Part shown: in pieces, positions 1-64,000 of the stretch
How positions within the stretch are numbered: position 1 is the first letter of the stretch
How the letters are laid out: the number at the start of each line of letters is the position of its first letter
Source: Persephonella sp. KM09-Lau-8
Lineage (GTDB): Bacteria > Aquificota > Aquificia > Aquificales > Hydrogenothermaceae
Assembly (NCBI RefSeq): GCF_000703085.1
Contig: NZ_JNLL01000001.1
Span: forward strand, 1,054,001-1,118,000
DNA length: 64,000 nt
Reading direction: 5' to 3'
Translations under genes and position numbers: made by a program
Notes under the pieces: model-generated
The model's database searches: none
Seen by the model: the letters and a program-made list of their open reading frames with translations, nothing else
What the model was told of the DNA's origin: nothing

Positions 1-682
1 CATATTGCCTACGCTGTGTTCTTTTTAGATCTGCATGATGGGGAATTTGAAGTATTATTTTGCCGTTTTCATTTAGAATATCTTTAACTTCTCCTTCCAG
101 TGTGTATATGGCATCATCCCTTCTAAGAAAGATTATTTTTACCCTTTTCCCTTTCAAATCAGGGGGAGAAGCCAAATCAATCATAAGCCAGTACATATAT
201 TTTTCATCTTTATCATATAGGGAAACAGGGAATGTTTGATTTTGATAGTTGAGCCTACCCCCTTGAAATAGTTCAATGTCTTTGGTTGATGTAAGAGGAA
301 CAAATGGTGGAACAAAATCAAAACCTAATTTTTTACGGCTTTCTTTGATTAATTCCTCATCATAATTGGAGTTTTCATTTACATATTGGTCTATCACTTT
401 TTCAAAAGAGGCCTTTACTTCCAGTGATAAAAATGGATCCCTATTTAGTTTTTTGGAATACTTCCACAAAATATCTATTATTTTTTCTGATAAACCTTTT
501 TCTTTTGCATTTTTATAAAAAAGTTTTTTTAGGAATCTGGCTTTTATTGTTTTTCTAAAATAGAGAATAGCTATGAAAATCAGGACTAAAAATAGAATTA
601 TAAAAATCAAGAGAAGAATTTCTGTTATTTGCGTATCTGTTGCTGACTTAAAAGATTCAAGAGCTTTTAGTCTCTCGTCCAA
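1..682 (-). CDS. Membrane-anchored PilZ-domain protein, C-terminus beyond the window
   Basis: The reading frame is open from a TTG at 682 to the window edge (227 codons). Two in-frame TAA codons directly precede the TTG, so it is the most upstream possible start; an AGG lies about 8 bases before it. Residues about 20-45 form one hydrophobic helix followed by a basic stretch and a roughly 60-residue charged linker. The last visible residues contain RTQRR, which fits the RxxxR c-di-GMP-binding motif that opens a PilZ domain; the second half of the motif (D/NxSxxG) lies outside the window. PilZ proteins bind c-di-GMP and commonly adjust motility or surface polysaccharide. The single membrane anchor is unlike classical soluble YcgR. 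The PilZ call rests on the partial motif and general layout, so confidence is moderate. Confidence 0.6.
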   Translation of the reverse strand, partial: MDERLKALESFKSATDTQITEILLLIFIILFLVLIFIAILYFRKTIKARFLKKLFYKNAKEKGLSEKIIDILWKYSKKLNRDPFLSLEVKASFEKVIDQYVNENSNYDEELIKESRKKLGFDFVPPFVPLTSTKDIELFQGGRLNYQNQTFPVSLYDKDEKYMYWLMIDLASPPDLKGKRVKIIFLRRDDAIYTLEGEVKDILNENGKIILQIPHHADLKRTQRRQY

Positions 683-695
683 TTATTAACCTAAT

Positions 696-721
696 AAAAG
701 GGGGTAAAAACCCCCTTTTTT
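696..721 (-). terminator. Intrinsic terminator after glnA, usable in both directions
   Basis: A nine-base stem (AAAAGGGGG at 696-704 paired with CCCCCTTTT at 711-719) has a six-base loop and is followed by T residues on either strand. It sits 5 bases past the glnA stop codon and just upstream of the PilZ gene, so it separates the two units. Confidence 0.85.
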
Positions 722-725
722 ATTA

Positions 726-2153
726 TTAGATATCATAGTATAACTCAAATTCCTTAGGATGTGGAACAAGTCTGATGGCGTCAACTTCTTCCTGTTTTGT
801 TTCAATCCACATGTTAATGAAGTCTTCGTCCATAACTCCGCCTTTTGTGAGGAATTCCATATCTTCTTTGAGGGCATCAATTGCTTCCTGGAGAGAAGCT
901 GGAGTTGATGGAACATTTGCAAGCTCTTCTGGTGGAAGAGAGTAAATGTCTTTATCTAATGGTTCACCTGGGTGGATTTGGTTTTCGATACCATCAATTG
1001 CAGCCATTAAAAGTGCAACAAATGCAAGGTATGGGTTTGAAGATGCATCTGGAAATCTTACTTCAATTCTTTTGGCTTTTGGAGATGCTGAACCCATAGG
1101 TATTCTTATAGCAGCAGACCTGTTTCTTGCAGAGTAAGCAAGTCTTACTGGAGCTTCAAATCCTGGAACAAGTCTGTGGTAAGAGTTAGTTGTTGGGTTT
1201 GTGAATGCTGCAATAGCTTTTCCGTGTTTGATAATACCACCAATTGCGTAAAGTGCTATTTCAGAAAGGCCTGCATACTGGTCTCCTGCAAACTGGTTTT
1301 CACCATCTTTCCAGATAGAGAAGTGTGTATGCATACCAGAACCGTTATCACCTGCAATTGGCTTTGGAAGGAATGTTACATATTTTCCATGTCTGTATCC
1401 TACATTTCTGAGAACATATTTGTATTTGAGAACGTTGTCACCAGTTGTTACAAGGTCAGAAAATCTAAAGTTAATTTCACCCTGTCCAGCTGTTCCAACT
1501 TCGTGGTGTTCCCTTTCTACTGTGATACCAACTTCTTCAAGTGTTTTTACCATATCTCTTCTGATGTCAAACATCTTATCTAATGGTGGAACAGGGAAAT
1601 ATCCTCTTTTGTAAGGTGTTTTATATCCAAGGTTAGGCATTTCTTCTCTGCCTGTGTTCCACCAACCTTCAATAGAGTCTACTTCATAGTAAGAGTGGTT
1701 TGGACCATTGCTGAATTTGATATCGTCAAAGATAAAGAATTCTGCTTCAGGTCCAAAGTAAGCAATATCTCCAATACCTGTTGATTTGAGGAATTCAATA
1801 GCTTTTTTAGCTATCTGTCTTGGGTCTCTGTTGTATGGCTCTCTTGTGATAGGGTCAACAACATCACAGATTAATGATACTGTTGGGTCAGAGATAAATG
1901 GGTCAATAAATGCAGATTTTGGGTCAGGTATCAGGAGCATGTCTGATTCCTGAATGCCTTTCCAACCTCTAATTGAAGAACCATCAAATGGAATTCCATT
2001 TTCAAAGCTTTCAGCTGAAAATTCATGTGCTGGGATTGTCAGGTGTTGCCACTGACCAAAAGGGTCTGAAAATTTCAGGTCAATAAAAGCAATCCCTTTT
2101 TCTGAGATAACTCTTAAAACATCATCCGGTGTCTGACACTGTATCATTGCCAT
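726..2153 (-). CDS. glnA: Glutamine synthetase, type I
   Basis: Catalyses ATP-dependent amidation of glutamate, the main ammonium-assimilation step in the cytoplasm. The 475-residue length fits bacterial GSI. Visible signatures include the FDGSS region (about 57-60), the metal-site EAEFF (136-140), the KPIAGDNGSGMHTH ATP-site stretch (264-277) and NRSAAIRIP (344-352). Tyr404 in DIYSLPPEE matches the adenylylated tyrosine of enterobacterial GSI-beta, so control by adenylylation is possible, although no glnE lies here. The start is the ATG at 2153 because GGAGG lies 8 bases upstream; the longer TTG start at 2168 would overlap that site. It follows glnB by 31 bases in one operon. Confidence 0.97.
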   Translation of the reverse strand: MAMIQCQTPDDVLRVISEKGIAFIDLKFSDPFGQWQHLTIPAHEFSAESFENGIPFDGSSIRGWKGIQESDMLLIPDPKSAFIDPFISDPTVSLICDVVDPITREPYNRDPRQIAKKAIEFLKSTGIGDIAYFGPEAEFFIFDDIKFSNGPNHSYYEVDSIEGWWNTGREEMPNLGYKTPYKRGYFPVPPLDKMFDIRRDMVKTLEEVGITVEREHHEVGTAGQGEINFRFSDLVTTGDNVLKYKYVLRNVGYRHGKYVTFLPKPIAGDNGSGMHTHFSIWKDGENQFAGDQYAGLSEIALYAIGGIIKHGKAIAAFTNPTTNSYHRLVPGFEAPVRLAYSARNRSAAIRIPMGSASPKAKRIEVRFPDASSNPYLAFVALLMAAIDGIENQIHPGEPLDKDIYSLPPEELANVPSTPASLQEAIDALKEDMEFLTKGGVMDEDFINMWIETKQEEVDAIRLVPHPKEFELYYDI

Positions 2154-2184
2154 GAAAAATACCTCCAAAAAGTTTTATTTTCTA

Positions 2185-2574
<390 letters not shown>

Positions 2575-2614
2575 TTATTTTTAGTCAAATCTTAAACTTT
2601 CAGCATAATTTTTA

Positions 2615-2628
2615 TGCATATGAATGCA
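2615..2628. promoter_or_regulatory. Inverted repeat upstream of the glnB promoter, possible activator site
   Basis: TGCAT, four bases, ATGCA lies about 55-65 bp upstream of the sigma-54 core. That is near the usual distance for an NtrC-type enhancer, whose consensus starts and ends with TGCA. The match is partial and the site is single. Confidence 0.35.
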
Positions 2629-2634
2629 CATCAT

Positions 2635-4059
2635 TTAAGCATTCAGGTCAAAAACAACCACTTTTATTTCTGTATAATCCTCAATTGCAAACTTTGGTCC
2701 TTCTCTTCCTATTCCGCTTCCCTTTACTCCTCCATAAGGCATATTGTCTGCCCTGAATGTAGGTATGTCATTTATGATTACACCGCCTACTTCTGCATTC
2801 TCAATGAATTTCCATGCATTTTTTATGTTATTCGTGAAGACTCCCACCTGAAGACCATAATTGGATTTGTTTACCAGTGCCAGTGCTTCATCCATATCCT
2901 TAAATTTTTTTACTGTAACAACTGGAGCAAATGCTTCCTCATAGAATAATTTGGTTTCTTCCGGCACATCTACTACCACTGTAGGTTTGAATATAGTTTT
3001 TTCTGCTTCACCACCTGTTGCAACTTTAGCTCCTTTTTCAACAGCTTCCTGAATCCATGACTGGATTCTATTTACCTCATCTACGGTTATTATAGGTCCC
3101 ACATCTGTTTCTTCATCCATAGGGTCTCCAAATTTAAGTTTTGAAACTTCCTGTTTTAATAGTTCATAAAATCTATCTGCAACTTTTTCATGGACCAGTA
3201 TTCTTTGAACTGATATACAGACCTGTCCTGCAACTGCAAATCCACCTGCAACAGCTTTTTTAGCTGCAAGCTCAAGGTTGGCATCTTCATCAACCACAAC
3301 AGCGGAGTTAGAACCAAGCTCCATAACAATTTTTTTCAGTCCTGCCTGTTTTGCTATTATTTCACCTACTTTAAGGGAGCCTGTAAAAGAAACCACTCTA
3401 ACATCTGGATGGGTTGTCATTGCCTGTCCAACATCTGCAAAACCAGGGATGATAGAAACTGCTTCTTCTGGAACTCCGGCTTCCAGAAACAGCTCACATA
3501 GCATTGTCGGAGAAAGTGGTGTTCTTTCGCTGGGTTTCAGAACAAACGGACAACCTGCCGCAATTGAAGGGGCTATTTTATGGGCTGTAAGATTAAGTGG
3601 AAAATTAAAAGGTGTTATAGCCGCAACAATGCCGGCTGGTTCTCTGAAATAAAAGCCTTTTTTACCTTTACCATTGGGAGAAGCATCTATATGAACATAC
3701 TCACCTTCTATTCTTTTGGCTTCCTCGGCTGATAAGGTGATAGTGTTAATTGCCCTTTCAACTTCTGTTCTGGCTTCTCTTATTGTTTTTCCTACTTCAT
3801 AAACAATTGTTCTGGCAAACTCTTCTTTTCTTTCTTCAAGAAGATTTGCTACTTTCAGGAGAATTTTGTATTTTTCGTAAGAGGATAGTTCCTTTAGTTT
3901 TTGAAGGCCAATTTTTGCTTTTTCTATGGCCTTTTGGACATCTTCAGGGGAGCCTTTTGGAACTTCTCCGATTTTTTCCTGGGTGTAGGGATAAATAACA
4001 TCTATTTTTTCTTCTTTATCTACCCTCTGCCCACCAATTATCATCGGAAGTTTTATCAT
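2635..4059 (-). CDS. NAD(P)-dependent aldehyde dehydrogenase
   Basis: A 474-residue ALDH-superfamily enzyme that oxidises an aldehyde to the acid with NAD(P). Catalytic residues are in place: Asn152 in TPFNFPLN, Lys175 in VLKPSERT, Glu247 in VMELGSNSAVV and the nucleophile Cys281 in GQVCISVQRI. The GQVCISVQR context resembles the lactaldehyde/succinate-semialdehyde/phosphonoacetaldehyde group of ALDHs, but the substrate cannot be told from sequence alone. The ATG has GGAGGG nine bases upstream. The gene is divergent from ruvA and ends just before the glnB regulatory region; nothing nearby points to a pathway. Confidence 0.9.
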   Translation of the reverse strand: MIKLPMIIGGQRVDKEEKIDVIYPYTQEKIGEVPKGSPEDVQKAIEKAKIGLQKLKELSSYEKYKILLKVANLLEERKEEFARTIVYEVGKTIREARTEVERAINTITLSAEEAKRIEGEYVHIDASPNGKGKKGFYFREPAGIVAAITPFNFPLNLTAHKIAPSIAAGCPFVLKPSERTPLSPTMLCELFLEAGVPEEAVSIIPGFADVGQAMTTHPDVRVVSFTGSLKVGEIIAKQAGLKKIVMELGSNSAVVVDEDANLELAAKKAVAGGFAVAGQVCISVQRILVHEKVADRFYELLKQEVSKLKFGDPMDEETDVGPIITVDEVNRIQSWIQEAVEKGAKVATGGEAEKTIFKPTVVVDVPEETKLFYEEAFAPVVTVKKFKDMDEALALVNKSNYGLQVGVFTNNIKNAWKFIENAEVGGVIINDIPTFRADNMPYGGVKGSGIGREGPKFAIEDYTEIKVVVFDLNA

Positions 4060-4123
4060 GGTTGTATGCCCTCCTGACTTTATATTATTTTAATACAAAA
4101 TTGTTAAATTTTGGGGAGATTTA

Positions 4124-4660
4124 ATGATTGAGTTTATTCAGGGAAATATTGTTGAAAAAAATAAAGATTATATTGTTGTGGAAAAAGGGGGAGTTGGATT
4201 TAAGATTTATGTGCCATATGAAATTGAGGATGGAAAGGTATATACAAAATTAGTAGTTAGAGAAGATGGATTTTTTCTATATGGGTTCAAAAACAGAGAA
4301 GATAGGGATTTGTTTGAACAGCTTACGGGTATAACAGGAATAGGTGTAAAGCATGCTTTTTCTATTTTAAAAAGATTTACCGGTGGAGAGGTTATACAGA
4401 TTATAGATGAAGGGGATGTTCAGGCTTTAATGGATGTGCCAGGAATAGGCAAAAAAACCGCCCAGAGAATTATTTTTGAGCTTAAAGGAAAATTACAGTT
4501 TTTTGAAAATGAGTTATTAGAGGATATTGTAAATGCTCTGTTATCCCTTGGTTTTGAAAAAAAGGATGCAGTATGGGCTGCCAGAGAAGCCCTGAAAGAA
4601 ACCAAAGAGCTTGAAATTGCAATAAAAAAAGCCCTTCAAAAACTGTCTGAAAAAGGATAG
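4124..4660 (+). CDS. ruvA: Holliday junction branch migration protein RuvA
   Basis: A 178-residue DNA-binding subunit that forms a tetramer on Holliday junctions and loads the RuvB helicase. The N-terminal OB-fold domain (1-62) is followed by two helix-hairpin-helix motifs, TGITGIGVKHAFSIL and DVPGIGKKTAQRII, and a short C-terminal domain III that would contact RuvB. The linker between domains II and III is short, giving a protein smaller than the 203-residue E. coli form. GGGGAG precedes the ATG. ruvB and ruvC are not in the window. Confidence 0.95.
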   Translation: MIEFIQGNIVEKNKDYIVVEKGGVGFKIYVPYEIEDGKVYTKLVVREDGFFLYGFKNREDRDLFEQLTGITGIGVKHAFSILKRFTGGEVIQIIDEGDVQALMDVPGIGKKTAQRIIFELKGKLQFFENELLEDIVNALLSLGFEKKDAVWAAREALKETKELEIAIKKALQKLSEKG

Positions 4661-4701
4661 AATTTTATAGCTTTATATAAAAATTATAAAGGTGTAGGAA
4701 G

Positions 4702-5649
4702 GTGTGGATTTTAGGCGAACATGATGAACCTGTAAGAAAGACCCGTAAATCTATACTGGAGCTTGTTGGAAATACTCCTTTAATAAAATTAGAAAAATCC
4801 CTTCCAGATGATATAAAGGAAAAACCTGTTGAGATTTACGCAAAATTAGAAGGATACAATCCAGGTGGTTCTGTTAAAGATAGACCTGCCACCAGAATGA
4901 TTGTTGAGGCCATTCAGTCTGGCAAATTAACAAAGGATAAAATTATTCTGGATGCTACCTCAGGTAATACAGGTATTGCACTTGCTATGGTTGGAACTGC
5001 TCTGGGTTATAAAGTAGAATTGGCAATGCCCTCCAATGTAAGTGAAGAGAGGAAAAGAATTATTCAGGCATACGGAGCCAAAATACATTATACAGACCCT
5101 TTACAAAGCACAGACGGAGCGATTTTGTATGTTAGAGAGCTTATAGAAAAATATCCGGATAAATATTATTACATTGACCAGTATAACAATGATGCCAACT
5201 GGCGTTCCCATTTTTATTCAACCGCTGTTGAGATATGGAACCAGACCAACCAGAGAATAACCCATTTTATAGCCGGTATTGGAACTGGTGGAACTATAAT
5301 GGGGACAGGAAGAAGATTAAAAATTTTTAATCCTGATATCCAAATAATAGGAGTTCAGCCAGATAGCCCATTCCACGGAATAGAGGGACTCAAATATATA
5401 GAGACATCTATCAAACCTGGAATATTTGATGAAAACAGGCTGGACAGGACAATGTTTATTGGGACTGATATTGCTTATGAAAGGGCAAGAAGTCTTGCCA
5501 GAAAAGAAGGGGTATTCGTAGGACAGTCGTCAGGGGCTGCCTTTGAGGCTGCTATCCAGATTGCAAGGGAAATAGACGAAGGAGTTATTGTCTTTGTATG
5601 TCCTGACGGCGGTGAAAAATACCTGACAACTGCCCTGTGGGAGATTTAA
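4702..5649 (+). CDS. cysM: PLP-dependent cysteine synthase, CysM/CysK family
   Basis: Makes cysteine from an activated serine and a sulfide donor using pyridoxal phosphate. The PLP lysine is Lys59 in NPGGSVKDR; the substrate loop SGNTGIA and the phosphate-binding GTGGTIMGTGR are complete, and the C-terminal DGGEKYLTT is typical. MPSNVSEERK resembles CysM more than CysK, so O-phosphoserine or thiosulfate use is possible but undecided. The GTG at 4702 is the only common start codon between the upstream in-frame TAA (4687) and the conserved core; AAAGG lies about nine bases before it. The 3' end overlaps gpgS, on the other strand, by four bases. Confidence 0.88.
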   Translation: MWILGEHDEPVRKTRKSILELVGNTPLIKLEKSLPDDIKEKPVEIYAKLEGYNPGGSVKDRPATRMIVEAIQSGKLTKDKIILDATSGNTGIALAMVGTALGYKVELAMPSNVSEERKRIIQAYGAKIHYTDPLQSTDGAILYVRELIEKYPDKYYYIDQYNNDANWRSHFYSTAVEIWNQTNQRITHFIAGIGTGGTIMGTGRRLKIFNPDIQIIGVQPDSPFHGIEGLKYIETSIKPGIFDENRLDRTMFIGTDIAYERARSLARKEGVFVGQSSGAAFEAAIQIAREIDEGVIVFVCPDGGEKYLTTALWEI

Positions 5650-6860
5650 GGGTCTTTATTATCTGCCTCAACTGCTGCAATAAGCTTTTCTGATATATCA
5701 GGTAAAGCTGCCCTTACACGAACCCATGCAGACATCAATGGAACGCCTATAGGGTCATTTCTAAAATCATCTTCTGCCAGTTTAAGAGCTTCCACAAAGG
5801 CTTCTATGGCTTCAATTTCTGCATGTCTGTCATACTCAAGTCCATTTATAAGAGAGAGGGCATTATATTTTTCTATTGCATATCTTGCTTCCTGTAGATA
5901 AGTGGTCAGTAATGTTCTGAAGAATCCTCCTGAAAAAACAAATCCATCATGTGCAAGAACTCTAAATAGTGTTTTTGCTATATCAGACGCCATTTTAACA
6001 AGTCCAACAGATGTTTCTCCTTTTTTTATTTTTTGATGTTTATGTTCATAAGTTTCCATTACCTCAACCTGACATACACGGTTGAAAGATGTATTGTTAT
6101 AAACTTCACTTAACATTGAAACTTCTAAACCCCATGTTGGGGAAATTCTAATTCCCCTTGCCAAACTTCTGATAAATGCAAACTCTCCAGAAAGGGCATA
6201 TCTAAAACTATCAAGATATATGAGAAATTGCTTGTATCCCAGAATTTTCATTAATGCCCTGATAAGAGGGGTATAAAAAAGTCTTGTTACTCTACCATAC
6301 AGTTTATTGGTTACCCGTGCGTAATACCCTTTTGCAAACTCAAAGTCCAGTGCAGGAGAGACAACAGGATAAAGCAACCTTGCAGGAAGTTCACGGGAAT
6401 AGTTAACAATATCACAATCATGTAATGCTATTGCATAAGCATTAACATCAGAAAGAATATATCCAAGGCTCATCCATACAGACCTGCCTTTACCGGGAAT
6501 ATCAACAGTAAATCCTGCTTCTCTGAGGAGTTTATACAGCTCTTGCATTCTGGGGCCATCATGCCAGATAACATCAACCTGTGTAGGAATTTCTGACATT
6601 ATTTTTTTAACTTTTCTAAATTCTTCCTCTGAGGCTCGATCAAGGGATAAAACTATTTTGTATAGATATCTTATTTTTTTAAGTTCCTCAACTATTTTAG
6701 GCATTGCTGGACCTTCAAATTCTGAATATAGAGCAGGTAGGAGTAATACCATATTTCTTCTTTTTGCAAAAAGCTCCAGCTCGTATTCCAGCTCCTCTAA
6801 ACTTCTTGTGTTAAATCTTTGAAGAGTTGTTATAACACCATTCTGGAAAAAGTCTGCCAT
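5646..6860 (-). CDS. gpgS: Glucosyl-3-phosphoglycerate synthase
   Basis: Transfers glucose from an NDP-glucose to 3-phosphoglycerate, the first step of two-step glucosylglycerate synthesis. The 404-residue protein has a GT-A fold layout: strand LLPALYSE near 40, the IPGKGRS loop at 121-127, a DCD metal motif at 148-150, and an acceptor region around SGEFAFIRSLARGIRISPTWGLEVSML. These match the GT81 family. The gpgS/gpgP pair has been characterised biochemically in Persephonella marina. AGGAGGG precedes the ATG. It is the last gene of the cluster, 13 bases after ggs. Glucosylglycerate is a compatible solute, so the role is osmotic or heat adaptation. Confidence 0.88.
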   Translation of the reverse strand: MADFFQNGVITTLQRFNTRSLEELEYELELFAKRRNMVLLLPALYSEFEGPAMPKIVEELKKIRYLYKIVLSLDRASEEEFRKVKKIMSEIPTQVDVIWHDGPRMQELYKLLREAGFTVDIPGKGRSVWMSLGYILSDVNAYAIALHDCDIVNYSRELPARLLYPVVSPALDFEFAKGYYARVTNKLYGRVTRLFYTPLIRALMKILGYKQFLIYLDSFRYALSGEFAFIRSLARGIRISPTWGLEVSMLSEVYNNTSFNRVCQVEVMETYEHKHQKIKKGETSVGLVKMASDIAKTLFRVLAHDGFVFSGGFFRTLLTTYLQEARYAIEKYNALSLINGLEYDRHAEIEAIEAFVEALKLAEDDFRNDPIGVPLMSAWVRVRAALPDISEKLIAAVEADNKDP

Positions 6861-6873
6861 AAAAACCCTCCTT

Positions 6874-8121
6874 TCACCATATTTTTATTAAGTAATCCTT
6901 CATATTTTCAAAGATTTCAGCCTGTTTGTTGTAGTATTCTTCGGCTTCATCATCTGCCTTATCCCTGAGTTCGTTTACCAGAGAGGCAACCCTTGCATTG
7001 TAAAGGGGTATCATTGTATCAAGGAGTTTGAATTTCTGTCTTGGTGTTGCATGGAAATAGGATGCATACCTATACACAACACGAACCCAGTTTTCAATTG
7101 GAAATATGAAATTTTCTAAATTTTCTTCCATATATAACCTTTTTATTAGTCTGAAATCTTCTTCTTCTAAAATAGATTTCCACACACCACCAAAGTTGTT
7201 ATAACCAATTTTGAAATACTCAATAAGTCCCTGCTGGTCTATTTCAAAAGGCTCCGGTTCCTGTCCAACATAATCTCCAAGCACTGGAACATCTTTTGAA
7301 CCTTTTATATTTTTCCAGTAGGATTCATATTCCTCCATTAGCTTAAAAATAGTTCCAACTACTTCCCTATACATCTGGGACAAATCTTTTCCCGGGTCTT
7401 TCTCCTGATGGATTTTTGCTCCAAGTCTTGCCTGACAGATTTTATAGCCATCTACAATTGCAGTTGTTGTCATCCATATATCTATTCCGAATTTCGCAAC
7501 CTCTGTTTCCCAAACATCTTTATCAAGGTAGTCCTTTACCAGTTTATAGGACATACCAAAGTCACCGCCGATTGGCTGGCGGATTCTGTATCCATAAAGA
7601 GCACGGGTAAGGTTATAAGCAATAGTGTTTGTTATTGTTCCATCAAATTTATATCTTTTGTAGTAGGGACATACATAATCATATCCCTGATATATAGGCT
7701 CAATTACGTTTTTTACCCATTCTGGAGTGATAGATTTAAGGTCTGAGTCAAATGTGGCAACTGCTTCCGCTTTCAGAAATTCTGCAGCCTCAAAAACAGC
7801 CCTTAGAGCTGAGCCTTTACCTGGAATTCCTCTGTATATGGTTACTATTTTTTCTATGTTATATCTGGAAATATCTGTTTCCTCAGCTATTTCCCTCGTA
7901 TCATCTGTAGACCCTCCATCTGAAACAAATATTAAACATTTTTTATCCTTAAAGTATCTATCCAATCCTTCTGCTACCTGCTCTATAACATGGGATATAG
8001 TTGTCTGGCTATAGTATGCAGGAATACCCACCACTATGTCTGCATATCCAAGGCGTTCTATCTTTTTTCTGGCATCTTCCCGTAGAGCTGTTGAAAATCT
8101 TGTAGGTGGTAATAAAAGCAT
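6874..8121 (-). CDS. ggs: Family-2-like glycosyltransferase, probable single-step glucosylglycerate synthase
   Basis: A 415-residue GT-A glycosyltransferase. N-terminal IVVGIPAYYSQTTISHVI and VSDGGSTDDT form the nucleotide site, IPGKGSALR binds donor phosphate, and DSD at 125-127 is the metal motif; IGGDFGMS and FGIDIWMTTTAI follow. A single-step Ggs joining glucose directly to D-glycerate is known from Persephonella marina in addition to GpgS/GpgP, and this gene lies between a glycerate kinase and gpgS. The exact acceptor is inferred; a related hexosyl-phosphoglycerate synthase is the alternative. The ATG at 8121 was chosen because GGAGGATAAA precedes it; that site overlaps the stop codon of the upstream kinase gene. 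Confidence 0.7.
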   Translation of the reverse strand: MLLLPPTRFSTALREDARKKIERLGYADIVVGIPAYYSQTTISHVIEQVAEGLDRYFKDKKCLIFVSDGGSTDDTREIAEETDISRYNIEKIVTIYRGIPGKGSALRAVFEAAEFLKAEAVATFDSDLKSITPEWVKNVIEPIYQGYDYVCPYYKRYKFDGTITNTIAYNLTRALYGYRIRQPIGGDFGMSYKLVKDYLDKDVWETEVAKFGIDIWMTTTAIVDGYKICQARLGAKIHQEKDPGKDLSQMYREVVGTIFKLMEEYESYWKNIKGSKDVPVLGDYVGQEPEPFEIDQQGLIEYFKIGYNNFGGVWKSILEEEDFRLIKRLYMEENLENFIFPIENWVRVVYRYASYFHATPRQKFKLLDTMIPLYNARVASLVNELRDKADDEAEEYYNKQAEIFENMKDYLIKIW

Positions 8122-8122
8122 T

Positions 8123-9418
8123 TTATCCTCCTGCAATTAATATAGAAATATCCATCACATTGGTTCCTGTTGGACCTGTTATGATTAAGTCTCCTGTTTG
8201 TTTGAAAAAGTTATATGAATCATTGTTTTCAAGATACTCGTCAATATTTAAACCAAGTTTTTTTGCCTTTTCATAGCTACTCTTATCTATCACTGCTCCT
8301 GCTGCATCTGAGTTGCCATCTATTCCATCTGTTCCTCCGGAAAGCAGAACTATATTGTCTATATTTTTTATTTCCTGCAGAGCAGAAAGGCAGAATTCCT
8401 GATTTCTACCTCCTTTGCCATTTCCCCGGACTGTTACCGTTGTCTCTCCTCCCATCAGAATACATACAGGTGGTCTGAATGGATTGCCGGATTTTTTGAT
8501 TTCTTTTCCTATTGCTGTAACTGCCTTGGCCACTTCCCGTGCCTCACCTTTTAACTGTGAAGTAAGGATGTAGGCAGGTATTTTTTCTTCTGCTTTTTGT
8601 TTTGCTTTTTGTAAAGCTATTAGATTACTACCTATTATGTAATGTTTTATATTTGGGTTTTCTGATTTTGGTGTGTCTGGGATTTCTCCTTTTAGACCTT
8701 TTAATATTACCTGACGGACAGATTCTGGGATTTTGTCTGTAAGGTTATATTTTTTCAAAACATTGTAAGCATCCTCAAAGGTTGAAGTATCATAATACAT
8801 GGGTGCTGAACCTATTGTGAAAAGGTCATCCCCGATAACATCAGAAATAACCAGAACTATGCCTCTGGCTTTTGTATATGAGGCAAGTCTGCCTCCTTTT
8901 ATCATGGATATATGTTTCCGGATAATATTTATTTCTTCTATTGGAACTGAATAGGATAAAAGGGTATTTGTTAGTTTTTTCAGATCTTCAAGGGTTATAG
9001 GGGGAATAGGCTTTTCTATTAATGCAGAGCTACCACCTGAAAGTAGATATATAAAAAAATCATTCTCGTTTAAGTCTTTTAGGCTATTTATTAGTTCTTC
9101 GGCACCTTTTAGACTGTTTTCATTTGGGACAGGGTGTCCTCCTTGAATTACTTTTATTTTTCTTAATGGCTCATAGTAATTACAGACTACCAGTCCGTTT
9201 GCAATTTTATCTCCAAGGATATTTTCAAGAACTTTTGCCATTTCAATGGAGGCTTTACCACTTCCAAAGATATGGATTTTTTCTGGAATCTGGTAGTTAT
9301 CACCGGAAATTATGAGTTTATGATTAGTAATTTTTAAAGCTTCAGGAATAAGATTTTTAGGTTTTACACTCTCCACAGCATATAAAAATATATCAACTGC
9401 CATCTGGCGTAAATTCAT
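8123..9418 (-). CDS. Glycerate 2-kinase, MOFRL family
   Basis: A 431-residue protein of the GckA/TtuD family, with an N-terminal GCK-type domain (IHIFGSGKASIEMA, then QGGHPVPNENS and LLSGGSSALIEKP) and a C-terminal MOFRL domain (CILMGGETTVTVRGNGKGGRNQEFCL, then SGGTDGIDGNSDAAGA). The family phosphorylates D-glycerate to 2-phosphoglycerate; older annotations call it hydroxypyruvate reductase. In this cluster it could draw D-glycerate away from, or recover it after, glucosylglycerate metabolism. It overlaps gpgP by 26 bases, but GGAGAC six bases before the ATG supports this start. Confidence 0.85.
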   Translation of the reverse strand: MNLRQMAVDIFLYAVESVKPKNLIPEALKITNHKLIISGDNYQIPEKIHIFGSGKASIEMAKVLENILGDKIANGLVVCNYYEPLRKIKVIQGGHPVPNENSLKGAEELINSLKDLNENDFFIYLLSGGSSALIEKPIPPITLEDLKKLTNTLLSYSVPIEEINIIRKHISMIKGGRLASYTKARGIVLVISDVIGDDLFTIGSAPMYYDTSTFEDAYNVLKKYNLTDKIPESVRQVILKGLKGEIPDTPKSENPNIKHYIIGSNLIALQKAKQKAEEKIPAYILTSQLKGEAREVAKAVTAIGKEIKKSGNPFRPPVCILMGGETTVTVRGNGKGGRNQEFCLSALQEIKNIDNIVLLSGGTDGIDGNSDAAGAVIDKSSYEKAKKLGLNIDEYLENNDSYNFFKQTGDLIITGPTGTNVMDISILIAGG

Positions 9419-10202
9419 CTATAAGTCTCCTAACAACTGCATTCCAGCCTTTACTACCGGGATATGGTGCCTTTATTAGATTTTTAAGGTTTATCTCTTC
9501 ATACTTATTATTAATTTTTGGAATAAGGACTGGAATGTCAACATTTTCAAGCATTGGAATATCGTTTTTGCTATCTCCTATTCCTATGGTTATGATATCC
9601 CCTATATTCTTTTTGAATATATCTGATGTGATTTTGACAGCCTTCCCTTTGTCCTGATTTTTTCCTATTAGATGATAAAAACGACCACCTTTTGTGATTT
9701 TTAGACCATTTTTTTCTGCAAGTTTTTCAAGCTCAGGTAAGAGTTCAGGTTTTTCTGTCATAAAAGGCTCTGTAAACTCCCTTTGTTTTGCCAGCTTTGC
9801 TTTTTCTACAGGAAGACCTGTTAAAGTTGCCACCTCTTCAACTGACATATCTCCAAAACCTTTTAATCCAAATTCTTCCTTTACTCTGTTAAAGAATTCT
9901 CTTATTTTCTGGTAGGTCTCTCCCAATACAATAACCTGATAATTATTTTTTACAGGAGCATCAATAAGGAAATTCCTGTAGCCAAGAGGGAAAAATATTG
10001 CTGCTCCATTTTCAACAATGAAAGGCTCTTTTATTCCTATCTCCTGCTGGAGAAGTTCAACTTCTATTCTGGTTTTACTGGTGGTGAATATCAAAGGAAT
10101 TTTGAGCTTTTTTATTTTCTCAAGGCTTTCCGTAGCGTCTGAATAAGAGTAATCATCATGGTTCAATAATGAACCATCAAGGTCTGTAAATATAACTAAC
10201 AT
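9393..10202 (-). CDS. gpgP: Glucosyl-/mannosyl-3-phosphoglycerate phosphatase
   Basis: Removes phosphate from glucosyl-3-phosphoglycerate to give glucosylglycerate. The 269-residue HAD-IIB protein has motif I TDLDGSLL (Asp7 nucleophile, Asp9 acid), motif II FTTSKTR, the cap-region ENGAAIFFP, KGGRFYHL, and motif IV GIGDSKNDIPML. These match the MpgP/GpgP group rather than general HAD phosphatases. AGGTGAACC precedes the ATG. It starts three bases after the kinase-like fragment and overlaps the glycerate kinase gene, so the solute genes are physically continuous with the phosphate genes. Confidence 0.87.
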   Translation of the reverse strand: MLVIFTDLDGSLLNHDDYSYSDATESLEKIKKLKIPLIFTTSKTRIEVELLQQEIGIKEPFIVENGAAIFFPLGYRNFLIDAPVKNNYQVIVLGETYQKIREFFNRVKEEFGLKGFGDMSVEEVATLTGLPVEKAKLAKQREFTEPFMTEKPELLPELEKLAEKNGLKITKGGRFYHLIGKNQDKGKAVKITSDIFKKNIGDIITIGIGDSKNDIPMLENVDIPVLIPKINNKYEEINLKNLIKAPYPGSKGWNAVVRRLIDEFTPDGS

Positions 10203-10205
10203 GGT

Positions 10206-10517
10206 TCACCTGATAGGAATTTTTACTGTGAATTTTGAGCCTTTCCCAGGTTCACTCTGGACTTCCACTTTACCGTCGTGGGCTTCTGTTATATGTTTCA
10301 CAATGGATAATCCAAGTCCTGTTCCTCCTTCATTTCTGCTTCTGGATTTATCCACCCTGTAAAATCTTTCAAAGATTAAAGGTACTGATTCTTTGGGAAT
10401 ACCTATTCCAGTATCTTCCACAGTAATAGCTGCATATTTCCCGCTTTTACTTGAGTAAACTTTTACCAGACCACCTGATTTGTTATATTTAATGGCATTT
10501 TCCACAAGATTTTTCAA
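10206..10517 (-). CDS. phoR: Histidine kinase ATPase domain, 3' fragment of a frameshifted phoR-like gene
   Basis: This 103-residue frame holds a complete HATPase_c domain: N-box NLVENAIKY, G1 box DTGIGIP, F-box FERFYR and G2 box GTGLGLSI. It has no dimerisation domain of its own and continues the preceding frame (10514-11197). One extra A in the seven-A coding-strand tract at 10530-10536 would fuse the two into a normal kinase reading DEKKFNILLKNLVENAIKY. Its ATG lies inside the N-box region and has no ribosome site, so separate translation is unlikely. Confidence 0.75.
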   Translation of the reverse strand: MKNLVENAIKYNKSGGLVKVYSSKSGKYAAITVEDTGIGIPKESVPLIFERFYRVDKSRSRNEGGTGLGLSIVKHITEAHDGKVEVQSEPGKGSKFTVKIPIR

Positions 10518-11197
10518 TAAAATATTAAATTTTTTTCATCTACAAAAATAGAAAAATCTCTATCTATCTGATTTTCAAGTTTTATCCCTTTTTCATTTGC
10601 TATATGCTGCAGGTCTTCAAAAACCTGCTGAACCATGCTGTATAGATTGATATGATTTTTCTGGATTTTATCCTCTTTTGATTCAATTTTTGCAAGGATA
10701 AGAAGGTCATTTATAAGGCTGTCCATCTGATTTATTCTTTTTTTAGCTTTTGATAAAAAAGTCCTGACTAACTGTAAATCATCCTCATTTTCTATAGTTT
10801 CAATAACTCCTTTCAGGACTGTGATAGGTGTCTTGAGCTCATGAGAAACGTTTGAAACAAAATCCTTTTTTGCCTGTTTATAAAGCTCAAAGGGTGTTAT
10901 ATCCTGAAAATGAATTACTTTATGGTTGTTTATCTTAAAAACTCTGGCAAGGAATATATCATCATCTATTGTTATTTCTTCTTTTAGTTCTCCGTGAATA
11001 TCAGCATTAATGAGGGAATACAGATAGTTATTTTTTATCTCATCTACAGATAAAATCTCCCCAGTGCTTTCTATTCCTAAAAGCTGGCGGGCATATTTAT
11101 TTATATACTGAATATTTTTGTTTTCATCAATTACGATTAAGCCTTCCTGCAGGTAATCCAGAAACTCAACGAGCGTATTTTTTAATAAATCATTCAT
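10514..11197 (-). CDS. phoR: PAS and HisKA part of a PhoR-like sensor kinase, 5' fragment, frameshifted
   Basis: The 227-residue frame contains a PAS domain (LQEGLIVIDENKNIQYIN, about 15-110) and a HisKA dimerisation domain with the phospho-acceptor histidine in FVSNVSHELKTPITVLKG. It ends just before the N-box at a TGA (10514-10516) caused by a one-base deficit in an A7 tract. Classical PhoR has N-terminal membrane helices, and none is visible here, so this would be a soluble sensor. Its place after pstSCAB-phoU and the eight-base overlap with phoU support a phosphate-sensing role. No phoB-like regulator is in the window. Confidence 0.8.
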   Translation of the reverse strand: MNDLLKNTLVEFLDYLQEGLIVIDENKNIQYINKYARQLLGIESTGEILSVDEIKNNYLYSLINADIHGELKEEITIDDDIFLARVFKINNHKVIHFQDITPFELYKQAKKDFVSNVSHELKTPITVLKGVIETIENEDDLQLVRTFLSKAKKRINQMDSLINDLLILAKIESKEDKIQKNHINLYSMVQQVFEDLQHIANEKGIKLENQIDRDFSIFVDEKNLIFY

Positions 11198-11852
11198 TTT
11201 CCTCTAATTCCTGATGTCTGAGCATTTTTCCTTCTTTCATGTAGATAACTTCTTCTGCAAGGTTTGTTGCTATGTCTGCAACCCTTTCAAGATTTGAAGA
11301 GACGGTAATCAGTCTTATGCCTACTTTAATATTTTTTGGGTCTTCTACCATATATGTGTATATTTCTCTAATAATTTGTTCATGAAGGGCATCTACCTTG
11401 TCATCCCTTTCTATAACCTGTCTTGCCAGCTCTGTGTCCAGGGTTTCCAGAGATTTAACAGCATCCCTGACCATATTAAGAACAATATCTGTCATAATAG
11501 GAAGGTCAACATATTCTTTAAGTTTTGGTTTTGTCAGTATTCTTTCTGCCTGCTCCTTTATGTTTTCTGCGTGGTCGCCTATTCTTTCTAAATCTCTGTT
11601 AACAAATAAGTCCATTACCAGCATTCTCAGATATTTTGCTTCCGGTTGAAATCTGGCAATTGTTGTGATTATCAGGGTTTCATTTTCAACTTCCATCTGA
11701 TCTATCTTTGGTTCTAACTCATCAACAACCTTTAAATATTCTGGATTATGTTCAATAATTGCCTTAACTGCATTTTCAATCATTGTGTCGGCCATCTCGG
11801 CCATATTTATAAGTCTGTCTCTAATTTCTTCAAGTCTTGGCTTTAAAAGCAT
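11190..11852 (-). CDS. phoU: Phosphate signalling protein PhoU
   Basis: A 220-residue all-helical protein that links the Pst transporter to the PhoR kinase and restrains phosphate signalling and uptake. Both metal-binding repeats of the family are visible: DLERIGDHAENIKE and NLERVADIATNLAEE. Length matches the family. GGAGGAAGT precedes the ATG, 14 bases after pstB. It overlaps the kinase gene by eight bases, consistent with translational coupling. Confidence 0.95.
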   Translation of the reverse strand: MLLKPRLEEIRDRLINMAEMADTMIENAVKAIIEHNPEYLKVVDELEPKIDQMEVENETLIITTIARFQPEAKYLRMLVMDLFVNRDLERIGDHAENIKEQAERILTKPKLKEYVDLPIMTDIVLNMVRDAVKSLETLDTELARQVIERDDKVDALHEQIIREIYTYMVEDPKNIKVGIRLITVSSNLERVADIATNLAEEVIYMKEGKMLRHQELEENE

Positions 11853-11866
11853 TACTTCCTCCTTTA

Positions 11867-12649
11867 TTATCCAAATCTACCACTTACATAATCTTCTGTA
11901 AGTTTTTCTTTAGGTGCAGTAAATATAATATCAGTTTTATCAAATTCAATAAGTTCACCAAGATACATAAAGGCAGTGTAATCAGATACACGGGCTGCCT
12001 GCTGCATATTGTGGGTAACTATCAGGATTGTTACTGTCTCTTTTAGCTGGACTACCAGTTCTTCTATCTTTGATGTTGATATTGGGTCAAGGGCTGATGT
12101 TGGCTCGTCAAAAAGTAAAACTTCAGGTTCCACAGCGAGGGCTCTTGCTATAACAAGTCTCTGTTGCTGTCCCCCTGACATTCCTGTGGCTGATTCTTTC
12201 AGTCTGTCCTTTACTTCATCCCAGAGAGCTGCCTGTCTTAAAGCCTTTTCTACCCTTTCCTCAAGCTCTGCTTTATCACGAATACCTCTAAGTTTTAATC
12301 CATAAGCAACATTATCAAATATACTCATTGGAAATGGAGTAGGTTTCTGAAATACCATTCCAACCCGGGAGCGAAGGTCTATAAGGTCAATATTATCAGA
12401 GAGTATATTAGTTCCGTCTAAAAGGATTTCTCCCTCATATTTATTTCCTGGATAAAGGTCATGCATTCTGTTAAAGCATCTAAGCAAAGTTGTTTTTCCA
12501 CAACCAGAAGGTCCAATAAGTGCTGTTACCTTATTTTCATAGACAGGTAGATTAATACCCTTTAATGCTGCCTTTTCCTTATCTGGATAACCCTGCCCTG
12601 AATACCAGAAGTATAAATCTTTCACCTTTATTTTTTCTTTTTCTGACAT
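11867..12649 (-). CDS. pstB: Phosphate ABC transporter ATP-binding protein PstB
   Basis: A 260-residue ATPase powering high-affinity phosphate import at the inner membrane. Walker [11 protein letters not shown]-loop region [24 protein letters not shown], signature SGGQQQR, Walker [14 protein letters not shown] and the switch histidine in IVTHNMQQA are all present. The [12 protein letters not shown] stretch is typical of PstB. It lies between pstA and phoU with spacings of 9 and 14 bases. Confidence 0.97.
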
Positions 12650-12658
12650 AAAAACCTC

Positions 12659-13717
12659 CTATCCCTTGTATTTCCAGTGGATTATGCCTCTGGAAATTAA
12701 AGTAACAAGCAGTATGAAAAATGTTATTACAAATGAAGCAGCCCAGGCTTTTGTATGCCAGTCTTCATAAGGACCCATGGCATACACAAATATTGTAACT
12801 GTCAGGGAAGAAATAGGCTCATTCATATCCAGAGTAAAAAATGAGTTATTAAAGGATGTAAATAGTAAAGGTGCTGTTTCTCCTGCTACTCTGGATATAG
12901 AAAGTATTACACCTGTTAAAATTCCTGTTGCTGCAGATTTATAAACAATATCCTTTATTACGGTAAAATATGAAGCTCCAAGAGCAAAAGCAGCCTCCCT
13001 TAAAGTCCATGGAACAAGGGAAAGCATATCTTCTGTAGTTCTCAGGATTACCGGTATCATTATGAATGCAAGGGCTGCAGCTCCTGCCCACCCGTTAAAT
13101 CCATGTATTCTGTCAACTAATTTTGTGCTCAGGAATATAAAAAGCAATACACCGATAATAACTGAAATAGAAACTAGAACTGTTTTTATAAATTTTCCTT
13201 TTTTAGGGTCTTTTATAACAAGGATTTTTCCTGTTAGCAGATTAAGAACCCCGTATATGATTATTGCAATCACCGCTGATAAAAATCCTACAGCAACTTC
13301 TCCACCCCAGTTTAACTGTCCCTGAGGCTTTACAAGAATTGCATATATAAATGTGCCTACAACAATAGATGGCACAGATACCATAATATCAGACAGAAAG
13401 CTTATAATCTGTGCCCATTTTGTTCCCCTTGCATATTCAGCAATAAATGTTCCTGCAAGAATGCCAATGGGAACCCCTATAATAACGGCAAAAAATACTA
13501 TTTCCAGTTGTCCTACAAATGCATTCCTCAATCCTCCTCCCGGAATTCCCGGAGGGGCTGGGTCTTCTGTGAAAAGTTCCCAGTTAATACCTGCTATCCC
13601 ATGTCTTAAAACATCTATAAGAATAAAAGACAACCAGAAAAGACCTATTCCAGCTGCAATTGATGAAAGTGTCAGGGCAATAAAACTTTTTATTTTTCTT
13701 CTTTTTACAAGGCTCAT
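12659..13717 (-). CDS. pstA: Phosphate ABC transporter permease PstA
   Basis: A 352-residue inner-membrane permease with about six transmembrane helices. The family loop is seen at LRTTEDMLSLVPWTLREAAFALGASYFTVI, and the C-terminal SRVAGETAPLLFT is typical of PstA. It is somewhat longer than E. coli PstA because of a helix pair and hydrophilic stretch around residues 125-205. It overlaps pstC by four bases (ATGA), so the two permeases are translationally coupled. Confidence 0.95.
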   Translation of the reverse strand: MSLVKRRKIKSFIALTLSSIAAGIGLFWLSFILIDVLRHGIAGINWELFTEDPAPPGIPGGGLRNAFVGQLEIVFFAVIIGVPIGILAGTFIAEYARGTKWAQIISFLSDIMVSVPSIVVGTFIYAILVKPQGQLNWGGEVAVGFLSAVIAIIIYGVLNLLTGKILVIKDPKKGKFIKTVLVSISVIIGVLLFIFLSTKLVDRIHGFNGWAGAAALAFIMIPVILRTTEDMLSLVPWTLREAAFALGASYFTVIKDIVYKSAATGILTGVILSISRVAGETAPLLFTSFNNSFFTLDMNEPISSLTVTIFVYAMGPYEDWHTKAWAASFVITFFILLVTLISRGIIHWKYKG

Positions 13718-14655
13718 CTTGAGTATCCCCTTTCAGCTTTCATAAGGAAATATTTTGCAATAGCAAGGATTATAAAGCTTAATGAAAATAGTATCAGTGC
13801 AAGATAAAACAGAGATGACAGATATATATCTGAATCTGCCTCTGTAAATTCGTTTGCCAGAGTTACTGTGATAGTGGCAGCTGCGTCAAATAAAGAAGTT
13901 GTTATCTGGTGGTTATTTCCAAGGACAAATGCCACAGCCATTGTTTCTCCAAGTGCTCTTCCAAGAGCCAGAACAATTCCACCATAAATCCCAAGCTTTG
14001 CATAGGGAATCATAATATCCTTTACAACTTCCCATTTTGTAGCTCCCAGGGCATAGGCAGACTCTTTCATTAAATTTGGTGTTAGATTTAAAGCATCCCT
14101 TGCTATACTTGCTATGAAAGGAATTATCATAATACTCAGTATCAGGCTTGCTGTGAAAAGGTCTATACCCTGTGGGTTTCCTTCAAATAACTTTCCAATT
14201 AAAGGTATCTTGCCGAGGGTTTTTTGCATAAAGGGCTCTATATACTCAGCCATTAATGGAGCCAGGGTGAAAAGTCCCCACATACCGTATATGATACTTG
14301 GAATTGCAGCAAGCATTTCAATTGCAATTCCTATAGGGGTTTTTAGTAGTTTCGGGGATACTTCTGTCAGGAATATTGCTATTCCAAGTGCTACAGGAAT
14401 TGCCATTGCCAGAGATAGCACTGTGGTAACCAGTGTTCCGTAAAGGGGTGCTGCAGCTCCAAAAATATTTTTAACAGGATCCCAGTCAACAGTAAAAATA
14501 AAATTAAGCAGCCCAAATCTATGAATAGCCAGTGATGATTCATCATAAAGAACAAATATTGTGGAAAAAACAAGGGTTAAAACAAGAAATGAAGCGGAGA
14601 AAGAAATAATCCCAAATGCAATATCAGACAGGGGCAGATTTTTTAATTTTTTCAT
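13714..14655 (-). CDS. pstC: Phosphate ABC transporter permease PstC
   Basis: A 313-residue inner-membrane permease that pairs with PstA. The AAAPLYGTLVTTVLSLAMAIPVALGIAIFL block, the PSIIYGMWGLF stretch and the ATPase-contact loop NLMKESAYALGATKWEVVKDIMIPYA identify PstC. It is separated from pstS by 70 bases that hold a hairpin terminator, so its expression is probably lower than that of pstS. Confidence 0.95.
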   Translation of the reverse strand: MKKLKNLPLSDIAFGIISFSASFLVLTLVFSTIFVLYDESSLAIHRFGLLNFIFTVDWDPVKNIFGAAAPLYGTLVTTVLSLAMAIPVALGIAIFLTEVSPKLLKTPIGIAIEMLAAIPSIIYGMWGLFTLAPLMAEYIEPFMQKTLGKIPLIGKLFEGNPQGIDLFTASLILSIMIIPFIASIARDALNLTPNLMKESAYALGATKWEVVKDIMIPYAKLGIYGGIVLALGRALGETMAVAFVLGNNHQITTSLFDAAATITVTLANEFTEADSDIYLSSLFYLALILFSLSFIILAIAKYFLMKAERGYSR

Positions 14656-14690
14656 CCTATTCCCGCATTAGAATTTTTTAAAATTATAGC

Positions 14691-14716
14691 AAAAAGAGGA
14701 AGGACTAACCTTCCTC
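14691..14716 (-). terminator. Attenuator-like terminator between pstS and pstC
   Basis: GAGGAAGG at 14696-14703 and CCTTCCTC at 14709-14716 form a perfect eight-base stem with a five-base loop. On the minus strand it is followed by TTTTT. It lies within the pst operon, so partial read-through would give more binding protein than permease. Confidence 0.75.
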
Positions 14717-14725
14717 ATAAAATAT

Positions 14726-15733
14726 TTACGGATTTATATTATGCTCTTTCCAGTAGTTGTAGATTTTTTCTTTCAGCTCTTTTGGTAAAGGAACGTAATC
14801 CAGTCTTTCTGCTATTTTGTCACCATTTTCAAAAGCCCATTTGAAGAATTTGTTTACCTTTTTGTTTACCTCTGTTTTCTCCCTTGCTTCCAGAATAAAT
14901 GATGCTCCTGCAATTGGCCATGCATTTTCACCAGGAGCATTTACCATCCAGAGATAAAAATGTTTTTTAGGGTCAAACTGGGCTGTTGCACCTGCTGCTT
15001 TGAATGTTTCTATTGATGGTGCAACAAACTTTCCTGCAGGATTTTTCAGTAATGTATAAGAAAGTCTGTTTTGTTTTGCATAAGCAAACTCAACATATCC
15101 AATGGAGTATTTTAATCTTTTGACGTAGTTTGCAACACCTTCATTTCCTTTTCCGCCTATTCCCACTGGCCATTTAACTGCTTTTCCAGCACCAACCTTG
15201 TTTTTCCAGTCTTCACATGCGCCTGCAAGGTAGTTTGTGAATATAGCCGTTGTTCCTGAACCATCTGCCCTGTGAACTACTGATATTTCTTTGTGTGGAA
15301 GGTTCAGGTCTGGGTTCAGGGCTTTTATTTTCTGGTTGTCCCAGTATTTTATATCCCCAAGATAGATATGACACAGAGTATCAGCATCTAATTTTAGCTG
15401 TCCTCCTTTTATTCCTGGAATATTTACAACTGGAACGACTCCACCAATTATTGCTGGGAACTGGTAAAGCTTGTATTCATCTAACTTTTCAGGTGGTAAA
15501 GGTGCGTCTGATGCACCAAAATCCACTGTTCTATTTTTTATCTGTCTTATACCTCCACCTGAACCTATTGATTGGTAATTAAGTTTTATACCTGTGGCTT
15601 TGTAGTACATATAAGCCCATGCCTGATAAACTGGATATGGAAATGTTGCTCCTGCTCCGTTTATTGTATCCCCTGCAAATACTGAACAAGTCAGTATTCC
15701 TGTTGTTATTATTCCTGCTAATAATTTTTTCAT
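14726..15733 (-). CDS. pstS: Periplasmic phosphate-binding protein PstS
   Basis: Captures phosphate in the periplasm and delivers it to PstCAB. The 335-residue protein begins with a signal peptide (MKKLLAGIITTGILTCSVFAG, with cleavage likely after VFA). Phosphate-site segments INGAGATFPYPVY, SIGSGGGIRQI, VDFGASDAPL and HRADGSGTTAIFTNYL are present. A start 39 codons upstream is open but would run into the porin gene; the ATG at 15733 is preceded by AAAGGAGGGAATATC and starts a proper signal peptide, so it was chosen. It lies 25 bases after the porin. Confidence 0.96.
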   Translation of the reverse strand: MKKLLAGIITTGILTCSVFAGDTINGAGATFPYPVYQAWAYMYYKATGIKLNYQSIGSGGGIRQIKNRTVDFGASDAPLPPEKLDEYKLYQFPAIIGGVVPVVNIPGIKGGQLKLDADTLCHIYLGDIKYWDNQKIKALNPDLNLPHKEISVVHRADGSGTTAIFTNYLAGACEDWKNKVGAGKAVKWPVGIGGKGNEGVANYVKRLKYSIGYVEFAYAKQNRLSYTLLKNPAGKFVAPSIETFKAAGATAQFDPKKHFYLWMVNAPGENAWPIAGASFILEAREKTEVNKKVNKFFKWAFENGDKIAERLDYVPLPKELKEKIYNYWKEHNINP

Positions 15734-15758
15734 GATATTCCCTCCTTTGTTATATTTA

Positions 15759-17084
15759 TTAGAAAAACCATTGGGATGTAAATTTAATTCTTTTGATTTT
15801 TTTGTCTCCGATATCTTTGCCATAATCATCTTCCTGATATGCAATCCCAACTTTTGTCGAATTTCCTCTTAGATACCAGTTAATACCAACCACTGTTGAT
15901 TTTAGTTTGTAATCCCCTTCTCCTTTCCATTTTTTCCATTCCTCATATCTTGCAAATGGAGCAATATAGTATAACTGTGGGATAACGTATTCACCTGTTA
16001 TATACCAACCGTTAGATTTTCCTAATTCGTATCTTGTGTCTGTAAAATCTTTTTCAACTCCATCAAAATCAAAGTATTCATACTGTATAAAAGCTCCTTT
16101 GTAATGGGCAGAAAATTCATAATTAATTAGCGTTCTATCTATAGAGTGAGTTCCACTATTATCTGTATATTTTATTTTTGGTACTCTCCAGTATCCAATA
16201 CCTACTTCTATATGTTTACCTCTACCAAAGTATGTTTCTGTTCTTTTGGTTTCTTCCCATCCAGGAATTGGAGATAAAATTAATTTACCTCCATAGAAAA
16301 AGTCCTGCTCACTTATACCATCAGGAGTGTTTCCTTTAGCGTCATGGAATTTTCCTGAGTATACTGAATCCCCAAATGCTAACTGGTAATGGATTTTTTT
16401 CTTCCAGTTACCGTATATCTGTGCATTTGTTGCACGGCGATTATGGGATATGAATTGAGCTGCTTCATCTGCAACATGTGGACGGTCATAATGAATAACC
16501 CAAGCTGATTTTACTGTTTCTGTTCTGGATACATCTATTTTAGCTCTGTAAAATTTGAAATTGACAAGGGAAGTTCCAAAAGGCTTTTTAATTTTCAGAT
16601 AAGCATCCCCTACTTTAAAATTACCTTCTCCTTTATCCTGATAGTTTGCCTTATCATTTCTTATATCCATCATAAAGGATACATGTTTAGAAAACCCTAC
16701 TCCTACTTCAAACCTGACCCTTCTCATATATGCGTCCCAGGTATCTATATCCTCTTTTGTAGGGTCGTTATAATCTACTTTATAATTTTCAAATGTTCCC
16801 TGTATTCTGATACCTAACTTGATATACATGTCAGGATTGTCAAAAGGCCTGATTTTCAGGTTAGGGTGAGTTTCTTTACCCAGTAGAAATTCAGGAGAGT
16901 CTTTTTTTATTACATTTGCATGTTTTATCAATTTTTTTTCTTCTTTTTTGTCCAGCTCTAAAGCTTCTTCCTTTGTTAAAATTCCTTTTTCATAAAGTTT
17001 TTTTAAGATAGGATTGTGGATTTCTTCAGCTGAAGCTAAACCTACACAGCCTAAAATTGCAGTGATTATAACTGCCTTTTTCAT
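15759..17084 (-). CDS. Outer-membrane porin, phosphate-selective OprP/OprO type
   Basis: A 441-residue outer-membrane beta-barrel protein with a signal peptide (MKKAVIITAILGCVGLASAEE). It has a short basic periplasmic helix region containing KLYEKGILTKEEA, as in OprP-family porins, then alternating barrel strands and a C-terminal TSQWFF ending in Phe, the usual insertion signal. Its place directly ahead of pstS fits a phosphate-selective channel, but ion selectivity is inferred. It is the first gene of the run and lies behind a tandem Pho-box-like repeat. Confidence 0.82.
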   Translation of the reverse strand: MKKAVIITAILGCVGLASAEEIHNPILKKLYEKGILTKEEALELDKKEEKKLIKHANVIKKDSPEFLLGKETHPNLKIRPFDNPDMYIKLGIRIQGTFENYKVDYNDPTKEDIDTWDAYMRRVRFEVGVGFSKHVSFMMDIRNDKANYQDKGEGNFKVGDAYLKIKKPFGTSLVNFKFYRAKIDVSRTETVKSAWVIHYDRPHVADEAAQFISHNRRATNAQIYGNWKKKIHYQLAFGDSVYSGKFHDAKGNTPDGISEQDFFYGGKLILSPIPGWEETKRTETYFGRGKHIEVGIGYWRVPKIKYTDNSGTHSIDRTLINYEFSAHYKGAFIQYEYFDFDGVEKDFTDTRYELGKSNGWYITGEYVIPQLYYIAPFARYEEWKKWKGEGDYKLKSTVVGINWYLRGNSTKVGIAYQEDDYGKDIGDKKIKRIKFTSQWFF

Positions 17085-17121
17085 TATTACCTCCTCTATT
17101 AGTTTTCGTCTTTTTAACTAA

Positions 17122-17164
17122 ATTTTAGTGAAAGAAATTTAAAACTTTATTAAATTTCTGTTAA
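17122..17164 (-). promoter_or_regulatory. Tandem Pho-box-like repeats and promoter for the porin-pst-solute run
   Basis: On the minus strand three consecutive 11-base units, TTAACAGAAAT (17164-17154), TTAATAAAGTT (17153-17143) and TTAAATTTCTT (17142-17132), start with TTAANA-like hexamers. This matches the 11-base periodicity of PhoB/PhoP boxes and the TTAACA hexamer of Bacillus PhoP sites. A TAAAAT -10-like element lies at 17127-17122, so the repeats would cover the -35 region. No footprint evidence exists; AT-richness makes chance similarity possible. Confidence 0.5.
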
Positions 17165-17234
17165 GATTTTTTAACAATTTGAAAAAGCCCTGAACAGAAA
17201 TATATTCAGAGGAAAACTTTTGTAAGAGGTGATT

Positions 17235-17906
17235 ATGGAAGCAAGAAATATCTCAATACCGCAGCAAATTGAGAAATCCAATCTATTGGCAAAAACATAT
17301 ATGCTTTTAACACTTGGATTTTTAACAATGGCAGGGGGTACAGTTGTAGGTTTGCAATTTATTCCCCAGATGTTGTCCCTGGGTAAATGGGGTCTCCTGA
17401 TTGTTTCTCTACTTGCAACTATAGGAACAATGCTCCTTGCTCTATTTAATCAAAGGAATACACTTGGCTACGTATTTTTCCTGCTTTTTACATTTACAAT
17501 CGGGTTTTTTGATGCACCAGCAATCGCTGTTATATTCAGTTCCCCTGCACTGATTGAAATATTCAAACAGGCTTTTGTGATAACTGCTGTTGTTACCGGT
17601 AGTTTAACAGCTTATGTATTTATCACAAAAAAGGATTTTAGCTTTTTAGGTGGTTTTCTGTTTACGGGACTGATTATTGTTGTGGTTATGGCTGTTGTAA
17701 GCCTGTTCTGGCAGAATACCACTCTGGAGTTTGTGATTTCTGGAATGGGTGCACTGGTGTTCTCAGGTTTTATCCTGTATGACACTTCCAGACTTATATA
17801 TGAAAAATCAACAGCTGTTGAGATTGCAATTGCATTATTTCTGGATATTATTAACCTGTTCTGGTCAATATTTAATCTGCTGAATATTTTAAAAGGTGAG
17901 GAATAA
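17235..17906 (+). CDS. Bax inhibitor-1/YccA family membrane protein
   Basis: A 223-residue inner-membrane protein with about seven hydrophobic helices and the family features [18 protein letters not shown] near the start and [17 protein letters not shown] toward the end. Bacterial members (YccA, YbhL, BsYetJ) act as FtsH modulators or pH-sensitive calcium leak channels; which applies here is unknown. The ATG at 17235 has AAGAGG six bases upstream; a GTG two codons earlier overlaps that site. It is divergent from the phosphate run and 23 bases before ribBA. Confidence 0.85.
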
Positions 17907-17929
17907 AAACTATTGACAGGGGTATAAAA

Positions 17930-19204
17930 ATGGAAATGAAATTTAACACAATTGAAGAGGCAATTGAGGATATTAAAAACGGCAAGATGGTTATTGTTGT
18001 TGATGACCCTGACAGAGAAAATGAAGGCGACTTGGTAATGGCAGCCGAGAAGGTAACCCCTGAAGCAATTAACTTTATGGCAAAAGAAGGACGCGGTCTT
18101 ATATGTCTTTCCCTTACCCCAGAAAGATGTAAAGAACTTGATATACCATTGATGACCAACACCAATACAGACCCAAAAGGAACAGCATTCTGTTTATCAA
18201 TAGATGCCCATCCTGATTTTGGAACAACAACAGGTATTTCAGCTTACGACAGAGCTATCACAATAAAGCTGGCCGTTTCTCCTGATGCCAAACCTTCTGA
18301 TTTTGTTAGACCTGGACATGTTTTTCCTCTAATGGCTCGTCCAGGTGGAGTTTTAGAAAGAACAGGACATACAGAAGCATCTGTTGACCTTGCCAAGCTG
18401 GCAGGCTTATATCCTGCAGGAGTAATATGCGAAATTATGAAAGAAGATGGCACAATGGCAAGACTGCCAGACCTGATGAAATTTGCAAAGAAACATAATT
18501 TAAAAATCATAACCATAGCTGACCTTGTTAAATACAGACTGAAAAGCGAAAAGTTAGTAAGCAGAGAGGCAGAAGCATACCTTCCAACAAAATTCGGCAC
18601 GTTCAAGGTTTATGCATATAAAAGTAAAGTTGATGGCTCTGAACATGTTGCACTGGTAATGGGTGAGATAAAGCCAGATGAACCTGTTCTGGTCAGGGTG
18701 CATTCTGAATGTTTAACAGGGGATATCTTTGGTTCCCTTAGATGTGATTGTCAGTCCCAGCTCCATTCAGCCCTCAGAATGATAGCAAAAGAGGGAAAAG
18801 GAGTTCTGGTTTATATGAGGGGACATGAAGGCAGAGGCATAGGAATAGTCAACAAAATAAAAGCATATAAACTACAAGATGAAGGTTATGATACTGTGGA
18901 AGCAAATCATAAATTAGGTTTTCAGGCAGACCTGAGGGATTTTGGAACAGGTGCACAGATATTATTAGACCTTGGCGTTAGAAAGATGAGACTTATGACA
19001 AACAATCCAAGAAAAATAGTTGCTCTGCAGGGATTTGGTCTGGAAATAGTTGAAAGAGTTCCAATTATTACAGAAACAAATCCATACAATAAAAATTATC
19101 TTAAAACCAAAAAAATAAGACTGGGACACCTGTTAGACGAACTTCAGGGAGAAAGCTGTCAGTTAGACCATGAAGATTTACAGAGAGAAGATAAAAATAG
19201 CTGA
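17930..19204 (+). CDS. ribBA: Bifunctional 3,4-dihydroxy-2-butanone-4-phosphate synthase/GTP cyclohydrolase II
   Basis: Supplies both precursors of riboflavin: the four-carbon unit from ribulose 5-phosphate and the pyrimidine from GTP. The N-terminal RibB domain (about 1-205) has [18 protein letters not shown] and the [14 protein letters not shown] site. The C-terminal RibA domain (about 210-405) has [20 protein letters not shown] with the three zinc cysteines, and the [10 protein letters not shown] and TNNPRK motifs. Both halves look active. The 3' end overlaps rimI by 35 bases. Confidence 0.96.
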
Positions 19205-19616
19205 TTTTAACAAAGAATACCTCCCTCAAGTTCAGGAAATATTAAAAGAGAATTTTGAGTATCCCTGGTCTGAAGAGCAAATTCTTTCCTCTAATGCTTT
19301 TTCTATAAAAAAAGTTTTTCTCTATGAAAATAATCCTGTGGCATTTTTTGCAGGGGAACTGATATTTTCAGAAGGTTCAATCTCAATGATAGCAGTCAAG
19401 AAAGAGCTTCAAGGAAAAGGTATTGGGAAATATGTTATAAGCTGGTTTATAGACCTGTGCAAACAAAAAGGGATAAACAATATCTGGCTGGAAGTTTCCC
19501 AGAATAATAAAAAAGCTATCAGATTTTATGAAAGTTTCGGCTTTACAACACAGGATATTAGGAAAAATTATTACAAAGATGGCTCAGATGCTCTAATTAT
19601 GAAACTTAGTCTTTAA
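19170..19616 (+). CDS. rimI: Ribosomal-protein-alanine N-acetyltransferase RimI-like GNAT protein
   Basis: A 148-residue GNAT acetyltransferase with the acetyl-CoA loop [18 protein letters not shown] and [20 protein letters not shown], both characteristic of RimI. It probably acetylates an alpha-amino group of a ribosomal protein, but the target is not determined by sequence. The start overlaps ribBA by 35 bases and has only a weak ribosome site; a later non-ATG start near KIKIADF is possible because AGAGAGAAG lies there. Confidence 0.78.
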
Positions 19617-19678
19617 TTTGCTAACTCTTTGAAAAGCTCATAAAATAGTTTTATCCAGCTTCTATTTTGAGGAAAAAT

Positions 19679-20209
19679 ATGGAAATAAAAGGCAAAAAAG
19701 CATCTATTTTAATTTCAGAGCAAGAAATAAAAGAAAAAGTCAAACAGCTGGGACAGCAGATTAGTAAAGATTTTGAAGGAAAAGAATTATTAGTGGTTGG
19801 TATCCTGAAAGGCTCTTTTATTTTTATGGCTGATTTGGTAAGAGAAATACAGGGAAAAGTTTATATAGATTTTATGCAGGTTTCTTCTTATCATACAAGT
19901 ATGGAAAGTTCAGGAGAAGTTATCTTTGTTAAAGATTTATCAACGGATATAAAAGGAAAAAATGTGCTGATAGTTGATGATATTATAGACACAGGTAGAA
20001 CACTGGAAGCCCTTGTGGAAGCTTTATCCCAGAGGGAGCCTAACATAATAAAAACCTGTGTTTTACTGGACAAAAAAGAAAGAAGAGAAGTTAATTACGA
20101 TGCTGATTATGTAGGATTTGTCATACCTGATAAATTTGTTATAGGCTATGGTTTAGACTGGGCAGAAGAAGGCAGGACATTAAAAGATATCTATGCAGTG
20201 GAGGATTAA
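19679..20209 (+). CDS. hpt: Hypoxanthine phosphoribosyltransferase
   Basis: Salvages hypoxanthine or guanine to IMP or GMP using PRPP. The 176-residue protein has the PRPP motif VLIVDDIIDTGRTL, the flexible loop around FMQVSSYHTSMESSGEV and the purine-contacting VGFVIPDKFVIGYGLDW. ATG at 19679 was chosen because GAGG lies six bases upstream; a TTG four codons earlier overlaps that site. One base separates it from the moaCB fusion. Confidence 0.94.
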   Translation: MEIKGKKASILISEQEIKEKVKQLGQQISKDFEGKELLVVGILKGSFIFMADLVREIQGKVYIDFMQVSSYHTSMESSGEVIFVKDLSTDIKGKNVLIVDDIIDTGRTLEALVEALSQREPNIIKTCVLLDKKERREVNYDADYVGFVIPDKFVIGYGLDWAEEGRTLKDIYAVED

Positions 20210-20210
20210 G

Positions 20211-21131
20211 ATGGGATTTAAACCTGTTGATGTATCAGGAAAGTTTGAAACAATCAGGACAGCAAAGGCGGAAGGCAAGATATATTTATCCCCTGAGTCC
20301 GTAGAAATGATAAAAGAAGGCAAAGTTCCAAAAGGAGATGTTTTGCTTGCTTCCCAGATGGCAGGTTTACTGGGAGCAAAAAGAACCTCTGATATACTTC
20401 CATTTTGCCATAATATAATGATCGACCATGTTGTTGTGGATACACAGCTTCAGGAAGACGGAGTTTATGTAATAGCCGAGGTTAAATGTGTAGGCAGAAC
20501 AGGAGTTGAGATGGAGGCTTTAACAGCTGTTTCTGCAGCACTACTTAATGTTTATGATATGCTCAAAGCCTTTGATAAAAACATGGTTATATCTGATATA
20601 AAACTTGTTTCCAAAAGAGGTGGTAAATCAGACTGGGCTGAGGATTTATCAGGACTTAAATGTGCTGTGATTACCCTCAGTGATACATGCTATCAGGGAG
20701 AAGCCGAAGATAGAAGTGGAAAAACAGCTATTGATATTATTGAAAATGAGTTCGGCGGTCAGGTTGTTCATTATAAGATACTTCCTGATGATAAGGATAT
20801 GATTGTTAATGAACTAAAAGAGCTTACAGATAAAGTGGATATTATATTTACCACAGGTGGAACAGGATTTAGTAAAAGGGATGTTACCCCAGAAGCTACT
20901 AAAGAAGTAATTAGAAAAGAGATGATAGGATTTTCTGAAGCTATGAGGATTGTTGGGATTAAATTTACTCCAAAATCTCTACTTTCAAGAGGTGTATGTG
21001 GAATTTTAGGGGATGCAACTCTTGTTATAAATCTCCCTGGTTCAACAGGTGGAGTTAAGGATAATATCAGACTTGTTGCTCCACTATTAAAACATGCAAT
21101 AAGAATGGCCAAAGGTGAGAAAAAACACTGA
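20211..21131 (+). CDS. moaCB: MoaC-MoaB fusion, molybdenum cofactor biosynthesis
   Basis: A 306-residue two-domain protein. Residues 1-150 are MoaC (cyclic pyranopterin monophosphate synthase) with the ILPFCHNI histidine and TGVEMEALTAVSAALLNVYDMLKAFDKNM plus the trailing KRGGKSD. Residues about 155-300 are a MoaB/Mog-type MoCF-binding domain with VITLSDTCYQG, TGGTGFSKRDVTPEAT and INLPGSTGG. The two usually are separate genes, so one polypeptide would carry two non-adjacent steps of cofactor synthesis. GGAGGATTAAG precedes the ATG. The last 17 bases overlap the DUF4416 gene. Confidence 0.93.
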   Translation: MGFKPVDVSGKFETIRTAKAEGKIYLSPESVEMIKEGKVPKGDVLLASQMAGLLGAKRTSDILPFCHNIMIDHVVVDTQLQEDGVYVIAEVKCVGRTGVEMEALTAVSAALLNVYDMLKAFDKNMVISDIKLVSKRGGKSDWAEDLSGLKCAVITLSDTCYQGEAEDRSGKTAIDIIENEFGGQVVHYKILPDDKDMIVNELKELTDKVDIIFTTGGTGFSKRDVTPEATKEVIRKEMIGFSEAMRIVGIKFTPKSLLSRGVCGILGDATLVINLPGSTGGVKDNIRLVAPLLKHAIRMAKGEKKH

Positions 21132-21606
21132 GGCTTATCTTGGTTTTGCACTTATGTGGAAGGAGGAGAGATACCTCCTTCTTGCTGAAGAAATATTAAA
21201 AAAGGAATTTGCAGATTTTAAAATTCAATCAGAGCCTTTTAAACCTCCATTTTCAAAGTATTACCATAAAGAGATGGGCAGTCCCTTATACAAAAAATTT
21301 GTTATAACTGAACTGATTATTGATAAGTCAGAAATTGTCAAAGTAAAAAAAATGGCTATGGATATTGAAGATAAATACAGAATAGAAGGTAATAGGACAG
21401 TTAATATAGACCCGTTTTATATTGATAAAGAACAGCTTGTTGTTTCTACTTCAAAATACAGAGGAAATAGAATTTATATGGGGGATGGTGTTTTTGTGGA
21501 ATTAGAGCTGTTTTACCACCATGGCTCATTCCAGCCTTTTATATGGACTTATGTAGATTATAAAGAGCATATTCCCTTTTTTAATATTGTTAGAAAACAG
21601 TTGTGA
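21115..21606 (+). CDS. DUF4416 family protein
   Basis: A 163-residue soluble protein whose layout matches DUF4416 as I remember it: FSKYYHKEMGSPLYKKFV, a central VNIDPFYIDKEQLVVSTSKYRGNRIYMGDGVFVELEL, and a C-terminal FQPFIWTYVDYKEH. Its function is unknown. The GTG start overlaps moaCB by 17 bases; an ATG at 21153 is an alternative but would remove part of the conserved N-terminus. Co-location with the cofactor gene may be incidental. Confidence 0.7.
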   Translation: MRKNTEAYLGFALMWKEERYLLLAEEILKKEFADFKIQSEPFKPPFSKYYHKEMGSPLYKKFVITELIIDKSEIVKVKKMAMDIEDKYRIEGNRTVNIDPFYIDKEQLVVSTSKYRGNRIYMGDGVFVELELFYHHGSFQPFIWTYVDYKEHIPFFNIVRKQL

Positions 21607-21636
21607 ATTATTAACTAAATGTTATTCACTTTAAAA

Positions 21637-21822
21637 TTATTTCCATTCGTATCCGCAATTTTTACAGTGCCATTTTGGGAAATCTTCACTCACTATACAA
21701 CCACCAAGTTTAATTAAGCCTTTTTTCTCTTCTGCTTCTCCTTCAGGAGTTGGAAGACCATAAATAATAGGAATTGCTCTGGTAGACTTGCATTTGGGAC
21801 ATTTAATTTTTGATTTAACCAT
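21637..21822 (-). CDS. Small zinc-ribbon protein
   Basis: A 61-residue protein with two knuckles, CPKCKS near the start and CKNCGYEW at the end, which would bind one zinc ion. The middle holds a Gly-rich stretch IKLGGCIVSEDFPKWH. TTTGGAGG precedes the ATG. Such small ribbons often bind nucleic acid or partner proteins, but no specific function can be assigned. It is convergent with the DUF4416 gene. Confidence 0.75.
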   Translation of the reverse strand: MVKSKIKCPKCKSTRAIPIIYGLPTPEGEAEEKKGLIKLGGCIVSEDFPKWHCKNCGYEWK

Positions 21823-21877
21823 GAAAATTTACCTCCAAAAAGTAAACCTTTTAATTTAAAAACTTAAAATTTGAAAA

Positions 21878-22726
21878 TTAATTTGTCATGGTTTTCGTAT
21901 ACTTATTTGATAGTCTTCTCTGAACTTCTTTTTCCCAGTTTGATTTTATCTCTTCTCTGCTTAGGGTTAAATCCTGATTATCATGGTAAGGCACTGCATA
22001 AGGAGATGTTTTAAGCCTATTTTCTTCTTTTTCTGTTAAAGGGGGAATATCTCCGTTTATAGTAGCAACAGTTGAAAAACTTTTTCTTCCAACAGGCTCA
22101 ATTAGTCCAATTTTGAACCCTGCTTCTATTAACCCCTTTCTTACTGCAAGCGAAGCACTGTAAGTAGCCAGAATAGCATTTTCTTTCATAAGGTCTTTAA
22201 CCTTTTTAAAAAGTTCAACAGTCCACATTTCTGTATTTACTTTCGGGGAAAATGCATCATAAAAAACTGCATCAAATTTGTGATCTATTGTTTTTATTAC
22301 CTGCCGTGCTTCTCCAAATAAAATGGTCAGTTCAAAATTGTTTTCTCTCGCTGTGTATGTATCACCATTAAATTGTCCTGATAGTATCTGGGAGTATATA
22401 TTTTGCAGATTAGGAGGAAGCTCAAGCTGTTTTATTTTGCTGAAAATATCTTTGTCTTTCTCAACTGATATGATTTTAAGGAAAATATTAGGATTGTTTT
22501 TTGTGGCAACTTCTATGGCAACAGCAACGTTGTAGCCTAAGCCAAAGCCTATGTCCAGAATATCTATTTGATTTTGTTTTTTTGCAAGCTGGTCTATTCT
22601 GCAGGGAAGAACAAATTTAAGAAGGCTTTCTGTATAAGCTCCTGCCTTTGTGCTGTGATATGCCTCGTTAAACTCTTGGTTTATAAATGTTTCTGTCCCG
22701 TCAGCAGTTTTTATTTTGCTGTCCAT
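21878..22726 (-). CDS. MnmC-like tRNA methyltransferase (DUF752), stand-alone methylase domain
   Basis: A 282-residue SAM-dependent methyltransferase with motif I LDIGFGLGYNVAVAIE, an acidic VEKD after it, and FDAVFYDAFSPKVNTEMW, which is typical of the MnmC methylase domain. C-terminal VGRKSFSTVAT also fits. E. coli MnmC fuses this to an FAD oxidase that makes the substrate; Aquificota carry the methylase alone, so the expected product is mnm5(s2)U in the wobble position of tRNA. It overlaps the FAH-family gene by 16 bases. Confidence 0.85.
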   Translation of the reverse strand: MDSKIKTADGTETFINQEFNEAYHSTKAGAYTESLLKFVLPCRIDQLAKKQNQIDILDIGFGLGYNVAVAIEVATKNNPNIFLKIISVEKDKDIFSKIKQLELPPNLQNIYSQILSGQFNGDTYTARENNFELTILFGEARQVIKTIDHKFDAVFYDAFSPKVNTEMWTVELFKKVKDLMKENAILATYSASLAVRKGLIEAGFKIGLIEPVGRKSFSTVATINGDIPPLTEKEENRLKTSPYAVPYHDNQDLTLSREEIKSNWEKEVQRRLSNKYTKTMTN

Positions 22727-23322
22727 TGTACCTCTATTATCGGTTTGTTGTCTATAAATATTTTCCCTGTAAAAATATCCCCTTTTTCAAATTCTCCAAC
22801 CCCTGAAGGGGTACCGCACATAAGAATATCTCCATCATAAACGGAGAAGTATTTTTTCATTTCCTTAATAATATCCTCAGGTTTATAAATCATATCAGCC
22901 ACACTACCCGATTGCCTTAGCTGTCCATTAATCCAGAGCTCCATTTTTAAACTATTTATATGCTGAGGCTCTATTCTGACAAACTGGGAAAAAACAGCAG
23001 AGTTATCAAATGCCTTTGCCTTTTCCCATGGTAGTCCTTTACTTTTTAGTCGGTTTTGCTCTTCAACAAGTGTAAGGTCTATTCCAAATCCTACGCCTGC
23101 TATCTGGCCGTTTCTGAAAATAAAAGAGATTTCTCCTTCGTATCTGCATTTTTTGTTTGGCTTTATAAGTTGAGTTGAGATAGAGGAGTTGGGTTTGATA
23201 AAAAATACTATTTCCTCTGGATTTTTATTTCCAAGCTCCTCAATATGCTTTGTATAGTTTCTACCTACACATATCACCTTTGAAGAACAGATTATCTCAT
23301 TTTCAAATATCACTCCTTTCAT
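22711..23322 (-). CDS. Fumarylacetoacetate hydrolase family protein
   Basis: A 203-residue FAH-fold protein. ICVGRNYTKHIEELG, FFIKPNSSI and the metal-binding RYEGEISFIF with later GIDLT fit FAHD1-type hydrolase/decarboxylases, and LMCGTPSGVGEFEKGDIF closes the site. Members act on acylpyruvates or oxaloacetate; the substrate here is not determined. GGAGCAG precedes the ATG. It is co-oriented with the downstream tRNA methylase gene. Confidence 0.88.
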   Translation of the reverse strand: MKGVIFENEIICSSKVICVGRNYTKHIEELGNKNPEEIVFFIKPNSSISTQLIKPNKKCRYEGEISFIFRNGQIAGVGFGIDLTLVEEQNRLKSKGLPWEKAKAFDNSAVFSQFVRIEPQHINSLKMELWINGQLRQSGSVADMIYKPEDIIKEMKKYFSVYDGDILMCGTPSGVGEFEKGDIFTGKIFIDNKPIIEVQWTAK

Positions 23323-23339
23323 TTCTGCTCCTGAAACTT

Positions 23340-23756
23340 TTATTTTAGAGGATTTATTAATCTTAGTTCTTTATTTTGATATTTTACTTCTGGAATAGAA
23401 ATATCTTCCGTGAGTAATACCTTTACTCCTTTTCTAAGACAAAAAGCTATTATTACACTATCAAAAAATTGCAGTCTATACTTTTGCCTGATGTCCAGTG
23501 CTGTCTTTATGTCTACAGGCATTTCAGGGTAAATAAGGGTCAATTTCTCAATTGCTGATAGTATTTCCAAAGTTTCTTCGGTGGAAAGTTTTATTTTGTC
23601 TTTTAATACTCTGGCTATTTCTTTATAAATCTGTGTAGAAATAAGAATTTCTCTGTTAGGAGAAAAGGACTTTAAAATCTCTTTTACTATCAGTTGCTTC
23701 TGAAAATCCTGATTTGTAAAGAGGTAAACCCACAAATTTGTATCAACTACTACCAA
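23340..23756 (-). CDS. PIN-domain ribonuclease, VapC-like toxin
   Basis: A 138-residue PIN-fold protein. Acidic residues expected for a metal-dependent RNase are visible: VVDTNLWVYLF (first Asp), QIYKEIARVL (Glu), QFFDSVIIAFCLRKG (Asp) and LTEDIS (Asp). The TTG at 23756 is the start: TGGAG lies a few bases upstream, overlapping the end of the preceding gene, and the spacing between the genes is one base. VapC-like PIN proteins are commonly toxins of toxin-antitoxin pairs; the partner here is not a recognisable VapB. Confidence 0.8.
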   Translation of the reverse strand: MVVVDTNLWVYLFTNQDFQKQLIVKEILKSFSPNREILISTQIYKEIARVLKDKIKLSTEETLEILSAIEKLTLIYPEMPVDIKTALDIRQKYRLQFFDSVIIAFCLRKGVKVLLTEDISIPEVKYQNKELRLINPLK

Positions 23757-23757
23757 T

Positions 23758-24228
23758 TCACACTCCAGCTTTTTTCCTTGCCTTTTTTACAATTGAAATA
23801 ATCTGATTTAGTATCTCCTCTGCTTCTTCTTCAGTTCTTACCCTATCTGGAACGAGATCTATAAATCGACAATCACAGGGATTATACCCTTGCTCTTTAA
23901 GAGTTTCTCTAATTGTATCTTCATAAATGACTATCGGATGTTTAATAATATCTCCTTTTGCTTTTTCACCTCTTCTTCTGGAATGCTTATATTTTTCCAG
24001 ATAGGAAAGCCAGGATTTTCGGGCACATTCTACAAGAGTATCTCTGTCAAGGATATAAATCCCTCTGTTGCCAACAACCACTAAAAAGTCAAATGTTTTT
24101 CTTTTCCCGAGTTCTATTTTGTAATCCTCAGGATTGTCTTTTGGATGTATAACCTGTCCCCTCATTATGTAAAAAAGGGTTTTATCCCCCTTTTTTTTGC
24201 TTTTCATTTTCGCAACTTCTATTTTCAT
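23758..24228 (-). CDS. Unknown protein preceding the PIN gene, candidate antitoxin
   Basis: I do not recognise this 156-residue protein. It is strongly basic (KMKSKKKGDK, KHSRRRGEKAKG, KKARKKAGV), has a central hydrophobic strand pair FDFLVVVGNRGIYIL and one CDC motif. It has its own sigma-70-type promoter with flanking direct repeats, and the PIN gene starts one base after its stop. That arrangement is typical of an antitoxin-toxin operon, but 156 residues is long for an antitoxin and no DNA-binding fold is obvious. Confidence 0.6.
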   Translation of the reverse strand: MKIEVAKMKSKKKGDKTLFYIMRGQVIHPKDNPEDYKIELGKRKTFDFLVVVGNRGIYILDRDTLVECARKSWLSYLEKYKHSRRRGEKAKGDIIKHPIVIYEDTIRETLKEQGYNPCDCRFIDLVPDRVRTEEEAEEILNQIISIVKKARKKAGV

Positions 24229-24255
24229 CTTAAAACTCCCTACAAATTTGAGATT

Positions 24256-24284
24256 AATATATGGGTTTTACTTGTTTTTGTCAA
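24256..24284 (-). promoter_or_regulatory. Sigma-70 promoter of the PIN operon
   Basis: On the minus strand TTGACA (24284-24279), a 17-base spacer and TATATT (24261-24256) form a near-perfect promoter. The predicted start near 24249 leaves a leader of about 20 bases with a GGGAG ribosome site before the ATG at 24228. Confidence 0.8.
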
Positions 24285-24295
24285 AAGTTTTACTT
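24265..24295. repeat. Nine-base direct repeats flanking the -35 box, candidate operator
   Basis: AAGTAAAAC occurs on the minus strand at 24295-24287 and 24273-24265, 22 bases apart, which is about two helical turns. The copies flank and overlap the promoter, as expected for an autorepressor site in a toxin-antitoxin operon. Confidence 0.55.
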
Positions 24296-24348
24296 AAAAA
24301 AGCAGGTAAGCCTTTATTTACAATATTGATATAATAAAATAAGAAAAC

Positions 24349-25146
24349 TTAATATTTAGTATTTATTATCTCAAAATCTGGTTTTTCTTTGATTAAACCC
24401 ATTTCCAGCAGATAGTTTGAAAAAAGCTGAAGGCTTTTAAGATGTTGAGAAGACAGGCAAAAATCCAGATTTTTTAGATAAAATTTTGCAAAATCTGTAT
24501 CAAAATCAATTTTTGATTTTTTGATATGTTTTTCCATATCTTCAAAAAATTTTTCCTTGGAAGTTTTTAAAACTGATGAAAGTTTAAGTATTTCTGATTT
24601 TTTCATCTGAAAACTCTCTTTTCTCACACACCAGAGGGCAAAAACAAAAGGCAGTTTTGTGTGCCTATACCACTCTCCAGACAGGTCTATGCTGTAAGAA
24701 TATTTATCCCTGTATTTAATCGCTTCATCTCCGATTAGTAAAGCTGTATCCACTTTGTTTATATCTTTAAGGTCCGTATAAAAAACTTTTTTGTTAAAAA
24801 ACTTTTCAAACACAATTCTGGTCAGATATCTGGAGGTTTTGGAAGCAGTGGTCAGGGCTATTTCTGTTATCTGGTCAACGGGTTTTTTGGACAAAACAAG
24901 AACAGAATGAACTTTATTTAATGAGCTTATGGAAAGGTCAGGGAGTATGTAGTAATTCTTAAAGTTTTCTATATATTCTGCAGAAGATACAAAACCAACA
25001 TCTATACTCCCTTTACGCAAATACTGGTTAATCTGTGAAGGAACTCCTTTTACAAGCTGATAATCAAAATCTGCCTTTACCCCTGTAAGTTCAAAGTTAA
25101 AGGGCAGTGTATTAAGATAATCTATCCAGCCTATTTTTAAGCTCAA
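24349..25146 (-). CDS. mqnA: Chorismate dehydratase MqnA, futalosine pathway
   Basis: Converts chorismate to 3-enolpyruvylbenzoate, the first step of the futalosine route to menaquinone. The 265-residue protein shows the family opening IGWIDYLNTLPF, the GVPSQINQYLRKGSIDVGFVSSAEY block, and LLIGDEAI with SGEWYRHTKLPFVFALWCVR. The fold resembles periplasmic binding proteins, but no signal peptide is present. The TTG start overlaps the TauE-type gene (TTGA), with AGGAAGG just before it. Confidence 0.9.
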   Translation of the reverse strand: MSLKIGWIDYLNTLPFNFELTGVKADFDYQLVKGVPSQINQYLRKGSIDVGFVSSAEYIENFKNYYILPDLSISSLNKVHSVLVLSKKPVDQITEIALTTASKTSRYLTRIVFEKFFNKKVFYTDLKDINKVDTALLIGDEAIKYRDKYSYSIDLSGEWYRHTKLPFVFALWCVRKESFQMKKSEILKLSSVLKTSKEKFFEDMEKHIKKSKIDFDTDFAKFYLKNLDFCLSSQHLKSLQLFSNYLLEMGLIKEKPDFEIINTKY

Positions 25147-26198
25147 CCTTCCTGTTTCCTGTGTTGAAGTTTTTCAATATAAATCTCAATTAAGACTTTT
25201 AGTCTATGGGTTAACATACTAATTATAGTTCCAGCAATTAAACTTACAACTATCACAGACAGAGAATAAATCTCTGGATGATTATGGGCAAAGTCTGAAA
25301 TGGTATTATGAACAGTATGGAAGGCCTCTTTTTTCTTGCCTTTTTCAAAAAATAATTGATAAAAACTCATTATTGAAACAGCAGATACAAGGGAAGCCAT
25401 AATAAATTTGGTTATATTTTTGTTAATTTTTTGTCCTAAGGCTGAACCAAAAACAGCACCAAAAGAGGAGCCAGCCATGAGAATTAATGCAAGAACAATA
25501 TCAACCCCATAATTCACAGTCCCATGGAAATACGTGAGAAACGAGGTTATAAAAATCATCTGGAAAAGGCTCATTCCAACAGCTCTATGAACAGGTAAAC
25601 CTGCAAGATATATCAAAGCTGGTATCACAACAAATCCACCACCCACACCCATAACAGCAGCAAGAAATCCAGAGATTAAACCTATGAAAATAGGTATCAG
25701 AATAGAAAATGTTCCAAACTCAAACTGGTATTTAAAAGGCAGATTTTCCAGAAATCTGACAAATGCACTTTTTTTCTTTTCTTCTTTCTTTTTCCTCAAA
25801 ACATCAATAAACATTGTTATTCCAGTAAACGCCAGATAAAAAGCATAAAAAGACAGAACAAATGTCCTGAAATATCCGGCTTCTTCCAGTATTTTTGCCA
25901 GAAATACTCCAAATCCACCACCAACAAAACCTGAAAGTATCATGACTATGCCAAGTTTTATATCAATGTTTTTTAGCTTTAAATGGGCTAAAAATCCTGA
26001 AACGGTAGCACCTACCATCTGAGCAACTGAGGTTCCTACAGTTACGATAGGAGGGATACCAAGTTTGATTAAAGCTGGGTTTAGTATAATTCCGCCACCA
26101 ATTCCAAGAAGGCCAGAAAAAAATCCAACTACAATACCAAGGGCAATGATTACAAAAATATTGACTGTAACATCTGCAACTGGAAGATATATTTCCAA
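25143..26198 (-). CDS. TauE/SafE (DUF81) family anion transporter
   Basis: A 351-residue membrane protein with two related helical halves: GFFSGLLGIGGGIILNPALIKLGIPPIVTVGTS in the first and GLISGFLAAVMGVGGGFVVIPALIYLAGLP in the second. The GxGGG motifs are typical of this family, which exports sulfite, sulfoacetate or related anions. A sulfur-anion substrate would suit a sulfur-using thermophile but is not shown. A long hydrophilic C-terminal stretch separates a final helix. TTG start with GGAGG four bases upstream; translationally coupled to mqnA. Confidence 0.85.
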   Translation of the reverse strand: MEIYLPVADVTVNIFVIIALGIVVGFFSGLLGIGGGIILNPALIKLGIPPIVTVGTSVAQMVGATVSGFLAHLKLKNIDIKLGIVMILSGFVGGGFGVFLAKILEEAGYFRTFVLSFYAFYLAFTGITMFIDVLRKKKEEKKKSAFVRFLENLPFKYQFEFGTFSILIPIFIGLISGFLAAVMGVGGGFVVIPALIYLAGLPVHRAVGMSLFQMIFITSFLTYFHGTVNYGVDIVLALILMAGSSFGAVFGSALGQKINKNITKFIMASLVSAVSIMSFYQLFFEKGKKKEAFHTVHNTISDFAHNHPEIYSLSVIVVSLIAGTIISMLTHRLKVLIEIYIEKLQHRKQEG

Positions 26199-26262
26199 TT
26201 AAACCTCCTTCAATTAAATATATTAGAATATTCTAACGGAAAAACAGGAGCAGAAAGGTGAT

Positions 26263-27900
26263 ATGTCGCAGGAAAAGTTAGATAGTTTATTAAACAATAG
26301 ATGGTTTGTAGCCTTATTTTTGTTTTTTACTGTTTTTATTTATTTCTGGAATATCTGGCTCAATGATATATGGATTCCCAATGAGGCTTTTTATGCAGAA
26401 GCTGCACGGGAGATGTTAGAAAATAAAAATTTTTTCGATATTTACTACAACTATGAGCCTCGTCTGAATAAACCCCCTATGACCTACTGGCTGGTGGCTT
26501 TTTCTTATCTAATTTTTGGAATTAATGAGTTTGCAACGAGACTTCCTATAGTTTTAACAGCCTTAGGTTCAAATGTTCTGGTTTACCTGATAGGCAAAGA
26601 GCTATTTGATAGAAAAGTTGGTATTGTTGCTGCAGCTGTAATGGCTTTTAGCTTTCAGTTTGTTATAAACTCAAGATATGCTTCTCCGGAAGTGCCCCTT
26701 ACATTTTTTTTCACACTAACTCTGTATCTCTTTATTGTTGGATATAAAAGGAAAAAGTTTCTTTATATTCTCCTCTCTTATGTTGCCCTTGGACTGACCA
26801 TTTTAACCAAGGGATACCCATACCTGATCATAATTGGAGCAATAGTTATTGTTTATCTGCTTTTTGAAAATGGTTTTAGACCTAAGGAATTTTTCAAAGA
26901 TTTGAAATTTCTCCATCTGGAGATAGGACTGCCTATTGCTATTGTTATAGGCTTTAGCTGGTATGTCTATGCTTATATGAAGTTCGGTCAGGAGTTTGTT
27001 CAGGTAACACTGGAAGAAACCATAAAAAGAGCTATTGGTAAAAAATCAGGAGGATTTTCCAGCTTATTTTTCTATTTCGTGGTTATTCTATGGGGATTTT
27101 TGCCTTATTCATTGATGGTTTATTATGGAGTTTTCAGGGCTATAAAGGATAAAGCAAGGGAACTTATGTTTCCGCTGGTGTGGCTTTTGACAATGCTTAC
27201 CATATTTACCATAGCCAAAGGAAAAATTCCTGTTTATATTATTCAGGCACACGGGGCAATGTCACTTATAGTTGCCTATTATCTGGTTAGATATTCTCCT
27301 AAAAACCAGATTGATAAAGTTTTTTATGGGGTATCCCTCTTTATTCCTGTTATTGTTGCTGTCGCTGCTATTGCAGGTATGGTTTACTTTTTCAGGCTGG
27401 ATTATATGTATTACATTGCAGCTATTTTCCCTATTCTTTATCTGGTCAGATATAGGGAAATCAGACTTCTTCCTTTTATTTCAACACTGGTGCTATTTTA
27501 TATGTTTGTTGTTTCTATTTTACCTGTTGTAGAAAAATTCAGACCTTATGACAAAATTGGTATGGCAATAAATGATAATGTGCCTGAGAAAAATATTCCC
27601 TTATATATAGAAAATCGTTTCTGGCATAATCTGCCTTTTTATGCCCAGAGAAAAGTTTACAGAAATATACCATCCTTAAAAATTATAAAACTATCTGAGG
27701 AAAAACCACTTCTGGCTTTAGTCAGACCTGAAACATATAGAAAAATTAATGGAGCTGTGGTTTTATGGAATGGTTATTTATATAAAAAAGGAAGTGAATC
27801 CAGATTTGCAATTTTATTAAAATATGTATTTAAAGCTTTACATGGAGATTTTTCAGGATTTGAAAAAAGATATCTAATATACAAGAGGTGGGTGAGATGA
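26263..27900 (+). CDS. ArnT-like polytopic glycosyltransferase, GT83 family
   Basis: A 545-residue inner-membrane GT-C enzyme. The first periplasmic loop carries NEAFYAEAAREML with NYEPRLNKPPMTYWL, matching the catalytic loop of ArnT/PMT-type transferases that use polyprenyl-phosphate sugars. About ten to twelve helices follow and a C-terminal periplasmic domain begins near 430. The likely acceptor is lipid A or another envelope glycan, but sugar and acceptor are not known. It ends by overlapping pabC (ATGA). Confidence 0.83.
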   Translation: MSQEKLDSLLNNRWFVALFLFFTVFIYFWNIWLNDIWIPNEAFYAEAAREMLENKNFFDIYYNYEPRLNKPPMTYWLVAFSYLIFGINEFATRLPIVLTALGSNVLVYLIGKELFDRKVGIVAAAVMAFSFQFVINSRYASPEVPLTFFFTLTLYLFIVGYKRKKFLYILLSYVALGLTILTKGYPYLIIIGAIVIVYLLFENGFRPKEFFKDLKFLHLEIGLPIAIVIGFSWYVYAYMKFGQEFVQVTLEETIKRAIGKKSGGFSSLFFYFVVILWGFLPYSLMVYYGVFRAIKDKARELMFPLVWLLTMLTIFTIAKGKIPVYIIQAHGAMSLIVAYYLVRYSPKNQIDKVFYGVSLFIPVIVAVAAIAGMVYFFRLDYMYYIAAIFPILYLVRYREIRLLPFISTLVLFYMFVVSILPVVEKFRPYDKIGMAINDNVPEKNIPLYIENRFWHNLPFYAQRKVYRNIPSLKIIKLSEEKPLLALVRPETYRKINGAVVLWNGYLYKKGSESRFAILLKYVFKALHGDFSGFEKRYLIYKRWVR

Positions 27901-28646
27901 ATGAACTTTTAACACTTAACGGTAAAGAAATTCAGATTGAGCATTTTAACAGAACCCTGATGTATGGGGAAGGTGTTTTTGAGACATTCAGGTATAACCA
28001 TGGATTACCAAAATTTATAAAAAAACATTACCAGAGACTTATCAAAGGAGCTAAAACCCTTGGGATTCCTCTTATAACAGAGGAGGATTACATCTACTAT
28101 ATCGAAGAAACTGTCAAACAGGCAGAAGGAAATGATTTATATGTAAAAACTATTCTGGTATCTGAAGGAAATTCTGAGTTTTCTGTATTACCTGTGTCCA
28201 GTAAACTCTTAATTGTTGTAAAACCATTTAAACCTCTACAAAAAGAAAAAATATCTTTAACTCTTGCACCATTTAAGGTTCATAGTTCAGACCCATTATT
28301 AAAGATAAAATCCACAAACTATATGAGAAATGTTTTAGGCAAAAGATACGCAAGGGAAAATGGATTTGATGATGTCGTTTTCCTAAATGAAAACGATGAG
28401 ATTACAGAAACATCCTCAGCAAATATATTCTGGATAAAAGGAAGGTTTCTATATACACCTTCTATTGATTGTGGCATTTTACCAGGTATCACAAGGGAAG
28501 TGGTAATAGAAGAAGCCAAAAAAGATGGTTGGACTGTGGTTGAGGGAAGATTTTATCTTGATGACCTGAAAAAAGCAGACTATATATTCGTCACAAATGC
28601 CCTAAATGGTATAATTAGAGTGGGAAAATTTAATTTTATTTACTGA
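27897..28646 (+). CDS. pabC: Aminodeoxychorismate lyase-type class IV aminotransferase
   Basis: A 249-residue fold-type IV PLP enzyme. FNRTLMYGEGVFETFR, the PLP lysine in KSTNYMRNVLGKRYA, NENDEITETSSANIFW and CGILPGITR are class IV signatures. Length and the FETFR opening favour 4-amino-4-deoxychorismate lyase of folate synthesis, but a branched-chain or D-amino-acid aminotransferase is possible. The ATG at 27897 overlaps the stop of the preceding gene; a GTG three codons earlier would overlap the ribosome site. Confidence 0.75.
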   Translation: MNELLTLNGKEIQIEHFNRTLMYGEGVFETFRYNHGLPKFIKKHYQRLIKGAKTLGIPLITEEDYIYYIEETVKQAEGNDLYVKTILVSEGNSEFSVLPVSSKLLIVVKPFKPLQKEKISLTLAPFKVHSSDPLLKIKSTNYMRNVLGKRYARENGFDDVVFLNENDEITETSSANIFWIKGRFLYTPSIDCGILPGITREVVIEEAKKDGWTVVEGRFYLDDLKKADYIFVTNALNGIIRVGKFNFIY

Positions 28647-28664
28647 CAAAGGAGGAAGGTTTAA

Positions 28665-29897
28665 TTGCCTTTAATAGTTCAGAAATACGGCGGGACTTCT
28701 GTAGGTAGCATAGAAAGAATTAAAAATGTTGCAAATAAAGTAAAAAGGGCAGTAGAAGCAGGAAATAAGGTTGTCGTCGTTTCCTCCGCAATGTCAGGGG
28801 AAACAGATAGATTACTTGGTCTTACCAGAGAACTTTCCTCCAGACCTGACCCCAGAGAACAGGATATGGTTGTCTCCACAGGGGAACAGGTTGCTATTGG
28901 GTTGCTTGCAATAGCATTAAAAGAGCTTGGGATAGATGCCATAAGCCTGACAGGATGGCAGGTTCCTATTATCACTGATAATGCCCACACAAAAGCAAGA
29001 ATTCGGAAAATAGATACAAACAGAATACATGCAGAACTGGATAAAGGAAAAGTTGTTATTGTTGCAGGTTTTCAGGGAATTGATGAATATGGAGATATTA
29101 CAACTCTTGGTAGAGGTGGTTCAGATACAACTGCTGTTGCACTGGCTGCAGCTTTAAATGCAGATGTATGTGAGATATATACAGATGTTACAGGGGTTTT
29201 CACTGCAGACCCAAGGATTGTTGAGAATGCAAGGAAAATTCCTGTGATTTCTTATGAAGAAATGATGGAGATGGCCTCATTAGGCTCAAAAGTTATGCAA
29301 ATCAGATCTGTAGAATTTGCAGCCAAATACGGCGTTAAAATACATGTAAAATCCTCATTTATTGATGAGGATGGAACATGGATAGTGGAGGAAAATGAAG
29401 AGATGGAAAGGGTAGCAGTTAGAGGAATAAGCCACGAATTAAAGGAGTCCAAAATAACAGTTGTTAAAGTTCCTGATAAACCAGGAATTGCAGCAAAACT
29501 ATTCAAGTCACTGGGAGATAACAACATAGTTGTTGATATGATTGTCCAGAATGTATCCCACGAAGGATATACAGATATATCATTTACAGTGAATAAAACT
29601 GATGCTGATTTTGCAGAAGAAATTGCAAAAGAGGTTGCACAGGAAGTTGGAGCTGCAGGTGTAGAAAGAAATGACAGAATAGCAAAAATATCAGTAGTCG
29701 GTCTGGGAATGAAAACCCACGCAGGAACTGCAGGAAAAATGTTTGAGGTTCTATACAGAGAAGGAATAAATATCTATGCTATTTCCACATCAGAAATCAA
29801 AATATCCTGTCTGATAGATGAAAAATATGCAGAACTTGCTGTAAGAGCATTACATGAAGCATTTATAGAAAATCAGGAAACAATTGTTATTGATTAG
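28665..29897 (+). CDS. lysC: Aspartate kinase
   Basis: Phosphorylates aspartate, the entry to lysine, threonine and methionine synthesis. The 410-residue protein has the kinase domain (1-250; [32 protein letters not shown]) and two C-terminal ACT domains ([28 protein letters not shown] and [35 protein letters not shown]), which confer amino-acid feedback. The start is TTG with AAGGAGGAAGG upstream. No internal beta-subunit start was examined in detail. Confidence 0.96.
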
Positions 29898-29906
29898 GAG
29901 ACGGAG

Positions 29907-31340
29907 ATGAAGAAGAAAAAATTAAAAAAGGTTCTGGTTGCAAACAGAGGAGAGGTTGCAACCCGTATAATCAGGGCATGTAAAGAGCTTGGAATAAGAA
30001 CAGTTGCTATATATTCTGAAGCTGACCATAACGGTATTTGGGTTAAGAAAGCAGATGAAGCCTACATGATACCTGGCGACCCAATGAAAGCCTATCTGAA
30101 TTTTTATAAAATAGTTGACCTTGCAAGACAAACAAGATGTGATGCTATACATCCCGGTTATGGATTTTTGTCTGAGAATGCTGATTTTGCAAGGTATTGT
30201 GAAAAAAGAAATATTATTTTTATTGGTCCAAAACCAGAGCATATAGAGCTATTCGGAGACAAAATAAAATCAAAAATCGCAATGCGTGAAGTTGGTGTTC
30301 CTGTTTTACCAGGAACAGATGAACCTATTACAGACCTTGAAGAAGCCAAAAAAGTTGCCAGAGAGATAGGATTTCCAGTTATTATCAAAGCTGCTTACGG
30401 TGGTGGCGGTAGAGGTATGAGAATTGTTGAAAAAGAAGAAGATTTTGAAGAGTTATTCAAATCTGCCACCAGCGAAGCAGAAAAGTTTTTTGGAAAAGGT
30501 GATGTATTTATAGAAAAGTATGTTAAAAATCCAAGGCATATTGAAGTTCAAATAATGGCAGATAAATATGGGAATGTTATCCATCTGGGAGAAAGGGACT
30601 GCTCAATACAGAGAAGACACCAGAAAGTTGTAGAGATTGCCCCATCTCCACGTCTCAGCGAAGAAGTAAGAAGAGAATTATATAGGGTTGCTGTTAAATC
30701 AATGTTTAAGCTTGGGTATGAAAGTGTTGGAACCTTAGAATTCCTGGTTGATGAGGATGATAATTTCTACTTTATAGAAATGAACACAAGACTACAGGTT
30801 GAGCATACAGTTACAGAAACAGTAACAGGTGTTGACCTTGTTCAGAGAATGATAAGAATTGCTGAAGGGGAAAAATTACCATTCCTGCAGGAAGATATTA
30901 AGTTTAGAGGATATGCCATAGAATTCAGAATAAATGCTGAGGACCCTAACAAGAATTTTGCTCCATCCCCAGGAAGAATTACCTCTTATTACTCCCCTGG
31001 TGGACCTGGAGTTAGAATTGATGCAGCAGTTTATAAAGATTACATAATCCCTCCTTACTATGACTCTATGATTGCCAAGCTCACAGTCTGGGCTCTTACC
31101 TGGGAACAAACTGTAAATAGAGCAAAAAGGGCGTTAGATGAGTTTCAGGTAAGAGGTGTTCCAACAAATCTGCCTCTACTCAGACAAATTGTAAGGGATA
31201 AAGACTTTATGGCAGGTAAATTTGATACAGGATATATAGATAAAAAACTGCCTAAATTTAAACTAAAACCTGAGGAAGGCGACCCAGAAGACCTTGCCAC
31301 AGTCATAGCGGCAGCAATTGCAGCATACCATAGACTATAA
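29907..31340 (+). CDS. Biotin carboxylase subunit of pyruvate/2-oxoglutarate carboxylase
   Basis: A 477-residue ATP-grasp biotin carboxylase: VLVANRGEVATRIIRAC, the KAAYGGGGRGMR glycine loop, the HIEVQIMADKYGNVIHLGERDCSIQRRHQK core and EMNTRLQVEHTVTE. The C-terminal tail ending PEDLATVIAAAIAAYHRL is longer than AccC and resembles the subunits of two-subunit pyruvate or 2-oxoglutarate carboxylases of Aquificota. Those enzymes feed or drive the reductive TCA cycle. The biotin/carboxyltransferase subunit is not adjacent, so PycA, CfiB and AccC cannot be separated here. Confidence 0.82.
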   Translation: MKKKKLKKVLVANRGEVATRIIRACKELGIRTVAIYSEADHNGIWVKKADEAYMIPGDPMKAYLNFYKIVDLARQTRCDAIHPGYGFLSENADFARYCEKRNIIFIGPKPEHIELFGDKIKSKIAMREVGVPVLPGTDEPITDLEEAKKVAREIGFPVIIKAAYGGGGRGMRIVEKEEDFEELFKSATSEAEKFFGKGDVFIEKYVKNPRHIEVQIMADKYGNVIHLGERDCSIQRRHQKVVEIAPSPRLSEEVRRELYRVAVKSMFKLGYESVGTLEFLVDEDDNFYFIEMNTRLQVEHTVTETVTGVDLVQRMIRIAEGEKLPFLQEDIKFRGYAIEFRINAEDPNKNFAPSPGRITSYYSPGGPGVRIDAAVYKDYIIPPYYDSMIAKLTVWALTWEQTVNRAKRALDEFQVRGVPTNLPLLRQIVRDKDFMAGKFDTGYIDKKLPKFKLKPEEGDPEDLATVIAAAIAAYHRL

Positions 31341-31359
31341 AACTAAGGAGGTTAAATAA

Positions 31360-33028
<1,669 letters not shown>

Positions 33029-33658
33029 ATACATATATATTCGATTTAGATGGCACCCTTATAAACTCATCAAAAGATATATCAGCAGCTGTAAATTACA
33101 CATTAGAAAAATTAGGATTAACTCCCCTTCCTGAAGAGGAAATCATAAAACATGTGGGATACGGTGGTAAAAAGCTTCTACAGGGAGTTTTATCCACACA
33201 GGACGAAGATCTTTTAGATAAAGCAGTAAAGATATTTAGAGAATATTATTTTGCAAATCCTGCTGAATACACTACGCTCTATCCATACACCGAAGAATTA
33301 CTGAGAAAACTAAAAGAAGAAAATAAAAAAATAGCTGTTGTAACCAACAAGTATGAAGATATATCCAGACAGATTTTAGAAAAACTTGGCGTTATGAGTC
33401 TTATAGACATTTTAGTTGGTGGAGATACTACGGAATATAAAAAACCCCAACCAGAACCTGTTTTATATGCAATATCTATCCTTGGTTCATCCCCAGAAAA
33501 ATCAATAATGATAGGAGACAGCGAAACAGACATTATCTCAGGTAAACAGGCAGGAACAAAAACAGCCCTTGTTCTGTATGGGTTTGGGAAAAAAGATATA
33601 GCCCTTTCCCATAATCCCGATTTTGTTATAAAAACACCAGAAGAACTATTTAATATAC

Positions 33659-35824
33659 TCAGCTAACTAAGAGTTTGCCAATATTATAAATAACAAATGT
33701 TACTATCCATGCAGATGTTAGACTTGTCAATATAGAAATTCCTGCCCATTTCCAGCTATTTAATTCCTGTTTTATAGCAAAGACTGTGGCCATACAGGGC
33801 GTATAAAGAAGTAAAAATACCAGAAATGAAAACGCAGTAAGTGGAGTAAATGCATTTCTAACAGCTTCTATCAAAGAAGTGTCTGTTTCTTCTTCCTCTT
33901 CTTCTATAGAAATCAGACCAAATATAGAAACAATTTTCTTAGCTGCTTCAAAATTTGCATCTATAAAGCCTTTTCCTGTCTCAATAAGTTTTTCCTTAAT
34001 ATCTATCTTTTCAATTTTTTCTTCCTGAAAAGCCTCTTCAGCGTATATATTCCCCATTGTTGATATAACAACCTCTTTTGCTACAAAACCAGACATTAAA
34101 GCACCAGCAGCCTGCCATGTTCCAAAACCAAGAGGTTCAAATACAGGAGCTATTGTTTTACTAATCTTGCCAAATAATGAATCTTCGGTATTTTTGATCC
34201 CCACAGGAAAATGAAGCAAAAACCATATAACAATAGATGTGGCCAGTATGAAAGTCCCAGCTTCGTATAAGAAAGCCTTTGTTTTTATCCATGAGTTTTT
34301 AATCAGATATCTAAATGTTGGTAGTCTATAAGGTGGAAGTTCCAGAATAAAAGGATAAGACTCAGATTTAAAAACAAATCTGTTATATATTAAAGCAACA
34401 ATCACTGCCACCAACACACCTAAGAGATACAAAAACATAAGAACAAAAGCCCTGTGATGGGTGAAAAATATAGTTATAAAAAATGCATAAACAGTCAGAC
34501 GGGCACCACAGGACATAAAAGGTATCATTAAAACTGTAAGAATTTTCTCTTTAGGATTTTCAAGGGTTCTTGTTGCATAAACCGCAGGAACATTACATCC
34601 AAAACCTATTATCATAGGAATAAATGATTTTCCACTAAGACCAAGAACTGACATAAATCTATCCATAAGAAAGGCAGCTCTTGCCATATAACCGCTACCT
34701 TCCAGAAATGCCATAAACATATACAGGAAAAACAAAACAGGCACAAAAACAAGAACAAACCCAACCCCACCTATTATTCCATCAGTAACAAAAGACCTGA
34801 ACCATGGAGAAGCACCTGCAGAATCAAGCATTTGTGCCACAAGAGGTGCAACAAATGAGCCTAATGTATTATCCAGCCAGTCCACATAAGGAGAGGAAAG
34901 TTCAAAGGTAAACTCAAATAAAAGCCACATTAAAACAAAGAATATAGGCAGTCCAAATACTTTGTGAAGAAATATCTTATCTAAGATAAGTGTTATATCT
35001 ACCTCTTTAACAGGATGTTTTTTTACACATTGTTCGTATATGCTAATAATTATTGAATATCTTTCTTCTACTATTATTGTTGTTGCATCTTTGTGATACA
35101 GTTTTTTTATCTCCTTCCTAAATTTTTCTATAGCCTTGAGAACCTCTTCATTTATGCTCATTTCTATAAATGAGGTATTCCCTTCAATTAAAGAGAGAAC
35201 AAGAAATCTCTTAGGATACAGATCAAATAAAACAGGCTGTTTTTCTTCAATTACTTTTACTATTTTTTTCAGCTCCTCTTCAAGCTGGTCTTCAAAATGA
35301 AGAATACATCTTGGTTTTGATTTACTCTCATAAGTCTGGATAACTGCATCTAATATCTCCTGAACACCCTCACCTTTAGCTGCAATAGTCGGAATAGCCC
35401 TGGAACATAAAAGGCTTTCTAACTTTTTATAATCAATCTCTATACCCTTTGAAGTTGCCTCATCCCACATATTAAGGGCTATTACCAGAGGAAGCTCCAG
35501 CTCAAGTAATTGAATTGTTAGATAAAGGTTTCTTTCAAGATTTGTTGAGTCAACAACATCTATAACGACATCAGGTCTTTCTTTTATTAAAAACTCTACA
35601 GCAACTTTTTCCTCAGCAGTATCATTACTGAGACTGTATGTCCCTGGAAGATCTATTAGATGAATTTTATAACCTTTATACTCAAATTCTGCCTCTTTTT
35701 TTTCTATTGTTACCCCCGGCCAGTTCCCAACATGCAGATTTGTTCCTGCTATTGCATTAATAAGTGTGGTTTTTCCTGTGTTTGGATTACCTGCAACTGC
35801 AACTTTTATAACCTTATTCTCCAT
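33659..35824 (-). CDS. feoB: Ferrous iron transport protein B
   Basis: A 721-residue inner-membrane Fe(II) transporter. The N-terminal G domain has G1 GNPNTGKTTL, G3 DLPGTYSL and G4 NMWD; a GDI-like helical region follows to about 280. The membrane part contains two Gate domains with GFGCNVPAVYATRTLENPKEKILTVLMIPFMSCGARLTVYAFF and a final FAIKQELNSWKW core. A roughly 60-residue hydrophilic insert rich in Glu (IEEEEEET) sits late in the membrane domain. It overlaps feoA by 11 bases. Confidence 0.96.
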   Translation of the reverse strand: MENKVIKVAVAGNPNTGKTTLINAIAGTNLHVGNWPGVTIEKKEAEFEYKGYKIHLIDLPGTYSLSNDTAEEKVAVEFLIKERPDVVIDVVDSTNLERNLYLTIQLLELELPLVIALNMWDEATSKGIEIDYKKLESLLCSRAIPTIAAKGEGVQEILDAVIQTYESKSKPRCILHFEDQLEEELKKIVKVIEEKQPVLFDLYPKRFLVLSLIEGNTSFIEMSINEEVLKAIEKFRKEIKKLYHKDATTIIVEERYSIIISIYEQCVKKHPVKEVDITLILDKIFLHKVFGLPIFFVLMWLLFEFTFELSSPYVDWLDNTLGSFVAPLVAQMLDSAGASPWFRSFVTDGIIGGVGFVLVFVPVLFFLYMFMAFLEGSGYMARAAFLMDRFMSVLGLSGKSFIPMIIGFGCNVPAVYATRTLENPKEKILTVLMIPFMSCGARLTVYAFFITIFFTHHRAFVLMFLYLLGVLVAVIVALIYNRFVFKSESYPFILELPPYRLPTFRYLIKNSWIKTKAFLYEAGTFILATSIVIWFLLHFPVGIKNTEDSLFGKISKTIAPVFEPLGFGTWQAAGALMSGFVAKEVVISTMGNIYAEEAFQEEKIEKIDIKEKLIETGKGFIDANFEAAKKIVSIFGLISIEEEEEETDTSLIEAVRNAFTPLTAFSFLVFLLLYTPCMATVFAIKQELNSWKWAGISILTSLTSAWIVTFVIYNIGKLLVS

Positions 35825-36047
35825 TACAGTCCTCTACTTCTATTAGTTCAGCTTCATTTTTCCTGAGGGCTAAGCAATAATCCTTTACTTTTATTTTTAC
35901 GGGTCCTCCAAAAGGTGCATCCTGAATAACCTCTACAGTTTGCCCGGGGAAAAGTCCAAGCTCAAGCAGTCTCTTTTTCATCTCAGGTGGAAATTTAAGC
36001 TCTTTTATTCTGCATTTTTTACCTTCTTTCATCTGTGATAACTTCAT
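35814..36047 (-). CDS. feoA: Ferrous iron transport protein A
   Basis: A 77-residue SH3-like protein that assists FeoB. MKLSQMKEGKKCRIKEL, the RLLELGLFPGQTVEVIQDAPFGGPVKIKVKDYCLALRKNEAELI core is the full FeoA pattern. AGGTGGAAA precedes the ATG. It is the first gene of a two-gene operon; no Fur-box was convincingly seen in the 92 bases upstream. Confidence 0.95.
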   Translation of the reverse strand: MKLSQMKEGKKCRIKELKFPPEMKKRLLELGLFPGQTVEVIQDAPFGGPVKIKVKDYCLALRKNEAELIEVEDCNGE

Positions 36048-36139
36048 TTTCCACCTGCCTTTCCAATTTTAATTTATATTCAATCTCAATTAGCAGATTC
36101 ATTATAACCTAATCGAACCCATCAACCAAATGACCTAAA

Positions 36140-36820
36140 TCAACTTCCAAGCAAAATAGAAGTAAAGAATATATATGGAGGGATTATCAGAAAGTTAAGA
36201 GCTCCCACAGCAAGCAGAATTATTACTATGAAAAATCCCCATTGTTCTAATGGTTCCAGTTTGTTTTCAAGATGTGGAGGAAGTAAGCTCATAAGAATTC
36301 TACCACCATCTAAAGGAGGAATAGGTATAAGATTAAAAATAGCAAGAATTACATTAATGCTCACAGAATATTGAAGGAATATCAGTATAGGATAAACAAT
36401 AGACCTGAAAAATCCTTCTCCAAAAGTGGAGACTATTCCTACCAGAACAGATTGGGACGATAAAAACTGATAAATTACCCCAAAAAAGACAGCGGCAACA
36501 AAATTTATTCCGGGACCTGCAAAAGCAGTAACTGCCATTCCTTTACGGTATCCTAATTTTTTAAAATTCATAGGATTTATTGGAACAGGTTTTGCCCATC
36601 CAAATATAAAAGGAGCTTTTATTAGCATTAAAAGGGCTGGTAGTATTATAGAACCCAATGGATCTATATGTGGAATTGGATTAAATGTTAATCTACCAGA
36701 GACCTTAGGAGTAGGGTCTCCAAGTCTATAAGCTATAATCCCATGTCCAAGCTCATGTATGATAACTGCAAACAGCAGAGCCGGAATCATAAAAATAAGT
36801 CTTGTTATATCAAAATCCAT
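36140..36820 (-). CDS. Site-2-type metalloprotease, M50 family
   Basis: A 226-residue membrane protein with the zinc motif HELGH in AVIIHELGHGIIAYRLGD and the second metal motif NLIPIPPLDGGRIL. Six hydrophobic helices are visible and no PDZ domain, so it belongs to the short M50B group rather than RseP. The substrate is unknown. The ATG at 36820 has AAGG nine bases upstream; a TTG three codons earlier overlaps that site. Confidence 0.88.
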   Translation of the reverse strand: MDFDITRLIFMIPALLFAVIIHELGHGIIAYRLGDPTPKVSGRLTFNPIPHIDPLGSIILPALLMLIKAPFIFGWAKPVPINPMNFKKLGYRKGMAVTAFAGPGINFVAAVFFGVIYQFLSSQSVLVGIVSTFGEGFFRSIVYPILIFLQYSVSINVILAIFNLIPIPPLDGGRILMSLLPPHLENKLEPLEQWGFFIVIILLAVGALNFLIIPPYIFFTSILLGS

Positions 36821-36861
36821 TTTTTCCAACCTTCAAATTTTATTCAGATATTTTATATTAT

Positions 36862-36890
36862 TTCATTGCCCGTGAAAATCAATTTATAAT
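36862..36890 (+). promoter_or_regulatory. Promoter just upstream of murF, possibly giving a leaderless transcript
   Basis: TTCATT (36862-36867), a 17-base spacer and a perfect TATAAT (36885-36890) precede the murF ATG at 36900 by nine bases. Transcription would start at or within about three bases of the ATG. The -35 match is only half of consensus. Confidence 0.45.
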
Positions 36891-36899
36891 TTGGGTGGT

Positions 36900-38210
36900 A
36901 TGGAAATAAAAGAGATTGCAAAAATCGTAAACGGAAAGTTAATAGGGAAATCGGAAAGAAAAGTAAGCAAATTCTGCATAGATAGCAGAAAAATAAGCCA
37001 AGATATGTTTTTTGTTCCTATTAAAGGTGTAAGATTTGATGGACACCAGTTTATTGAAGATGCTATTAAAAAAGGTGCTTCAGGATATTTTAGCCAGATA
37101 GATAAAAATATAGATGGTGGAATACTGGTAGATGACACTCTAAAAGCCCTTACAAAAGTAGGAATATATAAAAGGAAAAAGCTCAAAAAAGCCATAGGTA
37201 TAACAGGAACCAGCGGGAAAACAACTACTAAAGAGATTTTGAGATTTTTATTGTCCCAGTTTTTCAATACCTATAGCACACCTGGAAACTATAACAATGA
37301 GATAGGCGTTCCTCTTACACTTGCCAATATACCTGAAAATTCTGAGATTGGAATTTTTGAGTTTGGAGCAAGGAAAAAAGGGGATATAAAAAAATTAGTT
37401 GATATTTCCCAGCCAGAAATCAGGATACTGACAGCCATAGGACACGGACATACTGAGGTTTTTGGCTCTCTAGAAGAGGTTATAAAAGGAAAAGGTGAGA
37501 TATTTGAAGGTGGAGAAATTGCAATTTTGCCTTACTCCCTGCTAAAGCATTACAAACTGGATAATAAAATAACCTTTGGTTTTGAAGATGATGCAGATAT
37601 TCAGATTAAGGATATAAAAATAGATTTTGAAGGAACTGAAGGAATTCTAAAAATAGATAACAAACTCCTCAAAATAAAAATCCCTGCAATTAACAAAGCT
37701 GTTATTTATAATTCTGCCATTGGTGCAGCTGTTTTAAAATATCTGGAAATAGACATTGAAAAAGGTCTAAAAGTATTGTCTGAGTTTCAGATGCCTGAAG
37801 GTAGAGGAAGGTTAACAAAAATCAAAAACATTCAAATTATTGATGATACTTACAATGCAAATCCTTTATCCGTAAAAAATGCAATTGATACTATATCCAG
37901 CCTGCAAGGATTTAAGATTGTTGTCTTAGGGGATATGCTGGAGCTGGGAAAAGAATCCCAAAAATTACATGCAGAAATAGGGGAGTATATAGTTAAAAAG
38001 AATATAAACCTTGCAATTTTTTATGGAGAAAAGATGAGATGGACTTATGAAAAAGCAAAAAAATATATACCGTCATTTTATTTTGAGGATAAAACAAAAA
38101 TAGCAGAGGAAATTTTAAAACATAAAGATAAAAGTCCTGTGGTTCTTATAAAAGGCTCCCGTGGAATGAAAATGGAGGAAGTTATTGAAATTCTTAGAAA
38201 TATTTCTTGA
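36900..38210 (+). CDS. murF: UDP-N-acetylmuramoyl-tripeptide--D-alanyl-D-alanine ligase
   Basis: Adds D-Ala-D-Ala to the UDP-MurNAc-tripeptide, the last cytoplasmic step of the peptidoglycan precursor. The 436-residue Mur ligase has the N-terminal DSRKISQDMFFVPIKGVRFDGHQF, the ATP loop GITGTSGKTTTKE, GNYNNEIGVPLT, EFGARKKGDI, and the third-domain DDTYNANPLSVKNAI with LGDMLELG. The ATG at 36900 gives the usual N-terminus; GGGTGG is directly against it, too close for a normal ribosome site. Confidence 0.95.
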   Translation: MEIKEIAKIVNGKLIGKSERKVSKFCIDSRKISQDMFFVPIKGVRFDGHQFIEDAIKKGASGYFSQIDKNIDGGILVDDTLKALTKVGIYKRKKLKKAIGITGTSGKTTTKEILRFLLSQFFNTYSTPGNYNNEIGVPLTLANIPENSEIGIFEFGARKKGDIKKLVDISQPEIRILTAIGHGHTEVFGSLEEVIKGKGEIFEGGEIAILPYSLLKHYKLDNKITFGFEDDADIQIKDIKIDFEGTEGILKIDNKLLKIKIPAINKAVIYNSAIGAAVLKYLEIDIEKGLKVLSEFQMPEGRGRLTKIKNIQIIDDTYNANPLSVKNAIDTISSLQGFKIVVLGDMLELGKESQKLHAEIGEYIVKKNINLAIFYGEKMRWTYEKAKKYIPSFYFEDKTKIAEEILKHKDKSPVVLIKGSRGMKMEEVIEILRNIS

Positions 38211-38322
38211 AATTTTTCACTTTACTTATTTTGGGTGGTTATTAAATTAATTCCTGTGTAGAGCAATCTTTAGAAAATGTTAAAATTTTTAGGTAAAAAC
38301 AATAAAAAAATGGAGGAAGTAA

Positions 38323-39330
<1,008 letters not shown>

Positions 39331-39333
39331 GAT

Positions 39334-39357
39334 AAAGGGGGCTTTACGCCCCTTTTA
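39334..39357 (+). terminator. Intrinsic terminator of gapA
   Basis: A GGGGC/GCCCC stem (39338-39342 and 39348-39352) with a TTTAC loop is flanked by A and T runs. Its 3' arm is part of the first copy of the 42-bp tandem duplication. Confidence 0.75.
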
Positions 39358-39427
39358 TTGCCATATTTTTGAAAAATCAAAATCATTACGCCCCTTTTAT
39401 TGCCATATTTTTGAAAAATCAAAATCA
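39344..39427. repeat. Perfect 42-bp tandem duplication
   Basis: Bases 39344-39385 are repeated exactly at 39386-39427. The unit holds one arm of the gapA terminator and the last codons and stop of the Uma2 gene. The copy nearer gapA lies beyond the first stop codon and is untranslated. Identity without any drift suggests a recent event or an assembly duplication. Confidence 0.9.
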
Positions 39428-39933
39428 ATTGAGCAATTTTTCAGGTCTAATTTCACAACTTCGTCTGTTGCATCTATTAGTTTTGTATATTTCCCATCAA
39501 TAAGTTCATAAATTTTTGCAAGTTTTTCATCAGGATATACCAGAATGTAGTATTTAACCCCTTCCCTCTGATAAATCTCAAATTTCAGTTTTTCATCCTT
39601 TTCCTGTGTTGATTTTGAAATAACTTCAAAAATTACAGATGGGGCTTTTGTTATATATGGCTTATCATCAATAGGATAACAAATTACCAGATTATCAGGT
39701 TGAACGACAGTATCTTCGCTAATTTTCCAGTCAACTGGTAAAAGAGCTTTACATTCCTCGCAGTTTTTTAAAAGTTCTTCCAGCTGCCAGGTAATATGAT
39801 TACTTAAAAGCTGATTATTAACAGGATACGCCTGATACATAGCAAATGGAATTCCCTCTATTAACTCCCATTTACCTTCCCAGTTTTTATAATCTTCGTA
39901 AGTGTAATGGGGTAAGTATTTCTCAGCTAACAT
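39397..39933 (-). CDS. Uma2 family (DUF820) endonuclease-like protein
   Basis: A 178-residue protein of the Uma2/PD-(D/E)XK-like family: YTYEDYKNWEGKWELIEGIPFAM at the start, VVQPDNLVIC with the metal Asp, APSVIFEVISKSTQEKDEKLKFEIYQREGVKYYILVYPDEKLAKIYEL. The DN, EV and YxxxGVxxYxxV pattern is diagnostic. Cellular function is unknown; members are scattered and often laterally moved. The 3' end sits inside the tandem duplication, leaving a fragment of the gene end duplicated downstream. Confidence 0.85.
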   Translation of the reverse strand: MLAEKYLPHYTYEDYKNWEGKWELIEGIPFAMYQAYPVNNQLLSNHITWQLEELLKNCEECKALLPVDWKISEDTVVQPDNLVICYPIDDKPYITKAPSVIFEVISKSTQEKDEKLKFEIYQREGVKYYILVYPDEKLAKIYELIDGKYTKLIDATDEVVKLDLKNCSIDFDFSKIWQ

Positions 39934-39992
39934 TGCTTTTTATACCCAAATAATTTCTATATGTGTTTTGCAACTTTTTTGTCAAATAAATT

Positions 39993-41249
39993 CTAAATCT
40001 CATAAAGTTTCATAGCTTTTCTAACTTCTTTCATATTGCTTTCAGCTATTTCTCTGCATCTTAAGGTGCCTTCAATGAAGAATTTTTCATATTTTTCATA
40101 ATCCTTTTCAATTTCTTTTCTTTTTTCTCTGATAGGTTCTAAAAATTTGTTAAGGTTCTCTGCAAGTATTTTTTTGCAATCTGTGCAACCGATTTCTGCT
40201 GTCCTGCATTTTTGATCTATATCCTTAAGTAGATTTTCATCCTTAGTAAAGATTTTGTGGTAGTCATAGACTATACAAACATCTGGATTTCCCGGGTCTG
40301 TTCTCCTTATTCTTTGTGGGTCTGTTTTCATCTGCATTATTTTTTTGTTTACCTCTTCTTCGCTATCGGAAAGATAGATGGCGTTGTTATAGGATTTAGA
40401 CATCTTCCTGCCATCTATTCCTGGTAGTTTTGCTGCTTCTGTGAGTATGGCTTCAGGTTCAGGAAATATTTCATCATACAGATTATTAAATCTCCTTGCT
40501 ATTTCCCTTGTAAGCTCTATATGTGGTAGCTGATCTTCACCGACAGGCACACCTTCTGCTTTATAAATAAGAATATCAGCAGCCTGTAGAACCGGATAAG
40601 CCAGAAAACCCAGTGTGTCTATATCTTTGCCTACATCTCCTTTTTCAAGATTGTCAATAGCTTCTTCTACAATTTTTTTATTTATTCCAAACTTAATTAA
40701 CACTTCCTTTAGATATTCAAAATTAATACCTTTCTGGTTATAAAAAGCCCTGTGAAAAGCTTCTCTTAGATACTCCTCAAATATTTTGTTTTTTTGTTTT
40801 CCTGTCGCTTTTTCTAAAGCTTCATCAAAGCTTTCAGGTGGCGGAGCCTGATTAATTTTTACCTGTTTTCCAAGTAGAAAATCCCTCAGATACTGGTAAA
40901 AAAGGTTAAACTTCAGGTCTTTATAAGAAGGGTTTAATTCAAGCCAGCTTTTTGGTGTAATCATAGAAAATAGTAGAGCAAGTTCTGAGTGTTGTTTTAC
41001 TCCGGACTGGATAAACAAAGTTGCTTTTTTAGGATCTATCCCACAAGCAAGCCAGTCTATAATCATCTGTTTTATGTTTTCTTTCAAATCCTCTGTATTT
41101 TTGTATTTATTGGTTAAAGCATGCCAGTCTGCAACAAAGAAATAACAATCATGTTCATCCTGAAGTTTTAGCCAGTTTTTTATAACACCAAGATAATGCC
41201 CCAGATGGAGTTTTCCTGTAGGTCTCATTCCACTAACAATCTTTTTCAT
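39993..41249 (-). CDS. trpS: Tryptophanyl-tRNA synthetase with a large insert and an Fe-S-type Cys motif
   Basis: Charges tRNA-Trp. The class I signatures are LHLGHY (14-19, HIGH) and KMSKS (282-286). At 418 residues it is about 90 longer than usual because of an insert around 112-208, between NPSYKDLK and the TLGFLAYPVLQAADILIY core. The C-terminal part has Cys326, Cys349, Cys356 and Cys359, spaced C-x22-C-x6-C-x2-C, which is the [4Fe-4S] motif described for Thermotoga maritima TrpRS. The gene is complete and probably the only trpS. Confidence 0.95.
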   Translation of the reverse strand: MKKIVSGMRPTGKLHLGHYLGVIKNWLKLQDEHDCYFFVADWHALTNKYKNTEDLKENIKQMIIDWLACGIDPKKATLFIQSGVKQHSELALLFSMITPKSWLELNPSYKDLKFNLFYQYLRDFLLGKQVKINQAPPPESFDEALEKATGKQKNKIFEEYLREAFHRAFYNQKGINFEYLKEVLIKFGINKKIVEEAIDNLEKGDVGKDIDTLGFLAYPVLQAADILIYKAEGVPVGEDQLPHIELTREIARRFNNLYDEIFPEPEAILTEAAKLPGIDGRKMSKSYNNAIYLSDSEEEVNKKIMQMKTDPQRIRRTDPGNPDVCIVYDYHKIFTKDENLLKDIDQKCRTAEIGCTDCKKILAENLNKFLEPIREKRKEIEKDYEKYEKFFIEGTLRCREIAESNMKEVRKAMKLYEI

Positions 41250-41303
41250 TCCTCAACCTCCGTTTATTTGGAAAAATTATATAACAATCCACAGGTTGCA
41301 GGA

Positions 41304-41326
41304 ATGTTGCAACACTGTTGCAACAT
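41304..41326. promoter_or_regulatory. Perfect 23-bp palindrome, candidate enhancer for the DUF2173 operon
   Basis: ATGTTGCAACA at 41304-41314 is mirrored exactly by its complement at 41316-41326 around one base. A further TGCAACA half-site lies at 41337-41343. The palindrome is about 75-95 bp upstream of the sigma-54 core, the usual place for an activator site. Confidence 0.7.
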
Positions 41327-41397
41327 TTAATCAAAATGCAACACATGAAAATTTATCTTTTTTATTTAAGTTATTGATTTTTCTGCAAATTCCTCTT

Positions 41398-41412
41398 TGG
41401 CACAGTTGTTGT
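41398..41412 (+). promoter_or_regulatory. Sigma-54 promoter of the DUF2173 operon
   Basis: TGGCAC, five bases, TTGT differs from the consensus TGGCAC-N5-TTGC at one base and keeps the ten-base GG to GC spacing. The predicted start near 41424 leaves a leader of about 29 bases with an AGGAGG site before the ATG at 41453. Confidence 0.75.
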
Positions 41413-41452
41413 TCTTAATAAGATACACCATTAAAACAGGAGGTTTTTAATC

Positions 41453-41779
41453 ATGGCAACACTAAGAGAGCTTATGCAATTACCAGGAGCTGTTGCAGCA
41501 GGTATTTATGACGACCACGGAAATCTTGTTGCATATGCTGGAGATATTTCAGAAAAAGCTGCCGAGATTGCAGCACTGATGGCATCAGCGAACAAAGCAG
41601 TAGCCAATATGCAGGCAAAAGGATGGACAGAGTATACAGGAAAAGAAGGATTTTTCCCTGTTCAGGGTTTTGCTGTTGCAGCAGGAAAATATGCAGCCTG
41701 TATAGCAGGCAATGTTGGAGTTTTTGTGGAACTGGACAAAGCAGATTTTGACAAAATCTGGGAAACAATTATGCCATAA
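41453..41779 (+). CDS. DUF2173 family protein, first copy
   Basis: A 108-residue soluble protein with no signal peptide. It aligns along its full length with the next gene (about 43% identity by hand count), sharing a GDIS turn and a C-terminal AGNVGVFV strand preceded by a conserved Cys. The strand-helix-strand layout (AAGIYDDHGNLVAYAG, then an Ala-rich helix, then QGFAVAAGKYAACIAGNVGVFV) suggests a Roadblock/LC7-like fold. Function is not established. It is the first gene after the sigma-54 promoter and has a strong AGGAGG site, so high expression is likely. Confidence 0.75.
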   Translation: MATLRELMQLPGAVAAGIYDDHGNLVAYAGDISEKAAEIAALMASANKAVANMQAKGWTEYTGKEGFFPVQGFAVAAGKYAACIAGNVGVFVELDKADFDKIWETIMP

Positions 41780-41801
41780 ATCAAAAAAGGAGGTAATTAT
41801 C

Positions 41802-42128
41802 ATGGCAGACTTAAAAAAATTATTAGGAATAAAAGGTGTTTTTGCTGCAGGACAGTTCAATGATGATGGGACACTTGCAGCATTTGAAGGGGATATTTCT
41901 GAAGAAGAAGCAGCCATGGCAGCTGAAATGTGTGCTGCTAATAATGCAATGGCTAAGATGCAAACAGATGGATACACAGCATTTTCAGGACAGGAATGGA
42001 CACCACTTAAAGGATGGGCACTTGCAGGACCAAAATATTCTGTATGTGTTGCAGGTAATGTAGGTGTTTTCGTAAAAAATGATGAAGTCTCATTTAATGA
42101 AGTATTTCAAGCATTACTTTCCCAATAA
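41802..42128 (+). CDS. DUF2173 family protein, second copy
   Basis: The 108-residue paralogue of the preceding gene, 22 bases downstream with its own AAGGAGG site. It keeps the GDISEEEA turn, the Ala-rich helix (with Cys44, absent from copy one) and the conserved Cys before AGNVGVFV. It is followed by a terminator, so these two genes form the most expressed part of the operon. Two copies with equal length suggest a heterodimer, as for Roadblock-type proteins, but this is inference. Confidence 0.75.
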   Translation: MADLKKLLGIKGVFAAGQFNDDGTLAAFEGDISEEEAAMAAEMCAANNAMAKMQTDGYTAFSGQEWTPLKGWALAGPKYSVCVAGNVGVFVKNDEVSFNEVFQALLSQ

Positions 42129-42137
42129 AAAATTAAT

Positions 42138-42158
42138 GGGGCTTTTTAGCCCCTTTTT
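42138..42158 (+). terminator. Terminator after the DUF2173 pair
   Basis: GGGGCT (42138-42143) and AGCCCC (42148-42153) form a stem with a TTTT loop, followed by five T residues. The SCP-2 gene starts 15 bases later, so its transcription would depend on read-through. Confidence 0.82.
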
Positions 42159-42172
42159 AAAGGAGTTTTAAG

Positions 42173-42553
42173 ATGCCAAAATTTTTATCAGAAGAATGGA
42201 TAAAGGCCTACGCTGAGGAATGGAACAAGAACAAAAAGCTTAAAGATGGTCTAAAAAAGTTTAATGCAACAATCAAATACTACATAGAAGGTTCAGACCA
42301 ACCTCCTGTATATGTAAAGGTAGAAAAAGGGGAGGTAATTGAATCAGGACTTGCACCAGACATGAAATATGATTTTGAGATGTGGGCAACCCCTGAAGAC
42401 TGGAAAATACTTGCAACCGGAGAGATGGGACCTAAAGCAGCAATGCTCACCAAAAAGCTGAAATTTAAAGGTTCAATGATAACAGCAATGAAATATATGG
42501 GTCCATTTGAAGAAAGCTTAAGAATGATGAGCAAAATCCCCACAGAGTGGTAA
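42173..42553 (+). CDS. SCP-2 sterol-transfer family protein
   Basis: A 126-residue protein of the SCP-2 fold: FLSEEWIKAYAEEWNKN, then VYVKVEKGEVIESGLAPDMKYDFEMWATPEDWKILATGEMGPKAAMLTKKLKFKGSMITAMKYM. The SCP-2 cavity binds lipids or other hydrophobic molecules. Bacteria of this group lack sterols, so a different hydrophobic ligand is expected. AAAGGAG precedes the ATG. It lies between the DUF2173 pair and the sigma-54 activator gene, behind a terminator. Confidence 0.8.
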   Translation: MPKFLSEEWIKAYAEEWNKNKKLKDGLKKFNATIKYYIEGSDQPPVYVKVEKGEVIESGLAPDMKYDFEMWATPEDWKILATGEMGPKAAMLTKKLKFKGSMITAMKYMGPFEESLRMMSKIPTEW

Positions 42554-42616
42554 TTTTTTTAGAAAAGTATTATATTTAGTTATAAAAAGATAAAAAATTA
42601 TATTCTGGTTAAAATC

Positions 42617-44203
42617 ATGGACTTGCGTATTCTCGACAGTGTAACGGAGGGGATTATCTTCGTTACCAAAGAAAGAAAAATTGGGTATATCAACAAAGTT
42701 GCCCAGAAAGTTGTCAATCGTAAAGTAGGGGAGGATTGTTACGGACTTTTTTCAATCTGTGAGAATAATTGCCCTATGGAAAAAGACCTGAAAAAAGTTG
42801 ATGCCTTTGATGTTAAGCTTTCCTGCTGTAATGAAAAAACCGTATGTCATAGTATAACTCCTGTTTTCGACAATGGTGAGTTTATCGGGCTTTTAGAGGA
42901 GTTTAAGGATTCCTCCAAAATGACAGATTATATAAAAGAGTTAAAGAAACAGAAAGAATTCACAGAAGTAATTCTGGACTCAATTGTAGATGCAATAGTT
43001 GTAATAAATAACAACGGGGAGATAATCCATTACAATGAAGTTGCACGACAGATTTTATGTAGAGAAATTTCTGATATAAAAGGATTTAATATTGAAAATT
43101 TGATTGGAATCTCACTGAAAAATCTACCACCTGAAGGAGAAAGGGAAGACATCCATATAGAAACACCTGCTTATGGCAGAATAAAAGTATCCTTAATGAT
43201 AACCTCCCTGAAAGAAGGAGAAGGCAAAGTTATATCCTTTTACATGCTCCCAGAATGTATGATAAATCAGGAAGTTAAAGGAAGAATCATTTCAAAAAAT
43301 CCAGAATTTGTATCTGTCATAGAAATGGCAAAAACGGTGGCAGATACAACTGCCACCATCCTTATAGAAGGGGAAACAGGCACAGGTAAAAGTGTTCTTG
43401 CAAAATATATACACACTCTTTCTTCAAGGAGAGATAAACCATTTATCAAAATAAACTGTGCTGCAATCCCTGAAAACCTACTTGAAAGTGAACTTTTTGG
43501 ATATATGAAGGGAGCGTTTACTGGTGCTAATAAAGATAAACCCGGAAAAATAGAACTTGCAGAAGGTGGAACACTATTTTTAGATGAGATAGGAGATATG
43601 CCGATTTACCTACAATCTAAACTCCTGCAGCTTTTGCAGGATAAAGAATTTGAAAGGCTGGGAGATATAAAAACAAGAAAGGCAAATATAAGGGTGATTG
43701 CGGCAACAAACAAAGATTTACGGGAGCTAATTGAAAAAGGAGAGTTTAGAGAGGATTTATATTACAGATTAAAAGTAATATCCCTTAAAATTCCGCCGCT
43801 GCGGGAAAGAAAAGAGGATATTCCTGCACTGGTAAATTATTTTATTGATAAATACTCAGAAATTTATAGAAGAACCATAAAAGGTATTTCCCCAAAAGCA
43901 ATGAAAATGCTCCTTGAGTATGACTATCCGGGAAATATCAGAGAACTGGAGAATATGATAGAAAGGGCAGTTATAGTTTGTAATAGCAAGACCATCACAG
44001 AAAAAGAACTGCCTGAGGATTTAATCGCAAAGAAACCTTTCCGAAAGTCGGAAAAAATGATAAAAGAAGAGCCATCAGAAAAAGAAAAAATACGTCAGGT
44101 TTTAATTTCAACCAATGGTAATAAATCCTTAGCAGCCAAAATTCTGGGAATCCATAGGACAACCCTCTGGAGAAAAATAAAAGAGTATGGATTACAGATA
44201 TAA
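42617..44203 (+). CDS. Sigma-54-dependent transcriptional activator with N-terminal PAS sensor
   Basis: A 528-residue NtrC-family activator. Two PAS-like domains (about 1-95 and 110-215) precede an AAA+ domain: Walker A GETGTGKS, the sigma-54-contacting GAFTGA, Walker B GGTLFLDEIGD, and a C-terminal Fis-type helix-turn-helix (NKSLAAKILGIHRTTLWRKIKEYGL). No receiver domain is present, so it senses a signal directly. The first PAS-like domain has Cys41, 48, 52, 70, 71 and 77, which could bind metal or respond to redox. No clear ribosome site precedes the ATG, suggesting low expression. It is the natural regulator of the sigma-54 promoter upstream. Confidence 0.9.
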   Translation: MDLRILDSVTEGIIFVTKERKIGYINKVAQKVVNRKVGEDCYGLFSICENNCPMEKDLKKVDAFDVKLSCCNEKTVCHSITPVFDNGEFIGLLEEFKDSSKMTDYIKELKKQKEFTEVILDSIVDAIVVINNNGEIIHYNEVARQILCREISDIKGFNIENLIGISLKNLPPEGEREDIHIETPAYGRIKVSLMITSLKEGEGKVISFYMLPECMINQEVKGRIISKNPEFVSVIEMAKTVADTTATILIEGETGTGKSVLAKYIHTLSSRRDKPFIKINCAAIPENLLESELFGYMKGAFTGANKDKPGKIELAEGGTLFLDEIGDMPIYLQSKLLQLLQDKEFERLGDIKTRKANIRVIAATNKDLRELIEKGEFREDLYYRLKVISLKIPPLRERKEDIPALVNYFIDKYSEIYRRTIKGISPKAMKMLLEYDYPGNIRELENMIERAVIVCNSKTITEKELPEDLIAKKPFRKSEKMIKEEPSEKEKIRQVLISTNGNKSLAAKILGIHRTTLWRKIKEYGLQI

Positions 44204-44242
44204 ATCCCTCTAAATCAGAGTTTGCCTACCCTTTTAAATTTT

Positions 44243-44258
44243 ATACCACAAATGGTAT
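44243..44258. promoter_or_regulatory. Inverted repeat upstream of the small-protein/MFS group
   Basis: ATACCA, four bases, TGGTAT is a perfect six-base inverted repeat about 40 bases before the ATG of the next gene and near AT-rich TATCAT/TATATA promoter-like sequence. It may be an operator; it has no T-run and is not a terminator. Confidence 0.35.
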
Positions 44259-44297
44259 CATATATACTTCTATATCAATTACTTCAAGGGAGAGAAA

Positions 44298-44582
44298 ATG
44301 GTTGCAAACGTTTTGCTGAAATACTGGAAAATTTTTCTGGCGGTAGGAATTTTACTTGCTGTAGGTGGCTTATTTATCCCAAATGAAATAGCATCAAAGA
44401 TAGTAGAATTTACAGGATTTGCTATACTTGCCCTTACTGCTTATGTTCTCGGATACAAAATGGCAACTGATGAAGCAGAAAAATACATAAAGTCAGAGAT
44501 GGAAAAGCTGGCCAAAAGGGATATCAGATACAAAATAGCCGGAGACAAAATGATTAAAAATCTTAAAGGAAAAATTGGATAA
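44298..44582 (+). CDS. Small two-helix membrane protein
   Basis: Unrecognised 94-residue protein with hydrophobic helices at about 9-27 and 33-51 and a basic, helical cytoplasmic tail (DEAEKYIKSEMEKLAKRD). AAGGGAGAG precedes the ATG. It overlaps the next gene by one base and begins a four-gene rightward group ending with an MFS transporter. No function can be assigned. Confidence 0.6.
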   Translation: MVANVLLKYWKIFLAVGILLAVGGLFIPNEIASKIVEFTGFAILALTAYVLGYKMATDEAEKYIKSEMEKLAKRDIRYKIAGDKMIKNLKGKIG

Positions 44583-44779
44583 TGTCAGACCTGGCAAAAA
44601 ATAATAAAACAGTAAAAGTAAAACAACTTAAGAAATTTTTAAATGAAAAATACCCTAACAAACAGGTTGCAGAGATTTATCTGGAAGTTTTAGAAAATTT
44701 TGAGGATGATGAATTAGTTCCTGACCTTATTCTTGAAAATCTACTTTTGGATGAAGAAGATTTCAGGGTGGACACCTAA
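44582..44779 (+). CDS. Small acidic protein of unknown function
   Basis: A 65-residue protein, basic in its first third (KTVKVKQLKKFLNEKYPNK) and strongly acidic at the end (FEDDELVPDLILENLLLDEEDF). The ATG overlaps the preceding stop and the transporter gene starts immediately after its stop, so translation is coupled. Not recognised. Confidence 0.55.
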   Translation: MSDLAKNNKTVKVKQLKKFLNEKYPNKQVAEIYLEVLENFEDDELVPDLILENLLLDEEDFRVDT

Positions 44780-46042
44780 ATGAAAAAGCACTCTAAAACC
44801 CTATTTGCAGGAATGATAGGTAATGTTTTAGAGTGGTATGATTTTGTTGTTTATGGTTTTCTGGCTGTTATTATCGGTGAGTTGTTTTTCCCATCTTCAG
44901 ACCCGATGGTTTCTCTGCTTAAATCCTTTGGTGTTTTTGCTGTTGGATTTGTTATGCGTCCTGTAGGGGCAATTTTATTCGGTCATATTGGAGACAAATA
45001 CGGCAGAAAAAAGGCCTTAACCATATCCATAATAATGATGGCTGTATCCACAACAGCCATAGGGCTGCTTCCTACTTATGCTCAGATAGGAATTCTTGCG
45101 CCTACCCTTTTAGTCCTTCTCAAGTTATTACAGGGATTGTCAGTCGGTGGCGAATATACAACATCTGTTTCTTTTATTGTTGAGCATGCACCTCAGGATA
45201 AAAGAGGATTGTTTGGAAGTGTAGGGATTTTAGGGGCTGTTGTTGGTATCCTTCTTGGTTCAGCTTCAGGAGCAGTAATTACAAAGATTCTACCTGAAGA
45301 AGACCTTTATGCCTGGGGCTGGAGAGTTTTATTTTTCACAGGAATTTTGCTTGGGCTTGTAGGATACTATGTTAGAAAAAATATAGATGAAACCCCAAAA
45401 TTTATGGAACTGGAGTATGAGGAACTTATAGATAAAAATCCAGTTCTGGATGTATTCAAAAAGGCATATAAAGAGTTTATAAAAACATTTTCTTTAAGCA
45501 CATTTCAGGCAGTAGGATTTTATACAATATTTGTTTATATAGCCAACCATCTTGCTGTGTTTGTTAAATTCCCTAAATCAACAGCATTGACCATTAACAC
45601 AATTAGTATGATTATTCTTGCTGTTTTAATCCCATTTTTCGGATGGCTTTCAGATAAAATTGGTAGAAAGCCGATAATACTAACTTCCACAGGTTTGACC
45701 ATTATTCTGGCATATCCATTGTTTAAGTTTATTTCTTCAGGTAGCGTTGAAAATGCCTTAATAGGTCAGATTTTATTTGCAATAGTTGTTGCAGGATTTA
45801 TGTCTATACTGCCAACAACCCTTGTTGAGATATTCCCTACACAGATTAGAAATAGCGGTTATTCTATTGGATACAATCTGCCTTTTGCAATATTTGGGGG
45901 GACTGCACCTTTAATCGCCACATATCTTATTAAAGTTACCGGAAATATCAATTCCCCTGCCTTTTATCTGATTTTTGCTGCCACAATCGCATTTCTGGCA
46001 GGTATAACACTAAAAGAAACTGCAAAAGAGCCGTTAAAATAA
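44780..46042 (+). CDS. MFS transporter, metabolite:H+ symporter (MHS) family
   Basis: A 420-residue 12-helix transporter. GNVLEWYDFVVYGF at the start, GHIGDKYGRKKAL between helices 2 and 3, GLSVGGEYTTSVSFIVEHAP in helix 4-5 and GWLSDKIGRKPIIL in the second half are typical of MHS carriers such as ProP and KgtP. These import dicarboxylates, betaine/proline or similar solutes with protons; the substrate here is unknown. Start is directly after the preceding stop and the end overlaps the next gene by one base. Confidence 0.88.
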   Translation: MKKHSKTLFAGMIGNVLEWYDFVVYGFLAVIIGELFFPSSDPMVSLLKSFGVFAVGFVMRPVGAILFGHIGDKYGRKKALTISIIMMAVSTTAIGLLPTYAQIGILAPTLLVLLKLLQGLSVGGEYTTSVSFIVEHAPQDKRGLFGSVGILGAVVGILLGSASGAVITKILPEEDLYAWGWRVLFFTGILLGLVGYYVRKNIDETPKFMELEYEELIDKNPVLDVFKKAYKEFIKTFSLSTFQAVGFYTIFVYIANHLAVFVKFPKSTALTINTISMIILAVLIPFFGWLSDKIGRKPIILTSTGLTIILAYPLFKFISSGSVENALIGQILFAIVVAGFMSILPTTLVEIFPTQIRNSGYSIGYNLPFAIFGGTAPLIATYLIKVTGNINSPAFYLIFAATIAFLAGITLKETAKEPLK

Positions 46043-46398
46043 TGAGTAACAGAGTATTTATAGCCGAACTTCTTCAGGATTTACCGTTATGGATTGCCAT
46101 TATTATGAGTGTTTATCCTGAGTATCAAAATGAGTATGTTTTTCTGATTTCTCTGGGTATTGGTGTCGGTGCAACTATATTTATCCTGAAAGAGATGAAA
46201 AATGGTAATTACAGCTATGAAACATTATTTAACAAACCATCTGAGGCTGTTCCGTTCTTGATTTATGCATTTTTATTACTAATTGTTTTAATTATCCTAA
46301 CTTTTCAAGAAAGGCTTTATATGGACACAATTGTTTGGATATATCTGGTTGTTGGTGGTATTGGTGAGATTTTCTTTATGAGAAAAGCAGAAAGTTAG
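46042..46398 (+). CDS. Small polytopic membrane protein
   Basis: A 118-residue hydrophobic protein with about four helices (around 12-30, 33-50, 66-86 and 92-112). It overlaps the transporter stop by one base (TAATG) and may act with it. I do not recognise a family. It ends in a four-base overlap with kdsB on the other strand. Confidence 0.6.
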   Translation: MSNRVFIAELLQDLPLWIAIIMSVYPEYQNEYVFLISLGIGVGATIFILKEMKNGNYSYETLFNKPSEAVPFLIYAFLLLIVLIILTFQERLYMDTIVWIYLVVGGIGEIFFMRKAES

Positions 46399-47129
46399 TC
46401 AACTATCTGGCAGAATTTTTCAAAATCTTCTTTGGTATCTATACCAAGAGTATCTTTTGATGCTTTTATCACCTTGATACGATAACCATTTTCAAGAAGT
46501 CTTAGCTGTTCTAACTTTTCTATCCGTTCATAGGTCGTCTGGGATAGTTTAAAGGCAAAATCCATCAGTGCTTCTTTTCTATACCCGTAAACCCCGATAT
46601 GTTTTAAGACAGGGGTTTCAAAATTTTTAATCATCTGGGAAAAATCTATATCCCGATAAAAAGGAATAGGACTGCGGGAAAAATACAGGGCATATCCTTT
46701 TTTATCAATAACTACTTTGACGACATTGGGATTTAGATAGTCTTCCTCGTTCTGAATAGGATAGGCAAGGGTTGATATCGGAGCTTCATCAAGGGCTTCT
46801 ATTACCTTCTCTACGTCTGAAGGCTCCAGAAGGGGCTCATCCCCCTGAACATTTATTATTTTCTCTTCTTGTAAGTTTTTTGCCACAAAAGCAACCCTAT
46901 CACTTCCACTATTCAGGTCAGAGGGGGTCAAAACTGTCTCTACTGGGGAGTTTTTAAATATATCTGCTATTTCCTGACTATCTGTTGCTACAATAACACG
47001 GCTGGCATTTTTTACCCTTAGACAATTTTCTGCTGTCCATTGAATAACAGGCTTCCCCTTCACTTGAAGGAGAAGCTTGTTTTTTAGTCTTGTTGAGCCT
47101 TTTCTGGCAGGGATGATTATTACAGCCAA
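46395..47129 (-). CDS. kdsB: 3-deoxy-manno-octulosonate cytidylyltransferase
   Basis: Activates Kdo as CMP-Kdo for lipopolysaccharide inner-core synthesis, evidence of a Gram-negative envelope. The 244-residue protein has IIIPARKGSTRLKNKLL, ATDSQEIADIF, LTPSDLNSGSDRVAFVA and NVQGDEPLLEP plus YFSRSPIPF and HIGVYGYRKEAL. The start is TTG with GGAAG upstream, one base after the thiG stop, so it is co-transcribed with thiG. Confidence 0.95.
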   Translation of the reverse strand: MAVIIIPARKGSTRLKNKLLLQVKGKPVIQWTAENCLRVKNASRVIVATDSQEIADIFKNSPVETVLTPSDLNSGSDRVAFVAKNLQEEKIINVQGDEPLLEPSDVEKVIEALDEAPISTLAYPIQNEEDYLNPNVVKVVIDKKGYALYFSRSPIPFYRDIDFSQMIKNFETPVLKHIGVYGYRKEALMDFAFKLSQTTYERIEKLEQLRLLENGYRIKVIKASKDTLGIDTKEDFEKFCQIVD

Positions 47130-47130
47130 T

Positions 47131-47931
47131 TTATCTTCCGATTATTCCTTCCACTGGAGATGAAGCCGAAGCATACATTTTCTTAGGTATTCTTCCAGCA
47201 AGGTAAGCAAGTCTTCCTGCAATTACTGCATGTTTCATTGCGACAGCCATTTTTATAGGGTCTTTTGCCTGTGCGATAGCTGTATTCATCAGAACACCAT
47301 CAACTCCAAGTTCCATAACTATAGCAGCATCTGAAGCTGTTCCTATCCCTGCATCAACAATAACAGGAACATTAACAGCCTCTTTTATGAAAAGAATGTT
47401 GTATGGATTTTGAAGACCAAGACCTGAACCAATTGGAGCCGCGAGTGGCATAACAGCAGCACAGCCTATTTCTTCAAATCTTTTTGCCATTACAGGGTCA
47501 TCTGTTATATAAGGTAGAACGGTGAAACCTTCTTTTACAAGGATTTCTGCTGCTTTTAAGGTTTCTATCATATCTGGATAAAGTGTTTTCTGGTCACCAA
47601 TAACTTCAAGTTTGACAAATCCATGTCCAAGAGCTTCCCTTGCAAGCTTGGCAGTTAAAACAGCCTCCTCTGCTGTATAACATCCAGCTGTATTTGGAAG
47701 TATCATTACTTTTGATGTATCTATGTAATCAAGAAGGTTTGGCTTATCTGGGTCTGTTATGTTAACTCTTCTGACAGCAACAGTTATCATCTGTGCACCA
47801 GAGGCTTCTGTTGCTTTTGCTGTTTCCTCAAAATCCTTATATTTACCTGAACCAACAATAAGTCTTGATGTAAACTCTCTGTCACCAATTACTAATTTGT
47901 CTTCTTGCAGAAATTTTTCTAAATCAAACAT
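47131..47931 (-). CDS. thiG: Thiazole synthase
   Basis: Forms the thiazole phosphate of thiamine from deoxyxylulose 5-phosphate, a glycine-derived imine and ThiS thiocarboxylate. The 266-residue TIM barrel has [69 protein letters not shown] and [26 protein letters not shown]. ThiS and ThiH/ThiO are not adjacent. GGAGG precedes the ATG; the 79 bases upstream contain a TATAAT but no riboswitch-like structure. Confidence 0.96.
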
Positions 47932-48010
47932 TTAACAACCTCCATTTTTAACTTTGGTTGAGACAATTTAATTATAATACATAACATTTTCAACAATTTA
48001 TGAGATATAT

Positions 48011-49417
48011 CTATGTTATGTAGAGGGGTTCACCTTTTTTCATAATATGGGTTTTGACTTTTAATGTCTGGTCTATTTTATCTTTAAATACCTGCATTAT
48101 TTCAGGCTCTCCATGAACAATATTTATCAGCTCTGTATTCTCAAAGTTTGAAAGCCATTCAAGTAAAACAGGTTGGTCTGCATGGGAAGAAAATCCGTTT
48201 ATTGTATAAATCTTGGCTTTAACAGCTATTTCCTCCCCATAAATTTTGACTGTTTTTGCTCCATCTACAATCTGTCTTCCAAGGGTTCCTTTTGCCTGAT
48301 AACCAACAAATATGACAGAACATTCAGGACGCCACAGGTTGTGCTTAAGATGGTGTTTTATTCTTCCTCCTGTGCACATACCACTTCCTGCGAGTATAAC
48401 GGCACCACTATCTATTGCATTTATTGCTTTGGATTCTTCAACAGTAGTAGTGAAATGAACATAAGGGAATATAAATGGATTTTTTCCTTGCTCAACCATC
48501 TTTCTGGTAGCTTCATTAAAATACTCAGGAAATTGCAAAAATATTTTTGTTGCAGATATAGCAAGGGGACTATCCAGAAACACTTTACATTTTGGAAGTT
48601 CTCCCCTGTCATACATATGCCTTAACACATACAAAATTTCTTGCGACCTTTCAAGTGCAAAGGTAGGGATAACTATATTTCCCCCTCTTTCAAAACTTTC
48701 AATAACAGCCTGCTTAAATTCTTTTATTGTTTCTTTTAAAGTTTTGTGTTTCCTGTTTCCATAAGTAGATTCTGTAAATATAATCTGGCCATTTCTGGAA
48801 AACTCAAGGGGTTTAATAATGAGTCTTTCCTTTAAGCCAAGGTCACCAGAAAAGATTAAACTTTTCCACTTTCCGTTAATTTTTACATCTATCTGGACAT
48901 AAGCAGACCCAAGAATATGTCCGGCATTTTTGAAGGTTATTTTGAGGTAATCTGTAATTTCAAAAGGTTGATGATAATCCAGAGTTATTTTGAAATGTTC
49001 CATTGCATCATAAACATCATCCTCATCATACAAAGGTGGGGGAACATCTTCAGGATGTCCACGCCTAAGGGCTTTTTTATATCTGGTTCTGTATTCCTCT
49101 TCCATAACTTTTGCAGCGTCAAGGAGCATTATACGGGCAATGTTTCTGGTAGGTGCAGTAGAAATTATTTTTCCTCTAAATCCTTTTTTTACTAAAAGTG
49201 GAATTCTACCTATATGGTCAATATGGGCATGGGTTACTATAAGGTAATCTATATCCCTTGGATTAAAACCAAAATCTTCATAGTTATATTTTTCATCATG
49301 TCCCTGAAACATACCACAATCAACCAACAGTTTGATACTACCCACTTCGAGAAGGTGGCAGGAGCCTGTTACAGTTTCTGCAGCACCAAAAGAGCGAACC
49401 ACTACTTTATCAATCAT
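48011..49417 (-). CDS. Beta-CASP metallo-beta-lactamase-fold RNase
   Basis: A 468-residue protein of the CPSF73-like bacterial group. The MBL domain has THAHIDHIGR and the later SGDLG ligand; the inserted beta-CASP domain spans about 215-340 (FTESTYGNR, PTFALERSQEIL); the C-terminal part has GSGMCTGGRIKHHL and the HADQP zinc motif with VHGEPE. Such proteins are RNA endo- or 5'-exonucleases, but target RNAs are unknown. It follows the UreH-like gene by 10 bases. Confidence 0.88.
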   Translation of the reverse strand: MIDKVVVRSFGAAETVTGSCHLLEVGSIKLLVDCGMFQGHDEKYNYEDFGFNPRDIDYLIVTHAHIDHIGRIPLLVKKGFRGKIISTAPTRNIARIMLLDAAKVMEEEYRTRYKKALRRGHPEDVPPPLYDEDDVYDAMEHFKITLDYHQPFEITDYLKITFKNAGHILGSAYVQIDVKINGKWKSLIFSGDLGLKERLIIKPLEFSRNGQIIFTESTYGNRKHKTLKETIKEFKQAVIESFERGGNIVIPTFALERSQEILYVLRHMYDRGELPKCKVFLDSPLAISATKIFLQFPEYFNEATRKMVEQGKNPFIFPYVHFTTTVEESKAINAIDSGAVILAGSGMCTGGRIKHHLKHNLWRPECSVIFVGYQAKGTLGRQIVDGAKTVKIYGEEIAVKAKIYTINGFSSHADQPVLLEWLSNFENTELINIVHGEPEIMQVFKDKIDQTLKVKTHIMKKGEPLYIT

Positions 49418-49427
49418 TTTATTCCCC

Positions 49428-50060
49428 CTAATGATGATGAATTAAGCCTAAACCTCTAAGAATAAGCCATATTCCAAGAAGTATAACTATTACACCTGAA
49501 AAAGAAGCCAGTCTCTTCCTTAGTTTTGGACTGAGAACCTGAAACAACTTACTGGCAAAAAGCATTGCAGGCACAGTTCCCAGTCCAAATGCGAGCATAA
49601 CAAGCATTCCCCTGAAAGGAGAACCTTCAAAAATAGCTTGCATTAAAAATGCATATACCAGTGGACAGGGTAAAAATCCATTAAACATCCCAAGGAAAAA
49701 TGGATTTTTTCTAAATTTGGCCAAAATCTCACTGATTGTTATAAAGATAAGGTCTAATCCCGGAACACCTTTTTCTTTTATATTTCCAGTTATTTGTAGT
49801 CCAAATACAACCATTGCAACACCCAGAAAAACAGAAAGAGATTTTTGGAAAAGCTGAAACTCAATTTTATGGAAGAACATTCCGGCATATCCTGCAATAA
49901 AGCCAAGAAACATATAAGAAAAAATTCTTCCTGCACTATAAAGGAGATTACCAATTAACCATGAACGGTGTTGGATTAAAGGAGGAATAAAACCGCACAT
50001 TCCGATACAGTGGTATGACCCAAGAAAACCTGCCAGTGTTATCAGAAGATACTTAAGCAA
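49428..50060 (-). CDS. UreH/DsbD-like membrane protein (sulfite exporter TauE/SafE-like)
   Basis: A 210-residue inner-membrane protein with about six helices. GSYHCIGMCG in helix 1 and FLGMFNGFLPCPLVYAFLMQA in the second half are the two Cys/Pro motifs of the UreH_2 group, which includes proteins next to copper-oxidase or cytochrome assembly genes. A role in metal or thiol transfer is plausible but not shown. The C-terminus ends in HHH. Confidence 0.78.
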   Translation of the reverse strand: MLKYLLITLAGFLGSYHCIGMCGFIPPLIQHRSWLIGNLLYSAGRIFSYMFLGFIAGYAGMFFHKIEFQLFQKSLSVFLGVAMVVFGLQITGNIKEKGVPGLDLIFITISEILAKFRKNPFFLGMFNGFLPCPLVYAFLMQAIFEGSPFRGMLVMLAFGLGTVPAMLFASKLFQVLSPKLRKRLASFSGVIVILLGIWLILRGLGLIHHH

Positions 50061-50150
50061 TTACTTCCTCCTATTCATTTTCAAAGATAATAATATAACT
50101 ATATTCCCAACTACGCAATGTAATAAAATAAAAATAAAAAGGAGGAAAAA

Positions 50151-51086
50151 TTGAGAATAGTTTTCTGGGGAACACCAGATTTTGCAGCTGAAAGTCTAAA
50201 AGCCCTTCTAAACTCAAAACATCAGGTTGTTGGAGTTGTTACACAGCCAGATAAGCCTAAGGGAAGGGGCAAAAAGCTAACTCCCCCACCGGTAAAAGTT
50301 GTTGCACAGGAAGCAGGTATTCCTGTTTTTCAACCTGAAAAGGTAAAAAACAATAAAGAGCTTTATGAGAAACTTAAAAAACTAAACCCTGATATATTCG
50401 TAGTTGTTGCCTACGGAAAAATATTACCTAAAGAAATTATAGAACTTCCTAAATACAAAACAATCAATGTTCATGCATCTTTACTTCCGGAATACAGGGG
50501 TGCTGCACCTATCCACAGGGCAATAATGGAAGGAAAAGAAAAAACAGGTGTTTGTATAATGGAAATAACAGAAGAATTAGATGCCGGTGATATATATGAA
50601 TGTGTTGAAGTTCCGATAACTCCTGAAGATGATATTGTCTCCCTGCACGATAAACTGGCATCAGAGGGAGCAAAACTACTTGTAGAAGTTCTGGACAAAA
50701 TAGAAAAAGGAGAAATAACAAAAACACCCCAAGAGCACAGTAAAGCCACTTATGCAAAACCGATACAAAAGGAAGAAGGTAAAATAGACTGGAACAGACC
50801 TGCAAAAGAAATATTTAATCAAATTAGAGCACTGAAGGTCTGGCCTAAAGCATTTACAAAATTTAGAGATAAAGAAATCAAAATCCTTGCCGCCCAAATA
50901 ATAGATGAAAACTCCACAGGAAAAGCAGGTGAAATAGTCAAAATAATCAAAGGCAAAGGGTTTGTCGTCCAGACAGGAAAAGGTCAATTACTTATTACTA
51001 AAGTTCAATTTCCAAATAGCAAAGCAATAACTGCAGACGAAGCAGTTAGAGGATATCACATAAAAGAAGGGGAATTTCTTGGGTAA
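50151..51086 (+). CDS. fmt: Methionyl-tRNA formyltransferase
   Basis: Formylates initiator Met-tRNA using 10-formyl-tetrahydrofolate. The 311-residue protein has [13 protein letters not shown], the catalytic [29 protein letters not shown] (N, H) and the DAGDIYE aspartate, then a C-terminal OB-fold RNA-binding domain ([13 protein letters not shown] onward). TTG start with AAGGAGGAAAAA upstream. Confidence 0.96.
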
Positions 51087-51153
51087 ATTTTGATTAAAAT
51101 CAATTCTAAAATATACCAAATAACATATTTTAATAACATATAAGGGTTTATAA

Positions 51154-51891
51154 ATGGAAGAAAAAAACAGATTTGTCATCTGGGGTAGAAACCCCATAAT
51201 AGAGGCTCTAAGGGCAGGTAAGAGTATAGAAAAAATTCTGATGGCACATGATACTCACCTGCCTAAAGAACTAATCAAACTTGCAGAAAAGAATAAGATC
51301 AAGATACAAAAAGTTCCAAGAAAAAAAGTTGAAGAGATAGCAGGGACAAAGAAAACTCAAGGAGTAGTAGCCCTGCTAAGCCCTATTCAATACTGGAATG
51401 ATAATGACCTCATTGATGAGGTTATTGAAAAAGAGGGAGTTTTGCTGGTAATGGATCATATCACAGACCCTCAAAACGTAGGGAATATGATACGTACAGC
51501 TGAAGTCTTCGGCGTTAATGGCATTGTTATCCCCAGAGAAAGAAGTTCCCCTATAAATGAAGTTGTTGTAAAAGCATCAACAGGCGCTGTTTTCCATATT
51601 CCAATAACAAAAGTAGGTAGTCTCAGACAATTCTTAGAAAGATTTAAGAAAAAAGGCGGCTGGGTAATGGCCGTGGAAAAAGGAGGAAAACCTATCCATA
51701 AACTTAGCTTTCCTTTTCCTCTGGCAGTGGTATTAGGTTCCGAAGGAAAAGGCGTTTCAAAATCTGTTATGGACACAGCAGATTTAGTGGCAACTATACC
51801 TATGAAAGGCAAAGTTACTTCTTTAAATGTGTCGTCTGCAACAGCAATAGCTTTGTGGGAGGTGGCAAAACAGCACTGGATCGAGAGATGA
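51154..51891 (+). CDS. rlmB: 23S rRNA (guanosine-2'-O)-methyltransferase RlmB-type SPOUT enzyme
   Basis: A 245-residue TrmH-family 2'-O-methyltransferase. An N-terminal L30e-like substrate domain (FVIWGRNPIIEALRAGKSIEKIL) leads to the SPOUT knot: DHITDPQNVGNMIRTAEVFGVNGIVIP, VVLGSEGKGVS and MKGKVTSLNVSSATAIALWE. The family modifies G2251 of 23S rRNA; a related tRNA target cannot be excluded. Downstream lie 105 bases before petA with no gene. Confidence 0.9.
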   Translation: MEEKNRFVIWGRNPIIEALRAGKSIEKILMAHDTHLPKELIKLAEKNKIKIQKVPRKKVEEIAGTKKTQGVVALLSPIQYWNDNDLIDEVIEKEGVLLVMDHITDPQNVGNMIRTAEVFGVNGIVIPRERSSPINEVVVKASTGAVFHIPITKVGSLRQFLERFKKKGGWVMAVEKGGKPIHKLSFPFPLAVVLGSEGKGVSKSVMDTADLVATIPMKGKVTSLNVSSATAIALWEVAKQHWIER

Positions 51892-51996
51892 TTTAAGTCA
51901 TAAAAATTTTGATTTTGTAATAAAGATAGTGCAAAATAAATAAGATAATGTGTTTGTTAGAAATAACTAACGTACATATTAAAGAGGAGGTATAAA

Positions 51997-52491
51997 ATGG
52001 CTGAAGAGAAAGTTAGCAGACGGGATTTCCTCCTGTATGCAATGGGAGGATGGGCTGCTGTAGGGCTTGGTGGCGTGTTATATGCCATGTATAAGACATG
52101 GGAGCCTTTACCAGAAGTAAAGGCAGCAGGTATTGTTAGATTTGACCTTTCAAAAGTAGCACCTGGACAGCTAAAAGTTGTTCAGTGGAGAGGGAAACCT
52201 GTATTTGTTCTACACAGAACTCCTGATATGGAAAAATGTGATAACAGAACCATAGCAGGAAAATACACAGTCGTTGTTGGAATATGTACACACCTGGGAT
52301 GTATTCCAAACTGGGAAGCTGATAGAAAAATATTTAAATGTCCTTGTCACGGTGGAGAATTTGATGCCTGCGGAGTAAATATATTTGGTCCTCCTCCAAG
52401 ACCTCTTGATATTCCTCCATTCAAGCTGGAAGGAAACACCATTGTTTTAGGGGAAACAGGCCCCGAATATGAAAAAATGATGAAAGGTTAG
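51997..52491 (+). CDS. petA: Rieske iron-sulfur subunit of the bc1-type complex
   Basis: Carries electrons from quinol to the cytochrome c subunit at the outer face of the inner membrane. The 164-residue protein begins with a twin-arginine motif SRRDFLLYAMGGWAAVGLGG, part of its membrane anchor. Cluster ligands are Cys97 and His99 (ICTHLGC, with disulfide Cys102) and Cys115 and His118 (KCPCHGG, with Cys117). GAGGAGG precedes the ATG. First gene of petABC. Confidence 0.96.
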   Translation: MAEEKVSRRDFLLYAMGGWAAVGLGGVLYAMYKTWEPLPEVKAAGIVRFDLSKVAPGQLKVVQWRGKPVFVLHRTPDMEKCDNRTIAGKYTVVVGICTHLGCIPNWEADRKIFKCPCHGGEFDACGVNIFGPPPRPLDIPPFKLEGNTIVLGETGPEYEKMMKG

Positions 52492-52502
52492 GAGGATAGG
52501 TG

Positions 52503-53708
52503 ATGGAGAAAAAAGGCGGATTAATGGAATGGCTTGATAAAAGACTCGCCGTCAATGCTTTATGGCGAGTATTAATGTCTGAATATTATATTCCTAAAAA
52601 TATTAACTGGCTATGGAGTTCTGGAGTTTTAACAATACTTGTTTTTGCTATTCTTGTGGTGTCTGGAATATTTGTTCTCATGTATTACAAACCGGATGCA
52701 GAACTTGCCTTTGATAGTGTTAATAAAACTCTTATGTTAGATGTTTCTTATGGATGGGTGTTTAGACATGTTCATGCTGTTGCTGCATCTATAATGTTCC
52801 TTGTTTTATTTATCCATATGGGCAGAGGTATATATTATGGTTCATATAAAGCTCCAAGAGAAGTTCTTTGGGTAACAGGTTTTATCCTGTTTGTATTAAT
52901 GTCTGCTACAGCTTTCACAGGGTATCTTCTTCCTTGGGGACAGATGTCTTACTGGGCTGCTCAAACTATTACAACATTATTCTCTAAAATCCCATTTATT
53001 GGACCAGACCTGGTTATCTGGATTAGAGGTAACTATATCGTTGCTGATGCAACACTGACAAGATTTTTTGCATTACACGTAACATTACTACCAGCTCTCA
53101 TAGCTGTATTCACTGCAATCCACCTGTATGCTCTTAGAATAGTTGGTTCTAACAACGAAGATGGAATTCCTATGACAAAAGAAGAAAAGAAAGAAAAAGG
53201 TATTCCTTTCTGGCCTGTATTTATGTCTAAAGAATACTTCATTATGTCATTATTCCTGTTTTTCTTCTTCTATCTTGTATTCTTTAACTACAACTTTGCT
53301 ATGGACCCAATTAACTTCCAGCCAGCTGACTATTTACAAACACCACCTCATATTTACCCTGAATGGTATTTCCTTTCATTCTATGAAGTTTTAAGAGGAT
53401 TTTTCTTCAGTGAAACACTTGGTCTTATAGGATTCGTATTATCAATGTTTATACCTCTATTTTTACCATGGTTGGACACATCTCCATATCCTTATATAAG
53501 TGGAAAACATAGACCACTGTTTAAAATTATGTGGTGGATTTTTGTTGCAGACTTTGTAGCATTAACAATACTTGGTAAGCTGCCACCAACAGGATTATTT
53601 GCATGGCTTGGATTTATAACATCTATTATTTATTTCCTATTCTTCTTTTCACTCCCAATTATCTCAGCTATTGAGAAAAGAAAGGCAGCTTCTGGAGGTG
53701 GGCAATAA
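52503..53708 (+). CDS. petB: Cytochrome b subunit of the bc1-type complex
   Basis: A 401-residue eight-helix quinol-oxidising subunit. Haem-ligand histidines lie in FRHVHAVAASIMFLVLFIHM and in HVTLLPALIAVFTAIHLYALR; the quinol-site PEWY is present in PHIYPEWYFLSFYEVLRG. ATG at 52503 is preceded by AGGAGGATAGGTG; a GTG one codon earlier is less likely. It overlaps petC by one base. Confidence 0.96.
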   Translation: MEKKGGLMEWLDKRLAVNALWRVLMSEYYIPKNINWLWSSGVLTILVFAILVVSGIFVLMYYKPDAELAFDSVNKTLMLDVSYGWVFRHVHAVAASIMFLVLFIHMGRGIYYGSYKAPREVLWVTGFILFVLMSATAFTGYLLPWGQMSYWAAQTITTLFSKIPFIGPDLVIWIRGNYIVADATLTRFFALHVTLLPALIAVFTAIHLYALRIVGSNNEDGIPMTKEEKKEKGIPFWPVFMSKEYFIMSLFLFFFFYLVFFNYNFAMDPINFQPADYLQTPPHIYPEWYFLSFYEVLRGFFFSETLGLIGFVLSMFIPLFLPWLDTSPYPYISGKHRPLFKIMWWIFVADFVALTILGKLPPTGLFAWLGFITSIIYFLFFFSLPIISAIEKRKAASGGGQ

Positions 53709-54559
53709 TGAAGGATTTAAAAATATTTATAGTTATAGCTATTATTGTTGGAATAACATATTGGGGTATAGAACCTCTGGCACATGGTATAATGCACAAA
53801 CATATTGAAGAAGCTATTGAAAAATACAATTTGCCTGACTATAAGTTTTCCGACCTTGGACCAGCACCTTCATTAAGCGGAAATGCAGAGCAGGGTAAAC
53901 AAAACTTCCAGATGTTCTGTGCATCATGTCACGGACTAAAAGCCGATGGTATCAAAGCTCCAATGGATCCAAAAACTGCAGCTGCATCTTTTGGAGTAGT
54001 TCCTCCTGACCTTTCTAATATTGCTTCATTTACAGATGAAAACTTCTTATTCCACTTTATCAAAGACCCTGCAAAAGCTTCCGAATTCAAAAAAATATCA
54101 ATGCCTGCTATGGGGCTTAATGACCAACAAATAGCTGATATCATCGCTTATCTCAAATCAACAGCTAAGAAATTGGAAGGAAAAGAACTTGTTAAAGAAG
54201 CCTGCGGAAGATGTCATAGCATTAAATATCAAAAAGTATATGCAGATACTCCTCCAGAAAACCTGAAAAAATACCTTGGTAAAGTTCCACCAGATTTATC
54301 TATTATTATTAAAGCTAAAGGTAAGGAGTATTTAGAAGCATTTATAAATAAACCTCAAGCCCTTCTACCTGGAACCTCAATGCCAAGAGTAGGATTAAGT
54401 AAAGAAGCTACGGAAGAAACTCTTAAATACTTAGAGGAAATTGCAGACCCTCACAAAGAACAAAGACAAAAAGTTGGAATTATCGTTCTGGCCTATATGC
54501 TTGTTATGATTGGTCTTACATACGCTTGGAAGAGAAAAATCTGGAAAAACCTTCACTAA
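53708..54559 (+). CDS. petC: Di-haem cytochrome c subunit of the bc1-type complex
   Basis: A 283-residue membrane-bound cytochrome c with two CxxCH sites, CASCH (71-75) and CGRCH (166-170). Hydrophobic helices near 5-22 and near 258-275 would anchor both ends, placing the two-haem domain in the periplasm. It replaces the single-haem cytochrome c1 and resembles di-haem subunits described in Campylobacterota and Aquificota. Methionine ligands are possible in SMPAMGL and TSMPRVGL. Followed by a strong terminator. Confidence 0.93.
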   Translation: MKDLKIFIVIAIIVGITYWGIEPLAHGIMHKHIEEAIEKYNLPDYKFSDLGPAPSLSGNAEQGKQNFQMFCASCHGLKADGIKAPMDPKTAAASFGVVPPDLSNIASFTDENFLFHFIKDPAKASEFKKISMPAMGLNDQQIADIIAYLKSTAKKLEGKELVKEACGRCHSIKYQKVYADTPPENLKKYLGKVPPDLSIIIKAKGKEYLEAFINKPQALLPGTSMPRVGLSKEATEETLKYLEEIADPHKEQRQKVGIIVLAYMLVMIGLTYAWKRKIWKNLH

Positions 54560-54564
54560 TATAG

Positions 54565-54589
54565 AAGGGGGAGATTATCCCCCTTTTTT
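54565..54589 (+). terminator. Intrinsic terminator of petABC
   Basis: AAGGGGGA (54565-54572) and TCCCCCTT (54578-54585) form a perfect eight-base stem with a five-base loop, followed by T residues. It lies six bases after the petC stop. The remaining bases to 54731 hold nothing I recognise. Confidence 0.88.
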
Positions 54590-54731
54590 CTTTCTTTATA
54601 TTTTTTAGAAATAACTATTTAGCAAATTAAGGAAAGAGTTAAATAAATAAATAATCCCTACTGAATTCTGTTATGTCTGCCAATACTCTGATATACACAT
54701 CTGCCTATCTAATAAAGACCATTTTTTTATT

Positions 54732-55504
54732 TTATTTTTTCTCTGAATTAGTTTCTTTTATTACTTTCTCTACAAAATCTAATGGTAAATCCAGAATATC
54801 AGCTATCTGCTCCGGATTTAGCTTTAACTTCTTATAAAGTTTTATAATATCTTCTTTCTTGGCTTTTTTAAAGAAAGGGTCATTTTTCATCATTTCCTCA
54901 GTTATAGTTAAAGGCATATCTCTTTCCTCCAAAATTGTCACTAACTTCTCTTTTAATTTAGGTCTATAGTTTAATGCTATTAATAGCTTTCTTATATAGT
55001 CTGCTCTTTGTTTCTCCGATAGCTTTAATAGTTCATCAATGAGTGAAAATATATATGTCTCAAAATCCTCAACTTTGCATAAAACTGCAAGTATTTTATC
55101 CTCTAAACTATCACTTTCTAAAAGCTCTTTGCACTCTATATCTTTTATATCCTTTATCTCATAGCTAAATTTTAGTTTATCTGTTTCTAAATAATTTTGC
55201 ATGTTTGGTTTTCCATCTCCAACATATAAGACCATCTGTTTTATAGTTTTATCAGGATACCTTTGTTTTAGAAGTAGATAATACTCAAGCATTCTAAAGG
55301 GCATATTTTTGTCGTTTTGTGTTTGCAGCTCAAGGTGAAAAACAGAACCATCTTCAAGCTCTAAAACTAAATCGGCTAATCTTTCTTTGGTGGAGGGAAA
55401 GGTATTATCAAGAATTTTAGAGCTTTTTTTCCTGTTAGAATGCTTATAAACTTTTGGGGGATATTTTGGATTATATCCCTTAAGGTTCTATCAAATTTTG
55501 CCAT
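54732..55504 (-). pseudogene. Rpn/PD-(D/E)XK family transposase-like nuclease, frameshifted
   Basis: An ATG at 55504 opens MAKFDRTLRDIIQNIPQKF; this frame closes at a TAG (55376-55378). Adding one A to the seven-A tract at 55424-55430 joins it to the downstream frame, giving ADLVLELEDGSVFHLELQTQNDKNMPFRMLEYYLLLKQRYP, the nuclease core of this family, and a total near 257 residues. The downstream part (from 55304) then reads through to 54732 with a helical C-terminus. Rpn-like proteins are recombination-promoting DNases, often mobile. As given, the product is broken unless slippage rescues it. Confidence 0.78.
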
Positions 55505-55541
55505 ATTCTATATTTTCCATAAATAAACTATTGATTTAAAA

Positions 55542-56474
55542 TCAGGCAGGTTTTGCAGCTTTTTTACCTTCTCCTCCTTTTTTCTTAAGGAATCTTTCAA
55601 GGTCAACTACAATAGGAGATGCTACATATATAGAAGAATATGTTCCAAACACTATGCCGATAAGTAGTGCCAGTGAAAAGCCTTTTAGTGACTCTCCGCC
55701 AAATAGATAAAGAGCAAGAACTGAGAATAAGGTTGTTCCAGAAGTTATGATTGTTCTGGAGAGGTTTTCATTGATACTTTGATTAACAAGCTGTAGTAGA
55801 TTTTTCTTACCTCGGATTTTTATGTTTTCCCGAATTCTATCAAAGATAATAATTGTATCGTTGAGAGAATATCCAAGAACAGTTAGAATAGCTGCTATTA
55901 CTGCAAGATTTACCTCTTCCCCAAGTAATGAAAATATTCCCAGTGTTATTATTGCGTCATGAAATAGTGGAACCACTGCACCTATTGCAAAAACAGGTTC
56001 AAACCTAAATCCAACATAAATGAGAATTGCTATCATAACAGCAACTATTGAATATATACTTGCTTTCCGTAGCTCCTCTCCAACAACAGCCCCTATATAA
56101 TCTATCTTCCTTATTTCAAATTTATCTCCAAATTTTTCTTTTAAAGCTTTTTTGATTTTTGCGACAATCTCCGAGGATTTACCCTTTTTCAAGGATACTC
56201 TGATTTCATACTCATCTCCTTCTGTTCCTACAGCCTGTATCATTGAGTCTTGCAGGTTAACAAGTCTTAAAGCACTTCTTATTTCAGCAGTAGATACTTT
56301 ATCCACAAATTTTACCTGAACAGCTGTTCCCCCTGTGAAATCAAGACCTAAATTAAATCCTTTAGTAAAAATCAATACAAGACTGACAATAACAAGAAGA
56401 GTTGAAACAATATATCCTTGCTTTTTTATTTTCATAAAATCAATATTTGGTGGCTCATTTAAAAAATTCCTCAT
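55542..56474 (-). CDS. secF: Protein translocase subunit SecF
   Basis: A 310-residue inner-membrane partner of SecD that uses proton motive force to aid protein export. Six helices, the LGLDFTGGTAVQVKF start, a periplasmic P4 domain (about 40-130), and VIAAILTVLGYSLNDTIIIFDRIRENIK with the conserved Asp are present. GGAGAG precedes the ATG. It follows secD by 10 bases. Confidence 0.97.
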   Translation of the reverse strand: MRNFLNEPPNIDFMKIKKQGYIVSTLLVIVSLVLIFTKGFNLGLDFTGGTAVQVKFVDKVSTAEIRSALRLVNLQDSMIQAVGTEGDEYEIRVSLKKGKSSEIVAKIKKALKEKFGDKFEIRKIDYIGAVVGEELRKASIYSIVAVMIAILIYVGFRFEPVFAIGAVVPLFHDAIITLGIFSLLGEEVNLAVIAAILTVLGYSLNDTIIIFDRIRENIKIRGKKNLLQLVNQSINENLSRTIITSGTTLFSVLALYLFGGESLKGFSLALLIGIVFGTYSSIYVASPIVVDLERFLKKKGGEGKKAAKPA

Positions 56475-56484
56475 CTACACTCTC

Positions 56485-58020
56485 CTAAAATGCATATTTT
56501 AGAAATTTTCTACCGCCAAGAACAATATCAAGAAACAGTTTAGTAACAAACATAGCTGTAAATATCGAGGTTATTGTTCCTATAGATAATGTGGCAGCAA
56601 ATCCTTTAAGTGGCCCTGTTCCGAACTGGAATAGGACAAATGCGGCAATCAATGTGGTTATCTGGGCATCCAGAATAGCATCCCAAGCCCTTTTAAATCC
56701 TTCCTCTATAGCCACACGGAGAGTTTTACCCCGTTTAAGTTCTTCTTTAATTCTTTCAAATATAATTACATTGGCATCTACAGCCATACCAATGTTAAGG
56801 ATAATACCTGCAATACCTGGGAGTGTAAGAGTAACATCTAAGAAAACCATTGCAGCCCAGAGCAGAATTCCGTTGAATAGTAAGGCCATTATGGATATAA
56901 AACCAGAAATTGCATATCTCCATATCATAAATAATCCCACAAGGACTAAGGCTGCTATACCTGCTTTTAAAGTTTTTTGTATCGAATCTCTACCCAGAGT
57001 TGGACCAATAACTCTTTCTTCAAGAATATGAACAGGTGCAGGTAATGCACCGGCTCTAAGAATAATAGCAAGGTCTGCAGCTTCTTCAGGAGTAAAGTTT
57101 CCAGTAATCTGTCCGGATTTTGAGATACGGGAACGAACAACCGGCGCAGATACAACTTTATTATCTAATACAATAGCAAGTCTTTTACCTATCATTTTTG
57201 CCGTGGCTTCACCAAAGATTGAAGCCCCTTCATCTGTAAGCTCAAAATTAACAGCTGGTTTTCCTCTATTATCAACTCCAGCTCTTGCATCCTTCAGCTG
57301 TGAGCCGGTCACAATTGGAGTATCTTTTACAAGAAACCATTCTTTAATTTCTTTGCCATTTATTTTTTCTGGAACACCTTCAAGTATCTTCGTTCCTGGA
57401 GGTAGTTTTGGATAACGTTTTAGTAGCTCTTCTTTGCTAAAAGCAGTATCTACTACTTCAAGGAGTTCAAGCTGTGCCGTTTTCCCAATAATAGCTTTTG
57501 CTCTTTCTGGGTCAACAACCCCGGGAATTTCAACAAGAATTCTTTTTTCTCCAAGTTTAGAAACATTTGCATTCAAAGTTCCAAATTCATCTATCCTGTT
57601 TCTGATTGTTTCAACAGCCTGCTGAACAGTAAGTTTTTTTATTCTTTCTAATTCCCATGGTGCAAAAGTAACAAAGATTGTTCCGTCGGAGGTTTCTACT
57701 TTTACCTGAGGAAAATTATCAGAGATTATTTTGTATGCCTTATCTATCTGGGTAGGGTCAAGGAGGGAAATTATTACTTTATCTTTGGATACCTTTATGT
57801 TAAGAACATCTATGTTTGCTTCTTTTAGTTTTTTTCTTATATCTTCTGCAAGCTGTTTATACTGGGTTTGGATTACATGGTCTACATCAACCTCAAGGAC
57901 AATACTCATACCACCTTGAAGGTCAAGACCCAGCTTTACAGGTTTTGAAAAAATAAGATAAATTGATGCTACCAGAACCCCAAATGTGAGTAATAATTTC
58001 CACTTTAAATCTGCTTTCAA
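56485..58020 (-). CDS. secD: Protein translocase subunit SecD
   Basis: A 511-residue inner-membrane protein. KLGLDLQGGMSIVLEVDVD follows the first helix; a large periplasmic P1 domain spans about 40-320, including RNRIDEFGTLNANVSKLGEKRILVEIPGV; the membrane part has GIAGIILNIGMAVDANVIIFERIKEEL. The start is TTG with AGGGGACG upstream. yajC is not adjacent here. Confidence 0.97.
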   Translation of the reverse strand: MKADLKWKLLLTFGVLVASIYLIFSKPVKLGLDLQGGMSIVLEVDVDHVIQTQYKQLAEDIRKKLKEANIDVLNIKVSKDKVIISLLDPTQIDKAYKIISDNFPQVKVETSDGTIFVTFAPWELERIKKLTVQQAVETIRNRIDEFGTLNANVSKLGEKRILVEIPGVVDPERAKAIIGKTAQLELLEVVDTAFSKEELLKRYPKLPPGTKILEGVPEKINGKEIKEWFLVKDTPIVTGSQLKDARAGVDNRGKPAVNFELTDEGASIFGEATAKMIGKRLAIVLDNKVVSAPVVRSRISKSGQITGNFTPEEAADLAIILRAGALPAPVHILEERVIGPTLGRDSIQKTLKAGIAALVLVGLFMIWRYAISGFISIMALLFNGILLWAAMVFLDVTLTLPGIAGIILNIGMAVDANVIIFERIKEELKRGKTLRVAIEEGFKRAWDAILDAQITTLIAAFVLFQFGTGPLKGFAATLSIGTITSIFTAMFVTKLFLDIVLGGRKFLKYAF

Positions 58021-58109
58021 TAGCGTCCCCTTAAAACTTTTTTATGGTTATTATACATTAAAATTCAAGGTAAAATGGTTATAAACCTGAAAAAAATAAG
58101 GAGGTTTCA

Positions 58110-59135
58110 ATGAAAGCGGCATATTACGATAAACATGGAAGCTATGAAAATATAAAAATAGGGGATTTCCCAGTTCCTGAAATTCAGGAAGATGAAGTTC
58201 TTGTTAACATAAAGGCTTTTTCTTTGAACCATCTTGATATATGGGTTATGGAAGGCAAATATCCAGTTCAGATACCTATGCCACATATTTTTGCCTCAGA
58301 TGGAGCAGGTATTGTAGTTAAGGTAGGAAAGGCAGTAAAACATATAAAAGAAGGGGACAAGGTCATTGTTTATCCAGGTCTTTCATGTGGGGTGTGTGAA
58401 AGCTGTCTGTCAGGAAAGGACAATCAATGCAGACAATACCATCTTCTTGGGGTAATAGAAAATGGAGTTTCTGCAGAATACACAAAGGTTCCTGCAATTA
58501 ATGTATTCAAAATTCCTGAAGGACTTTCTTTTGAGGAAGCGGCATCAATAGGTATAACATACACAACAATGTGGCATTCTCTCGTATCAAGAGCTGGCGT
58601 AAAACCGGGAGATACCGTTCTTATCCACGGTGGTGGCAGTGGTGTTGGAACAGCAGGCATCCAGATTGCAAAATTATATGGGGCAACTGTAATAACTACG
58701 GTGGGAGACGACTGGAAAGTAGAAAAGGCAAAAGGGCTTGGAGCAGATTTTGTCATAAATTATAAAAAGGAAAATTTTGTTGAGAGGGTAAAAGAAATAA
58801 CTGAAGGAAAAATGTGTGATATTGTGATAGACCATATTGGACAGGAAACATTTCCAGATTCTATAGAAATAGCAAAAAGAGGAGGACATGTTGTTACCTT
58901 TGGGGCAACAACAGGAGGAGAACCACAGATAAACTTGAGAAAAATATTTGGCAAAAATATAACAATCCATGGTGTCTATATGGGAACGAAAGGAGAGGTT
59001 GCACATTATCTTAAATTTTTCCCTGATAAACTAAGACCGATAATTGATAGTGTTTTTGAGTTTGAAAATGTAAAAGATGCATACAAAAAGCTCCTAAGTA
59101 GACAATTTTTTGGAAAAATAGTGGTAAAAGTATGA
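58110..59135 (+). CDS. MDR-superfamily oxidoreductase without catalytic zinc
   Basis: A 341-residue medium-chain dehydrogenase/reductase. The Rossmann stretch GDTVLIHGGGSGVGTAGIQIAKLYGATVITT binds NAD(P). The structural zinc lobe is intact (CGVCESCLSGKDNQC), but the catalytic-zinc Cys position reads FSLNHLDIWVMEG and the usual GHE is FASDGAG, so catalytic zinc is probably not bound. It may be a quinone- or enoyl-reductase type enzyme. AAGGAGG precedes the ATG and the end overlaps the ABC ATPase gene by four bases. Confidence 0.85.
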   Translation: MKAAYYDKHGSYENIKIGDFPVPEIQEDEVLVNIKAFSLNHLDIWVMEGKYPVQIPMPHIFASDGAGIVVKVGKAVKHIKEGDKVIVYPGLSCGVCESCLSGKDNQCRQYHLLGVIENGVSAEYTKVPAINVFKIPEGLSFEEAASIGITYTTMWHSLVSRAGVKPGDTVLIHGGGSGVGTAGIQIAKLYGATVITTVGDDWKVEKAKGLGADFVINYKKENFVERVKEITEGKMCDIVIDHIGQETFPDSIEIAKRGGHVVTFGATTGGEPQINLRKIFGKNITIHGVYMGTKGEVAHYLKFFPDKLRPIIDSVFEFENVKDAYKKLLSRQFFGKIVVKV

Positions 59136-59908
59136 ATGAAATAGTAGAAGTCAAAAATTTAACCGTAAAATTAGGCGGCAGAACAATAATAGAAAATATC
59201 AATCTTACAATTAACAAAGGGGAAATTGTTGCCATTGTAGGCCCTAACGGTGGTGGTAAAACCACATTGGTAAGAACTATACTGGGGCTTATAGAACCAT
59301 TTGAAGGAGAAGTAAAATTACTTGGAAAATCTCCCAGACAGGCTATTAAAACAGGTAAAATTGGTTATCTTCCCCAGAAATCTGAGATACCTCAGAACTT
59401 TCCATTCTCAGCGCTTGATATAGTAATGCTTGGGCTTATTAATTCAAAATTACCTAAAAAAGAAAAGATTAAGAAAGCTTTGCAATATATAGAATATGTA
59501 GGAATGAAAGGATTTGAGTATTATCCTTATAGTAGATTATCTGGCGGGCAACAGCAAAGGATATCAATAGCACGGGTTCTTGTTGCAGACCCAGAAATAA
59601 TATTTCTTGATGAGCCTTCAACAGGAATTGATATGGTTGCACAGGAAAGCTTTTATGATTTCTTACAAAAAATAAGAGAAGAAAAAGGTATAACAGTTGT
59701 AATGGTATCCCATGACGTTGGAGTAGTCAGTAAATTTGTAGACAAAGTTGCCGGTTTAAACAGATATCTACATTATTACGGACATCCTAAAGATTTCTTC
59801 CAGAAACATATACTTGAAAAACTTTATGGAACAGATGTTGAGCTTGTTATTCATTCCCCTGAATGTGTGGCCTGTGAACACTTCCATATGGAGTTTAAGG
59901 AGAAATAA
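59132..59908 (+). CDS. znuC: Zinc/manganese-type ABC transporter ATPase
   Basis: A 258-residue ATPase of the ZnuC/AdcC/MntB group: Walker A GPNGGGKTT, signature LSGGQQQR, Walker B IIFLDEPSTGID and the switch VSHDVG. The C-terminal tail, SPECVACEHFHMEFKEK, is rich in His and Cys and may contact metal. It is coupled to the MDR gene before it (ATGA) and to the permease after it (one-base overlap). Metal specificity is inferred. Confidence 0.82.
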   Translation: MNEIVEVKNLTVKLGGRTIIENINLTINKGEIVAIVGPNGGGKTTLVRTILGLIEPFEGEVKLLGKSPRQAIKTGKIGYLPQKSEIPQNFPFSALDIVMLGLINSKLPKKEKIKKALQYIEYVGMKGFEYYPYSRLSGGQQQRISIARVLVADPEIIFLDEPSTGIDMVAQESFYDFLQKIREEKGITVVMVSHDVGVVSKFVDKVAGLNRYLHYYGHPKDFFQKHILEKLYGTDVELVIHSPECVACEHFHMEFKEK

Positions 59909-60714
59909 TGATAGATATACTTAGTATTCCTTTTATGCAGAATGCTTTAATAGGTGGTATTCTGCTGGCTATTCTGTTATCCGTCTTATCCCTCTTTATT
60001 TATATGAAAAACTGGTCTTTCATTAATGTGGGTATTTCCCATGCAACATTTGGTGGTTTAGCCGCTGGTTTTTATATGGGAATATCCCCAACATTTGTAG
60101 GAATTATATTTGCCGTTTTAACAGGATTATTTATTGGATATATCAGTAGAAAAGGAAATATACATGAAGATGTTTCAATAGGAATTTTATTTTCTATGTC
60201 TATGGCTCTTGGCGTTATTTTAATAACATTGACGCCTAATTACAATTCAGATTTATTTACATTCTTGTTTGGTAATATTCTTACTATAAGCAGAAATGAC
60301 ATTATTTATTTACTACTCTTTAGCCTCTTTGCCTTGGGCTTTATAGGAATATTCTTCCAGAAATTAATGTTTTGTTGCTATAACGAAGAAATCGCCTATA
60401 CCAGCGGAATAAATACGGCATTTTATTACTATAGTCTTATTCTAATCATAGCTGTTGCAACAGTTTTATCTGTAAAACTGGTCGGTGTTATTCTGGCATC
60501 TGCAATGATGATTTTGCCTGCAGCTTTTGCAAATCAGATATTCTGGCATTACAAAAAGATAATTATTTCTTCAATACTGATAAGTATTTTTATGGTAATT
60601 GCAGGAATTTTTATATCTTTTGAGGCCAATCTCCCTTCAGGGGCAACAATTGTTTTTATATACTCTGTTTCCTTTGGATTAATAATAGCATTAAAAAAAC
60701 TGTTTAAAGGATAA
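59908..60714 (+). CDS. znuB: Zinc/manganese-type ABC transporter permease
   Basis: A 268-residue permease with about eight helices. MKNWSFINVGISHATFGGLAAGFYMG and the LVGVILASAMMILPAAFANQI block identify the ABC-3 metal permease family. The periplasmic metal-binding protein (ZnuA/TroA type) that completes such importers is not within this cluster. It is two bases from rsmE. Confidence 0.85.
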   Translation: MIDILSIPFMQNALIGGILLAILLSVLSLFIYMKNWSFINVGISHATFGGLAAGFYMGISPTFVGIIFAVLTGLFIGYISRKGNIHEDVSIGILFSMSMALGVILITLTPNYNSDLFTFLFGNILTISRNDIIYLLLFSLFALGFIGIFFQKLMFCCYNEEIAYTSGINTAFYYYSLILIIAVATVLSVKLVGVILASAMMILPAAFANQIFWHYKKIIISSILISIFMVIAGIFISFEANLPSGATIVFIYSVSFGLIIALKKLFKG

Positions 60715-60715
60715 A

Positions 60716-61423
60716 ATGGGATACCCAAGATTTATAGGAAGTGTAGAAGATAACAGATTTTTTATTACAGATGAAGAATTCCATCACGCAAGGGTTAGAC
60801 GGGTTAAAGAAGGATTTAAAATAGAAATAAACGACCTGCAAGGAAATGTGTATTTAGGACAGATTGAAAAAATAGGAAAAAAATCAATTGAAGGAATAAT
60901 ACTTGAAAAAATTCCCCAGCAGGAACCACACTTAAATATTCAGCTATTTCTGGCAATGCCAAACAAACTATCAAAGATAGATGAACTTATAGAACCGATT
61001 ACGGAACTTGGGATGGCTGAGCTGATACCTGTAATATCAAAAAATACTGCCGTAAAGCAATCAGATATTATAAAGAAAATCCCCAAATGGCAAAAAATAT
61101 CTCTTAACTCAATAAAACAATGTAAAAGACTATTCCCTATAAAGATTCATCAACCTGTGTATCCCCATCAGATACAGACAGATGCCCAGATAAAAATAGT
61201 TTTTTATGAAAAAGAAAAAAATAGAACTATGAAAGAGTTTTTAAACAAAACAGCAGATTCTGTAGCAATTTATATAGGGGCAGAAGGGGGAATAACCGAA
61301 GAAGAGATTAAGCTCCTTGCAGAGAAAGGATTTATAAGTGTATCCCTTGGAAAACTAATACTACGAATGGAAACTGCAGTTATATCTGCAGTATGCCAGA
61401 CAAATTTTATTTTTAATTTGTAG
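60716..61423 (+). CDS. rsmE: 16S rRNA (uracil-1498-N3)-methyltransferase
   Basis: A 235-residue SPOUT methyltransferase: the N-terminal PUA-like FHHARVRRVKEGFKIEINDLQGNVYLGQI, then KIDELIEPITELGMAELIPVIS, IGAEGGITEEEIKLL and a knot VSLGKLILRMETAV. These are the RsmE motifs. It modifies U1498 in the 30S subunit. It begins two bases after the znuB stop and is probably read from the same transcript. Confidence 0.93.
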   Translation: MGYPRFIGSVEDNRFFITDEEFHHARVRRVKEGFKIEINDLQGNVYLGQIEKIGKKSIEGIILEKIPQQEPHLNIQLFLAMPNKLSKIDELIEPITELGMAELIPVISKNTAVKQSDIIKKIPKWQKISLNSIKQCKRLFPIKIHQPVYPHQIQTDAQIKIVFYEKEKNRTMKEFLNKTADSVAIYIGAEGGITEEEIKLLAEKGFISVSLGKLILRMETAVISAVCQTNFIFNL

Positions 61424-61461
61424 TATAATTAGAGGTTGAATAACTCTACATGAGGTTAGAT

Positions 61462-62436
61462 ATGGGCTTTCCCATTCATAGACCAAGAAGACTCAGAAGA
61501 AATGAAAACATCAGAAGACTGGTAAGAGAAACTCATATCTCAATAGACGACCTTATATATCCCCTGTTTATTGAAGAAGGCACAAATATCAAAAAAGAAA
61601 TCCCATCTATGCCTGGAATTTATAGATGGTCTTTAGACAGAATAAATGAAGAGCTTGAAGAAGTGGCAAAATTAGATATTCCTGCAGTTTTACTATTTGG
61701 TATCCCAGCTCACAAAGATGAAGTCGGTAGCGACACATGGAATGAGGAAGGAATTATCCAGAAAGCAGTAAGGCATATAAAAGAGAACTTTCCCCAGCTT
61801 TATGTGATAACAGATGTTTGTTTCTGTGAATACACAGAACACGGACATTGTGGTGTCTTACATGACCATGATGTAGATAATGATATAACTCTTGAGAATA
61901 CAAAAAAACAGGTTATTTCACATGCACAGGCAGGAGCCGACATGGTGGCACCATCTGGAATGATGGATGGTGTTGTTAAAGCAATTAGAGAAGCCTTAGA
62001 CGGTGCTGGTTTTACAAATATTCCGATAATGGCTTACTCAGCAAAATATGCCTCAGCTTATTATGGACCTTTTAGAGACGCAGCGGAAAGTGCACCGGCT
62101 TTTGGAGATAGAAGAACCTACCAGATGGACCCTGCAAATAGGAGAGAAGCGCTAAAGGAAGTTTCTCTGGACATAGAAGAAGGTGCCGATATAGTAATGG
62201 TAAAACCCGCCCTTGCTTATCTGGATATTATCAGTGATATAAGACAAAATTTTAATGTTCCTGTGGCAGCATATAACGTGAGCGGTGAATACTCAATGAT
62301 AAAAGCAGCTGGAAAGTTAGGCTGGATTGACGAAAATAAAGTAATGATGGAAACTCTTACATCAATGAAAAGAGCAGGTGCAGATATTATAATTACCTAT
62401 CACGCAAAAGAAGTTGCTAAACTGCTTAGAGGTTAA
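61462..62436 (+). CDS. hemB: Delta-aminolevulinic acid dehydratase (porphobilinogen synthase)
   Basis: Joins two 5-aminolevulinates to porphobilinogen for haem. The 324-residue enzyme has the zinc Cys cluster in [17 protein letters not shown], the Schiff-base lysines in [19 protein letters not shown] and [13 protein letters not shown], and the TYHAKE end. The ATG at 61462 was chosen because GAGG lies six bases upstream; an in-frame ATG at 61450 overlaps this site. Haem supply suits the cytochromes encoded nearby. Confidence 0.96.
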
Positions 62437-62441
62437 AGAAA

Positions 62442-63263
62442 ATGGGTAAAGACTCGATGCTTAAATTCTATATTATTGGATTATCTATTCTTTCTTTGAC
62501 AGCGTTATTTTTAGCCATTAACTCATCATCAGATATAAGAGAAGTAAGGCAACAATTAACAGAAAAAACAAAACAATTAGAAGAAAAAGAAAAAATAATA
62601 AAAGAACTTCAGGCGAAAATAGAAGAAAAAAACAAAAAAATAGAAAAACTTGCAAAGGAAAATATAGTTCTGGCAAAAAAACTCAAGCAAATTGAGGAAA
62701 AAATAAAAAAAGCAAACAAAACCCTCAGAAGAAAAGGTATAAAAATAAAGCTTCCACAGGGTGGTATCTATGTATCACCTGAAACAGGGAAAAACATTTT
62801 AGCTTTTGCAAATACAATGGATAAAAGCATAGAGAAACTCCTCAAAACAATGGCTGATGTGCCAATAGGCGTTCCTTTATACGGAAAAATAACCTCAAGA
62901 TTTGGTTATAGAAAAGACCCATTTACACGTAAAAGAGCCTTTCATACAGGTTTAGACCTGAAAGCCAGATATAAGCAACCTGTTTTTGCCACTGCAAATG
63001 GAGTTGTTGAATACGCAGGATGGATGAGAGGATACGGGAAAATAGTTATCATCAGACATAAATATGGATTTAAGACTTATTACGGTCATTTATCAAAAAT
63101 AAGAGTAAAAAAAGGTCAATATGTTAAAGTAGGAAGTGTCATCGGATATGCAGGTAATACAGGAAGATCAACAGGAACACACCTGCATTATGAAATTAGA
63201 AGATACGGAGCTTTAATAAATCCCCTTAGGCTAATGTATCTTAACAGGACAAATTCATTCTGA
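62442..63263 (+). CDS. Membrane-anchored M23 peptidase with coiled coil
   Basis: A 273-residue peptidoglycan endopeptidase-like protein: a short cytoplasmic start, one helix (about 8-24), a long coiled coil (about 30-95, REVRQQLTEKTKQLEEKEK), then an M23 domain with FHTGLDL, the HLSKIRVKKGQYVKVG loop and GTHLHYE. All zinc ligands (His, Asp, His) are seen, so it should be active, unlike EnvC. The layout resembles peptidases in division or cell-shape control. It overlaps polA by one base. Confidence 0.88.
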   Translation: MGKDSMLKFYIIGLSILSLTALFLAINSSSDIREVRQQLTEKTKQLEEKEKIIKELQAKIEEKNKKIEKLAKENIVLAKKLKQIEEKIKKANKTLRRKGIKIKLPQGGIYVSPETGKNILAFANTMDKSIEKLLKTMADVPIGVPLYGKITSRFGYRKDPFTRKRAFHTGLDLKARYKQPVFATANGVVEYAGWMRGYGKIVIIRHKYGFKTYYGHLSKIRVKKGQYVKVGSVIGYAGNTGRSTGTHLHYEIRRYGALINPLRLMYLNRTNSF

Positions 63264-64000
63264 TGGAAACCTCAAAAAAACTTGTCTTAATAGATGGGTC
63301 TTCGTATCTATATCGGGCGTTTTACGCCCTTCCACCTCTTACAAGTCCCAAGGGCTTTCCTACAGGAGCCATTTATGGCTTTATTAGAATGCTTTCAAAA
63401 CTTATGAATGAGCTTAACCCTGAATACATAGCTGTTGCCTTTGACCTGCCTGGAAAAACCTTTAGACATGAAGAATACAAAGAATATAAAGCAACCAGAA
63501 AAGAAACCCCCGATGACCTGAAAAAGCAAATTCCTGTATTAAAAGAAATCCTGAAACTATGGGGGATTAAAATCATAGAAATTCCTGGATATGAGGCTGA
63601 TGATATTATTGCAACCCTTGCAAAAAAAGGAAAAGAAAAAGGATTTGAAGTAATTGTAGTAACTCCAGATAAGGACATGATGCAACTTGTAGAAGATGGT
63701 ATTTATATTTTAAATCCAGTGACAGAAGAATTATTTGACAGAGAAAAAGTAAAGAAAAAATACGGAGTTTATCCGGAACAGTTTGTTGATTATCTGGCAA
63801 TAATTGGAGATACTGTAGACAATATTATCGGAGTTCATGGAGTAGGACCTAAAACAGCCCAGAAATTACTTGAAGAGTTTGGAAATATTGAGAATATACT
63901 GAAAAATCTGGATAAATTAAAACACAGAATTCAGGAAGCTTTTAACGAAGCAAAAGACAGACTTGAACAAAACAGATTTTTAGTTAAATTAAAGTCTGAT
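63263..64000 (+). CDS. polA: DNA polymerase I N-terminal 5'-3' exonuclease domain, 3' end beyond the window
   Basis: The frame is open from the ATG at 63263 to the window edge (246 codons). LVLIDGSSYLYRAFYALPPL, AVAFDLPGKTFRHEEYKEYKATRK, EIPGYEADDIIATL, VVTPDKDMMQLVED and GVHGVGPKTAQKLLEEFG are 5'-3' exonuclease motifs with acidic metal ligands intact. Aquifex aeolicus encodes this exonuclease apart from its polymerase, so the gene could be a stand-alone exonuclease; the window end prevents a decision. Confidence 0.85.
   Translation, partial: METSKKLVLIDGSSYLYRAFYALPPLTSPKGFPTGAIYGFIRMLSKLMNELNPEYIAVAFDLPGKTFRHEEYKEYKATRKETPDDLKKQIPVLKEILKLWGIKIIEIPGYEADDIIATLAKKGKEKGFEVIVVTPDKDMMQLVEDGIYILNPVTEELFDREKVKKKYGVYPEQFVDYLAIIGDTVDNIIGVHGVGPKTAQKLLEEFGNIENILKNLDKLKHRIQEAFNEAKDRLEQNRFLVKLKSD

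Follow-up and report, generated by a model that had tools for sequence, protein, structure and literature searches.

An array of TGCAACA half-sites at positions 41294–41343 is very probably the enhancer of the sigma-54 core promoter at 41398–41413, and would be docked by the activator that the same operon encodes at 42617–44203. All three lie in the window, the whole 64-kb stretch of DNA analyzed here, which comes from a genome of 2.07 Mb; a near-identical operon is found in a Persephonella (Aquificota) MAG. The array occupies the space between a divergent trpS gene and an operon on the forward strand, whose first and second predicted target genes encode DUF2173 proteins of 108 aa each, DUF2173a (41453–41779; PF09941, E-value 2.5e-34) and DUF2173b (41802–42128; PF09941, E-value 2.6e-40). 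These are followed by a gene for a 126-aa SCP2-type protein of sterol/lipid carrier fold (42173–42553; PF02036, E-value 1.6e-16) and, last in the operon and also on the forward strand, by the gene for the sigma-54 activator (enhancer-binding protein).

The original prediction, made from the window sequence, started from a palindrome around one central base, ATGTTGCAACA-C-TGTTGCAACAT, which is present at 41304–41326 and is even one pair longer than described. The complete feature is a perfect 25-bp inverted repeat, AATGTTGCAACACTGTTGCAACATT, at 41303–41327 (unstranded, with 12-bp arms and a 1-bp center), and it is the longest perfect inverted repeat with a gap of 5 or less in the window. It contains half-sites B (41305–41314) and C (41316–41325), both reading TGTTGCAACA. 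The additional TGCAACA that had been noticed further on is half-site E (41337–41343, forward strand). A fourth half-site, overlooked earlier, is A (GGTTGCA, 41294–41300, forward strand), which has one mismatch to TGTTGCA, lies 11 bp upstream of B, and also occurs in the two closest genomes (L032 and L034). The GC centers of these half-sites fall at 41298, 41309, 41320, and 41338, giving steps of 11, 11, and 18 bp; the D slot, which in most orthologs follows C by 7–8 bp, is degenerate in the window (TTAATC). The inverted repeat sits 71 bp upstream of the core promoter, whose TGGCAC-N5-TTGT was predicted about 70 bp downstream of the palindrome and starts at 41398, 72 bp past position 41326. In shuffled windows, perfect inverted repeats with a 1-bp center and arms of 11 bp or more numbered 0.06 per window, which extrapolates to about two per 2-Mb genome, so the palindrome by itself is not decisive. 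Triplets of exact half-sites within 40 bp were encountered in none of 100 shuffles of the window. The description of the site as too perfect for chance thus holds for the half-site array and fails for the inverted repeat alone.

The array is conserved upstream of orthologous target operons, as an enhancer should be. The DUF2173a gene was detected in 24 of 61 relatives and in 47 of 136 Aquificota genomes, and we aligned DUF2173-DUF2173-SCP2(-activator) operons from 23 Aquificota genomes representing 11 genera of hot-spring and vent bacteria. In 23/23, the operon is preceded by a −24/−12 element and by several half-sites that match TGCAACA fully or at all but one position, and this bears out, for the array and its sigma-54 promoter, the expectation that the palindrome would recur upstream of orthologous operons. 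The window promoter, TGGCACAGTTGTTGTT, fits the −24/−12 consensus (TGGCAC at −24) except for TTGT rather than TTGC at −12; the −12 element is TTGC/TGC in 19 of the 23 orthologs, and TGGCA is found at −24 in 22 of them, with the element placed 51–61 bp ahead of the gene's start codon. The remaining ortholog, L044, has a degraded promoter (TAGCAT...TTGA) in front of a decaying operon with frameshifted SCP2 and activator genes. A sigma-70 scan gave no excess over shuffles. Across the 23 orthologs, half-site centers lie between 114 and 49 bp before the −24 element, within the tens to few hundred bp before −24/−12 at which sigma-54 enhancers lie. Against the enhancer model stand the variable spacing of the array and, in the window, the degenerate D slot and the TTGT at −12.

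A slot alignment of 20 arrays revealed the arrangement B-(11 or 12)-C-(7 or 8)-D. B and C are recognizable in all 20, and several Hydrogenothermaceae-type genomes (family f1) continue after another 11 bp with E. The promoter-facing CA of TGCAACA never varies at B or C and is retained in most D slots, although slots were assigned by eye, which favors the promoter-facing side. The commonest spacing between half-sites is 11 bp, found in nine genera. The palindromic unit TGTTGCAACA is shared by Persephonella and many Aquificaceae, is absent from g7, g8, and g10, and is reduced to TGATGCAACA in g13 and g16. Judged from these alignments, what all lineages share is the half-site TGCAACA at steps of about 11 bp (and 7–8 bp), and the palindrome is lineage-specific.

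How the array would be read within the enhancer model is less clear-cut. There is an appreciable chance, though short of even, that the palindrome is the functional unit, each inverted repeat being a dimer site as for NtrC/NifA, and that the direct-repeat appearance is secondary. Consistent with this, in HRTT lineages, so called from the activator's recognition helix, the left-hand G of TGTTGCAACA is preserved at 32/32 B and C slot positions, a count that leaves out g9 and g5, which were not slotted. Furthermore, the C–D pair of Aquificaceae reads TGT-N11-ACA, within the TGT-N10-12-ACA of the dimer-bound inverted sites of NifA/FhlA/PrdR-type upstream activating sequences (UAS; PMC6615313), which the Aquificota arrays also resemble in their TGT and ACA outer bases and in placing several sites ahead of a sigma-54 promoter. 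Unlike those UAS, the window has no intact TGT-N10-12-ACA but GC-centered TGCAACA repeats at 11 bp; the TGT-to-ACA distances inside its array are N4 and N15, and the sequence that would have to pair with C to give TGT-N11/12-ACA is degenerate. The NifA-type resemblance is therefore lineage-limited. Orientation also argues against the palindrome as the unit, since the exact half-sites of the 23 orthologs comprise 38 that face only the promoter and 5 that face only away, in addition to 21 that are palindromic, and g7, g8, g10, g13, and g16 all lack an exact palindromic unit. We slightly favor head-to-tail half-sites, each contacted by one domain, or a mixture of these with dimer sites.

The recognition helix of the activator, conserved among its orthologs, offers a further clue. 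Genera g7, g8, and g10 form a single clade in the activator tree (100/99 support), their helix reads [N/D]RVT instead of HRTT, and their arrays are without TGTTGCAACA. Because this co-change of helix and site is confined to one clade, it counts as a single event. The rule linking helix to site is not strict either, since g9 and g5 keep HRTT yet have only one palindromic unit and irregular spacing that departs from 11 bp. We propose only tentatively a more specific scenario, in which the change from HRTT to [N/D]RVT would have replaced palindromic TGTTGCAACA units in the enhancer by TGCAACA repeats arranged head to tail, which tethered DNA-binding domains would read as monomers in an 11-8-11 bp register. 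Such a switch would control this operon alone, might serve sulfur chemistry, and would have its feedback tuned by an operon-internal terminator.

The predicted ligand of the array has the architecture of an NtrC/NifA-superfamily activator: a PAS-like region, a second PAS (the PAS match is weak), an AAA+ domain (PF00158, E-value 1.5e-72) with GAFTGA in the translation, and a C-terminal Fis-type HTH_8 (PF02954, E-value 3.7e-14, residues 487–524). It could not be assigned to a curated NCBIfam subfamily; PrdR is the best match, with 409.7 bits where the cutoff is 795, and the scores for NifA, NorR, NtrC, and the others likewise fall below cutoff. That this protein is the activator acting on the array, as originally proposed, is supported by its distribution. 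A full-length activator ortholog and DUF2173 occur together in 14 of 41 genomes, and the other 27 lack both. We consider it quite unlikely that the array is a sigma-54 enhancer bound by another AAA+ activator. The genome does hold several paralogs with a Fis-type HTH (seven matches to the activator query), but such paralogs are present in 41/41 genomes, including those without the array, whereas only orthologs of the operon activator track operon and array, and their recognition helix and the array are altered in one and the same clade.

It is very unlikely that the repeats are the target of an unrelated regulator, be it a repressor, a nucleoid protein, or one acting on trpS, and lie near a sigma-54 promoter incidentally. 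Inverted repeats are typical of many repressors, and the site does lie between divergent genes. However, the upstream neighbor is trpS in the window, a phosphoribosyltransferase-like ORF in L042/L062, and gatB in G050, and the array stays with DUF2173 throughout; since the neighbors differ between genomes, the array belongs to the DUF2173 operon rather than to trpS. In every ortholog, moreover, tens of bp separate it from the −24/−12 element downstream, and the two do not overlap. Common ancestry by itself could explain why activator, operon, and array stay together, but the turnover of the surrounding intergenic sequence argues against this, as does G031, in which the activator ortholog is about 400 kb from the operon and the array remains at the DUF2173 operon. 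A chance palindrome without function is vanishingly improbable, for although about two comparable inverted repeats are expected per genome by extrapolation, the array is conserved in every aligned orthologous operon and unique in its genome.

The array is tied nearly exclusively to this operon. In a search of the window's genome by pattern only, exact TGCAACA-N4-TGCAACA occurs nowhere else in the 2.07 Mb. Across the phylum the pattern is found in 29 of 136 genomes (its reversed control has 0 matches across the 136), and 27 exact arrays, in 26 genomes, lie 118–226 bp before a DUF2173 start. Among the leftover genomes, G109 carries array and promoter ahead of a DUF2173 frame that is only about eleven codons long; in G040 (L062 1796–2657) the array abuts a broken activator gene and DUF2173 and SCP2 are gone, so that the locus is an operon relic; and in G050 the contig ends inside the array. 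The 27 arrays and the informative leftovers together mark the array as the hallmark of a single operon. A second, divergent DUF2173-DUF2173(-SCP2) cluster (L083 3075–4173; G083 C16/C64) was observed adjoining the main one or apart from it, and in G083 this duplicate comes with a TGCAACA array of its own. Decaying copies of the operon were seen in L075 (G042), L076 (G051), and L179 (G109), with frameshifted SCP2/activator genes, an internally deleted SCP2 gene and broken activator gene, and a truncated DUF2173 gene, respectively.

The original prediction had suggested that the same half-site, sought elsewhere in the genome, would define a regulon. We found no further targets in the window's genome, and hence no regulon to find; at the pattern stringency used, the array appears to be a single-operon switch. 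Four matches to TTGCA-N7-TGCAA (C1 134589, 320380, 740182, and 1010789), inspected with 2.5–3 kb of context, were rejected as targets, as they lie in or beside ORFs and have, within that context, no match to the −24/−12 pattern used. Also rejected as an enhancer was C2 82510–82615, where TGTAACA iterons precede an actin-like plasmid-segregation gene. This run (L162, approximately 4510–4620), with 11-bp spacing and directly upstream of an ALP_N, MreB-like_C gene, is a candidate parC-like centromere that resembles the enhancer array. No published UAS with a TGCAACA motif was found in the open-access literature searched.

Within the operon, an intrinsic-terminator-like hairpin, GGGGCTTTTTAGCCCC, followed by a T run (42138–42153, forward strand) separates the DUF2173 pair from the SCP2 and activator genes, and a GC-rich hairpin followed by a T run was recovered at this point in most orthologs folded. 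The hairpin likely causes partial termination inside the operon, and its position means that the activator level would stay low relative to the DUF2173 products. In some Aquificaceae (L172, L175), an extra small ORF with a CMACH motif, judged by eye to be cytochrome c-like, lies between DUF2173b and SCP2.

Activation at sigma-54 promoters proceeds by signal-dependent ring assembly, DNA looping, and ATP hydrolysis that opens the promoter complex. For the Aquificota operon, we infer binding, oligomer state, looping, signal, and expression from what the genomes establish directly: the array, the promoter, their conservation, the near-exclusive tie to the operon, and co-occurrence with the activator. 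Several activator DNA-binding domains would dock on TGCAACA half-sites one helical turn (11 bp) apart, so that the array concentrates the activator upstream of the promoter and holds it about 80–130 bp upstream of the expected start site. A signal, probably received through the cysteine-bearing N-terminal PAS-like domain, would lead to assembly of the AAA+ ring and to DNA looping, after which the GAFTGA loops and ATP hydrolysis would open the sigma-54 polymerase complex. Promoter opening would turn on DUF2173a-DUF2173b-SCP2-activator with positive feedback, and the hairpin terminator after the DUF2173 pair probably cuts SCP2 and activator output.

Several known systems share elements of this design. 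The Pseudomonas putida activator CbrB recognizes several 6-bp subsites (TGTTAC/GTAACA) on one helix face, with monomer binding to each subsite inferred by the authors (PMC6296734). It is thus a sigma-54 activator with several short, separate sites, as is predicted for the Aquificota array, but the CbrB subsites are 20–25 bp apart in mixed F-R-R orientation and CbrB binds many loci, whereas the TGCAACA half-sites are mostly 11 and 7–8 bp apart, mostly in one direction, and tied to one operon. As described in the same source, the adjacent enhancer sites of NorR are thought to raise the local activator concentration and to seed the hexamer (PMC6296734). Several adjacent upstream sites are common to both systems, but NorR has three dimer sites and a GAF sensor domain, and the Aquificota system has three to five half-sites of lineage-dependent symmetry and a PAS-like domain with cysteines. 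FisR is likewise a local sigma-54 activator with a cysteine-bearing regulatory domain, and in Cupriavidus these cysteines have a part in sensing (PMC7315123); its targets are the sulfide-oxidation genes sqr/pdo rather than a DUF2173 operon.

The N-terminus of the activator (42617–42946) has cysteines at approximately residues 41, 48, 52, and 77, in the pattern FSIC-x2/3-CP plus a later V/L-C. All four are invariant in the Aquificota orthologs aligned and not in more distant Deltaproteobacteria and Stahlbacteria relatives, and they form a candidate metal, Fe-S, or thiol sensor. A full-text search of open-access literature gave a single paper that names DUF2173. In two Sulfolobaceae, a DUF2173 gene ranked with those most strongly induced by sulfur (PMC11323534). 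The displaced activator of G031 (L071 3427–6532) follows genes for a SorA-like sulfite dehydrogenase and a cytochrome-like protein. For these two reasons, a sulfur or redox signal is a reasonable guess, offered only as such.

The proposed switch is conventional in kind within sigma-54 biology (overview in PMC7175178) and new in identity. On the strength of comparative sequence analysis, a cis-regulatory code and a dedicated activator can be assigned to the DUF2173/DUF2173/SCP2 operon, a function-unassigned operon that recurs across Aquificota. Its orthologous enhancers provide a natural series for how hexameric sigma-54 activators read DNA, one in which a change in the recognition helix is tied to a change in the symmetry of the site.
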